Shown: positions 1 through 42,680 of the stretch, one piece after another
Layout of the letters: every line of letters starts with the position of its first letter
Numbering within the stretch: the first letter of the stretch is position 1
Source: Candidatus Avacidaminococcus intestinavium
GTDB lineage: Bacteria; Bacillota; Negativicutes; Acidaminococcales; Acidaminococcaceae
Reading direction: 5' to 3'
NCBI GenBank assembly: GCA_018714505.1
Contig: DVNI01000085.1
Span: 1-42,680, forward strand
DNA length: 42,680 nucleotides
The notes under the pieces: model-generated
Databases searched by the model: none
The model's input: only the letters and a program-made list of their open reading frames with translations
What the model was told of the DNA's origin: nothing
Program-made: the position numbers and the translations under genes

Positions 1-37
1 TTTCACCTAAATCACTATTTAAATCAACCTTTAACAT
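1..37 (-). CDS. pxpA: 5-oxoprolinase subunit A (PxpA/LamB-YcsF family), first 12 codons only
   Basis: The reading frame begins with ATG at 35-37 and runs off the left edge. The twelve visible residues, MLKVDLNSDLGE, match the conserved N-terminus of the PxpA (LamB/YcsF) family, usually M-x-(I/V)DLNCDLGE; here Ser replaces the usual Cys. A strong ribosome binding site (AAAGGAGGGG) lies five bases upstream. PxpA works with PxpB and PxpC in ATP-dependent opening of 5-oxoproline to glutamate. Only the very start is seen, so the call rests on this motif. Confidence 0.7.
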   Translation of the reverse strand, partial: MLKVDLNSDLGE

Positions 38-61
38 TGTGTCCCCTCCTTTAATAAAAAC

Positions 62-101
62 AAAAAAACGCTAAAAGAAACCCTTTTGGGTCTTTTAGCG
101 T
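62..101 (-). terminator. Intrinsic terminator after the betaine transporter operon
   Basis: An 11-bp perfect stem (68-78 with 91-101) has an inner CCC/GGG extension in the loop. On the minus strand it is followed by a run of seven T. It separates the betaine ABC operon from pxpA. Confidence 0.85.
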
Positions 102-194
102 CATTGCTATTACAATCCTTGAACACTATTCTAGCAGTAATTACGATATCTGTAAAGTGTTTTCTCCGTAATCACCTTTTTCTTTGTTTTTCGT

Positions 195-1391
195 TTAATT
201 AACGAAAGACGACAAAATAGCGGCTTTACTAACGATACCGCAAAAAACATCACCCTCTGAAACAACTACTAACGGGAATTTGGCTTCAGCCGCCAATTCA
301 ACTACATCCGCTACTGGCGTATCCATATCACGAATGATCTGTAAATCAGTAGTAATCGCTTCTTCAAAAGTCTTTTTACCCGCACGCACCGCCAAAGCAT
401 CATCTAGGGTAATAATGCCAATAAAACGCATATGTTCACCAACAATAAAAGCACTAGATACATCATTGATGCGCATGCTCTTAAGCGCTAAATGAACACC
501 ATCAGTTGCTTTAATGACACTAGAGGGGATAACCATGATATTACTTACACTAAAAACTTTACTTGGATCGACATTGTCGATAAACTTTCTGACATAATCA
601 TCCGCCGGTTCAGACAACATTTGTTCTGGCGTTGCCACTTGTACCATCTTACCTTCACGCAAAATCCCAACGCGCGTCCCTAACTTAAAAGCTTCGTTGA
701 TATCATGCGTAATAAAGACAATGGTCTTGCCCATTTTTTCTTGAATTCGCAATAATTCAAACTGCAAATCATTACGCACCAAAGGATCCAAAGCCGAAAA
801 AGCTTCGTCCATTAAAAGAATATCGGGATCATTGGCTAAAGCTCTGGCAATCCCAACTCTTTGCTTCATGCCACCACTTAAACTATCAATTTTCTTGTTT
901 TCCCAACCACTTAAACCAACCATCTTGATCATTTCCATCCCTTTGGCTTCACGCTCAGCTTTATTAACTCCGCGAATTTCGAGTCCATAACAAACATTCG
1001 ATAAAACATCTCGATGACTCATTAAGCCAAAATTCTGGAAAACCATCGCTATTTTTTTGCGTCGTAATTCCAGTAATTGTTTTTCATTATACTTCGTAAT
1101 ATCCTCACCATGAATATAAATATGACCTTTAGTTGGAGTATGTAGCATATTGAGGCAACGAATGATCGTCGATTTGCCAGACCCTGATAAACCAATCAGA
1201 GCAAAAATCTCACCCTTCTTTACTTCAAAAGAAACGTTGCTTACCGCAGGAAACAGACCTGTTTCTGCTTTGATTTTTTCGACAGAAGTGCCCTCAGCGA
1301 GCATCTTAAAAGCCTGTTCTTCTTTACCTGGTAATTCACCAGTTTTAAATAATTTAGATAAGTTTTCTACCTTCAAAATTGTTTCAGACAT
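195..1391 (-). CDS. Glycine betaine/proline betaine ABC transporter, ATP-binding subunit (OpuAA/GbuA/ProV type)
   Basis: Cytoplasmic ATPase that powers betaine uptake as an osmoprotectant. The 398-aa protein has a Walker A (GLSGSGKST, about residue 67), the ABC signature LSGGMKQRVGIARAL, Walker B ILLMDEAFSALDP and the switch His in VFITHD. About 120 residues after the ATPase core form a tandem CBS region, as in OpuA/ProV, which in relatives senses ionic strength or nucleotides. Its ATG overlaps the stop codon of the permease gene by one base (TAATG), so the two are translationally coupled. It is the last gene of a three-gene operon with permease and binding protein. Family and role are clear; exact substrate (glycine betaine, proline betaine, carnitine) cannot be read from sequence. 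Confidence 0.95.
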   Translation of the reverse strand: MSETILKVENLSKLFKTGELPGKEEQAFKMLAEGTSVEKIKAETGLFPAVSNVSFEVKKGEIFALIGLSGSGKSTIIRCLNMLHTPTKGHIYIHGEDITKYNEKQLLELRRKKIAMVFQNFGLMSHRDVLSNVCYGLEIRGVNKAEREAKGMEMIKMVGLSGWENKKIDSLSGGMKQRVGIARALANDPDILLMDEAFSALDPLVRNDLQFELLRIQEKMGKTIVFITHDINEAFKLGTRVGILREGKMVQVATPEQMLSEPADDYVRKFIDNVDPSKVFSVSNIMVIPSSVIKATDGVHLALKSMRINDVSSAFIVGEHMRFIGIITLDDALAVRAGKKTFEEAITTDLQIIRDMDTPVADVVELAAEAKFPLVVVSEGDVFCGIVSKAAILSSFVN

Positions 1392-2254
1392 TATTTGACC
1401 TCTCCTTTCGCGGAAAAGCTCTGCGTTAAGCGGTCAATAATAATTGCCAAGATAACAATCGACAGACCAGCGATAATACCACGCCCTGATTCCGTTCGAT
1501 TAATAGCAATTAAGACTTCCATTCCTAAACCATTAGCACCGATCATAGCACAAGTAACAACCATTGCTACCGCCATCATCATCGTTTGATTAATACCTGT
1601 CATAATTGTTGGTAGCGCCAAAGGCACTTGCACTTTAGCCAGTGTTTGCCAACGTGAAGAACCAAAAGCACGTGAGGCTTCTACCACTTCTTTATCTACT
1701 TGTTGAATACCATGACTAGTCAAACGTACAACCGGTACTACCGCATAAATTACAGTAGCAAGTACTGCTGGTACCTTACCTGGTCCTAGTAGCATCACCG
1801 CCGGAATCATATAAACGAAAGTCGGCATTGTTTGCATACCATCTAACAACGGTCTTACCAAGCTATTTGCTCTTTTGCTTGTTGAAATTAATATTCCCGC
1901 AGGCAAACCAATCGCTAAGGAGAAGAATACCGAAGTAATTACTATCGATAACGTTTCATTCATCATATTCCAGTAACCAAAAGCACCGACTAAAAATAAT
2001 AACGCTCCGTAGAGTATGCCCGTGCGATAACTTCCTAGCAATTTTTTCGCGGCAATAATTACTAAAATAATGAAAAGCCACCACGGCACAAAATTAAGGC
2101 CTTGATAAATAACACTAATAAAAGCGTTGAGCACCGCTTTTAAACTAGTAAAAAACTCATTATAGTTTATGTTTAAATAACGGACAAAAGCATCAATACT
2201 ATCTGCCCACTCAATTCTTATTCCACTTGGAAACTCCCATAACCAATTCTTCAA
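1391..2254 (-). CDS. Glycine betaine ABC transporter, permease subunit (OpuAB/GbuB/ProW type)
   Basis: Inner-membrane permease of the betaine importer, with several hydrophobic segments and the EAA-loop region near VVEASRAFGSSRWQTLAKVQVPLA that docks to the ATPase. About 287 aa, usual for the family. The longest frame starts with GTG at 2263, but its only purine-rich stretch lies against the codon. TTG at 2252-2254 has GGGGTGG five bases upstream and is the more likely start (MKNWLWEF...). The N-terminal segment before the first membrane helix is hydrophilic, as in ProW. The gene follows the binding-protein gene after 16 bases and overlaps the ATPase gene by one base. Confidence 0.93.
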   Translation of the reverse strand: MKNWLWEFPSGIRIEWADSIDAFVRYLNINYNEFFTSLKAVLNAFISVIYQGLNFVPWWLFIILVIIAAKKLLGSYRTGILYGALLFLVGAFGYWNMMNETLSIVITSVFFSLAIGLPAGILISTSKRANSLVRPLLDGMQTMPTFVYMIPAVMLLGPGKVPAVLATVIYAVVPVVRLTSHGIQQVDKEVVEASRAFGSSRWQTLAKVQVPLALPTIMTGINQTMMMAVAMVVTCAMIGANGLGMEVLIAINRTESGRGIIAGLSIVILAIIIDRLTQSFSAKGEVK

Positions 2255-2270
2255 TAAAACCACCCCTGCT

Positions 2271-3266
2271 TTATTTATTTATTGCCGCTCGTACACTATC
2301 GGCTTTTTCTTTTGGCAACCAACTGCCCAGCAGGTCGTCATGTTGTTGTAAGAAATATATTGCCGCCTCATCATAGCTTGCTTTAGTATCCGCTATATAC
2401 GCTAACGCCTCTGCCGTCAACGCACTTGACGTACGATATTTCTTTAAAAATTCTACAAATTCTGGAGCCTTTTCAGCATAGTTTTTATTAATACTAACAG
2501 TTACCGGCACCGAACGTGCTTCGGTCTTACCTTCTTTGTAATCCGCTTCGTTATATGGTTCATCACCTAAAAGTACCAAATCAAGTTTACCGCTTACCCA
2601 GGTAGGCTCCCACATATAACCGACAATCGGTAATCCTTTTTCATAGGCGGTAATAAAAGAGGCATTTAAAGTCGCATCCGAACCCGGACGGAAATAATTG
2701 AAATTTTCATTTAAACCATAATAATTAAATTTTTTAAACATAATTTCATCAATACCCCAACCAGGAATAGCACCATAAATACGTCCCTTACCCGGATTTT
2801 CTTCATCGGGGAAAACTGCGCTATAGCGCTTCAAATCACTTACCGTCTTAAGATCAGGAGCTACCGGAAGAATTCCTCTAGTCGGATCCCCCTCAATCAC
2901 ATAACGCGGAACATAAAATCCTTGCTTGTTATCATCAAAATTAATCCCCAGTTCAATAATCGCCCCGCTTTTAATATCATCAGCGTAGCTAGTAATATTA
3001 TCCGTCCAAGTTTCCACGTTGACGTCAATATCACCACGGACGAGAGCTGTATGCGTAATCGGGGTAGAACCAGTTACTACCTCACTTTTTATCCCATACG
3101 CCTTATCCGCAATCAAGCTCACTACCGCATTGTGGAATTTCATGCTATCCCAACCTGCGTCGGTCAAACGTACTGTCTTATTATCGCTACCGCCTGTACT
3201 GCCACAGCCGGCTACCACTGTCCCAATTAACACCATTGCTACTGCTAATACTTTCATCAATCTCAC
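2271..3266 (-). CDS. Glycine betaine-binding lipoprotein (OpuAC/ProX-like)
   Basis: Extracytoplasmic solute-binding protein of the importer. Residues 1-20 form a lipoprotein signal peptide ending in the lipobox VVAGC, so mature protein begins at Cys20. The rest is an OpuAC-type fold; the segments GWDSMKFHNAVVS, VNVETWTDN and PGWGIDE contain aromatic and acidic residues of the kind that cage the quaternary amine. Length 331 aa is normal. It is the first gene of the operon, behind a near-perfect sigma-70 promoter. Confidence 0.93.
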   Translation of the reverse strand: MRLMKVLAVAMVLIGTVVAGCGSTGGSDNKTVRLTDAGWDSMKFHNAVVSLIADKAYGIKSEVVTGSTPITHTALVRGDIDVNVETWTDNITSYADDIKSGAIIELGINFDDNKQGFYVPRYVIEGDPTRGILPVAPDLKTVSDLKRYSAVFPDEENPGKGRIYGAIPGWGIDEIMFKKFNYYGLNENFNYFRPGSDATLNASFITAYEKGLPIVGYMWEPTWVSGKLDLVLLGDEPYNEADYKEGKTEARSVPVTVSINKNYAEKAPEFVEFLKKYRTSSALTAEALAYIADTKASYDEAAIYFLQQHDDLLGSWLPKEKADSVRAAINK

Positions 3267-3287
3267 TGGAAAACGCCTCCTTTTTTG

Positions 3288-3313
3288 ACAACTTCTATTT
3301 TTTTTAAAGTTGT
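3288..3313. promoter_or_regulatory. Candidate operator dyad in the 5' UTR of the betaine operon
   Basis: ACAACTT (3288-3294) and AAGTTGT (3307-3313) form a 7-bp dyad separated by 12 bases. It lies just downstream of the predicted start of the betaine operon transcript and between that operon and the divergent BusR-like regulator gene, so it is a plausible binding site for that repressor. Binding is inferred, not shown. Confidence 0.4.
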
Positions 3314-3325
3314 TGGTTATACTTT

Positions 3326-3354
3326 ATTATATTTTTTTGCTGGAAATATGTCAA
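3326..3354 (-). promoter_or_regulatory. Sigma-70 promoter of the betaine transporter operon
   Basis: On the minus strand TTGACA (3349-3354) is followed after exactly 17 bases by TATAAT (3326-3331): a consensus promoter. Such strength implies control by repression, fitting the adjacent BusR-like gene. Confidence 0.85.
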
Positions 3355-3383
3355 ATTTTTTTTATTTTCCTATGCCCCATTCA

Positions 3384-3412
3384 TTTACAAGCAATTCCTA
3401 CTATGATATAGT
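3384..3412 (+). promoter_or_regulatory. Promoter of the BusR-like regulator gene
   Basis: TTTACA (3384-3389), 17-base spacer, TATAGT (3407-3412). It is followed by the AGGAGG ribosome binding site at 3439-3444 and the GTG start at 3450. Confidence 0.7.
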
Positions 3413-3449
3413 GAAGCCAACATTTATAGCTAATACTTAGGAGGACAAC

Positions 3450-4082
3450 GTGGCCAATCGTCATAAAATAGCAGAACCTGTCTATCAAAAAATTGCAATT
3501 GATATTGCCGAAAAAATCGTCGAAGGTAAATACCGCGTTGGCGAAAAAATATCCGGTCGTTCGGTCTTGGCCGGCCAATATTCAGTTTCACCCGAAACCA
3601 TTAGGCGCGCCGTCTTCATTTTGAAAGACCTTAGTATCGTGGGTATCGAATCGGGTAGTGGCATTACTATTATTTCCGCTCAAAATGCCGCTGATTTCGT
3701 TAGTCGTTTTAAAGAACTCACCAAACTCACAGATATCAAAACTGAAATTGATAATTTAATTGACTTACAAAAACAACAACAACTCGAATTCTCTACGAAA
3801 GTTAATGAATTATTTGCCTACATCGAACATTTTCGTTTTTCTTCACCGATTCTCCCCTATGAAATTAAAATTACAAAAAAATGCCGTTTCCTAGGTCAAA
3901 TGATTTCAGAAATTAATTTTTGGCAGAGTACCGGCGTGACCGTTGTTGCCATCAAGCGTAATGGCGACTTGATTGTTTCACCAGGTCCTTATGCTTCTTT
4001 TGAAGAAAATGATATTTTTATTTTAGTCGGTCAAAAAAGCAGTGCGCAGATTGTTAATGACTATCTTTATAAAGACGAATAA
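3450..4082 (+). CDS. GntR-type regulator with C-terminal RCK_C (TrkA-C) domain, BusR-like
   Basis: Residues 1-70 form a GntR-family winged helix (YQKIAIDIAEKIVEGKYRVGEKI...VSPETIRRAVFILKDLSIV). Residues about 80-120 are a probable coiled coil. Residues about 125-208 match an RCK_C/TrkA-C domain (TGVTVVAIKRNGDLIVSPGPYASFEENDIFILVG). This architecture is that of BusR of Lactococcus and Streptococcus, where c-di-AMP bound by the RCK_C domain makes the protein repress the betaine transporter busAB. Here the gene is divergent from a betaine transporter operon, the same regulatory logic. GTG start at 3450 is set by AGGAGG six bases upstream. c-di-AMP binding is inferred from family and context. Confidence 0.85.
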   Translation: MANRHKIAEPVYQKIAIDIAEKIVEGKYRVGEKISGRSVLAGQYSVSPETIRRAVFILKDLSIVGIESGSGITIISAQNAADFVSRFKELTKLTDIKTEIDNLIDLQKQQQLEFSTKVNELFAYIEHFRFSSPILPYEIKITKKCRFLGQMISEINFWQSTGVTVVAIKRNGDLIVSPGPYASFEENDIFILVGQKSSAQIVNDYLYKDE

Positions 4083-4098
4083 AACATCTTACAGCATA

Positions 4099-4154
4099 AT
4101 AATAAAATGCCCCCAAGGTTCTCAAATGAGAATCTTGGGGGCATTTTATTATTA
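4099..4154. terminator. Bidirectional terminator
   Basis: Two 26-base arms (4099-4124 and 4129-4154) are complementary except for one G-T pair, around a 4-base loop. The arms end in A/T-rich sequence on both sides, so it can stop the regulator gene from the left and the SH3-protein gene from the right. Confidence 0.9.
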
Positions 4155-4199
4155 AAACTCTGCTTTTATTTTTTTGTATGACCTAAATTCCTATCTCTA

Positions 4200-5339
4200 C
4201 TAAGCGTCTTGTTTTTGACAATATTGTGCAGCGACCCAACCTTGCACGCCATTACTCCGCCGCACTTTATACCATTCTAAACCATCACCACTTGCTTCGT
4301 CACTTATAGTCACTACTTCTCCTTCATTAAACCAATCAAGCACATCAGACTGTCTGCTTGGTTCACTACGCATACGCACATCAAAACCCGTAATAACACC
4401 ACTAACTTCTACTAGGGCATCATTTGTTTTTTGCGTTGCATGATCGTCTTTTACATAAACTTGAGTCGCATCATCTCGCACGCCTATAATGTCCGGGCCA
4501 CAATAAGTCCCTGCTACCCAACCTTGCATGCCATTAGATCGCGTCACATAATACCATTTAATACCATCATTACTTGCTTCTTTAGAAATACTTACAGGCT
4601 CATTTTTAACTAAATAATCAATAATGGCACCCTCAAGGCCCGGTTCCTTTCTTAATCTAACATCCGTTCCTGTAATAAATCCTTTAGCCTCATAATCTTT
4701 AATTTCCGGGCGCACAATTTCCTTGGCCGGTAACGGCTCTGGATCTGATACCGTAAGATTAATTTCGATCACACCGCTAACAGCATCTGTCACCTGACCT
4801 GGTGGATAGATCGCAATAATATTATCATCAATATCAATATAAAAATTATTTGTCGCTAACTTCCCAATCTCTTGTTCAATACCAAAAACATACGATAAGC
4901 CTTCTTGCGCACGTTCTGCCGCTTCTGCTTTTTTAAAATAGTGATCCAACGTGATTTTTTTGCCATTAGTAATAGTATAATTCAAGCCATAAGTAGCATC
5001 TGCTTCGGCATTATCACTAGTTGCATCAAGCGTCATGCTTAAAATATCCTGCGCATTTTTATGTACATAATAACGTAATTTAGTCTTTTGTCGTTCTTTT
5101 TCTGCTTTTTGATTAATTTTTTTGATATATTCATTAATATCATCATTAATCTTTTCTTGAGCAGCATTATTTTCTAAACCATAAACCACTGGATATTCAG
5201 CATCTAGATATTTCTCTTCTCTTATAACCTTACGCACATTAACAGTACTCGCATCTTTAGCTACCGCCACACTTAAACTCAAAAACTGCATAAAAACGAC
5301 TAATACAGCTAACCCAATTATTGTTGTAATTCTTTTCAA
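4200..5339 (-). CDS. Secreted protein with PdaC/DUF4163-like region and two SH3b domains
   Basis: Predicted exported protein of about 379 aa. Signal peptide at the N-terminus (MKRITTIIGLAVLVVF... to SVAVAKDA). The next ~180 residues, starting YLDAEYPVVYGLENNAAQEKINDDI, resemble the DUF4163/DUF3298 (PdaC, RsiV) fold. Two bacterial SH3 domains follow, each with VR(L/M)R.EP and WY.V..SNG.QGWVA motifs, which in relatives bind peptidoglycan. The frame opens with TTG at 5357, but AAGGGTGG lies inside that extension, six bases before TTG at 5337-5339, so the latter is the better start. No catalytic residues can be assigned. A cell-wall binding or sensing role is likely. Confidence 0.75.
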   Translation of the reverse strand: MKRITTIIGLAVLVVFMQFLSLSVAVAKDASTVNVRKVIREEKYLDAEYPVVYGLENNAAQEKINDDINEYIKKINQKAEKERQKTKLRYYVHKNAQDILSMTLDATSDNAEADATYGLNYTITNGKKITLDHYFKKAEAAERAQEGLSYVFGIEQEIGKLATNNFYIDIDDNIIAIYPPGQVTDAVSGVIEINLTVSDPEPLPAKEIVRPEIKDYEAKGFITGTDVRLRKEPGLEGAIIDYLVKNEPVSISKEASNDGIKWYYVTRSNGMQGWVAGTYCGPDIIGVRDDATQVYVKDDHATQKTNDALVEVSGVITGFDVRMRSEPSRQSDVLDWFNEGEVVTISDEASGDGLEWYKVRRSNGVQGWVAAQYCQKQDA

Positions 5340-5384
5340 ATTACTGCCACCCTTCAAAAATATTATCGACTTTGCCTGTTTTAC

Positions 5385-5831
5385 TTAATTTTCCGGCGTA
5401 ACATTACTCGCCGAAGTTTTAAGAATCCTAAAAAGTCCCGATACCAATAAAATTCCTACTGAGATTGCTCCTGCATCTAAAAAAGCTCTTAGGAGTTTTT
5501 CCATTCCTAGTGCATATTCATTAGCCATAATAAAATACATACCTTGATAAACATAAATTCCTGGCACCAGTGGTACGATGCCCGGTATAGAAAATATAGT
5601 TACTGGTTTTTTATAGATGCGAGCCAAAACCTCACTCGTCAGCGCTAATAAAACTGTCCCACAAAAAATACTAAATGACGGTGAAAACAAAAAATATTCT
5701 AATAATACTTTATAACAAAACCAACCTAACATACCCGTTATGCCAATAACCGGTAAAACTTTACGCGGCGCCATAAAAAGCACCCCAAAAGCAACAGTAG
5801 CTACATAAGAAAAAGCCAGAGAAAGCAGCAT
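5385..5831 (-). CDS. ThrE/YjjB-type exporter small subunit (DUF3815)
   Basis: 148-aa integral membrane protein matching the C-terminal half of ThrE-type exporters (YjjB, DUF3815), with about four to five hydrophobic helices and the motif IPGIVPLVPGIYVYQGMYF. It lies 13 bases after the YjjP-like gene, and the two halves together make one exporter. Actinobacterial ThrE exports threonine and serine; in E. coli the split YjjPB pair has been reported as a succinate exporter. Substrate is not readable here, but a dicarboxylate carrier gene lies two genes upstream on the same strand. Confidence 0.85.
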   Translation of the reverse strand: MLLSLAFSYVATVAFGVLFMAPRKVLPVIGITGMLGWFCYKVLLEYFLFSPSFSIFCGTVLLALTSEVLARIYKKPVTIFSIPGIVPLVPGIYVYQGMYFIMANEYALGMEKLLRAFLDAGAISVGILLVSGLFRILKTSASNVTPEN

Positions 5832-5844
5832 TTAGTAAGCCTCC

Positions 5845-6609
5845 TTATAATAAGAATAGACGCAGCACTACAGCAATACCTAATGCCAATGAAGCAGCAA
5901 ATAAAAAGGCTTCAGCAAGTCTAGCATTGCCCGATAAAAGATCACCGGCCATAAAATCGCGTAACGCATTAGTTAAAGCCACTCCCGGTAAAAAAGGCAT
6001 AATGCCGCCAACGATAATGTTCTCCTGATCAAAAACACTCGACCATGAACACACCGCTACTGCTAATCCTGCAATAATAATACCAGCTACCGCATTTTCC
6101 CAAAACGTACTAATGCGATGCAATGCTAAAGTTTGTAAGATTATACGTGCACCAAAACTTGCAACAAATGCTGCGATAAAATCAAAAACACTTCCGCCCA
6201 ACATTGTTGCAAAGCACCCTGAACCGATACCGGAGGCAAGGCTTGCTTTGAAAGCTGATGTATCATTTTCATGTAGTAAGTCTTCCAAAAAAGTCTTAGT
6301 CTCCACATAATCATAAGGCCACTCACTAAACGCATAAGACATATCACTGATTGCACTAATATGACTCAGATTAATATTACGATTTTTCACCGTAGTCATA
6401 CATGTAAAAGCCTCCGGTGCTTCCGTACTAATAATAACCGCTGTTGGCGTTACAAACACCATAATATGCTTTAATTCACGACCCTCGCATAAACGTACGA
6501 TTGTATCTTCCACCCGCGAAGTTTCTGCCCCGCTGGTTAAAAGAATCTTACCCGCTAGTAACGCGATGTTTACAAACTCTTCCCTCGTCATTGCCATTAC
6601 TTTTGACAT
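5845..6609 (-). CDS. ThrE/YjjP-type exporter large subunit (DUF1212)
   Basis: About 254 aa. The N-terminal cytoplasmic part carries the DUF1212 signature LTSGAETSRVEDTIVRLCE, followed by hydrophobic helices and the conserved MPFLPGVALTNALRDFMAGDLLSG. It pairs with the YjjB-like protein encoded directly downstream. The frame is open to 6630, but ATG at 6609 has GGGAG eight bases upstream and is chosen as start. Either way the gene overlaps the 3' end of the uracil-DNA-glycosylase-like gene, so the three genes form one transcript. Confidence 0.87.
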   Translation of the reverse strand: MSKVMAMTREEFVNIALLAGKILLTSGAETSRVEDTIVRLCEGRELKHIMVFVTPTAVIISTEAPEAFTCMTTVKNRNINLSHISAISDMSYAFSEWPYDYVETKTFLEDLLHENDTSAFKASLASGIGSGCFATMLGGSVFDFIAAFVASFGARIILQTLALHRISTFWENAVAGIIIAGLAVAVCSWSSVFDQENIIVGGIMPFLPGVALTNALRDFMAGDLLSGNARLAEAFLFAASLALGIAVVLRLFLL

Positions 6610-7309
6610 CTTCTTTGCTCCCGCCGCCATTTAATATTTCTGCTACTGCCGTTTTAAACCGATTTGCTCCCCCCATAGAAGGATGCGGTACACTAACACA
6701 TTCTATACCATAAGCACGCAAGGTGATAGCAGATTTTTGCCCAATCGCAATAATTTGTGTTGCCGCAGCTAAGTCCATCATCATTTTAGCATACTTTATG
6801 CCAATCTCTAATTCTACTTTATCCGGCGTTCTATTCGTCAATAAATTGTTTGCTTTATAAGGATGAAAAGGAAAAATATTCCATAAAATGGCCTTAAATG
6901 GCGAAATGCCATGCGTTGCCAAAACATTCCACATCACGGTTGCAGTTGGCTCATTAAAGCCCTCTTCCCGCTGTTTTTTATTCAAAAAACTGCAACGAGG
7001 ATTACTAGTTCTTTGATAAATCCATTCTCCTAGTACCGATTGCGGCTTAATTGATTCATGAAAACCCAATAAAATGCGTTCAGAGGTCATTGCCATGCCA
7101 GAAAAATGTCCACCTTGATAACCTAGTCCCTCCGCAATAAATAAATATTGGGCATTTTGACGCAACTCTAAATAACGCTTTAAGTTAGCGGCTCTAATGC
7201 ACGGTGCTTCTGGTCCAATATCATAAGTTGCATCATAATCTACCCAGGGATTAAAAACTTGTACTTTTTTATATTTTTGTAATTCTTCTAAAAATAACCT
7301 ACAGTCCAT
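6548..7309 (-). CDS. Uracil-DNA glycosylase superfamily protein
   Basis: 253 aa with the two hallmark segments of the UDG fold: an active-site loop LFIAEGLGYQGGHFSGMAM (about residues 51-69) and a C-terminal HPSMGG motif (about residue 213). It is probably a base-excision repair enzyme or a nucleotide-binding relative. There are few cysteines and no clear four-Cys iron-sulfur pattern, so it is not a standard family-4 UDG. It starts with ATG at 7309 behind GAGG, and its end overlaps the exporter gene, an unusual neighbour for a repair enzyme. Confidence 0.75.
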   Translation of the reverse strand: MDCRLFLEELQKYKKVQVFNPWVDYDATYDIGPEAPCIRAANLKRYLELRQNAQYLFIAEGLGYQGGHFSGMAMTSERILLGFHESIKPQSVLGEWIYQRTSNPRCSFLNKKQREEGFNEPTATVMWNVLATHGISPFKAILWNIFPFHPYKANNLLTNRTPDKVELEIGIKYAKMMMDLAAATQIIAIGQKSAITLRAYGIECVSVPHPSMGGANRFKTAVAEILNGGGSKEDVKSNGNDEGRVCKHRVTSG

Positions 7310-7351
7310 ATAACCTCCTCTAAAATACTATTTAAATATTCGACAAATAAT

Positions 7352-7383
7352 AAAAAAAGCCTGTCGGCTTTTACCAACAGGCT
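7352..7383 (-). terminator. Terminator after the DcuC-like gene
   Basis: AGCCTGT (7358-7364) pairs with ACAGGCT (7377-7383), with a GG/CC inner pair; on the minus strand it is followed by a run of seven T. Confidence 0.85.
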
Positions 7384-7403
7384 AAAAATATTCCTACAAA
7401 TTT

Positions 7404-8654
7404 TTACAGTAAAATAATCATTCCCACAATTAATGCTAAAGTTACACCGAGAGAATTACGTTTAGCAACTTCCATCGGATTGCAACCAGCAATACCTGCA
7501 CAAATAATCGTAGCACCGGCAATAGGTGACATCGTCCGTCCCAAAGTACCACCCAAAGCTGCAATTGAACCCATATCAACCATATCAATACCAAACTGTG
7601 CCGCATGCGGCGTAATTGATTCATTAAAAGCTACCGTTGCCGCATCACCACTACCACTAATCATTCCTAATAAGAACGGACCAAAGGCCGCAGCGATTTT
7701 GATAAAGCCATCATAGCTAACCATTGCTTTCAAGAAGGCATCAATTAAACCCATCGCTTTCATTCCGCTAACAAAAACACCAACGGAAACAATAATACCT
7801 ATGATATCAGCATAACCATTACCCATACCATTAAAAAAAGATTTAGTAAGTTCTGAAGGGTTACTACGAGTAACAACAAGCGAAACAATCGCACCAATTA
7901 CCATTGCATGTGGTACGCCCATCTTAAGTGCCGGTATTTGAGTGGCACCTAACACCAAAATTACTACCGGCAATATTGGCATCAAAGCATAAAGAAAGTT
8001 AATTTTGATATTTTCATCCAGTTCAACAGCACCCTCTGGTTCATGCCCTTTATTCTCTTTTAAAACATACGCTAATAAAGTAATACTCGCTGCGGTCACT
8101 ACAACAGCGGCAATATCAGCTATCATATGATTATTAATAACATCTATAATTTGCACATTCGCTAATTTGGCAATAACACCATTATGCATCAAACCCGGAC
8201 TTAGCATACTACCAAAAGTACCCGACTTCACAGCTGCCGCAGCCATTGCCGGATGCACTCCAGCCGACATTAAAATAGGAATAAAAATCGCACCAACCGC
8301 TGCTGAACAACCAGCAGCACTAGGTAACGCAATATTAATAACAAAAGTCATAATAGTCGTTCCAGGAATTAAAAGTGGCCTAAACTTTTTTAAAAAGCCT
8401 GCCAATAAACAAATTAAATGGCGATCACAACCAGTATATTTCATCACCAGAGCAAAACCCATAACTGAACAAACCGAAGTAATCAGACCGCCGGAGGTCA
8501 TCTCCTTAGCAAAAGCATCAAGTGCTGACATCGGTTTACCTGCCACCAAGGCCATCAAGATACCGGCACCAATCAATACCAATCTTGACTCATAGCGTTT
8601 CAGCAACAAATAAATCGCTGCTGCAATAATTGCAGCCCCTAAAGCTATCATCAT
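7404..8654 (-). CDS. C4-dicarboxylate carrier, DcuC family
   Basis: Integral membrane carrier of about 416 aa with a DcuC-like pattern: many hydrophobic helices, an internal SAAGCSAAVGAIFIPILMSAGVHPAMAAAAVKSGTFGSMLSPG region and a C-terminal ISGSGDAATVAFNESITP segment. DcuC proteins move succinate, fumarate or related dicarboxylates in anaerobes, and the best-known role is succinate efflux. The frame is open to 8708, but AAAGGGAGG lies ten bases before ATG at 8652-8654 (MMIALGAA), which is taken as start. The extension (YFMSCSYFTKGG) would put the ribosome site inside the gene. Own terminator follows. Confidence 0.87.
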   Translation of the reverse strand: MMIALGAAIIAAAIYLLLKRYESRLVLIGAGILMALVAGKPMSALDAFAKEMTSGGLITSVCSVMGFALVMKYTGCDRHLICLLAGFLKKFRPLLIPGTTIMTFVINIALPSAAGCSAAVGAIFIPILMSAGVHPAMAAAAVKSGTFGSMLSPGLMHNGVIAKLANVQIIDVINNHMIADIAAVVVTAASITLLAYVLKENKGHEPEGAVELDENIKINFLYALMPILPVVILVLGATQIPALKMGVPHAMVIGAIVSLVVTRSNPSELTKSFFNGMGNGYADIIGIIVSVGVFVSGMKAMGLIDAFLKAMVSYDGFIKIAAAFGPFLLGMISGSGDAATVAFNESITPHAAQFGIDMVDMGSIAALGGTLGRTMSPIAGATIICAGIAGCNPMEVAKRNSLGVTLALIVGMIILL

Positions 8655-8784
8655 AATAATAAAACCTCCCTTTGTAAAATAACTACACGACATGAAGTAT
8701 TTTATCATTTAACCGATGTGCTTTTCTAGTCCTTTGCTGCAAGTATACAGTATACAACTTTTATCTATTTTTAAGTTTTAAGCT

Positions 8785-10689
8785 TTACATTAACTTTTCC
8801 CATTTTTGCATTAAATTATCAATCTTCTCTTGTAGCTCGCGGTATTCCTCTGCTAAACGTGCACTATCTTCTGGAGTGGCATGATTAAGTGGGTTGGACA
8901 TCTGTTTTTCTAGAATGCCTAATAACGCCTCCTGTTCTCTAATTTGGAGTTCCACCTTTGCCAATTGTTTCTCACGATCCTGTTCGCTTAAAGTGCGATG
9001 ACGCTCTGATTTAGCTACTGTTTTGGGCGCTTCTTTTGCTTTTTCCGCACAACTAACCGTCGCTACTTGAGGTGCCACTGACGCAGTTTCCAACTTCAGT
9101 TTTTGCTCGCAATAATAATTGTAATCACCATGATAATCTTGCACTTTGCCGTTAGTAATTTCCCAAATTCGACCTGCAATCTCACTAATAAAATACCGGT
9201 CATGACTGACTAACAATATTGTGCCGTCAAACGCCGCTAAAGCTTCTTCTACGGTTTCTCTCGCCGCAATATCTAAATGGTTAGTCGGTTCATCTAAAAT
9301 TAACAGATTCGCACCATCTAAAACTAATTTTAATAAAACTAATCGTGCTTTTTGCCCACCAGATAATGTTTTAATTTGCTTTAACACCATCTCACCAGTA
9401 AACAACATGCCGCCTAACAGCGACCTAGTTTCTTCATCCGTCAAACCATATTCAATAAGAAAGTTATCTAAAACCGTCTCTTCAGGATTTAATCTTTCAT
9501 AACTTTGCGAAAAATAACCAATCTGTACCCGCTTGCCAATTTGCACTCGACCAGTTAAAGGTGCTAGTTCACCCAAAATTGTTTTCAATAAGGTCGACTT
9601 TCCCGAACCATTAGCGCCTAGCAGTGCAATCTTTTCTTTTCGGCGACAAACTAAATTAATATCCGTAACTAAGGGTACATTCGCATAGCCTACACTCAAG
9701 TTTTCTAGTACAATTACGCGCTCTGCTGATTCCGTAGCAGGAGGCAAACGCAGCCCAAACTCTTCACGCACATAAGGCTTATCCAAACGTTCTAAACGAT
9801 CCAAATGCGATTGACGCCCTCGTGCCATTTTACTTTTGATGCCCGCCTTAAAGCGTCTAATATACTCTTCGGTTTTTGCTATATGTTCTTGTTGCGCAGC
9901 ATAAGCTGCAGTTTCCGTTGCAAACTGAATTTCTTTTTGAGCAAGATAAGCATCGTAGTTACCTTTAAAAATCTGTAACTGCTTATTTTGCATTTCTAAA
10001 ACTTTAGTCACAACATTATTTAAAAAATAGCGATCATGGCTGACTAATAAAACTGTTCCTCTAAACTTCTTTAGATATTCTTCAAGCCACTCGGTCATGC
10101 CAATATCTAAATGATTAGTCGGTTCATCCAAGATCAAAAGATCCGGTTCTTGCACTAATGCCGCTGCGAGCAAGATGCGGGTCTTCTGCCCACCAGAAAA
10201 CCAAGTAACCGGACGTTGCCATTCCTCTTCCGTAAACTTTAAACCATTAAGAATAATCTTAATACGCTGCTCATAATTATAGCCATCCACATGCTCATAT
10301 AAAGAAGAAATACCGGCATATTCTGCCAGTACGCCTTCCAATTCTTCTGTTTGTGTTGTCGCTTGGGCAAGCTTTTTTTCAAGAGTCGCTATTTTATCAC
10401 GCAATAGCAAAATTTCTTCGCCTGCCTTCAGCAGATATTCCCATAAAGTTCCCTCTTGTAAATTACCAAAGCCCTGCTCAACATACCCGATGCGCGTGCC
10501 ATGCTCAAACCGGATACTTCCAGCATCAATGGTTTCCGGTGCCAATAAACACTTTAACAATGTACTCTTACCACCACCATTAACACCAACCAGGCCAACT
10601 TTTTCACCGTTTTCTAACATAAAACTAACATCACGAAAAATCTCATTAATACCAAAACTCTTACTAATTTTTTCAACAATCAACTGCAT
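8785..10689 (-). CDS. ABC-F family ATPase (YdiF/Uup-like)
   Basis: Soluble protein of 634 aa with two ABC ATPase domains and no membrane segments: Walker A GVNGGGKST and GANGSGKST, signatures WFSGGQKTRILLAAAL and LSGGQKARLVLLKL, and Walker B LLILDEPTNHLDI twice. The linker between domains is a charged helical region (residues ~245-305), and the C-terminus (~560-634) is a coiled coil (REQEALLGILEKQM...). ABC-F proteins bind the ribosomal E site and modulate translation; some give antibiotic resistance. No resistance role is indicated. It lies 17 bases after the phosphohexomutase gene, probably co-transcribed. Confidence 0.93.
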   Translation of the reverse strand: MQLIVEKISKSFGINEIFRDVSFMLENGEKVGLVGVNGGGKSTLLKCLLAPETIDAGSIRFEHGTRIGYVEQGFGNLQEGTLWEYLLKAGEEILLLRDKIATLEKKLAQATTQTEELEGVLAEYAGISSLYEHVDGYNYEQRIKIILNGLKFTEEEWQRPVTWFSGGQKTRILLAAALVQEPDLLILDEPTNHLDIGMTEWLEEYLKKFRGTVLLVSHDRYFLNNVVTKVLEMQNKQLQIFKGNYDAYLAQKEIQFATETAAYAAQQEHIAKTEEYIRRFKAGIKSKMARGRQSHLDRLERLDKPYVREEFGLRLPPATESAERVIVLENLSVGYANVPLVTDINLVCRRKEKIALLGANGSGKSTLLKTILGELAPLTGRVQIGKRVQIGYFSQSYERLNPEETVLDNFLIEYGLTDEETRSLLGGMLFTGEMVLKQIKTLSGGQKARLVLLKLVLDGANLLILDEPTNHLDIAARETVEEALAAFDGTILLVSHDRYFISEIAGRIWEITNGKVQDYHGDYNYYCEQKLKLETASVAPQVATVSCAEKAKEAPKTVAKSERHRTLSEQDREKQLAKVELQIREQEALLGILEKQMSNPLNHATPEDSARLAEEYRELQEKIDNLMQKWEKLM

Positions 10690-10706
10690 TTTTTCTCATC
10701 CTTAGC

Positions 10707-12074
10707 TTAAGCCTCTTCCCCGCCAATAAAAGCCAACAGTTCTTGTGTCTTTTCTTTGAGCAAGGCCTTATCACCACGCGTTTCCACATTCAAGCGGATA
10801 ACAGGCTCTGTATTCGACATTCTTAAATTAAAGCGCCAGTTTGCAGCGTCCACCGTTAAGCCATCTAAATGATCGACCTCACCTAGCATGCCATATTTTT
10901 GTTCTGCGGCTTTAATCACTACACTCGCATCTTCTACCTTACGATTAATTTCACCACTACAAGGGAATAATTCCATACGTTCTTTAACTAAGGTGACTAG
11001 GCTCTTGCCCGTCTTTGAAATATGTTCTGCTAAAAGTAACCATGGTATCATACCGCTATCACAATACGAGAAATCACGGAAATAATGGTGAGAGGCCATT
11101 TCTCCCCCATAAATAATATCATGCGCACGCATACATTCTTTCATAAAAGCATGTCCACTTTTACACCTTACCGGCTCACCGCCATACTGCTTAATAATAT
11201 CGAGCGTATTCCATGTTAGTCTAGGATCATACATAATCTTTTCCCCAGGGTACTTCTGAAGAAAAATTTCAGCCAAAAGACCAACAATATAATAACCTTC
11301 AATAAAATCTGCCTCTTCATCAAAAAAGAAACAACGATCAAAATCGCCATCCCAAGCAATACCCAGGTCGGCCTGTGCTTTTTGTACAGCACTTGCCGTA
11401 ACAGCCCGATTTTGCACTAGCAAAGGATTCGGAACGCCATTAGGAAAAGTACCATCCGGTTCTGCATTGATTTTGACTATATTAAAAGGCAAGTGTTTTT
11501 CCAAATGTTCTAATACAAGGTTTGCTCCACCATTACCAGGATTTGCTACCAGCGTCAATGGCTTTAAAGCCTGAAGATCAATATAGCTCAATAAATGCGC
11601 AATATAGTCCTCCATAATATCCGCTTTACTGATAGAACCTTTGATTTTATCTAAATATACACCCTTTGGTAAAGCATCTTTTTTCACTAATTCTTTAATA
11701 TCTAAAAGACCCGTATCAGCTGACACCGGACGCGCGCCACGCCGCACAATTTTCATGCCATTGTATTGAGCAGGATTATGACTAGCAGTAACCATAATGC
11801 CACCATCTGTTTTAAGATGAGCCGTAGCAAAATACACCATTTCCGTACCACACACACCAATATCAATAACATTGGCACCCCCGTGGCATAGCCCCTCTGA
11901 CAAAGCTTCCACAATACTTTCACCCGTTGTTCTAATATCACGCCCTACAACTACATTTTCGGCGCCATACATAACTGCAAAAACACGCCCTACTAAATAA
12001 GCCAAATCTTCATTGACTTCTTCAGGAACAATTCCCCTAATATCATAGGCCTTAAAAGCATTTGTATTAATCAT
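10707..12074 (-). CDS. Phosphomannomutase/phosphoglucomutase
   Basis: Interconverts hexose 1- and 6-phosphates for sugar-nucleotide and envelope synthesis. The 455-aa protein has the four alpha-D-phosphohexomutase domains: phosphoserine loop TASHNPAQYNG, metal-binding loop WDGDFDRCFFFDE, sugar-specificity loop GGEMASHHYF and phosphate-binding RMSNTEPVIRLNVE. Length and motifs fit the AlgC/ManB type. Specificity for mannose or glucose is not decided by sequence. First gene of a pair with the ABC-F ATPase. Confidence 0.93.
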   Translation of the reverse strand: MINTNAFKAYDIRGIVPEEVNEDLAYLVGRVFAVMYGAENVVVGRDIRTTGESIVEALSEGLCHGGANVIDIGVCGTEMVYFATAHLKTDGGIMVTASHNPAQYNGMKIVRRGARPVSADTGLLDIKELVKKDALPKGVYLDKIKGSISKADIMEDYIAHLLSYIDLQALKPLTLVANPGNGGANLVLEHLEKHLPFNIVKINAEPDGTFPNGVPNPLLVQNRAVTASAVQKAQADLGIAWDGDFDRCFFFDEEADFIEGYYIVGLLAEIFLQKYPGEKIMYDPRLTWNTLDIIKQYGGEPVRCKSGHAFMKECMRAHDIIYGGEMASHHYFRDFSYCDSGMIPWLLLAEHISKTGKSLVTLVKERMELFPCSGEINRKVEDASVVIKAAEQKYGMLGEVDHLDGLTVDAANWRFNLRMSNTEPVIRLNVETRGDKALLKEKTQELLAFIGGEEA

Positions 12075-12133
12075 TTGTAATCTCCTTACCCACTTTTAAT
12101 ATAATCGAGCTCTTTATCAATTCTCTTTTAAAG

Positions 12134-12160
12134 AAAGAAAATCCTGCTTAAAGCAGGATT
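12134..12160 (-). terminator. Terminator after the Septu operon
   Basis: AATCCTGCTT (12140-12149) pairs with AAGCAGGATT (12151-12160). On the minus strand a TTTTCTTTCTTT tract follows. It isolates the Septu pair from the phosphohexomutase gene. Confidence 0.8.
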
Positions 12161-12187
12161 AAAATTCCTAGTTAAGAAAAGTGCTTT

Positions 12188-12967
12188 TTAAATTTTAAAA
12201 TCTTCATATTCCAAGAAACGTTCTGCAAAAGGCCCTAAATACCACCTAATCACCGAAAAAAATGAGCGATAAACACCCTGCTCATCAGGTGCAAGCAATC
12301 CTGCCGCCAACCGCTCCAGGCATTCTTCAAACGATAAGCCTATTTTTAAACCACTTTCGATTTCCTCTTGCAAAACATTAATAACTACCATACGCATTCT
12401 TCTTAACCTGGGTGCATTGAGATTTAATTCTCTAATCGTATTTTCTGCTTTTACTAGTAATTGCTTTGGACAACTCTTCTTATTAACCAGCATTTTGCCA
12501 TTATGCTCTACATAGCGAAAAATCGGCTTATCTGCTGGTATCTTGAGTGGATTTAAAATCATTGCCGCAAGATTGCGTCCGCCCTTTGGCACATCACAAG
12601 ACCTATCACTTTTACGCTCTGAATAACGCCACTTCGCATCCGGCACACTCTTTTGACTGCCGCCGTGACACACGCCCAACATATTTTGCCAATTAAGATG
12701 CCAATTCTTACCATGCGGCGCCGTTTCACTTTTGGGATAAAAATGTTCTATGCGAAAATCATCAACATCGTCTTCATCTTCAGCAAATCGAATACTTATC
12801 TCGCAATAAGCACATAAACCATGCTGATCTTTATAAATCTGCGCTTTGACTTCTTGATAACCAGTTCTCGTCTGGCGGCGAAAATGTTCCCAAGTTTCCT
12901 TTGGATGCTTTTGCGCATATCTTTTTAAAGTTTCTGGCACATGGCGAGATTTATTAACCCTTTTCAT
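12188..12967 (-). CDS. ptuB: PtuB-like HNH endonuclease of a Septu anti-phage system
   Basis: 259 aa, matching the HNH family seen with Septu and retron systems (TIGR02646). Residues ~45-105 carry the nuclease core: HGLCAYCEISI, then FRIEHFYPKSE with the catalytic His, then NWHLNWQNMLGVCHGG. A later SCDVPKGGRNLA may complete the metal site. In Septu, PtuA ATPase and PtuB assemble into a complex whose nuclease is unleashed in phage infection. Its ATG overlaps the end of the ATPase gene by four bases, so the two are coupled. No reverse transcriptase or msr-msd RNA is visible nearby, so it is a stand-alone Septu rather than a retron. Confidence 0.85.
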   Translation of the reverse strand: MKRVNKSRHVPETLKRYAQKHPKETWEHFRRQTRTGYQEVKAQIYKDQHGLCAYCEISIRFAEDEDDVDDFRIEHFYPKSETAPHGKNWHLNWQNMLGVCHGGSQKSVPDAKWRYSERKSDRSCDVPKGGRNLAAMILNPLKIPADKPIFRYVEHNGKMLVNKKSCPKQLLVKAENTIRELNLNAPRLRRMRMVVINVLQEEIESGLKIGLSFEECLERLAAGLLAPDEQGVYRSFFSVIRWYLGPFAERFLEYEDFKI

Positions 12968-14316
12968 TTTAAGCCTCGCCGATAAGCCCTCATGCGGATA
13001 TCCATATCTGCTTTAATTAGTGCCGGTTCTCGATCTTTTCCCCACGCATCTAATTCTTTGCGCAAACTCTTCGCCTCTTTTGTATCCCATTTATCTTCAC
13101 TTACTAGTTCTAAATAACGCATCAAAGTTTTTACTATCGGCAGTGCTTTAGGTCTGGTCTCAACATTTTGAATCTCTTGTAACAATTGATAGCTCTCGGC
13201 TCCCAGCGAAAACTCTGGACTAAAAACCTCCACTTCTTCGCCATGCCAGCGCAATGCTTTAATCGCCGTAGCAGGCACTGTCGTAAGCACTTGCGGGCTA
13301 TGAGTAGTCAAAATAAATTGCACCAAAGGAAATGCTCTCCGCAAATCAGCAATAATACTTTGTTGCCACGATGGATGCAAATGCATATCGACTTCATCAA
13401 TCAAAACAATACCCGGCGTTTTGAGCACCGCAGCACTCCCCAGATCCGGATTTAGCCGCACCATACGATAGGCGATATCCGCTACAATGCCAATAATGCT
13501 ACGCACCCCATCACTCAAAGTCACAATTGGCAGTGCGCCTGATTTTTCATGTACAATAACCAAAGATTGCGTAGCCACGCTATACTCTAGGCCACGCCAC
13601 CCTTGATTACCGACTACGGCCGCCACTGCACCCTTTACCGCCGTCACAACTTCACGATACGGATTTGTCCCTTGCTCACCCGTTTCCTTTTGATAATGTT
13701 CAAACTCTAAAGCACTTAACGTCGCATATTGAAACCATTGAACAAAACTTTGATAAGTCGCCGGCGGCTCAAAAGCTTCATAATAACCCGAGTCACGCTC
13801 CAAATTAATTTTTGTTAAACCAGCGGCCTTGACCTTACCATTTTGCCACAAACGAGCCGTTCCATAATAAGCAATAACCGGCAAAACTACTTTCTCATCA
13901 TGCGCGCCATGTACAGCATGTTGCACCCGCTCGCCATATTCACGCAAAAAGTCTGCACCACTATCTTTTATCTGATCACCCTGCTTAGCCAAAAGTCGTT
14001 CCCATTTAAACGTTTCTCCACCAATTAGCCCCCGCGCCCGCACTACTACTGGATACTGTTTTTTTGTTCTAGGCAAACGCGTCTTAATCCCATCAGGTTC
14101 CTGACCGACCTGAAAAGCATCGTAATCATCAAACCCCCTGCCTTGCGCTCCATTAAAACTGCTCAGATAAGGGCTTAACGCAATAGCTATCGCATCTAAA
14201 ACCGCCGATTTACCACTGCCATTTTCTGCCACAATAACATTTATATCCTCTTCTAAATTAATACTAAGATGTTTGAAACAACGGAAGTTATTTACTTCTA
14301 ACCATTTTATTAACAT
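12964..14316 (-). CDS. ptuA: PtuA-like AAA/ABC-type ATPase of a Septu anti-phage system
   Basis: 450-aa SMC/RecF-like ATPase: N-terminal LEVNNFRCFKHLSINL, Walker A VAENGSGKSAVLDAIA, signature region LSDGVRSIIGIVADIA, Walker B IVLIDEVDMHLHPSWQ and the switch His in FILTTHSPQVL. This is the ATPase type that pairs with TIGR02646 HNH proteins in Septu. It is the first gene of the two-gene operon and is divergent from the DUF401 permease gene. A TATAAT-like -10 (minus strand, 14350-14355) lies about 35 bases upstream. No extra effector gene is seen. Confidence 0.85.
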   Translation of the reverse strand: MLIKWLEVNNFRCFKHLSINLEEDINVIVAENGSGKSAVLDAIAIALSPYLSSFNGAQGRGFDDYDAFQVGQEPDGIKTRLPRTKKQYPVVVRARGLIGGETFKWERLLAKQGDQIKDSGADFLREYGERVQHAVHGAHDEKVVLPVIAYYGTARLWQNGKVKAAGLTKINLERDSGYYEAFEPPATYQSFVQWFQYATLSALEFEHYQKETGEQGTNPYREVVTAVKGAVAAVVGNQGWRGLEYSVATQSLVIVHEKSGALPIVTLSDGVRSIIGIVADIAYRMVRLNPDLGSAAVLKTPGIVLIDEVDMHLHPSWQQSIIADLRRAFPLVQFILTTHSPQVLTTVPATAIKALRWHGEEVEVFSPEFSLGAESYQLLQEIQNVETRPKALPIVKTLMRYLELVSEDKWDTKEAKSLRKELDAWGKDREPALIKADMDIRMRAYRRGLK

Positions 14317-14362
14317 AAAAGCACCTTCCTTTGTATACCTATTAACTTAATTATACCCTTTT

Positions 14363-14391
14363 TTGGCTTTTTTAGTATAATCAGCTATAAT
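14363..14391 (+). promoter_or_regulatory. Promoter of the DUF401 permease gene
   Basis: TTGGCT (14363-14368), 17-base spacer, TATAAT (14386-14391). Confidence 0.6.
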
Positions 14392-14422
14392 GATATCTAT
14401 CAAATTTTAAAGGGTGATCGAT

Positions 14423-15637
14423 TTGCATATCTTTTTTATTTTAGGCGCCGCAATGGCTCTAATTATTATCTTACTACGACGACATTATCCGATTGGACCT
14501 GCAATTCTTGCCGGCGGCCTTTTAATTTGGCTACTTAATGCACCCCAAATCAATCATCTATTCGATGCCGGTTACCAAACCCTCACTAAGCCACGTACCT
14601 ACGATCTCTTACTAGCTCTTTACTTCGTCATGTGCTTGGAAATCGAGTTAAGAACTAGTGGTACCCTCTCCGGAATGATCGCGGCCCTTCAGCGTCTGTT
14701 TGCCAGTCCCAAAATAACGCTTGCGATTATGCCAGCCTTTCTTGGCCTATTACCCTCACTCGGTGGTGCCCGTTTTTCTGCACCAATTGTCGATGAAGCA
14801 AGCAAAGGCACGCCCATAACCGCCGAGCAAAAATCTACGATTAACTTTTGGTTTAGACATGCTTTTGAGTACATCAATCCCATAAATCCTGGTATGATTT
14901 TAGCTTGTAGTATTGCCATGATTCCGATTAGCTCACTAATTGTGCATATGGGCTGGCTCAGTATTTTTGCCTTCGCTTTCGGGTGGCTCGTCTGCCTAAC
15001 ACCACTAAAAGTTCCTTGCGAACGACCGCAAAATATTTCGCAAGCCGAACACCGCAGAAATATTTTTGATGTTTTTCTCTGTTTGACCCCAGTACTCGTC
15101 AACTTTTTATTAGTAGTACTCTTTGACTTTGGCGCCGCCTCTTCAATGGGACTTGTCGCCATTGGCATGGTCTTGCTCTTGCGCCTTACCTATCGCGTAG
15201 TTAATATTAAAGAAGTCTTTCTTGGTGCGATTGATCGCAAAATGCTGATTAATATCATCTGTATTCTTTACTTTATCCAACTACTAACGGTCACCGGCAC
15301 CCTTGCTGAAATCGTCGATACCTTCCAACGTTCACCATTACCGATTCCCGTCATCATCGGCTCTATCTCTTTCGTCATTGGCGTACTTACTGGCCTTTCC
15401 CAAGGGCATGCCGCCATTGTACTACCCGTGGTTGCCGCCTTAGCGCCAGGCAATCTTGATTTAATCGCTTTAGCGATGATTGCCGGTATCGCAGGGCAAA
15501 TGGTAACACCGACCCACGTCTGCCTGACCGTTACCCTCGACTATTTCAAAGCAGATTTCTTTAAAACCCTAAAACCCATCGTCTTGCTCGAACTACTGCT
15601 AGTCGGTGTTTTTATTCTCAAAACTTGGATATTGTAA
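14423..15637 (+). CDS. DUF401 family membrane protein (putative anion permease)
   Basis: About 404 aa, almost wholly hydrophobic, with ten or more predicted helices. Motifs LLPSLGGARFSAPIVDEASKG and GIAGQMVTPTHVCLTVTLDYFKADF are typical of DUF401, a family of the ion-transporter superfamily with no established substrate. The longest frame starts with GTG at 14414, but that codon is part of the ribosome site AAAGGGTG (14409-14416), and TTG at 14423 stands six bases downstream of it, so TTG (MHIFFILGAAM) is preferred. The gene converges on dapL and shares the large inverted repeat between them as terminator. Confidence 0.82.
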   Translation: MHIFFILGAAMALIIILLRRHYPIGPAILAGGLLIWLLNAPQINHLFDAGYQTLTKPRTYDLLLALYFVMCLEIELRTSGTLSGMIAALQRLFASPKITLAIMPAFLGLLPSLGGARFSAPIVDEASKGTPITAEQKSTINFWFRHAFEYINPINPGMILACSIAMIPISSLIVHMGWLSIFAFAFGWLVCLTPLKVPCERPQNISQAEHRRNIFDVFLCLTPVLVNFLLVVLFDFGAASSMGLVAIGMVLLLRLTYRVVNIKEVFLGAIDRKMLINIICILYFIQLLTVTGTLAEIVDTFQRSPLPIPVIIGSISFVIGVLTGLSQGHAAIVLPVVAALAPGNLDLIALAMIAGIAGQMVTPTHVCLTVTLDYFKADFFKTLKPIVLLELLLVGVFILKTWIL

Positions 15638-15645
15638 AACTAGAT

Positions 15646-15716
15646 TAAGACAAGGGGACGGTCCTTTTTCGTCTGATTTTTAAAATCAGACGAAAAAGGA
15701 CCGTCCCCTTGTCTTA
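15646..15716. repeat. Perfect 35-bp inverted pair of REP-like elements; bidirectional terminator
   Basis: Left arm 15646-15680 and right arm 15682-15716 are exact reverse complements around a single T. Each arm is one copy of a dispersed REP-like element (TAAGACAAGGGGACGG ... TCTGATTTT). It sits between convergent genes; the last three bases (15714-15716) are the TAA stop codon of dapL. Confidence 0.95.
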
Positions 15717-16910
15717 CAGACTTTCTTCGATTCTCGCCATTGCTTCGACCGTTGCTTCGCGACTACCAAAAGCCGTTAAGCGTAAATAGCCTTCACCCAT
15801 TTGTCCAAAGCCAGCACCTGGCGTTCCGACAATTGCTAACTTTTCTAACAAATAATCAAAAAACGCCCAAGAAGTCATGCCCTTCGGACATTCTAGCCAA
15901 ATATATGGAGAATAAACTCCACCATAAAACTTTAGACCTTTTTTAGTAAAAGTATCCATCATAATTTTGGCGTTCTCGCGATAAAAGGCGAGCATCTCTT
16001 GGCATTCCTTTTGTCCTTCTTCACTAAATACAGCTTCTGCTGCACGCTGAATCACGTAAGGCACACCATTAAACTTGGTCGTCTGCCGACGTAACCACAT
16101 TTTATTCAAGGACAGTTCCGTCCCATCAGCAGTCTTTCTTTTTAAATTATGAGGAACAACGGTATAACCACAACGTGTTCCGGTAAAGCCAGCGGTCTTA
16201 GATAAAGAACATAACTCAATTGCACATTCTTTAGCGCCTTCTACCACAAAAATACTTCTTGGAATCGCAGGATCCGTTACAAAAGCTTCATAAGCAGCAT
16301 CGTATAAAATAACTGCATCGTTTTTCAGTGCATAAGTCACCCATTCTTCTAGCTGGGCTTTGGTATACGCCGCGCCCGTTGGATTATTCGGGGAGCAAAG
16401 ATAAATAACATCAGCTTTAATACTGGCATCCGGCATTGGTAAAAATCCATTTTCTGGGGTGCCATTAATATAAAGAATTTTGCGTCCACGCATGATATTC
16501 GTATCGACGTACACAGGATAAACCGGATCCGGCACTAAAATCGTATTAGCGTCACTAAAAATATCTGTAATATTACCGCAGTCACTTTTCGCACCATCGC
16601 TTACAAAAATTTCTTCCCGCGCAAGCGTCACGCCCGCTGTTTCATAATACTTAACTAATGCATCGCGTAAAAAATCATAGCCTTGTTCTGGTCCATAACC
16701 TCTAAAGGTTTCTTTCGTCGCCATTTCTTCTACAGCTTTTTGCATCGCTTTAATTACGGCTGGTGCCAAAGGCAAAGTTACGTCCCCGATTCCCATTCTA
16801 ATAACTTTTTTATCAGGATGCTCCGCCGTAAATGTCGTTACCTTGGCGGCAATTTGCGAGAATAAATAGCTCTCTTTTAAATTACAATAGTTTTCATTCA
16901 TTAAAGCCAT
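15714..16910 (-). CDS. dapL: LL-diaminopimelate aminotransferase
   Basis: PLP-dependent enzyme that converts tetrahydrodipicolinate directly to LL-diaminopimelate, by-passing the succinyl/acetyl route. Fold-type I aminotransferase of 398 aa: VIRMGIGDVTLPL, FRGYGPEQGYDFLRDAL, CSPNNPTGAAYT, Schiff-base lysine in LCSLSKTAGFTGTRCGYTVVP, and C-terminal YLRLTAFGSRE. These are DapL-specific rather than general aspartate aminotransferase features. It starts with ATG behind GGAGGG. Upstream lies dapF on the same strand, the next enzyme in the pathway, so the two work in sequence. Confidence 0.95.
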   Translation of the reverse strand: MALMNENYCNLKESYLFSQIAAKVTTFTAEHPDKKVIRMGIGDVTLPLAPAVIKAMQKAVEEMATKETFRGYGPEQGYDFLRDALVKYYETAGVTLAREEIFVSDGAKSDCGNITDIFSDANTILVPDPVYPVYVDTNIMRGRKILYINGTPENGFLPMPDASIKADVIYLCSPNNPTGAAYTKAQLEEWVTYALKNDAVILYDAAYEAFVTDPAIPRSIFVVEGAKECAIELCSLSKTAGFTGTRCGYTVVPHNLKRKTADGTELSLNKMWLRRQTTKFNGVPYVIQRAAEAVFSEEGQKECQEMLAFYRENAKIMMDTFTKKGLKFYGGVYSPYIWLECPKGMTSWAFFDYLLEKLAIVGTPGAGFGQMGEGYLRLTAFGSREATVEAMARIEESL

Positions 16911-16986
16911 ACACTAGTTCCCTCCATTTTTATGCTAAAGATTTATTTTTTATTTTATCATTTTAGCGCTAAAAAATATGCGCAAC

Positions 16987-17859
16987 TTAAATTTTATTAA
17001 TAATTGCTTCTGGAATTTCAATAACGCCATCAAAAACATGAGTTGCTGGTCCTTTAAGCAAAACATGATTGTCAGATTTGTACGTGATTTTTAATTCTCC
17101 GCCTTTGACTAACACCTTGAGTTCTTGATCTTTTTTGCCAGCATGATTTAGAAAAATCGAAGTTACAGCGACTGCACACGCACCAGTACCACACGCCCAA
17201 GTTTCACCACTACCACGCTCCCAAACTCTAAACTTCACGGTATTATCATCAAGCACCTGCACAAATTCTACATTCGTGCGTTCTGGAAATAAATGGTGAT
17301 GTTCAATGCGTGGCCCAATTTCTTCAAGCTTAATCGCATCAACGTCTTCTACAAAAATCACAAAATGCGGATTTCCCATAGAAACAGCTGTACCATTATA
17401 AGTTAGGTCTTCATCAATTACTAAGCCTTGGTCCATAAATACGAAATGATCACTAATCATCGGGATTTCTTTAGTCTTAAAAATAGGTTCACCCATATCC
17501 ACGGTAGCTTCTGTGACTTTGCCGTCAACCACTGTCATATCAATGGTTTTTATGCCTGATAAAGTTTCTAAGGTAATCGTTGTTTTATCTGTTAAACCAT
17601 TATCATAAACATACTTTGCAACGCAGCGCGTACCATTACCGCACATTTTACCTTCTGATGCATCAGCATTAAACATCCGCATTCTAAAATCCGCCTTTTC
17701 CGAAGGCATAATCAAAATAAGTCCATCTGCACCTATACCAAACTGGCGATGACTAACATATTCTGAAATTGCTTCTGGGTTAGGCAATTCTGAATCCATA
17801 CAATTCACGTACACATAATCATTACCACAACCATGCATCTTTGAAAATTCCATTCGCAT
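16987..17859 (-). CDS. dapF: Diaminopimelate epimerase
   Basis: Cofactor-independent racemase turning LL- into meso-diaminopimelate for lysine and peptidoglycan. Both catalytic cysteines are present, in GKMCGNGTRCVAKY (about residues 71-84) and WACGTGACAVAV (about 220-231). The N-terminus MEFSKMHGCGNDYVYVNC is typical. ATG at 17859 has GGAGG nine bases upstream. Length 290 aa, slightly above the usual 275-285. Lies 76 bases upstream of dapL on the same strand. Confidence 0.96.
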   Translation of the reverse strand: MRMEFSKMHGCGNDYVYVNCMDSELPNPEAISEYVSHRQFGIGADGLILIMPSEKADFRMRMFNADASEGKMCGNGTRCVAKYVYDNGLTDKTTITLETLSGIKTIDMTVVDGKVTEATVDMGEPIFKTKEIPMISDHFVFMDQGLVIDEDLTYNGTAVSMGNPHFVIFVEDVDAIKLEEIGPRIEHHHLFPERTNVEFVQVLDDNTVKFRVWERGSGETWACGTGACAVAVTSIFLNHAGKKDQELKVLVKGGELKITYKSDNHVLLKGPATHVFDGVIEIPEAIINKI

Positions 17860-18151
17860 TTATAGAAACCTCCTCATAGTTAAAGCCTTATTATAACTGT
17901 TAAACAAAATAAAAACAGCTATACTATGCTTGATTATTCAGTATTAATTATACCCGAAGTTTACGAAAAAAGGAAATAACTCCCACTTGTTCTGGTGTCT
18001 TTATTGACTACGGTATATAAACAAAAAAGCTTCATCATGTTTTAGCATGACAAAGCCCAACTTCATATAAAAGCACTGAACCTGTATTTTTTATTTTTTA
18101 TCTCTTAAAGCAAACGAAAAACCCGCACTAACTTTTTGTCTTGTATTACCA
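17860..18151. other. Intergenic region, no gene seen
   Basis: AT-rich stretch of about 290 bases. It holds the dapF ribosome site and a TATAAT-like -10 for dapF (minus strand, near 17892-17897). A weak imperfect hairpin lies around 18028-18055. No open frame with a ribosome site was found. Confidence 0.6.
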
Positions 18152-18355
18152 TCATTTTTTCATAAAAAAGTTTAAATCTACATCAAGTGAATCTGCTATT
18201 TTGAATAATAATAAAGCACTAATATTATACGTACCCTTTTCGATTTCAGCTAAGTATGACCTGCTCAAGCCAGCTTTTTCAGCTAAAGCTTTTTGCGTCA
18301 TTAATTTATTAAGCCTTTTAGTTCTAATTAAGTCCCCTAAATCTTCTTTATTCAT
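18152..18355 (-). CDS. Small XRE-family HTH regulator
   Basis: 67-aa protein that is essentially one Cro/CI-type helix-turn-helix: LIRTKRLNKLMTQKALAEKAGLSRSYLAEIEKGTYNISALLLFKIADSL. It starts with ATG behind GGGAGG and has a strong promoter. It is divergent from a second XRE regulator with a very similar HTH (SRSYLAEIEKG vs SRSYIAGIERN), which suggests shared or competing operators. No effector domain; target unknown. Confidence 0.85.
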   Translation of the reverse strand: MNKEDLGDLIRTKRLNKLMTQKALAEKAGLSRSYLAEIEKGTYNISALLLFKIADSLDVDLNFFMKK

Positions 18356-18375
18356 TGTATAGCCTCCCCAGGCTT

Positions 18376-18404
18376 ATTGTACTGCATATCCAACATTAGG
18401 TCAA
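18376..18404 (-). promoter_or_regulatory. Promoter of the small XRE gene
   Basis: On the minus strand TTGACC (18399-18404), 17-base spacer, TACAAT (18376-18381), about 20 bases before the ATG. Confidence 0.75.
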
Positions 18405-18406
18405 TG

Positions 18407-18452
18407 GTATTCCGTCCCACAGTATGTTAAAATCTCATTAAGTCAGGAATAC
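18407..18452. promoter_or_regulatory. Candidate operator pair between divergent XRE genes
   Basis: GTATTCC (18407-18413) and GGAATAC (18446-18452) are inverted 7-mers separated by 32 bases in the intergenic region; a possible site for one of the two regulators. Confidence 0.35.
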
Positions 18453-18471
18453 AATACAAGGTGGTTTAGTT

Positions 18472-19086
18472 ATGAACTCCAAAAAGCTCGGTTTAAAAAT
18501 AAAAGAATGTCGTCGCAGAAAAGGTTTAACTCAAGAAGCCCTCGCCAAACTAACCGCGCTCTCTCGTTCTTATATAGCCGGTATTGAAAGAAATGTCTAC
18601 AATCCCAGCTTAGCTACGTTAAGTGCTATCGCTAGTAACTTAGAGATCTCCGTAGATTTTTTGCTTGGTAATGTAGCACATCCAGATAATCCGGCCCTTT
18701 ATCCCTACATTAATAGTTCTTCTTTAGAGCCACTTCCTTCTACAGAGGTTGTTCTGGAAGCTTCCGCTAGCTACGCTGCTAGCTCACTTGCGCACCACGA
18801 ACCAGCTATTTTTATCTTTGAGTGCGTCGATGACAGCTTGCAGTATCTCGGTATCACTGCTGGTGACCAAGCAATTATTCATCAGCAAGATACAGTCAAG
18901 GACGGTGACTTAGCGCTCGTACAATTACCCGATGGTAGTAAGCAGCTAAAGCGTCTTCGAATGCTCGACGACCTCTTTGTTCTGGAAACGGCCAATCCCG
19001 CCTACCCTACGCTAGTCTTAAAAAAAGCTGCATCTCCCGGTCTAAAAATTCTAGGCAAGGTTATTCAAATCCGTAAAAACTTCTAA
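18472..19086 (+). CDS. XRE regulator with C-terminal S24/LexA-like domain (CI-type)
   Basis: 204 aa. Residues 1-65 are an XRE HTH (LKIKECRRRKGLTQEALAKLTALSRSYIAGIERN). Residues ~105-200 resemble the S24 peptidase fold: CVDDSLQYLGITAGDQAIIH keeps a serine in the position of the LexA/CI nucleophile, and SKQLKRLRML carries candidate lysines. The first half of the signature is weak (DDSLQ instead of GDSM), so self-cleavage is uncertain. It may be a stress- or ligand-responsive repressor. The ribosome site AAGGTGG precedes ATG at 18472. There are no phage structural genes nearby. Confidence 0.82.
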   Translation: MNSKKLGLKIKECRRRKGLTQEALAKLTALSRSYIAGIERNVYNPSLATLSAIASNLEISVDFLLGNVAHPDNPALYPYINSSSLEPLPSTEVVLEASASYAASSLAHHEPAIFIFECVDDSLQYLGITAGDQAIIHQQDTVKDGDLALVQLPDGSKQLKRLRMLDDLFVLETANPAYPTLVLKKAASPGLKILGKVIQIRKNF

Positions 19087-19101
19087 AAACAAACTAAAAA
19101 T

Positions 19102-19145
19102 AAAGACCTCGTACCTTAGCACTCTAGCTAACCTACGAGGTCTTT
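19102..19145. terminator. Bidirectional terminator
   Basis: AAAGACCTCGTA (19102-19113) pairs perfectly with TACGAGGTCTTT (19134-19145), between the convergent XRE gene and TonB-receptor gene. Confidence 0.9.
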
Positions 19146-19152
19146 TACTTAA

Positions 19153-21147
19153 CTAAAAATTATATTCATAACCCAATATAAAATTACGTCCCAACGTGTA
19201 ATAGTTGGAAGTAGCATTAGTAGTAATATCTTTGCGATCCAAAAGATTATTTAAATGTAAATAAAGTTTATGTTCTTTAGTCGGTGTATAAGTCAAGTGC
19301 AAATCAGTAAATAATTGCGGTCTAATTTTCCTTTGTGTCTTTTCATTACTAGTGCGTTTTCCAACATAATTTGCATTTAAAGAAGATGTGAATTTATCTT
19401 TTTTATAATTTAAAGCCCCCGTCAACTGCACTTTACCGTAGGCATCATGCCACGCATGATCATTATAATCCGTATAAGATTTGTTTTGAGGATTATGCAC
19501 CATCAGACCCCAAGCACTACTAAAATTATCATCATGTTCAATACCTAGCGATAACTCAGCCCCTGTATTTCTAACATCTTGATTGGTGTAAGTAATGCTA
19601 TGTACTTCATTACTATCACGCACCACAACAGCATCAATTGAATCTTTGATGCGATAATTAAAGAGGGCAAAACGCCAAGTGCGCTTCCCTTCATTGAGTT
19701 TATAACCAAGCTCATAATGGGTGCCTTGTTCAGGTTTTAAAGCAACATTGGGATTTAATTCACCACTACCAAAGATTTGCGTTAAATTCGGCATGCGGAA
19801 GGACTTCCCTGCTTTTGCATATAGGCTACTTGTATCACTTAATTTATGTAAGTAATTAATTTCCGGTGTAAACTTACGCATGTTATCATTATCGACCTTA
19901 CTTTCTACAGCTGTATCGAGGTTCTTTTGCCAACCAGTAACACCCCTCGCCCATGTTTGACGAACATTTACTAGTACATTATCGACATCAGTCACTGCCC
20001 AATCATAAGATGCGTATAACGAATAAGTATCTCTTTGAAAAACGCTAGTACTATGATTCTTACTTCTTCTAGAATTGGTATTAGCAAAAACATCCATATC
20101 TTCTTTTTTATAATCAGCACCAATAATTACTTTATTGCGTCCTAAATTAAAAAGTTTTTGTACATCGATATTAGTATTATGCCCTTTACGCCAGCCAGTA
20201 GTTTGTGGTGCTGCTATAATGCCCGCTAAACTTACTTTGCCTTGCCTAGAATCCTTTTCTTGCGTGCCATAAGCAAGGTTCGCACGCCAACCATCTTTAT
20301 TATAATTTAGAAGAAAATCATTACTATGATTAATATAGTTATTAATCTGCGAAATTTTACCATTATAAGTAGTTGTTTTTAAATCACGCTGCCAATATTC
20401 ATGTTTGTTATCAGAATAATTATGCGTAAAAGTTAAAGCATCACTAAAACGATATTTCCAGCTTATATTCTTGTGCTCACCGCCACCATAATCATAAAAA
20501 GTCGTGCTACTTGCACTGGGCGCACTTAGTGGCGACGCCTCACCACGATTTTCATAACCAGCGACTAGCGAAAACTTACCAGCACCTAGATTGAGGGCGT
20601 AACGCTCTTTACCGTAGTTACCCGCTGCTATTTTTAAACTATTTTGCACATTTTTTCTCGTAATAATATTAATGACGCCACCAGTTGCTTCACTACCATA
20701 TAAGACCGCGCCGCCGCCTTTCACAACTTCAATACGCTCAATTGCGTCCGCTGCTATATCCTCCAGATTATATTTACCATCTTGATTAACCGCAATACCG
20801 TCCACTAAGACTAGCGTTCCTTTTTCCACACCTCGAATCATGATTTTACTAGTCATCGTGCCCATACTCGTACCGTTAAATCCCTGTGACTGTGTTACTA
20901 CGCCTAAAGTGTTTTGTAGAATATCATAGGCATTAGCGCCACCCGTTTTTTCAATGCGCTCCCGATCATAAACCTCAATTGCTGCCGGTGTCTCTAATTC
21001 TTTGGTTTCCGTACGTTGTGCAGTAATTACTAACGGATCAAGATTAAATTCGCCAACCTCTTGTGCCGCTACGCTTTGCCCGCTCCAATAAAAATTACCT
21101 AAAATTACTGCGACTAACAGTGCCTTACCTTGTCTTTTGGACCCCAA
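19153..21147 (-). CDS. TonB-dependent outer-membrane receptor
   Basis: 664-aa receptor that would import a scarce ligand (siderophore, haem, cobalamin or other) across the outer membrane. Signal peptide at residues 1-28 (ending SVAAQE), a TonB-box-like LDPLVITAQRTE at ~37-48, the plug domain (IMIRGVEKGTLVLVDGIAVNQ; IERIEVVKGGGAVLYGSEATGGVINIIT) and a C-terminal beta-barrel ending in LGYEYNF with the terminal Phe. The segment FRMPNLTQIFGSGELNPNVALKPE recalls the FRAP/NPNL region of haem receptors but is also common in other receptors. Start is TTG at 21147 behind AAGGAG. No TonB/ExbBD or ABC genes adjoin it. Its presence supports a diderm Firmicute. Confidence 0.92.
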   Translation of the reverse strand: MGSKRQGKALLVAVILGNFYWSGQSVAAQEVGEFNLDPLVITAQRTETKELETPAAIEVYDRERIEKTGGANAYDILQNTLGVVTQSQGFNGTSMGTMTSKIMIRGVEKGTLVLVDGIAVNQDGKYNLEDIAADAIERIEVVKGGGAVLYGSEATGGVINIITRKNVQNSLKIAAGNYGKERYALNLGAGKFSLVAGYENRGEASPLSAPSASSTTFYDYGGGEHKNISWKYRFSDALTFTHNYSDNKHEYWQRDLKTTTYNGKISQINNYINHSNDFLLNYNKDGWRANLAYGTQEKDSRQGKVSLAGIIAAPQTTGWRKGHNTNIDVQKLFNLGRNKVIIGADYKKEDMDVFANTNSRRSKNHSTSVFQRDTYSLYASYDWAVTDVDNVLVNVRQTWARGVTGWQKNLDTAVESKVDNDNMRKFTPEINYLHKLSDTSSLYAKAGKSFRMPNLTQIFGSGELNPNVALKPEQGTHYELGYKLNEGKRTWRFALFNYRIKDSIDAVVVRDSNEVHSITYTNQDVRNTGAELSLGIEHDDNFSSAWGLMVHNPQNKSYTDYNDHAWHDAYGKVQLTGALNYKKDKFTSSLNANYVGKRTSNEKTQRKIRPQLFTDLHLTYTPTKEHKLYLHLNNLLDRKDITTNATSNYYTLGRNFILGYEYNF

Positions 21148-21224
21148 ACTACATCGCTCCTTCTCTTTTTTATTTCTCCTCTATACCTACAAGCTCTTCT
21201 AATCTACAGCTTGTTAAAACGAAC

Positions 21225-21262
21225 AAATACCCTTAGTTAGCTTTCGCTAACTAAGGGTATTT
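21225..21262. promoter_or_regulatory. 17-bp perfect dyad overlapping the TonB-receptor start point
   Basis: Arms 21225-21241 and 21246-21262 are exact complements around a 4-base loop; on the minus strand the loop closes as GC-GAAA-GC. The dyad overlaps the -10 box and the predicted transcription start of the receptor gene. It may be a repressor operator (core TTAGTTAGC-N4-GCTAACTAA) or a 5' mRNA hairpin. Confidence 0.6.
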
Positions 21263-21287
21263 TAACAAGATTGACTATCACTGTCAA
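21259..21287 (-). promoter_or_regulatory. Promoter of the TonB-receptor gene
   Basis: On the minus strand TTGACA (21282-21287), 17-base spacer, TAAAAT (21259-21264). The -10 box overlaps the outer end of the dyad. Confidence 0.8.
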
Positions 21288-21310
21288 GAAATCTTACGAA
21301 GGCCTAAGCT

Positions 21311-21343
21311 CCGTTAAGTTTCAGTTAAATCTTCGTTAAATTG
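21311..21343. promoter_or_regulatory. Pho-box-like array: three tandem 11-bp repeats
   Basis: GTTAA recurs at 21313, 21324 and 21335, exactly 11 bases apart, each as (C/T)(C/A)GTTAA. On the other strand these read TTAAC, close to the TTAACA direct repeats with 11-bp period bound by PhoP of Bacillus. It lies 64-94 bases before the OlsF-like gene and upstream of the TonB-receptor promoter. A TAATTT -10 candidate lies at 21356-21361. Confidence 0.55.
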
Positions 21344-21406
21344 CACATTTATCGCTAATTTAGTGAGAAAATAAAAGTATCTTAACCATAATAAAGGAGT
21401 TTTAAC

Positions 21407-23239
21407 ATGACTTTACCTAGTAAAACCACCAAAAATTCTTTTAATACTTGGCAAGAATGGCATCAAACAGACGGCGAGGCCCGTAAGCTAGATACGCGCT
21501 ACCTCCCTTCTGCCCTTAAAACACTACCCAAACCGCTGACTAGTTTTTTATGTCAAGCACTGAATATTAATGATTTTTTACCACTGCACTCCAAGCTCCC
21601 ACCTTGCACAACGCCTCAAGAATTTGCTGAGCACACACTAAGACTCCTGCAAACGAAAGTTAGCGTAAGCAGCAACGATCTAAGCAAAATACCTACTAGT
21701 GGAGCAACCGTTATCGTCTGCAATCACCCCTTTGGTGCGCTAGACGGCATAGCACTAATTGCCACGCTACTCAAAATACGACCTGATAGTAAATTCTTAG
21801 TCAACTCGGTCTTAGGGGTTTTTCCGGAATTACGTCATTGCTGCTTGCCATTAGATATCCTTACCTCTACTGCCAAAACCAAAGCTACCAATCAAGCTTC
21901 GCTGCGCCAAGCACACAAACACTTGTCTGAAGGTCACTTGTTAGTAGTCTTTCCCTCTGGCACCGTTTCACATTGGCAATTAGGTAAAGGCGTCAGTGAC
22001 CCGCTTTGGCAAACAACCGCCGCCCGCCTTGCTATGCGCAATAACGCACCACTTCTTCCTGTTTTTTTCGCTGGTCAAAACAGTTTTGAATTTCAGACCT
22101 TAGGGCTAATTCATCCCTTCCTGCGTACCATGCTCTTACCTCGCGAGCTCAAAAAAAGAATCGGCACTACCGTAAGTTTTACGGTAGGCCGCTCGATAAA
22201 ACCTGCGATCTACAAAATACTGGAAACCCCAGAAGCCGTTACTTGTTACTGCCGTGCACGCTGCTATGCCTTACACGAAGCGCAATTCGCTACTGCACCA
22301 CTAGGACGCACCCTCGCACCACTCGCACCTCCTACACCCGTTACCGCACTTGCTAGTGCTTTTCAAAGACTACCCTCTTCTGCGCTACTAGTTAGTGAAG
22401 GTCCTTACCAAGTTTATTTATTAAAAAATACTGATGCACCGCTTATTATCGAAGAACTTGGTCGCACTCGTGAACTTACCTTTCGAGAAGCTCAAGAAGG
22501 GTCTGGCAAGCCTCGTGATTTAGATCTCTATGATGGTTATTATGAGCATCTAGTCCTTTGGCACAGCACCACGCAGCAAATAATCGGTGGCTATCGTCTA
22601 CTGGCAACCACTCTATCTACTCACCACAAACCCCTTAAACCTTTTTACTCTTCCTCACTCTTTCAAATCAATCGAAAATTCTTTATGCAATACCCTAATT
22701 CTATGGAACTAGGTCGGGCCTTTATTCACCCCACTTTTCAAGCAGAATATGCACCACTTTTACTGCTTTGGAAAGGTATCGCCACCTTTTTAACACGCAC
22801 CCCACAGATTCGCTGGCTCTTTGGTCCCGTCAGCCTAAGTCTCGACTACTCCAAGCTCGGTCTTGCCACCATTATCAAATATTTCAAAGACAATTACGAA
22901 GATAGTGAGCTTTCTAGTCTCGTCAAAGGCCGTAATTTTTCTTCCAAACTTTGTGCCAACGATAACGAATTTATCACCAAAAATATTAATTACAATCATT
23001 TATCCAATCTCGTTAAAGATATCGAAGGGAACCGCGGACTTCCCATCTTATTTAAACATTATCTTAAGCTAGGTGGCATCTTAGGCTCCTTCCATGTTGA
23101 TTCTAAATTTAATACAATTGATGCTTTTTTGTTACTCGATTTAGCAAGCGCTCCACCCCATACTTTAAAACGTTACTTTTCCGCAAACGGTCTTGCACAA
23201 TATTTAGCGCATCATCGCTCTTGCCAACAGCAAGATTAA
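21407..23239 (+). CDS. Bifunctional acyltransferase, OlsF-like (ornithine lipid synthesis)
   Basis: 610 aa with two acyltransferase modules. Residues ~60-290 are a PlsC/LPLAT-type acyltransferase (VIVCNHPFGALDGIAL; LLVVFPSGTVSHW; PLLPVFFAGQN), like OlsA. Residues ~325-520 are an OlsB-like GNAT/hemolysin-type N-acyltransferase (YQVYLLKN; DLDLYDGYYEHLVLW; MELGRAFIHPTFQ). This order matches OlsF of Serratia and Bacteroidetes, which adds both fatty acyl chains to ornithine, giving a phosphorus-free aminolipid. The amino acid substrate could differ. ATG at 21407 follows AAAGGAG. The upstream Pho-box-like array fits induction of such lipids in phosphate starvation. Membrane-associated enzyme. Confidence 0.82.
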   Translation: MTLPSKTTKNSFNTWQEWHQTDGEARKLDTRYLPSALKTLPKPLTSFLCQALNINDFLPLHSKLPPCTTPQEFAEHTLRLLQTKVSVSSNDLSKIPTSGATVIVCNHPFGALDGIALIATLLKIRPDSKFLVNSVLGVFPELRHCCLPLDILTSTAKTKATNQASLRQAHKHLSEGHLLVVFPSGTVSHWQLGKGVSDPLWQTTAARLAMRNNAPLLPVFFAGQNSFEFQTLGLIHPFLRTMLLPRELKKRIGTTVSFTVGRSIKPAIYKILETPEAVTCYCRARCYALHEAQFATAPLGRTLAPLAPPTPVTALASAFQRLPSSALLVSEGPYQVYLLKNTDAPLIIEELGRTRELTFREAQEGSGKPRDLDLYDGYYEHLVLWHSTTQQIIGGYRLLATTLSTHHKPLKPFYSSSLFQINRKFFMQYPNSMELGRAFIHPTFQAEYAPLLLLWKGIATFLTRTPQIRWLFGPVSLSLDYSKLGLATIIKYFKDNYEDSELSSLVKGRNFSSKLCANDNEFITKNINYNHLSNLVKDIEGNRGLPILFKHYLKLGGILGSFHVDSKFNTIDAFLLLDLASAPPHTLKRYFSANGLAQYLAHHRSCQQQD

Positions 23240-23255
23240 AAACTTTTCGCCTGCT

Positions 23256-24143
23256 TTAACGATATAACTCTCTTAACAAAGCAATTTCGTGAGCATAACC
23301 ATCTTGATCGTTCGGCGTTTCTAAATAGAAAGGCAAATCACGCAAAGCCGGATGATTAATAATACGTTCAAAAGCGGCTAGCCCAATATTACCCTCACCA
23401 ATTTTAGCGTGCCGATCCTTGTGGCTCCCCAAAACATTCAAACTATCATTCAAATGCACTGCCTTTAATTTCTCTAACCCAATCAAACGATCAAACTCAC
23501 TTAAAACACCATCTAAATCATTCACAATATCATACCCACCATCAAAAATATGACAAGTATCTAGGCAAACACCCATTTTGTGCTTTAATTCAACACCCGC
23601 CAGTATCGCCTGGAGTTCCTCAAAACTACGACCGACCTCCGTGCCTTTGCCTGCCATAGTTTCCAATAAGACAGTGGTGGTTTGCTCTTTTGTCAACACT
23701 TCATTTAAAAGTTCTGTAATATACTTTATACCAACCTCGACTCCCTGTTTCACATGGCTACCTGGATGAAAATTATAACAACTCCCCGGTGTATATTCCA
23801 GGCGCTGCAGGTCATCTACCATCAAACGTTTGGCTAATGCACGCAGTCCAGCATCGGCTGAACACGGATTCATTGTATAGGGTGCGTGAGCTAACAAAAA
23901 TTGTAGGTCACTCGCTGCTGCAAACTCTCTATACGCCGCCACATCTTGTTCATCAAGAGCTTTGGCAACACTGCCACGAGGGTTACGCGAAAAAAACTGG
24001 AAAGTATCTGCACCAATGCGCACCGCCTCTTTGCCCATTGCCAGATAACCTTTAGACGAAGACAAATGGCACCCAATGCGTAAACGCCCTGTCTTTGGCG
24101 TCGTCTGAACTTTGCTATGACCTTCACTTATCGAATTTTCCAT
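23256..24143 (-). CDS. nfo: Deoxyribonuclease IV (AP endonuclease)
   Basis: Zinc-dependent endonuclease cutting 5' to abasic sites in base-excision repair. TIM-barrel family motifs with metal ligands: [71 protein letters not shown] and FYLETPND. 295 aa, with about 20 extra polar residues before the usual start ([12 protein letters not shown]). ATG at 24143 has GGAGGG upstream and no better internal start was seen. Stands alone on the minus strand, convergent with the OlsF-like gene 16 bases away. Confidence 0.95.
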
Positions 24144-24299
24144 CTATTTCTATCCCTCCTTTATTAGACAAACTACAAATTTTTTGCTACTGCATTTTGC
24201 AGATATTGTAACATATTTTAGCGACTGAATTCTAAGTTATCACTTTTATTAGCTAATTAACGGCATAACTCATGCTTCTTCTAAGCTTAAATAGTGAAA

Positions 24300-24340
24300 A
24301 AATGAGTGCTACAGCAACAAAACGCTTGTAGCACTCATTT
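24300..24340. terminator. Terminator after the small membrane protein gene
   Basis: 14-bp perfect stem: 24300-24313 with 24327-24340. It is followed by T-runs on both sides (GTTTTTTT on plus; TTTTTCAC on minus). It ends the csoR-type operon. Confidence 0.85.
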
Positions 24341-24370
24341 AGTGTTTTTTTAACAACAACTCTTAAAGTC

Positions 24371-24565
24371 TTAACGCTTAAACATTTTTACTTTGAGCCG
24401 AGCATAACAATTCCGCACCGCTTTTGTTATAGGTTTAATAAATAAAGGAATACTCACCGCAAGCATTGGTAAATAATTCATAACTGCTTTAAAAACTGTA
24501 CCTGAATGCGCAAATGCTACCGATGGCATGACGAGCAAAGTTAGTAATATCACAGACGTTCTCAT
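24371..24565 (-). CDS. Small exported/membrane protein of unknown function
   Basis: 64 aa. Signal-peptide-like start (MRTSVILLTLLVMPSVAFA, then HSG), a second hydrophobic helix at ~30-45 and a basic tail (NCYARLKVKMFKR). A strong ribosome site (GAGGAGG) seven bases before the ATG supports it as real. It lies 20 bases downstream of the CsoR-type regulator gene in the same transcript, so it may be the regulated target. Cleavage would leave an N-terminal His, a possible metal ligand. No family recognised. Confidence 0.65.
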   Translation of the reverse strand: MRTSVILLTLLVMPSVAFAHSGTVFKAVMNYLPMLAVSIPLFIKPITKAVRNCYARLKVKMFKR

Positions 24566-24585
24566 CTCAGGTTTCCTCCTCTAGT

Positions 24586-24861
24586 CTACTTAATATAATG
24601 GTCTATCGCCTCTTGTAATTCTTGTAAAAACTTCTCCTGCGTACCTTTCTCCAGCGCATGCAACATGCAATGCTCAAGGTGATCCTTTAAAATCACTTTA
24701 GCTGTATTATCAAGAGCCTTCCGAACAGCCGCTATTTGTAGCAACATTTCCGGGCAATCACGCCCCTCTTCCGCCATGCGTTTAATTGACCGCGCATGAC
24801 CTTCAATGCGTGCTAATCTATTAATAATTTTCTTTTGATTAGGGTGTATATGTTTTTCCAT
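24586..24861 (-). CDS. CsoR/RcnR-family metal-sensing repressor
   Basis: Four-helix DUF156 repressor of about 91 aa. The core NRLARIEGHARSIKRMAEEGRDCPEMLLQIAAVRKAL...LKDHLEHCMLHAL keeps the Cys-His-Cys ligand pattern of Cu(I)-sensing CsoR (Cys in RDCPEM, His and Cys in DHLEHC). The N-terminus (MEKHIHPNQ) adds histidines. The frame is open to 24939, but the upstream part spans the operator, and GTGGAGG precedes ATG at 24859-24861, so that start is taken. Its own promoter region holds a G/C-tract palindrome, pointing to autoregulation. Downstream is a tiny membrane protein and no classical copper ATPase. Confidence 0.87.
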   Translation of the reverse strand: MEKHIHPNQKKIINRLARIEGHARSIKRMAEEGRDCPEMLLQIAAVRKALDNTAKVILKDHLEHCMLHALEKGTQEKFLQELQEAIDHYIK

Positions 24862-24883
24862 AATAAATACCTCCACTTTTATT

Positions 24884-24904
24884 TTATCCCCCCCGGGGGG
24901 ATAA
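24884..24904. promoter_or_regulatory. Operator of the CsoR-family repressor
   Basis: Perfect 10-bp arms TTATCCCCCC (24884-24893) and GGGGGGATAA (24895-24904) around one C. G/C-tract dyads flanked by AT are the known operator type of CsoR/RcnR/FrmR proteins. It lies 22 bases upstream of the gene. Confidence 0.85.
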
Positions 24905-24986
24905 GTCAATGTTTCAGCATAAAAAAAACAACCTCCCAAAAGTTAGCTTTTAAGTCTAACTTTTGAAAGGTCAGTATCTTGCGTAA

Positions 24987-26324
24987 TTATTTTCTTAATG
25001 AAATAGCAAGTCCCACCACTGCACCGACGAGCATCGGCACAATCCAGCCCATGCCTAGATCATAAAACGGCAAATAAACGTGATAAAAATTCAAAATACT
25101 TTCGATAGTCGGCGTACTTTTAATAAGTTCTGGCATAGCATTTAAAGAATCACCAATACTACCAAACATTGTAAATAATGAAGTAGTAAAATATACACAT
25201 CTTCGATCTTTAAACATGCGAGAAAATAATGCTAAAAAGATTAAAGCAATCGCTAACGGATAAATAAACATCAAAACCGGTATCGATAGCTTAATTAACT
25301 GCGTCAAGCCAATATTGGCCACTACACAAGAAAAAACAGTAAAAATAATGGTGTACTCTTTATACCCAAGTGCCTCTGGAAACATTTCTTCAAAAGTCTT
25401 AGAACAAGCAACAATCAAGCCAATGGCTGTTTTAAAACAAGCCAATGTAACGATAACCGCTAATAATAAACTACCATAATAACCAAAGAAATGATTAGAA
25501 ATCTTGGCCCACGCAATACCACCATTAGCAGCTGGCTCCATCAAACCCGTACTAGTTGCACCCATCAAACCCAAGAACCAATAAATTAAACACATCAAAA
25601 TTACACTAACAATACCCGCTTTAAAAGTTCCCCACGCAATTGCCTTAGGCTCCGTAACACCAAGTTCCTTAATATTTTGCACAACAATAATACCAAACGC
25701 TAAAGCTGCCAAGGCATCCATGGTATTATACCCCTCAGTAAAACCTTTCAAAAATGCTGACGTAGCGTAAATATCATGTACCGCAGCATTACTAACCGTT
25801 CCCATGGGATAAACCAAGCTAACAATAATTAAAATACTTAAAAAAACTAAAAAGATTGGATTTAAAACCTTACCTACCCAAGTCAAAATCTTATTAGGTC
25901 GTAAAGCAAAAAATAAGGCACCACCAAAAAATAAAATCGTAAACACCGCTAGCATCAGCGTTTGATCTTGCTCAGCAACAAACAGTGACAAACCAATTTC
26001 ATAAGCGACCGTTCCTGTTCTAGGCAAAGCAAAGAAGGGGCCGATCGTCATATAAAGTAAAATCGTAAAGGCATAAGCATAATAAGGATGCACTCTACCA
26101 GCTAAATCAAATAAACCATCACTCCGTGATAACCCTATCGCCAAAATACCGAGAAAAGGTAAACCGACAGCCGTCACCACGAACCCTAAAGTTGCTGTAA
26201 ATATTTCACTTCCAGCTAGTTGGCCCATATGTACTGGGAAAATTAAATTTCCCGCACCAAAAAATAAGCCAAACAACATTGAACCAATTGCTATATACTC
26301 CGAGATAGCTAGTTTTTTATGCAT
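24987..26324 (-). CDS. brnQ: Branched-chain amino acid:cation symporter BrnQ
   Basis: 445-aa membrane carrier with about twelve helices and the family start AIGSMLFGLFFGAGNLIFPVHMGQLAG; also GPFFALPRTGTVAYEIG and FTEGYNTMDALAALAFGIIVVQNI. Takes up leucine, isoleucine and valine with Na+ or H+. Start ATG at 26324 behind AAAGGAG. A ~300-base leader lies upstream. Confidence 0.94.
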   Translation of the reverse strand: MHKKLAISEYIAIGSMLFGLFFGAGNLIFPVHMGQLAGSEIFTATLGFVVTAVGLPFLGILAIGLSRSDGLFDLAGRVHPYYAYAFTILLYMTIGPFFALPRTGTVAYEIGLSLFVAEQDQTLMLAVFTILFFGGALFFALRPNKILTWVGKVLNPIFLVFLSILIIVSLVYPMGTVSNAAVHDIYATSAFLKGFTEGYNTMDALAALAFGIIVVQNIKELGVTEPKAIAWGTFKAGIVSVILMCLIYWFLGLMGATSTGLMEPAANGGIAWAKISNHFFGYYGSLLLAVIVTLACFKTAIGLIVACSKTFEEMFPEALGYKEYTIIFTVFSCVVANIGLTQLIKLSIPVLMFIYPLAIALIFLALFSRMFKDRRCVYFTTSLFTMFGSIGDSLNAMPELIKSTPTIESILNFYHVYLPFYDLGMGWIVPMLVGAVVGLAISLRK

Positions 26325-26555
26325 AAATACAGTCTCCTTTCGTTCAAAGGGAACGACTTTTATTTTTATATCAAATATTTACGAGCTGCACCAGACTACT
26401 CACGTAGCGATTACTCACCTTTAAGGTCCACTTATTTACACTTGATAATATTTACTATTTTAAACGTCTTTGGCAACTTAAGCAACTAAAATCAGTTATA
26501 TTTGTTGCTTAAGTTAATTAAATCTTTAAAATCACCTAAAACACTAACAATTAAA
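26325..26555 (-). other. Leader region of brnQ with inverted repeat
   Basis: No gene seen. It contains a 12-bp perfect inverted repeat (26475-26486 with 26504-26515, 17-base loop) and a small 5-bp hairpin (CGTTC/GAACG) next to the brnQ ribosome site. A T-box or other known riboswitch was looked for and not recognised. Confidence 0.5.
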
Positions 26556-26597
26556 AGCAGCATGCTGCATATGAATCCTCATACATAGCATGCTGCT
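26556..26597. terminator. Terminator after the YjiG-like gene
   Basis: AGCAGCATGCT (26556-26566) pairs with AGCATGCTGCT (26587-26597); on the minus strand TTTTAATTGTT follows. Confidence 0.8.
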
Positions 26598-26622
26598 CTT
26601 CAATTCTAGATCTTGTAACTAA

Positions 26623-27093
26623 CTAAAAAAACATGATTACTAACCGCGTTAAATAAAGCACAATGATAGCATCAATAATTGGCGTTAAAAACAAGACTGG
26701 ATAAAACAACTTGTTAGCATTCGTAACTAAAACGATGCGCGCAAAATGTCCCACCAAAGTTCCCATTGTTACACAAGCAGGTAAAAGCATAGTCGCCTGT
26801 GCAGCGTCGATTTTACCATCGCCAAATAAAGTTGCTGCAGCAGCACAGCCTGCCGCCTTTGAAAAGAAAGCTGCAATTAAGGCTACACTTGCGGCTCCTG
26901 GCAAACCAAAAACACCCATCACCGGATTTAAGAGATTACCAATAATCTCCATTGCTCCACTGATTTTTAAGAATTCGATTAATGCATAAGCCATGACCAT
27001 TGCCGGTGCAATCAGTTCTACACCAATATAGAAACCTTTTTTTGCACCCTTCATAAATTCTTCTACAATTGAAGTCTTTGCCTCATCCATCAA
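26623..27093 (-). CDS. Nucleoside-recognition (Gate) domain membrane protein, YjiG/SpmB-like
   Basis: 156 aa with about four hydrophobic segments and Gate-domain features (GLPGAASVALIAAFFSKAAGCAAAATLFGDG). Pairs with the upstream YjiH-like protein; their genes overlap by four bases (ATGA). The pair sits directly after an M20 peptidase gene, an arrangement common in Firmicutes, suggesting peptide- or amino-acid-linked transport. The substrate is not established. Confidence 0.8.
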   Translation of the reverse strand: MMDEAKTSIVEEFMKGAKKGFYIGVELIAPAMVMAYALIEFLKISGAMEIIGNLLNPVMGVFGLPGAASVALIAAFFSKAAGCAAAATLFGDGKIDAAQATMLLPACVTMGTLVGHFARIVLVTNANKLFYPVLFLTPIIDAIIVLYLTRLVIMFF

Positions 27094-27749
27094 GCACGCC
27101 CCCCTTCAACCAGAGGATGGCGTTTACGATAATAATGCAAATACAATCGAATTAAATTCGCACCAATAATTTTTACAATTACAATTAGCAAAATAACTAC
27201 GCCTAAAGGCAATATCGATATCGGTAGCAGCGGTGCGCCTGTACCGATAGTATTGGCAACCGCTGCTGAACCAGCGTATTGATAAGCAACAAAAATTGTT
27301 CTCTCATCATCAGTAATTAAACCATCTTCTACAAGTTCTTTGGTCATTACTGCCCCTACATCAGAGCTGGTAAAACTACTTACAAAAGCCAAACCACAAA
27401 CACCGGAAACACCCATTAGTGGCTTTAAAAGAGGTCTAAAGATTTTCTCCGCCGCTCTTAAAGCACCCAAGGACTCACAAACCTGAATAAGTCCTAGCGC
27501 TAACATAACCGTTGGTATGAGCGTTATCGTAAATAACAATCCTTCGCGAGCACCAAACCCACCCGCACCTTGGAAAATGTTTTTACTGCCAGCAATCGTG
27601 CCAAATTGACCGATTAACGCGGAAAAATCCAAAGCTCTTAAACCGGTGGGATTCTTCGCTAGCATTCCTGAAAAACAAATACAGATAAATAGTAAAGCCG
27701 CCCAGCCTTTCCACGTTACTTTCTCTTGATCATTTTTATTCGCAGTCAT
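27090..27749 (-). CDS. Nucleoside-recognition (Gate) domain membrane protein, YjiH/SpmA-like
   Basis: 219 aa with several membrane helices; GVCGLAFVSSFTSSDVGAVMTKELVEDG and YAGSAAVANTIGTGAPLLPISILPLG are family features. It forms the first half of a split YjiH-YjiG transporter-like unit. Starts ten bases after the M20 peptidase gene and overlaps the YjiG-like gene by four bases, so all three are one operon. Confidence 0.82.
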   Translation of the reverse strand: MTANKNDQEKVTWKGWAALLFICICFSGMLAKNPTGLRALDFSALIGQFGTIAGSKNIFQGAGGFGAREGLLFTITLIPTVMLALGLIQVCESLGALRAAEKIFRPLLKPLMGVSGVCGLAFVSSFTSSDVGAVMTKELVEDGLITDDERTIFVAYQYAGSAAVANTIGTGAPLLPISILPLGVVILLIVIVKIIGANLIRLYLHYYRKRHPLVEGGRA

Positions 27750-27759
27750 ATTTCACCTC

Positions 27760-28926
27760 TTAATTATTCTGGAATTCGTCCATTCTTAGAATCAATGCCG
27801 TTAATAGTTTTGCACGTTCAAAGATACTGTCAACGACGGCATACTCTGTTTTACTATGATTGTTAGCACCTTTTACCCCCATCGAGCACAAGGTTGGCAC
27901 GCCAGCAATAACAGTATACGCCGCATCAGAACCACCACCGGATTTCACAGGAACTGGTTTGCCAAAACCGTTTTCTTCACTAACTTTTGCCATGTAAGCA
28001 AAAAGATTTTCGACACCCTTAGTTGTTTGCATTGCTTGAATACCCACACGGAAATCCACTAATTCTGTAGTTGTGCCTTCAACATAAGTCTTAGCCAAAA
28101 CTTTTTCAATGCGCTCTTTGATTTCTGGTACCAAATTAGGATCTACATAACGCACATCGACCTGCACTTCACAATAATCAGGAACAGCATTAAAAACTAC
28201 GCCACCCTTAATAACACCAACATTAAAAGTAGTTTGTTCTTCCCAATTAGTTAGTTTTTGAATATCAATAACCTTATGCGCCATTTCTAAAATAGCACTA
28301 CGTCCACCTTTAGGATTATTACCAGCATGAGCGGCTACACCATGCACTACTACTTTAAAGGTCGCTGTACCTTTTCTACCCACAACAATAGAATTATCAA
28401 CAAAAGCAGTTTCGCAGTTAAAGGTCGCACCATAACCCTTAGCTTCCTGTTTAATTTTCTCAGCAGCATCTGAATGAACATGTCCGATTTCTTCGTCACC
28501 AGCAAACATAACTTTGATTGGACGATCATTGTAACCACAAGCGTGCAAGGCTTTAGCAGCAAAAAGAGCTGCTACAACGCCACCTTTCATATCTAAAACG
28601 CCAGGACCATAAGCCTTACCATCTTCAATCTTGAACGGTCTTTTGGCAACTTCACCTTTAGGAAAAACTGTATCTAAATGTCCCATTAAAATTGCACCCG
28701 GTTTATCACCACCAGCATAGTTACCAACAACCATGTTCCCGGCTTTTTCATATTCATATACGTGCGTTTGGGCACCATTTTTTTCCAATTCTTCGCGAAC
28801 TCTGTTAATAACAGCATCTACGCCCTCAATATCTTGGGAACCGCTTTCCATATTAACAAGTTCTTCCCATAATGACAATATTTCTTTCTTATTGTCATCA
28901 ATAAAACTAAATACTTTTTCTTTCAT
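27760..28926 (-). CDS. M20 family metallopeptidase (glutamate carboxypeptidase/CPG2-like)
   Basis: 388-aa zinc hydrolase with the M20 ligand set: MGHLDTVFPKG (His, then Asp), GPGVLDMKGGVVAAL (bridging Asp), FAGDEEIGHVHS (catalytic Glu-Glu), FNCETAF and the C-terminal GANNHSKTEYA (His). A dimerisation insert covers ~residues 185-290 (VHGVAAHAGNNPKGGRSAI). Closest known type is carboxypeptidase G2, which frees C-terminal glutamate. No signal peptide, so cytoplasmic. First gene of the operon with the YjiH/YjiG pair. Confidence 0.9.
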   Translation of the reverse strand: MKEKVFSFIDDNKKEILSLWEELVNMESGSQDIEGVDAVINRVREELEKNGAQTHVYEYEKAGNMVVGNYAGGDKPGAILMGHLDTVFPKGEVAKRPFKIEDGKAYGPGVLDMKGGVVAALFAAKALHACGYNDRPIKVMFAGDEEIGHVHSDAAEKIKQEAKGYGATFNCETAFVDNSIVVGRKGTATFKVVVHGVAAHAGNNPKGGRSAILEMAHKVIDIQKLTNWEEQTTFNVGVIKGGVVFNAVPDYCEVQVDVRYVDPNLVPEIKERIEKVLAKTYVEGTTTELVDFRVGIQAMQTTKGVENLFAYMAKVSEENGFGKPVPVKSGGGSDAAYTVIAGVPTLCSMGVKGANNHSKTEYAVVDSIFERAKLLTALILRMDEFQNN

Positions 28927-29051
28927 GATAAAACCTCCCTAAAGAATATACTAATCAGTTTAACAAAATCAAACAGATTATATCATAGATTAACCAAAAA
29001 TTACGTTTTTCCTGCTAGAATTAAAAGAAAAATGTCCAATAAAAGCTATTT

Positions 29052-30509
29052 TTATTTATTTACTACTTTTTCTACAAAAATCTTATGCGCTTGTTTTTCT
29101 GCTTCTATATAACTCAACGTTGGCATCGGCGTTCGCAAATTCGCATATTCCCGTTGCCATTTAATCGCCCTTCCCTCTTCATCCTTACGCATACGTACGC
29201 CCCACATAGACGAACTAACTGAGAATAAATCTATATAGCGATGCGGGCCAATACCGACAAATGGTTTAAAAAGAACCTTAGTCGTGCTTTCAGCTGCTTT
29301 TTCTGTTATTTCATGCGGATAAAGCTCCAAAGCTTTACTCTTCGGATAGGGCTCGATGTACGTCACACTAGCGATGCCCGCTGCAATCAAATGCTTAGCA
29401 CAATTATGGCAAGGAAACGTAGTAACGTATAACGCCGCCCCTTTACAAGAGATATTATTACGCGCACACATAAGCAAAGCCTCCATCTCTCCATGCACAA
29501 CACGCCCATATTCAGTTAAACTTCCAACTCCAGCATTTTTAATTTTAGTAACTAATTCCGCATTTTTTTCTAACCCTAACTCCCTTAAAATCGCATCAAT
29601 AATTTTTTGTTGTTCTATTTTGTTAGAATCGTAGCCCAGCTTATAATCTCGACCCTCTTCTTCATCACAATAAGCCCTCTGCTCTTCGCTCCACAGCGGC
29701 CAATAAAGTCCGCCGCCAAACTTCGGACAATCATTCACGCCCGATGCGACAATCTCTTCTTCCTTCGTAATCACCGCGCCAATCTGCCGCGATAAATCAG
29801 CAGACCGTAATGACGCAGCATACGCCATAAACATCGCATATTCGTCAAAAGTCGGCGTCAGAAACGGTGCTCCAAAAAGCAAGTCAAGAAACCGATAAAT
29901 ACTGTTTTTTAATTCCATCTCCGAATCATCAGCCACAATAAAACAATCCGCATTTTGAAATGCCGCCTGCGTATGCTGACCATGCCCAATATCTTCATTA
30001 GCGTCTTGCGCTAACAACTCTTGTGCAGATGCCTTGGACATTTTTTTCTGTTGCTCTAAATATTGTAATCTATTCTCAAGTGTACTCGTTACCCCTAAGA
30101 GATAAAAACCAACACCATATACTGCACGTAAAAAAGCAATTTCCTCCGGATGCTTTAACGATTTAATAATATACGCCGTCCGTGCTTTAGGCTGCGGTGC
30201 CTGCTCATTACGACCCGCAAGAATCTTCGATAAAACACCTTTCATCAAGATTGAATTATCCTTCTTACCCGCACGCACACTATTACCAAGTGCGATTTGC
30301 GCTTTTATTCGTTCATATTCATCTTGCCACTTAACTTGCTGAGGCGCTAACTTTACTAAAACATCTTGCGCGATATTAATAACTTCCGTCCGATAAGCAA
30401 ATTTTGCCAAATGTTCTTTAATATGCTTAATTGTAGCTTTAGTATCCGTACCAATCGGACTAATAATCCCGATAACAAGTTCACCGTTTATTTTGTCACC
30501 TAAAAACAT
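29052..30509 (-). CDS. Anti-phage dCTP deaminase-like protein (AvcD/DCD type)
   Basis: 485 aa with two parts. The N-terminal ~220 residues resemble a P-loop nucleotide-kinase fold (LVIGIISPIGTDTKATIKHIKEHL at the start), but the loop lacks the usual GK(S/T). The C-terminal half is a deoxycytidylate-deaminase domain: SRQIGAVITKEEEIVASGVND, zinc/proton-shuttle motif VVHGEMEALL (His-Glu) and TTFPCHNCAKHLI (PCxxC). This fusion matches the phage-defence dCTP deaminases, which deplete dCTP after infection. Vibrio AvcD is held in check by an sRNA (AvcI); no such RNA was recognised here. Stand-alone gene. Confidence 0.83.
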   Translation of the reverse strand: MFLGDKINGELVIGIISPIGTDTKATIKHIKEHLAKFAYRTEVINIAQDVLVKLAPQQVKWQDEYERIKAQIALGNSVRAGKKDNSILMKGVLSKILAGRNEQAPQPKARTAYIIKSLKHPEEIAFLRAVYGVGFYLLGVTSTLENRLQYLEQQKKMSKASAQELLAQDANEDIGHGQHTQAAFQNADCFIVADDSEMELKNSIYRFLDLLFGAPFLTPTFDEYAMFMAYAASLRSADLSRQIGAVITKEEEIVASGVNDCPKFGGGLYWPLWSEEQRAYCDEEEGRDYKLGYDSNKIEQQKIIDAILRELGLEKNAELVTKIKNAGVGSLTEYGRVVHGEMEALLMCARNNISCKGAALYVTTFPCHNCAKHLIAAGIASVTYIEPYPKSKALELYPHEITEKAAESTTKVLFKPFVGIGPHRYIDLFSVSSSMWGVRMRKDEEGRAIKWQREYANLRTPMPTLSYIEAEKQAHKIFVEKVVNK

Positions 30510-30562
30510 CTCATCACCTATTTCAAAAAAATAAATACGTTACCAAACAGCTTTTGCTCACT

Positions 30563-30584
30563 TCTTTATTGTATCATAAAGAAC
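30563..30584. promoter_or_regulatory. Small inverted repeat upstream of the dCTP deaminase gene
   Basis: TTCTTTAT (30563-30570) and ATAAAGAA (30577-30584) around six bases, within the likely promoter of the deaminase gene (TACAAT on the minus strand lies inside it). A possible operator. Confidence 0.35.
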
Positions 30585-30718
30585 TCTTAATGCAGAAAAT
30601 CCTAGCTTTTTTACTACAAAAAAATCTCCACTTTACTCTCTGCTTACTTCTCAAATCAAACATTTAGCACTATAATTGTACAAAAGAATATTTTTAATTT
30701 AGGAAGGACTGGAAAAAA

Positions 30719-31948
30719 ATGTCAGAAAAAATTGATACAGATAAAAACAAAAGTTTTTTTCGCTATATTGGCCCCGGTATTTTAGTTACCGTTGGCTTTA
30801 TCGATCCCGGCAACTGGGCCGTCAATCTAGCAGCAGGCGCCGATTACGGCTACAGCCTGCTTTGGGTAATCACGCTCTCCACCCTGATGCTGATTTTATT
30901 ACAACACAATGTAGCCCATCTAGGCATCGTCACCGGGCAATGCTTAGCCGAAGCCGCTACCACCTTTTTTAAACCAACCGTTTCACGCTTTTTACTAGGC
31001 ACTGCACTCATTGCCGTCGTTGCCACCTCGCTCGCCGAACTCTTAGGTGCCGCTATCGCCCTCAATATGCTTTTTAAAATACCGATTATCCTCGGCGCCA
31101 TGCTTACGGCCCTCTTATGCACAATAATGCTCTGGACTAATGCCTATCGCCGCTTAGAAATGTGGATTGCAGGCTTTGTTTCGCTAATCGCTTTTTCCTA
31201 TTTATTCGAATTATCTTTAGTCAAGGTCAATTGGCCACTCGCTGCTACCGGCTGGGTAACACCAGCCTTGCCCTCCGGCTCCGTTTTTTTAGTCATGGGC
31301 ATACTCGGTGCCGTCATCATGCCCCACAACCTCTTCTTACACTCCGAAGTCATTCAAAGTCGCCAATGGAATCTAGAAGACAAAGTCTTAATCGTCAAAC
31401 AATTACGCTATGAGTTTCTCGATACCATTTTCTCTATGAGCATTGGCTGGGCAATTAATAGTGCGATGATTCTCCTTGCCGCCGCCACCTTCTTTGCTCA
31501 TGGCGTCCGAGTTACCGAATTACAACAAGCCCAAGAAATGCTCATACCACTACTTGGCGAACACGCTGCAATCATCTTTGCCATCGCCCTTTTATTCGCC
31601 GGTATTGCCTCTACAACTACGGCCGGTATGGCAGGAGCAACGATTTTGGCCGGCTTATTTAATAAATCCTACGATATGAAAGACAGCTATTCACGCTGGG
31701 GACTCGTTGTTTCCTATGTTCCAGCCCTCTTTACCCTCTCTTTCATCACCGATCCTTTTTACGGACTAATCTTATCCCAAGCACTACTCAGTATTCAATT
31801 ACCCTTCACCATTTTTATGCAGCTCTATCTTACCAGTTCACCACAAGTAATGGGACAATATGTTAACCAACGCGCTACTAAATATCTACTATTTACAGTA
31901 GGACTTCTCGTCACTGTACTTAATCTCTTTTTGATTTACGAAAGCTAA
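30719..31948 (+). CDS. Nramp-family divalent metal transporter (MntH-like)
   Basis: 409-aa carrier with about eleven helices. The metal-site motifs are present: GFIDPGNWAVN in helix 1 and AVIMPHNLFLHS in helix 6 (Met as soft ligand), as in Mn2+/Fe2+ transporters driven by protons. A typical transport signature, TTAGMAGATILAG, follows. Ribosome site AGGAAGG lies before ATG at 30719, with a TATAAT-like -10 at 30672-30677. It converges on the AtoE-like gene and shares a palindromic terminator with it. Confidence 0.9.
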   Translation: MSEKIDTDKNKSFFRYIGPGILVTVGFIDPGNWAVNLAAGADYGYSLLWVITLSTLMLILLQHNVAHLGIVTGQCLAEAATTFFKPTVSRFLLGTALIAVVATSLAELLGAAIALNMLFKIPIILGAMLTALLCTIMLWTNAYRRLEMWIAGFVSLIAFSYLFELSLVKVNWPLAATGWVTPALPSGSVFLVMGILGAVIMPHNLFLHSEVIQSRQWNLEDKVLIVKQLRYEFLDTIFSMSIGWAINSAMILLAAATFFAHGVRVTELQQAQEMLIPLLGEHAAIIFAIALLFAGIASTTTAGMAGATILAGLFNKSYDMKDSYSRWGLVVSYVPALFTLSFITDPFYGLILSQALLSIQLPFTIFMQLYLTSSPQVMGQYVNQRATKYLLFTVGLLVTVLNLFLIYES

Positions 31949-31949
31949 G

Positions 31950-31984
31950 AAAATAAGACAGGGACCGTCCCCCTGTCTTATTTT
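31950..31984. terminator. Palindromic REP-like terminator between convergent genes
   Basis: AAAATAAGACAGGG (31950-31963) pairs perfectly with CCCTGTCTTATTTT (31971-31984) around ACCGTCC. It contains the REP-like core GGGACCGTCCCCC. It begins two bases after the Nramp stop and overlaps the stop codon of the AtoE-like gene (31983-31985). Confidence 0.9.
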
Positions 31985-33371
31985 AAAAAGGCAAATATAT
32001 TAATCCTGCTAACATAATAACTCCTAAAACCAAAAACGAAATAAAAGAATACGCCGCAAAATCTCTAAATTCTAGACCAGCGACTGCAATAAATGGAATC
32101 GCAAAAAAAGGCTGAATTAAGTTGGCCCAGTCACACCCAAACATATAAGCCGTCACGACTTTAGAGATTGGTATCCCTAAGTTGTTCGCTGCAGGCACTA
32201 AAAACGGTGCAACAACCGCCCACTTACTACCACCCGAAGGAATAAAATAACCAACTGCACCAGTTAAAAGCGCTACGACTCCAGTAAAAGTTTCATGTGT
32301 ACTAAACCCGATTATCCAATTAGAAAAAACATCGACTAATCCAGTATGCGTCATAATCCCAAAGATTCCCGCATAAAATGGAAACTGGATAATAATACCG
32401 GTTGCCGCCGACGTTGACTCTTTCACTGCCGCAAGCAGTTTTGCCGGCGTACCATACAGCAAAATAATTAACATTAAAAAGATTGTATTTAAAATATTAA
32501 TGTCCAGCGACTTACCTTGGCTAACAAAATGATAATACAAATAACCAACAAACATTATGCCCACAATATAGGACAAATAAGGCGTATTAGTTAACCACTG
32601 GCTCGGTGTCTCGATTTTTGTAGCAGCTACTACCTTATTTTCCATTTCCAAGGCAAAAAAGTCCGGTCGCAATTCACGCATTGTCTTTACTTTTGCTAAA
32701 TCTTTTGGCACGAGAAACACCGCGTACAAAAGAACCACTGCGATAAAAGAAATCGCGGTCAGCGTCAGTGTATATGAACTAAACAAGGTTTCAGCGACAG
32801 GAATAACCCCAATTTCTTTCACCATAAAATGCGTCGGTGTCGCTACTAATAACGGTGCCGAGCCCGATAATCCCATATGAAAGAAATAATAGGAAGTCCA
32901 GTTCGCACCACAAAGCAAACGATAATCAACTTTAATTCCTTTGTAATCAGCCTGTTTGCCCAATTCTTTTGCTAATAAAGCGGCAAAAACCAAGCCAAAG
33001 CCCCAATTGAGATAATACGCAATCGAAGAAAAAACCACGCCCCACAAATAAACTTGTACACTACTACTCGGCATCATACAAATTGCTCGCATCAGCCTTT
33101 GACAAATCGGCGTTGTCGCCAATGCATAACCCGTAATAACGATCAACACCATTTGCATCGAAAATTCTAATAACACCCAAAACCCCTGCCCCCAAGCTTG
33201 CACAACTTCATAGGGCGTAGATGGCGTCAACGTTATTGCTAAAAGCAGAGCAAGCAGCGTTAAAGTCAAAGCAATGACATATGAATCAGGAATCCAATTA
33301 TGCGCAAAGTTATTTATTCTTTCAACAATTCCTTGAGAAGTACCTTGAGCTTTTCCATGTTCATCACTCAT
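31983..33371 (-). CDS. Short-chain fatty acid transporter, AtoE family
   Basis: 462-aa membrane carrier with about eleven helices. AtoE features: N-terminal NNFAHNWIPDSYVIALTLTLLAL, LNWGFGLVFAALLAKELGKQ, FPFYAGIFGIMTHTGL and FIPSGGSKWAVVAPFLVPAANNLGIP. Moves butyrate, acetoacetate or similar acids. Lies 11 bases downstream of the amidase gene on the same strand, so probably the product or substrate of the amidase is what it carries, an inference. Confidence 0.9.
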   Translation of the reverse strand: MSDEHGKAQGTSQGIVERINNFAHNWIPDSYVIALTLTLLALLLAITLTPSTPYEVVQAWGQGFWVLLEFSMQMVLIVITGYALATTPICQRLMRAICMMPSSSVQVYLWGVVFSSIAYYLNWGFGLVFAALLAKELGKQADYKGIKVDYRLLCGANWTSYYFFHMGLSGSAPLLVATPTHFMVKEIGVIPVAETLFSSYTLTLTAISFIAVVLLYAVFLVPKDLAKVKTMRELRPDFFALEMENKVVAATKIETPSQWLTNTPYLSYIVGIMFVGYLYYHFVSQGKSLDINILNTIFLMLIILLYGTPAKLLAAVKESTSAATGIIIQFPFYAGIFGIMTHTGLVDVFSNWIIGFSTHETFTGVVALLTGAVGYFIPSGGSKWAVVAPFLVPAANNLGIPISKVVTAYMFGCDWANLIQPFFAIPFIAVAGLEFRDFAAYSFISFLVLGVIMLAGLIYLPF

Positions 33372-33382
33372 TATTATCCCCC

Positions 33383-34855
33383 CTACGCAAAAGGCGTGCT
33401 AAGCGGCAACCTTCTTGCCTTAGTATGTTGTTCAAAAGAATAGGCAATTGCAATCAACCGCCCCTCGTCCCACGGTCTGCCAAAAATCTCAAGACCAACA
33501 GGAACGCCAATTGCTGCCTCTCGATTAGGTGCAGTGAACCCTGCAGGCACTACGATAGAAGGGAAACCAGTAACCGAACCTAAAGCACCATTACGTTCCG
33601 CTTGAATTTCGCCAACTGGTACAACTAGGCGCTTTTGATGCGGGTAAACTAACGCATCAACATCCATCCTAGCCATAAGTTCCAGTATCATTTTTTGCAA
33701 TTCGGCACGTTTAATCAAACGCTGTTTATACTCAGCAGTGCCCGTACTTAAGCTTTGCGCTTGTTTAATATTTTCTTCAATGCTTGACGAATATTCTCCC
33801 GAGTCGATAATTGCTTGCAGCGAATGGTACTTAATTCGTGAACCTTGCGCTTGTAAATACTGATTCAAATGCTCCTTAAGATCATAAAGATGCACGCTAA
33901 TATCGTTAACCAAAGCACCAGAATCAATTTCTTCCGTAATATCAAAAACTTCGGCGCCCGCTTGTTTGATGCTCTCAATAGCCTCCTCCATCACCCGATT
34001 CACTTCCTGATGAATAGCGTCTTGCCCGAAGAAACTTCTTAGCACACCGATTTTTCTGCCTTGTAAGCCATCTTTGTACAGATAGCTACTATATTGTTCT
34101 TTCCTCCCGTAAGCCCATGCGGTAGAGCAGTCATCAGGGTCAAAACCAGCAATTACTTCTAGTGTGCGTGCCGCATCGGTTACCGTCCGGCAAATAGGGC
34201 CAGCCGTGTCTTGCGTTAGCGAATAAGGAATAATTCCATTACGACTTACTAAGCCTAAAGTCGGGCGAATACCGACGATACTATTAGCCGAAGCTGGTGA
34301 ACGCACTGAATTAATGGTATCCGTACCAATACCAATAATACCGTAGTTAGCAGCCACTGCAGCACCAGTCCCACCACTAGACCCCCCTGGCGTACGCCTC
34401 AAATCATAAGGATTTAAAGTTTGTCCACCCAAAGAACTCGTTGTTTCACCCCAAACTGCAAACTCATGCAAATTAGTCTTCGCCAAAATAATGGCACCCG
34501 CCTCCTTTAAGAGCTTGACAATATGTGCATCAGCTGCCGGCTGAAAATCCCGCAACGCCAAAGAACCCGCTGTCGTAATCATATCCGCAGTATCAACATT
34601 ATCTTTTAGTAATACCGCAATCCCATGTAAAGGGCCCTTGAATCCATGCTCCCGATAATACTCGTCAAGCGCTGCCGCTTCGGCTCTAACCTTGGGATTC
34701 ACCAAGATAACCGCATTAAGAGCAGGCCCCTGTTGATCAAACTTTTCAATTCTTGCTAAATACCAATCTACGAGTTCCCGTACGGTCAGTTCACCCGCCT
34801 CAATCGCTCGATGCACCTCTTCAATTCCCGCCTCAGGAAAAACAAATTTTGCCAT
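33383..34855 (-). CDS. Amidase signature-family hydrolase
   Basis: About 490 aa. The Ser-cisSer-Lys triad is complete: Lys in GIAVLLKDNVDTA, cis-Ser in TPGGSSGGTGAAVAA, and nucleophile Ser in GTDTINSVRSPASANSIVG. The family hydrolyses amides; the organisation is not that of GatCAB. Substrate unknown. The frame extends to 34876, but AAGGAGG stands just before ATG at 34853-34855 (MAKFVFPEAG), which is taken as start. Transcript leader of ~185 bases includes a terminator-like hairpin. Followed by an AtoE-type carrier. Confidence 0.87.
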   Translation of the reverse strand: MAKFVFPEAGIEEVHRAIEAGELTVRELVDWYLARIEKFDQQGPALNAVILVNPKVRAEAAALDEYYREHGFKGPLHGIAVLLKDNVDTADMITTAGSLALRDFQPAADAHIVKLLKEAGAIILAKTNLHEFAVWGETTSSLGGQTLNPYDLRRTPGGSSGGTGAAVAANYGIIGIGTDTINSVRSPASANSIVGIRPTLGLVSRNGIIPYSLTQDTAGPICRTVTDAARTLEVIAGFDPDDCSTAWAYGRKEQYSSYLYKDGLQGRKIGVLRSFFGQDAIHQEVNRVMEEAIESIKQAGAEVFDITEEIDSGALVNDISVHLYDLKEHLNQYLQAQGSRIKYHSLQAIIDSGEYSSSIEENIKQAQSLSTGTAEYKQRLIKRAELQKMILELMARMDVDALVYPHQKRLVVPVGEIQAERNGALGSVTGFPSIVVPAGFTAPNREAAIGVPVGLEIFGRPWDEGRLIAIAYSFEQHTKARRLPLSTPFA

Positions 34856-34900
34856 TATTTCCGCCTCCTTTTGCACATTAACTTAAAAAATAAAAACAAA

Positions 34901-34928
34901 AACCTCTCCCAAATTAATAGGAGAGGTT
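34901..34928 (-). terminator. Terminator hairpin in the amidase leader
   Basis: AACCTCTCC (34901-34909) pairs with GGAGAGGTT (34920-34928), followed on the minus strand by TTTGTTTTTA. It could end the hutX-like transcript or act as an attenuator, because AGAGGTT upstream (minus strand, 34966-34972) can pair with the hairpin's first arm. Confidence 0.75.
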
Positions 34929-35046
34929 CAAAAATCGACCATAAGCAAACCCACGAGCATTCTAAAACCTCTACCTTTTTCATAAAGAAAAATTGTTTTG
35001 AAGCGTTGTGTCGCTATTTAAAAAATAATTTTGTTAAATCTTTAAT

Positions 35047-35077
35047 TGTAGTATAACATGCGAGCTTAATGCTTGTC
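35047..35077 (-). promoter_or_regulatory. Promoter candidate for the amidase transcript
   Basis: On the minus strand TAGACA, an 18-base spacer and TATACT (the latter near 35048-35053). It would give a ~190-base leader before the amidase gene. Confidence 0.5.
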
Positions 35078-35120
35078 TATTTTAACGCTTTAGCTGATAG
35101 TTGCCTGCAGTAACGAACAG

Positions 35121-35150
35121 AATCAGACAAAAAAGGACCGTCCCCCTGTC
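35121..35150. repeat. REP-like element at the 3' end of the hutX-like gene
   Basis: Copy of the dispersed element (TCAGACAAAAAAGGACCG then TCCCCCTGTC). Read on the minus strand, its TGACAGGGGG end supplies the TGA stop codon (35149-35151) of the hutX-like gene. Confidence 0.85.
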
Positions 35151-35640
35151 ATAAAGAGGCTTGCAATTTATTATACGCATCTATTTGTGCTAGAATATGT
35201 TTTTTATCTTCGCCTCTTCCAAGATAAATCTTAAACATACTATCACCCTGCTTATCAAAAAACTGGATAGACAAAGATTCCATGCCCATAGCCGCTTTCT
35301 GAACAAAACAAATATGTGCCAAGTTAGCAACGTTAATATGTCCACTAATCGGCGACACATCATGCGCAAAATTAAAATAACCGCGACCATAAGTACCTTG
35401 TGGTACTATGCCCTTAATTTCTGCAATGACAGACCCGTTACGCACAATAAAAGTAATCTCACCCCAGTTCGTAACCTCTTGCATAATTTTGTCAAATGCC
35501 GCAGCATCGACTTCCTGCATTACTTCACTCGTCAATTGACTAACAACAGCCCATTCGCTCACGCCTAACTCTTGTGCAATCATTGTAGGAAATGCATTAG
35601 GCTGTTTTACCAATGCTTCGCGAATCTTCTCGTTAACCAT
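35149..35640 (-). CDS. HutX-like cytosolic haem carrier
   Basis: About 163 aa. The C-terminal two thirds match the HutX/ChuX family: VRNGSVIAEIKG, PQGTYGRGYFNFAHDVSPISGHINVANLAHICFVQKAAMGMES and MFKIYLGRGEDKK. The N-terminus is a short winged-helix-like region. In relatives it traffics haem in the cytosol beside the HutZ/HutW degradation system, which is not in this window. The frame starts at 35649, but AGG abuts that ATG. ATG at 35640 has GAGAGG nine bases upstream and is preferred. Confidence 0.82.
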   Translation of the reverse strand: MVNEKIREALVKQPNAFPTMIAQELGVSEWAVVSQLTSEVMQEVDAAAFDKIMQEVTNWGEITFIVRNGSVIAEIKGIVPQGTYGRGYFNFAHDVSPISGHINVANLAHICFVQKAAMGMESLSIQFFDKQGDSMFKIYLGRGEDKKHILAQIDAYNKLQASL

Positions 35641-35649
35641 TCTATTCAT

Positions 35650-35851
35650 CCTCTCATTATTAATTTTATAGACTTACTTATAGTATTAGTTTCCACTATT
35701 TGCATTTTACCATAAAACATAAAAATGGTTATAGAAAAGAACAATCCCATGTCTAACGCTGTCTACATTTTCAATCTCAAATATATAAAAAAAGCTAAAG
35801 TATATGGCTATTCAACTAATTTTTTAAGTATCAATACTAATATTTAAAAGC
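35650..35851. other. Intergenic region, nothing recognised
   Basis: About 200 AT-rich bases upstream of the hutX-like gene and left of the islet repeat. They should hold the hutX-like promoter. No gene or clear structure seen. Confidence 0.5.
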
Positions 35852-35971
35852 AAACAAAGCTACCGTCATACTGATTATCTCATCAATATGGCGGTAGCTT
35901 CTATTTTTCAACGTATTAACTTCATAATCTAACCAAAATCAGACAAAAAAGGACCGTCCCCCTGTCTACCT
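35852..35971. repeat. Left direct repeat of the islet (terminator hairpin plus REP-like element)
   Basis: Matches 39204-39324 with four differences (three substitutions and one T insertion) over ~120 bases. Contains a hairpin (AAGCTACCGTCATA with TATGGCGGTAGCTT, one wobble) followed by the REP-like element (35935-35967). Homology ends abruptly where the jetD remnant begins. Confidence 0.95.
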
Positions 35972-36534
35972 CAGAACATTTTGAGCTTTGTGGAGTTTTA
36001 ATGCTTGCCAATGAGTATGGTTTTACAGATTTCAAGCCCCTATCATATGGCAGCAGCCTAAGTGTTATTGATTTACAGGCGGGAACTATTACAATAGCAG
36101 AGAGTGTTAAGAAAATAATCTCCATCGAAAACCGTGCCAATTATCTCGAATATATTGCTAAAATGAAAAAGAATGACGAATTAGTATTATATCATGCCGG
36201 ACATTACAGTCCGTCAAAGAAAAAGTTTTTCGTGGCAGTAAACAGTTCGATGCCAAAGGATTGTAACTGGTATCACTGGGGCGATATAGATTTAGGCGGC
36301 TTTAGTATGCTTGGGCGTTTGCGCAGAGAAATTAACCCGCATATTTTCCCGTACCGAATGAGTAAGGAAGAACTGATTCGTTATGATCAATATTGTGGAA
36401 AAATTACAGAATCATATGCTGATAAACTCAGACGCATTAAGGGCAAGCCAGAAATCATTGACTGCGCCTCTTGTATACAATATATGATTGACAAAAAAAT
36501 CCGGCTTGAGCAAGAGTCGATGTTGTTGATGTAA
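35972..36534 (+). pseudogene. 5'-truncated Wadjet JetD remnant (DUF2220/TOPRIM domain)
   Basis: The frame is open from the end of the left repeat (SEHFELCGVLMLANEYGF...) to TAA at 36532-36534, about 187 residues. It matches the C-terminal DUF2220 domain of JetD, the nuclease of Wadjet plasmid-defence systems. TOPRIM acidic residues are intact: IISIENRANYLEY (Glu) and HWGDIDLGGFSMLGRLR (Asp-x-Asp), and the end RLEQE is typical. JetD is normally about 350-400 aa, so the N-terminal DNA-binding half is missing. No jetA, jetB or jetC is nearby. ATG at 36001 exists but has no ribosome site. Most likely a dead fragment. Confidence 0.8.
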
Positions 36535-36537
36535 TAA

Positions 36538-36717
36538 ATTTATCCTGTTCGGCATAATTATTGGATAGTACATTCAGTATGTTCAGTAGGTCAATCAAAA
36601 GAGAACATTATTGAGTTGTTGAAGGATGTAGAAAACACTTTCAATAATTACTCTGTTGAAGAAGCAAAGAAAAGATTCAGCGCCCCTTTATTAATGAAAA
36701 AATATCATGGGGATTAG
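36538..36717 (+). pseudogene. Unidentified gene fragment (C-terminal end)
   Basis: In the same frame as the jetD remnant, after two stop codons, ~58 codons stay open (YPVRHNYWIVHSV...SKENIIELLKDVENTFNN...LLMKKYHGD) to TAG at 36715-36717. There is no start codon with a ribosome site. The composition is protein-like. Family not recognised. Confidence 0.35.
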
Positions 36718-36789
36718 TTTTGTATGTTCAGGCATTATTGTTCTCTAAATTTTAGTTAGTTTTGTTTGTTTGATTTATAATGAGTCACA

Positions 36790-36834
36790 AAAGCAAGAAG
36801 TCCTCTAACTTATTGTCAGAGGACTTCTTGCTTT
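36790..36834. terminator. Hairpin upstream of the holin-like toxin
   Basis: 17-bp perfect stem (36790-36806 with 36818-36834). On the minus strand TTTTG follows, so it could end a minus-strand RNA running antisense to the toxin gene. Confidence 0.65.
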
Positions 36835-36881
36835 GTAGAGATAATCTGATATGCGTTTTTACACTAAAGCTGTTGATAGTT

Positions 36882-36959
36882 ATGACTGTATTTGAAACGC
36901 TTTCGTTAATGATCGCTTTTAGTTTATTGGTTATCACTATAATTTTAGTCTGTAAATAG
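36882..36959 (+). CDS. Putative holin-like type I toxin peptide (TxpA/BsrG-like)
   Basis: 25 codons: MTVFETLSLM followed by a hydrophobic segment IAFSLLVITIILV and CK. The N-terminus MTVFE(T/A)L.LMIAF is the hallmark of the 'putative holin-like toxin' family (Hol_Tox), small membrane peptides of type I toxin-antitoxin pairs in Firmicutes. These are silenced by an antisense RNA. The hairpin at 36790-36834, oriented as a minus-strand terminator, may end such an RNA, with its promoter to the right of the gene. The ribosome site is weak (AAAGCTG), usual for tightly controlled toxins. It is unclear whether it still works. Confidence 0.72.
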   Translation: MTVFETLSLMIAFSLLVITIILVCK

Positions 36960-37161
36960 GGTATGAAAAAAACCGTGTAAGCCAATCGGATTATCTCTTA
37001 TTTGTAATGCTAGCACTTTCTTGTTTGGGGTGCAAGCCCATTATATTTGACAAGATGGGGAGGGGAAAACAGGAAAAATTAGAATTATAAGACAACTTTG
37101 GCTGCATAAATGTTATAATTGGGGTGGCGGAAAGATTAATATTAAAGGGTGAGGATTTGAG

Positions 37162-37383
37162 ATGAAAAAGAAGCTTTGGTTTATAATGTCACTCTTTTTG
37201 GTTATCATGATACCGGTTGCTGCTTTTGCGGCAAATTATGTTGGTAATGCGCGATCGCATAAGTTTCATTACTCTTCTTGTCGATATGTAGGACAGATGA
37301 ATGAAGGAAACAAAGTTTGATTTGATAACCGGCAGCAGGCAGTTAATTCCGGATATGTGCCATGCGAGGTTTGACGTCCTTAA
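37162..37383 (+). pseudogene. Small secreted Ada-like zinc-domain protein, interrupted by in-frame TGA codons
   Basis: ATG at 37162 behind GGTGAGG opens 52 codons to TGA at 37318. A signal peptide (MKKKLWFIMSLFLVIM... to AAFAA) is followed by NYVGNARSHKFHYSSCRYVGQM. Reading through the TGA continues the same domain (FDNRQQAVNSGYVPCEV) to a second TGA at 37372 exactly where the family has Cys of its C-x-x-C-x-P ending, then Arg-Pro-TAA. This small domain, seen at the C-terminus of secreted nucleases and in tiny secreted proteins, should bind metal through Cys and His. The first TGA replaces Trp (TGG in the second copy). Taken as a decayed gene. Confidence 0.7.
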
Positions 37384-37449
37384 TTTTTTGTGAAAATGAA
37401 TCGGAAGAACCGTGCCTGCGATGAAAAATATAAAATGGGAGGAATTTAA

Positions 37450-38775
37450 ATGTTTAATAATAAAATCAAATTTTTGTTAGCTATTTTATTTAGTGTTTTT
37501 GTTTTTTATCCAAATATTTCGTCTGCTCAACTAAGTTCTGAAATCTACTCATTTAAAAGGACAAATGGAGATATTATTTATACTACATTGTCTGTTGCAT
37601 CGAATAAAGGGCATCGTGGTGCTGCCTTTGATAAAGTTTATGAAAATGGAAAAAATGAGCCTGCATATTATATGTATTTTAAAGCAGATACAAGAATATT
37701 TAGGAATAAAAAAGAAGTTGTAGTAGAGTTTTCAGTTAATGGCGAAGTCGTTGATTTGCAACCATATATGATAAAAAAAGTTTTTGATAATACTGGAAGT
37801 CTCGAACATGTTTATAAATTACCAAAAGAACTTGTTGATGTGACGCTACCGGATGTTCAAGTTAATATTAAATATATAGCTGACGGAGAAGTGCTTAAAG
37901 AATTACCGGTTGATAATAGACATCTTATCCCGTGGCAAAAAGTAAAAGAATTAACTAAAGAGAACTATTTGCGTGAAGGCTTGTTTGTTAATTCTATAAA
38001 AGAGGCATCTAAGCGTGAAGGAGCCTTATATATGTATTTTCCGGAAACTTCATATGACAAAGTTTTGAAAGCAGTTATTTATAATTTTAAGAAGAAAAAA
38101 CCAAGAGCAAAGCGATATGGACATTGGTTAATGTGGGCAGAGAACAAAGATGTTAATATTAATCAAAACATTTTGTTTGAAGGATTTGATGTAGACGCTT
38201 ATAAATACTTTTCTGCTGTTCCCCATAAAAACGGCTCTTTATTTAGAGTATTTGACAGAAGAGGAAAAAATAATTTATTATTGAATCTCTGGGAAGAAGT
38301 GTTCTTTGATATCTGTGAAGAGTTCGGTGATACTGCTAATTATGGAATCGAATTCAAAATAGATAAAGGTAGTGGCGATAACGAGGGCAATGTATTTAAT
38401 ATTATCAGTATTGATAAGAACATGAAAGAACAATATCTTGGTATTAAAGTTGACGATCAAATAATCAGTATAAATGATCTAGATATTGAACCTATGAGAA
38501 CGGAAGAAATAAAATTAATGTTGATGCAAGCGGTAGACGGAGCGAAGATTAAGTTTAAAGGTGATGGCGGTAAGTTAAAAGAAATTTTTGTTCGACCTAT
38601 TATAAAAAAAGGCAATCCTAATGGTGAAATAGATTATGATGCATATTTTGCAGATTCGAAAAATCCAATAAAGTTAAAAGTGAAAAAAAGATTTGAGTAT
38701 CCAAAAACATGGTTTTCAGCATACACGTTTTCGAAAGATGAAATAGAGGGTATAAATCTTCTTTTAACCCAATAA
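37450..38775 (+). CDS. Secreted protein of unknown function with a PDZ-like domain
   Basis: 441 aa. Clear signal peptide (MFNNKIKFLLAILFSVFVFYP... to SSAQ). The N-terminal ~150 residues are beta-rich. A PDZ-like domain covers about residues 318-382 (YLGIKVDDQIISINDLDIEPM...LMLMQAVDGAKIKFKG). No protease triad or other catalytic motif was found. Strong ribosome site (GGGAGG) eight bases upstream. Codon use is more AT-rich than the minus-strand neighbours, in line with the mosaic islet. It may act in the periplasm or at the cell surface. Family not recognised. Confidence 0.8.
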   Translation: MFNNKIKFLLAILFSVFVFYPNISSAQLSSEIYSFKRTNGDIIYTTLSVASNKGHRGAAFDKVYENGKNEPAYYMYFKADTRIFRNKKEVVVEFSVNGEVVDLQPYMIKKVFDNTGSLEHVYKLPKELVDVTLPDVQVNIKYIADGEVLKELPVDNRHLIPWQKVKELTKENYLREGLFVNSIKEASKREGALYMYFPETSYDKVLKAVIYNFKKKKPRAKRYGHWLMWAENKDVNINQNILFEGFDVDAYKYFSAVPHKNGSLFRVFDRRGKNNLLLNLWEEVFFDICEEFGDTANYGIEFKIDKGSGDNEGNVFNIISIDKNMKEQYLGIKVDDQIISINDLDIEPMRTEEIKLMLMQAVDGAKIKFKGDGGKLKEIFVRPIIKKGNPNGEIDYDAYFADSKNPIKLKVKKRFEYPKTWFSAYTFSKDEIEGINLLLTQ

Positions 38776-38824
38776 AGTTATTAAAGTGAATCACAAAAAT
38801 TGTACCCGTAATTCTGTTTGGCCA

Positions 38825-38926
38825 AAGGTTTGGTTTGATAACCGGTAGCAGGCAGTTAATTCCGGATATGTGCCATGCAAGGTTTGACATCCTTAATGTT
38901 TTGTGAAAATGAATCAGAAGAACCGT
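38825..38926 (+). pseudogene. Second copy of the zinc-domain 3' end (fragment)
   Basis: Matches 37312-37413 with about seven differences in 102 bases. Reads KVWFDNR-stop-QAVNSGYVPCKV-stop-HP-TAA: here Trp is intact (TGG) but a Gln codon has become TAG; the TGA in place of the last Cys is shared with the first copy. The 5' part is missing. The two copies flank the PDZ-like gene as direct repeats. Confidence 0.75.
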
Positions 38927-38951
38927 CCGAGAGCACTGAAAAAGTAGCCTT

Positions 38952-39188
38952 TTAGATCATTTCCAAACGCAAAAATTTGCTATTCGAACAAATATTAGCT
39001 ATTTTATCTAATGTTAATCTTAAATACAAAGGAACTAAAATATTTAAAGCGGATGCCAATTTGGCTATCCGCTTTAAATTTACCGCTAACACTGTTAATT
39101 TTGCTTGAATACGCATACTTCGTAAACCGTAACCTTTGGTTCGGTTTAATCCGTGAAATCTTTTTAATTCAGCATTTTTGGACGGTCC
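38952..39188 (-). pseudogene. Transposase C-terminal remnant (IS1182/IS5-like DDE family)
   Basis: 78 codons open on the minus strand to TAA at 38952-38954. The segment NAELKRFHGLNRTKGYGLRSM, then RIQAKLTVLAVNLKRIAKL, matches the C-terminal end of DDE transposases of the IS1182 type (HGL.R....GL....IQA.LT..AVNLKRI). A TGA (39189-39191) stands upstream and the rest of the transposase is absent. No terminal inverted repeats were recognised. Confidence 0.75.
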
Positions 39189-39203
39189 TCAATTGTCACA
39201 ATA

Positions 39204-39324
39204 AAACAAAGCTACCGTCATACTGATTATTTCATCAATATGACGGTAGCTTCTATTTTTTCAACGTATTAACTTCATAATTTAACCAAAATCAGACAAA
39301 AAAGGACCGTCCCCCTGTCTACCT
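39204..39324. repeat. Right direct repeat of the islet (terminator hairpin plus REP-like element)
   Basis: Partner of 35852-35971. The hairpin AAGCTACCGTCATA / TATGACGGTAGCTT is perfect here (14 bp), with T-runs on both sides, and serves as terminator of the epimerase gene. The REP-like element (39288-39320) contributes the epimerase TAG stop codon at 39319-39321. Confidence 0.95.
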
Positions 39325-40314
39325 TGCTTTAAACCACTCAGCAAATTTACTTAAACCTTCTTGGATTGATGTATTTGGTTTAAAGTCAAAGTCACGCATA
39401 AGTTCGCTAACATCGGCATAAGTTCTATAAACATCGCCTGGTTGCATTGGTAAAAATTCTTTTTTTGCCTTTTTTCCTAAAACCTCTTCTAAGGTAGAGA
39501 TGAAATCCATTAGTTTTTCTGGTTGATTATTGCCGATATTATAAACCTTATGCCTAACACCATCACTATCAGCAATTGGCGGATTATCCAAAATGTTTTC
39601 TAAGCCTTGTACTACGTCATCAACATAAGTGAAATCACGATACATATCACCATTATTAAAAATTTTAATCGGTTCATCTCGCATAATCTTTTCAGCAAAT
39701 GAAAAATATGCCATATCCGGTCTACCATATGGACCATACACAGTAAAAAACCTTAGACCAGTAGCTGGAACTTGATACAAATGGCTATAAGTATAAGCCA
39801 TTAATTCATTGGCTTTCTTGGTCGCAGCATAAAGGCTCACTGGTTTATCTGTTTGATCCGTAGTTGCAAAAGGGATTTTGGTATTAGCACCATACACCGA
39901 GCTAGAAGATGCATATACTAAATGCTCTACACCAAAATTACGACAAGTTTCTAAAATATTTAAAAACCCTGCTAAATTAGAATGTAAATATGCTTTAGGA
40001 TTAGTAATACTGTAGCGTACTCCAGCTTGCGCCGCTAAATTCACTACGATTGCAAATTTGTGCTGTTCAAAAAGAGTCGTTAACGTTCCTTCATCGGCTA
40101 TATCTGCCTTAACAAAAGTAAATTTAGATGCTTTACGCAAGATGGACAAACGTTCCTCTTTTAATTTAACATCATAATAATCATTAAGATTATCAATTCC
40201 CACAACTGCTACCCCTAATGCTAATAAACGTTGCGTCAGATGAAATCCAATAAAACCCGCAGCTCCAGTCACTAGAATCTTCTTAGCAACATCAAGCGTT
40301 CTAAACTTACTCAT
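39319..40314 (-). CDS. UDP-glucuronate 4-epimerase (NAD-dependent SDR)
   Basis: 331-aa extended SDR: NAD-binding GAAGFIGFHL at ~18-27, the family segment DNLNDYYDVKLKEERL, catalytic SSSSVYG and Tyr-x-x-x-Lys in SLYAATKKANE, and C-terminal MQPGDVYRTYADVSEL. These features mark UDP-glucuronate 4-epimerases (CapI/LspL), which make UDP-galacturonate for capsule or LPS. UDP-glucose dehydrogenase, which supplies its substrate, is encoded upstream on the same strand, separated by a two-gene insertion. The stop codon lies inside the REP-like element. Confidence 0.9.
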   Translation of the reverse strand: MSKFRTLDVAKKILVTGAAGFIGFHLTQRLLALGVAVVGIDNLNDYYDVKLKEERLSILRKASKFTFVKADIADEGTLTTLFEQHKFAIVVNLAAQAGVRYSITNPKAYLHSNLAGFLNILETCRNFGVEHLVYASSSSVYGANTKIPFATTDQTDKPVSLYAATKKANELMAYTYSHLYQVPATGLRFFTVYGPYGRPDMAYFSFAEKIMRDEPIKIFNNGDMYRDFTYVDDVVQGLENILDNPPIADSDGVRHKVYNIGNNQPEKLMDFISTLEEVLGKKAKKEFLPMQPGDVYRTYADVSELMRDFDFKPNTSIQEGLSKFAEWFKAR

Positions 40315-40429
40315 TACGCCTACTTCCTTTCAAGTAACCTAATCGTTTAATATTCTTGTCAGATAAAATAATGCCTCTATCCAAAACAAAAACGCAGTAG
40401 GAATAAACTAGTTATTCCATACCACGCTT

Positions 40430-41197
40430 TTAATTTAAATGTCTAGCCATAAAGTCATCAGCATTCTTTTTGAAATCTTTTAAGTCATAAAACTGTTTGT
40501 CAGCGGCGCTCATAAGCAGTTTTCTTTGTGTTTTGGGTAATTCATCAACATTCTCATTAACCACAACAGCCCAAAAAGGTAATCCTTCCTTTTGAAATGA
40601 TAGTATTGATATAACTGCTGATTGCGCTTTTGCAATCCCTTTTACCGCAAATAAATAAATAGGTTTATCTCTAGTTACAAACACATAATCAACAACCAGT
40701 TCTTCTCTATCCGCAATAGGCCTTTGATCGACCTGCGGATTGTACTTTTTTAAGTTTGTAACTATATACTCCTGTACTTGATCATAAAAAAGATTTGTTA
40801 TATTTGATCTTTGCAAAATCTTCATATTGCAGACTTTAGCAATAACCTGTGACATCTTCATTATTGTCGGAAAAAGAAACTCTACTGTAGTTTCCATATA
40901 AATATTACCATCAGCAAAAAAAGCTTCATTTTCTCTAAGTAAATTAGCTAAAATACTTTTCTTGTTTTCGGTATCAAGATCATAGGTATACGAAAGGCGC
41001 ATTAATGACATGCCAGAATCACAGACCTTTATTACATCGTCACTTTCACTTATTTTCAAGAAAATATCAAGCATATCACCATCAGGATGGTATAGTGGAG
41101 AGAATAGTTGAAAAAAATTTTTCTTCCTTTCAACTAATTTAAATCTTGAATAAAAATTATCGGCGATAATACTTTCTAGTTTTTCCTTATTCAACAT
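40430..41197 (-). CDS. DUF1828/DUF1829 domain protein
   Basis: 255 aa. The N-terminal half (residues ~30-120: LFSPLYHPDGDMLDIFLKISESDDVIKVCDSGMSLMRLSYT) matches DUF1828; the C-terminal half (VDYVFVTRDKPIYLFAVKG...) matches DUF1829, which has a nuclease-like look with Asp and Lys in beta strands. No function is established; relatives occur in mobile and defence-rich regions. Coupled by 48 bases to an upstream 150-aa unknown gene. Both interrupt the sugar-nucleotide operon. AT-rich. Confidence 0.72.
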   Translation of the reverse strand: MLNKEKLESIIADNFYSRFKLVERKKNFFQLFSPLYHPDGDMLDIFLKISESDDVIKVCDSGMSLMRLSYTYDLDTENKKSILANLLRENEAFFADGNIYMETTVEFLFPTIMKMSQVIAKVCNMKILQRSNITNLFYDQVQEYIVTNLKKYNPQVDQRPIADREELVVDYVFVTRDKPIYLFAVKGIAKAQSAVISILSFQKEGLPFWAVVVNENVDELPKTQRKLLMSAADKQFYDLKDFKKNADDFMARHLN

Positions 41198-41245
41198 GAT
41201 TTACTCCCCCTTCCTAATCTTATTATATTATAAATGCCACATATT

Positions 41246-41698
41246 TTAAAATAAAGATTGCATTTGCTGTTTAATAAATGGAAAATATTTTTCCGCATCT
41301 TGAATATTACAAATTCGGCAAAAGTATACTATAGCATCATCCATGGTAACATATTCTTGTGTACATTCTATTTGTGACTCAGACATTCTCTCTTCATCCA
41401 AATAATGAATATGCGGGGTAAAATGTGGGTTATCTAAATTATAACAACCACCGTGCGGACCATTACATCTGAACAAAATAACTTTTTTACCCTCTTCATC
41501 TTCAACAAGTAAACCAACCGAAAAGTTATCAGGAAACTCTTTATTTTGCCTAATAAACATACTAAATCGTTTAGTACCATCCGTTGAAAGCAATTGCAAA
41601 TCTTTACGCAAACTTCCAGACACTGCCTTAAATTCTTTTTGTGGAGGCTTGATAACTATTTTAGGGCAATTAATTAAATCGAACAACTCCTTATTCAT
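41246..41698 (-). CDS. Hypothetical protein (DUF6978-like)
   Basis: 150 aa, soluble, no signal peptide. Notable are RCNGPHGGCYNLDNPHFTPHIHYLDEERM, rich in Cys and His, and a late pair CRIC. It resembles a small family found beside DUF1828 proteins (I recall it as DUF6978, which needs checking). It probably acts together with the DUF1828 protein. Ribosome site AAGGAGGG lies upstream of ATG at 41698. Confidence 0.6.
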   Translation of the reverse strand: MNKELFDLINCPKIVIKPPQKEFKAVSGSLRKDLQLLSTDGTKRFSMFIRQNKEFPDNFSVGLLVEDEEGKKVILFRCNGPHGGCYNLDNPHFTPHIHYLDEERMSESQIECTQEYVTMDDAIVYFCRICNIQDAEKYFPFIKQQMQSLF

Positions 41699-41744
41699 CC
41701 AATAATTCCCTCCTTAGTAACCACCTAATCGTTGTCTAGCCTTA

Positions 41745-42680
41745 TTATCTCCCGATTGAATAATACTCAACGCCAGCTTCTTGCATCTCGCTAACAGCAT
41801 GAATATTACGTCCATCATAAACAAGAGCTGGTTTCATTAGTGCTTTATAAGTCGCAGGTGGAACTGCTTTAATCTCTTTCCACTCAGTAAAAATAAAACA
41901 AACACTAGAATCTTTTAGTGCCTTTTCTGGAGTATCAACATAGGTAATCGAACCATTTAAATTCTTACCTTCTGGATAGAATCTTTGGTAGTTTTTAATA
42001 CCAACTGGATCATAAGCATAGATTTCTGCGCCTTGCTCTAGCAATAGCTTAATATTATCTAAAGACGGTGCTTCTCTAAGATCATCCGTACCCGGTTTAA
42101 AAGTTAGTCCTAAAACAGCTACCTTAAGATTCTGAAACGTAATTAAGCGATCAGCTGCTTTACGAAAAAGCACTGTTTTTTGCGCTTCATTAACAGCAAC
42201 CCCCGCCTCAACCGTCCTTAATCTATAACCAACTTTATTAGCTAAGAATTTCAAAGCTTTCGTGTCTTTTGGGAAACAAGAACCACCATAGCCAACACCA
42301 GCATTTAAGAAATTCGCTCCAATCCTCGCATCATAGCTCATACCTTTCGCTACATCTTGAACATCTGCCCCCACCAATTCACACAAATTCGCAATATCAT
42401 TCATATAACTAATTTTGAGCGCCAAAAAATCATTAGAAGCATATTTAATCATTTCTGCAGAACGGCGACTAACCGAAACAATCGGTAAATTAAACGGCTC
42501 ATAAATAGCTAATAACTTAGCTTCTGCTTCTTTACTCTCTGTACCAATAATAATCCGTGCTGCGTGTAAAGTATCATGCACAGCCGTACCTTGCGCCAAA
42601 AATTCCGGATTAGATGCGACTTCAACCTTCACGTCACGCACCAAAAAGTCTTGGATAAACTGTTCAACCTTATCATTAGT
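41745..42680 (-). CDS. UDP-glucose 6-dehydrogenase, N-terminus cut by the window edge
   Basis: NAD-dependent enzyme oxidising UDP-glucose to UDP-glucuronate. The frame runs past the right edge (TNDKVEQFIQDFLVRDVKVEVASNPEFLAQGTAVHD); GTG at 42644 is an internal Val, not the start. Catalytic Cys is in GVGYGGSCFPKDTKAL; also SRRSAEMIKYASNDFLALKISY, LGLTFKPGTDDLREAPS and VYDGRNIH. About 311 of the usual ~430-450 residues are present. It feeds the UDP-glucuronate 4-epimerase downstream. Confidence 0.93.
   Translation of the reverse strand, partial: TNDKVEQFIQDFLVRDVKVEVASNPEFLAQGTAVHDTLHAARIIIGTESKEAEAKLLAIYEPFNLPIVSVSRRSAEMIKYASNDFLALKISYMNDIANLCELVGADVQDVAKGMSYDARIGANFLNAGVGYGGSCFPKDTKALKFLANKVGYRLRTVEAGVAVNEAQKTVLFRKAADRLITFQNLKVAVLGLTFKPGTDDLREAPSLDNIKLLLEQGAEIYAYDPVGIKNYQRFYPEGKNLNGSITYVDTPEKALKDSSVCFIFTEWKEIKAVPPATYKALMKPALVYDGRNIHAVSEMQEAGVEYYSIGR

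Follow-up and report, generated by a model that had tools for sequence, protein, structure and literature searches.

In the window, that is, the whole stretch of 42,680 nucleotides analysed here (contig DVNI01000085.1 of Candidatus Avacidaminococcus intestinavium), four genes follow one another on the minus strand in the order UDP-glucose dehydrogenase, gene 1, gene 2 and sugar epimerase, with tight spacing (Table 1). A preliminary description of this DNA had proposed that the two middle genes form a cassette splitting a sugar-nucleotide operon, and both open reading frames are indeed present on the minus strand where it had placed them. The GC content of the two cassette genes is 0.32, compared with 0.36-0.38 in the flanking genes, while GC3 is similar.

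Table 1. Features of the dehydrogenase-epimerase region, in window positions
Feature	Position	Strand	Evidence or remark
UDP-glucose dehydrogenase (flank)	41745-42680	minus	PF00984/PF03720/PF03721; cut by window end
Leader word AACGATTAGGT, copy 1, dehydrogenase / gene 1 gap	41723-41733	minus	
Gene 1, DUF6978-type, 150 aa, putative TumE-like toxin	41246-41698	minus	ORF, Pfam and phrog
Gene 2, DUF1828 protein, 255 aa, putative antitoxin/sensor	40430-41197	minus	PF08861, PDC-M24B, phrog_5059
Leader word AACGATTAGGT, copy 2, gene 2 / epimerase gap	40337-40347	minus	
NAD-dependent sugar epimerase (flank)	39319-40314	minus	PF01370 1e-59

The word reported on both sides of the pair is real. The window contains CCTAATCGTT at two positions only (40338-40347 and 41724-41733), against 0.06 copies expected, and the true length of the shared leader word is 11 nt (minus-strand AACGATTAGGT), followed downstream by GGTTACTAAGGAGG at one copy and TACTTGAAAGGAAG at the other. 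A common word of at least that length arose in 8 of 5000 composition shuffles of both leaders. The possibility that AACGATTAGGT is a dispersed genomic repeat was rejected, as the rest of the 1.63-Mb assembly holds only chance-level matches. A different element does recur in the window: the intergenic palindrome GGACCGTCC, followed by CCCTGTC, is dispersed over 15646-15716, 31950-31984, 35135-35150, 35951-35966 and 39180-39312, with seven exact sites and one variant (15 matches counting strands versus 0.24 expected). The site at 15646-15716 is a perfect 35-bp inverted repeat, and a longer form of the palindrome has 20 matches in the assembly versus 0 for a reversed control. A 28-nt inverted repeat with a 6-nt loop, possibly a terminator, lies 3' of the epimerase (39200-39261), and positions 37450-38775 encode a secreted-looking protein of 441 aa with a PDZ-like stretch (EQYLGIKVDDQIISINDLDIEPM), judged by eye.

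The pair is an insertion between the dehydrogenase and the epimerase, because these two genes adjoin in two relatives of the same family. Empty sites, with a gap of 20-25 bp, were found in the genomes G042 and G020. A close dehydrogenase is present in three family members (71-82% identity, 82% in G042); in the remaining one, G021, the next gene is an unrelated one of 552 aa. Gene 2 occurs in 2 of the 59 family genomes, namely the window genome and Phascolarctobacterium G035. In the latter, the pair is flanked by a 274-aa gene on one side and, on the other, by a gene for an SLFN/AlbA-type domain protein. Could the pair nevertheless be a normal accessory part of a sugar-nucleotide or capsule operon? 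The shared strand and tight spacing in the window agree with this, as does the G035 copy, which has glycosyltransferase genes next to it and an epimerase about 20 kb away; but the pair is missing from 57 of the 59 family genomes, no gene separates the dehydrogenase from the epimerase in G042 and G020, and other copies of the pair occur within prophages and next to restriction genes. On the empty sites and the distribution, we rejected operon membership as very improbable. The cassette proposal is thus backed both by empty sites and by copies in unrelated contexts, and the survey across genomes contradicts the notion that the pair always belongs to the sugar operon. It is plausible that the leader was duplicated when the cassette entered, and the claim goes no further because the leaders of the empty-site relatives differ from those of the window; the genomes searched included no other member of the genus of the window's species. 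Two further observations concern these relatives. Past the pair's island in G035 comes a short fragment that by eye resembles dTDP-4-dehydrorhamnose reductase (L048, 12924-13295), giving the impression of a sugar locus interrupted by an insertion, and in G042 (contig C161, locus L043) the epimerase gene is present in two copies 6.8 kb apart.

Gene 1 matches the DUF6978 profile (PF22398) at E = 0.002, which fails the cut-off, while its relatives pass; it also matches an unnamed phage family, phrog_27326, at 1e-17. By Pfam, gene 1 is a divergent DUF6978 protein. Gene 2 matches DUF1828 (PF08861) at 4e-12 and another unnamed phage family, phrog_5059, at 1e-22. The preliminary description had called it a DUF1828/1829 gene, of which the DUF1828 part stands and the DUF1829 part does not, as Pfam gave no DUF1829 match. 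Its relationship to canonical DUF1828-DUF1829 proteins is nevertheless close at the profile level (hhalign 99%). A DUF6978 gene lies upstream of the DUF1828-DUF1829 protein in 6 of 8 cases examined (e.g., L189-L192 and L194), in the same order and coupling as in the window, and these upstream proteins are homologous to the gene 1 family (hhalign 98%). They differ from the window pair in that their C-terminal domain is recognisable as DUF1829 and their gene 1 has a longer 'NPDG...HxH' form.

The pair was also described earlier as an undescribed unit. This holds in part: it is already a candidate system in PADLOC, PDC-M24, and our literature search found neither a paper naming PDC-M24 nor a function for DUF6978 or DUF1828. 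PDC systems are unpublished candidates (PMC11811056). Gene 2 matches PDC-M24B (PDLC04539) at 2.3e-11, relatives of the pair match both PDC-M24A and PDC-M24B, and the window pair has the two-gene composition and layout of PDC-M24 (A upstream of B, adjacent, on one strand). Homologues of gene 1 that are 27-38% identical to the window protein match PDC-M24A at 1e-8 to 1e-6, whereas the window protein itself gives no match even at E = 10. PADLOC would probably miss the window locus, because its gene 1 is too divergent for PDC-M24A. We consider, with moderate confidence, that the pair is a mobile, toxin-antitoxin-like anti-phage module of two genes belonging to the PDC-M24 candidate; the missing PDC-M24A match counts against this reading.

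The coupling of the two genes is strong. Among 398 genomes of the phylum, gene 1 has four matches, the window's own included, and gene 2 is adjacent in all four. In a wider survey, a profile scan of GTDB contigs for gene 2 gave 79 loci, to which viral contigs were added. Of the 109 scorable DUF1828 loci, i.e., those not cut by a contig end, 101 have a DUF6978-type gene immediately upstream; the 109 loci include near-identical prophage copies and some fetched twice by two viral scans, and are places rather than independent cases. The commonest junction is a 4-bp overlap. In a set thinned for redundancy, the mirror-tree correlation between the two genes was r = 0.81 (permutation maximum 0.17). 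Far from rarely co-occurring, the two genes co-evolve, are near-inseparable and move independently of the sugar operon. The pair is found under 15 labelled phyla, and the gene 2 tree needs 20 label changes for them (the minimum possible is 14), so that the labels are not clade-like; the window and G035 copies group with a copy from Aminicenantes, not with other Bacillota. Horizontal transfer across phyla is likely from this tree, with the caveat that bins can be contaminated. The DUF6978-DUF1828 pair had already been listed as a defence candidate; its distribution is new here.

Many copies are carried by temperate phages. For example, in Pseudomonas phages 5371 and 5399 the pair comes just after cI, and a cI-like repressor lies within 900 bp upstream in 25 of 38 phage or prophage copies, a count in which near-identical copies and double-fetched loci are included. 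Among 83 immediate neighbours on genome contigs, we found type I restriction subunits (five HsdS and two HsdM-type methylases), one OLD/Gabija-like ATPase, two phage integrases and two SLFN/AlbA proteins; the contigs are metagenome-rich and the restriction-gene background is crude. In G347, the pair adjoins a DNA methyltransferase and another gene, by eye a restriction-modification pair. HsdS looks strongly enriched beside the pair, given its rarity across whole genomes: 59 of them, a background taken from another taxon, contain about 110 HsdS domains, at roughly two per gene. It is important to note that most of the 83 neighbours are ordinary genes and that the window site itself is no defence island, both of which count against a defence reading.

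What gene 1 might do is suggested by its conserved residues. Only R77, H96 and H98 are shared by all 69 of the diverse family members compared, and R50 (kept in 67 of the 69), K13, N79 and G80 are near-invariant. Such conservation is the pattern of a putative small hydrolase or RNase site. The AlphaFold model (pLDDT 92.5) comprises a helix, about 7-8 strands and C-terminal helices. No match was found among solved structures in the PDB, which counts against the toxin-antitoxin reading, and for the pair as a whole neither sequence nor fold gave a credible solved-structure relative. A viral fold match, A0A8S5NGZ0 (TM 0.58), belongs to a siphovirus protein that has yet to be characterised.

The TumE toxin offers a comparison. 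TumE is an experimentally validated toxin that blocks translation (PMC10584680), and TumE-TumA (DUF6516, PF20126) is likewise a two-gene unit. Gene 1 does not match the TumE profile PF20126, and the direct comparison of the gene 1 family with TumE by hhalign gave 2.4%, which is chance level (1 of 150 shuffles was as good). A direct profile match was therefore set aside as not significant; only the bridge is. The bridging DUF6978 proteins, found beside DUF1828-DUF1829 proteins, score 33.1 against TumE in hhalign, compared with a maximum of 20.2 in 150 column-shuffled controls. One of them, in L194, matches DUF6978 at 1.9e-12 and TumE at 0.0041, the latter below its cut-off. An unannotated homologue (38%) of this protein (L194, 543-977) is present on an archaeal plasmid, that of Haloarcula taiwanensis (CP019157.1, 28539-28922). 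Viral contigs yielded no relatives of TumE. Through the bridging members, DUF6978 would be a distant relative of TumE, a link that is new here. Going by the gene 1 model and the published account of TumE, both would be small alpha+beta proteins with a multi-stranded sheet and two main helices; both carry R..N..H and HxH motifs (RWDNAPHH...HHKH in TumE), and TumE, as gene 1, is without a PDB match. TumE has been described as an antiparallel sheet of seven strands that carries two helices, and the gene 1 model seems in line with this description. The differences are that direct family-level similarity is not significant, that the partner here is DUF1828 rather than a RelB-like or other TumA, and that the putative toxin gene lies upstream, whereas TumE genes lie mostly downstream of their partner. 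The last of these counts against the toxin-antitoxin reading.

The gene 2 model (pLDDT 93.4, pTM 0.66) has an N-terminal alpha/beta domain that weakly matches the chaperone ExsC. In a rival reading, the pair acts in defence or superinfection exclusion without being a toxin-antitoxin unit: gene 2, with its nuclease-like fold, would act on phage DNA, and gene 1 would be an accessory or sensor. The C-terminal part has the order alpha-beta-beta-beta-alpha-beta, with weak Foldseek matches among which PD-(D/E)xK nucleases such as SfsA, Can2, AF1548, PspGI and EndoMS are frequent, and the prophage cI-operon position fits exclusion. However, no Foldseek match of the model passes 0.001, the Glu position of the E-x-K motif on the third core strand is G/A/T/P in 74 of 74 proteins, the Lys is kept in 33 of 74, and the strongest catalytic-looking conservation sits in gene 1. 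We regard this rival as rather unlikely, and an active PD-(D/E)xK nuclease was rejected on the motif, with no Glu in any of the 74. For what the model suggests is a dead nuclease fold, a binding or sensing role fits better than an effector role, because the catalytic Glu is missing.

HipAD provides a further parallel. HipAD / DS-6 (PDC-M66) is a validated two-gene defence system of a HipA kinase and a DUF3037-DUF1829 antitoxin. In HipAD, deleting the DUF3037 partner is toxic and the kinase is needed for defence (PMC12548924), and DS-6B, related to HipAD, carries DUF3037 plus DUF1829 (PMC13092281). The DUF1829 of this antitoxin is the domain paired with DUF1828 in the relatives of gene 2. HipAD differs from the window pair in having a kinase rather than a TumE-like protein as toxin, and in that window gene 2 has no DUF1829 match of its own. 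By analogy, gene 2 would be the antitoxin or sensor, as the DUF1829-type protein is in HipAD.

A toxin (gene 1) with an antitoxin/sensor (gene 2), acting by abortive infection, would be the most economical reading because of the TumE bridge, the dead gene 2 fold and the HipAD/DS-6B parallel. We infer toxicity of gene 1, RNase activity, neutralisation by gene 2 and an infection trigger. In short, gene 1 would be a small enzyme-like protein, remotely related to TumE, that shuts down translation, probably through an RNase-type active site made up of its conserved Arg/His residues; the gene 2 product would bind and restrain the gene 1 protein and probably sense infection or DNA; and on infection the restraint would be lost, so that cell growth stops or the cell dies before phage release. 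The preliminary suggestion of a defence or toxin-antitoxin unit is, in this sense, supported by context and remote homology. Alternatively, the pair could be a type II toxin-antitoxin acting as a selfish addiction module, which would stabilise prophages and islands without having been selected for defence. A TumE-like toxin and a compact, overlapping pair, frequent in prophages and scattered in distribution, would suit such a module, but its neighbours include restriction systems, and the window's two proteins had no tblastn match in the plasmid collection, where addiction modules are expected; we consider it quite unlikely. The anti-phage module may be extended into a bolder and more tentative proposal, possible though below even odds: DUF6978-DUF1828 could be a branch of the TumE toxin superfamily that spans phyla, is carried by prophages and has an antitoxin class of its own, in which a chaperone-like domain is joined to a dead nuclease fold serving to sense phage DNA.

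The locus is real, mobile and coherent, a divergent PDC-M24 member with a newly argued TumE-like mechanism. The window provides the insertion site together with its empty-site relatives, and an unnamed candidate that spans about 15 phyla and recurs in many Pseudomonas prophages now poses a concrete and cheap toxin/antitoxin question. If DUF6978 proves to be a TumE-like toxin with DUF1828 as its antitoxin, a function could be assigned to two DUF families. TumE would also gain a defence-associated branch, and under the bolder proposal TumE-like translation toxins would join the anti-phage abortive-infection systems.
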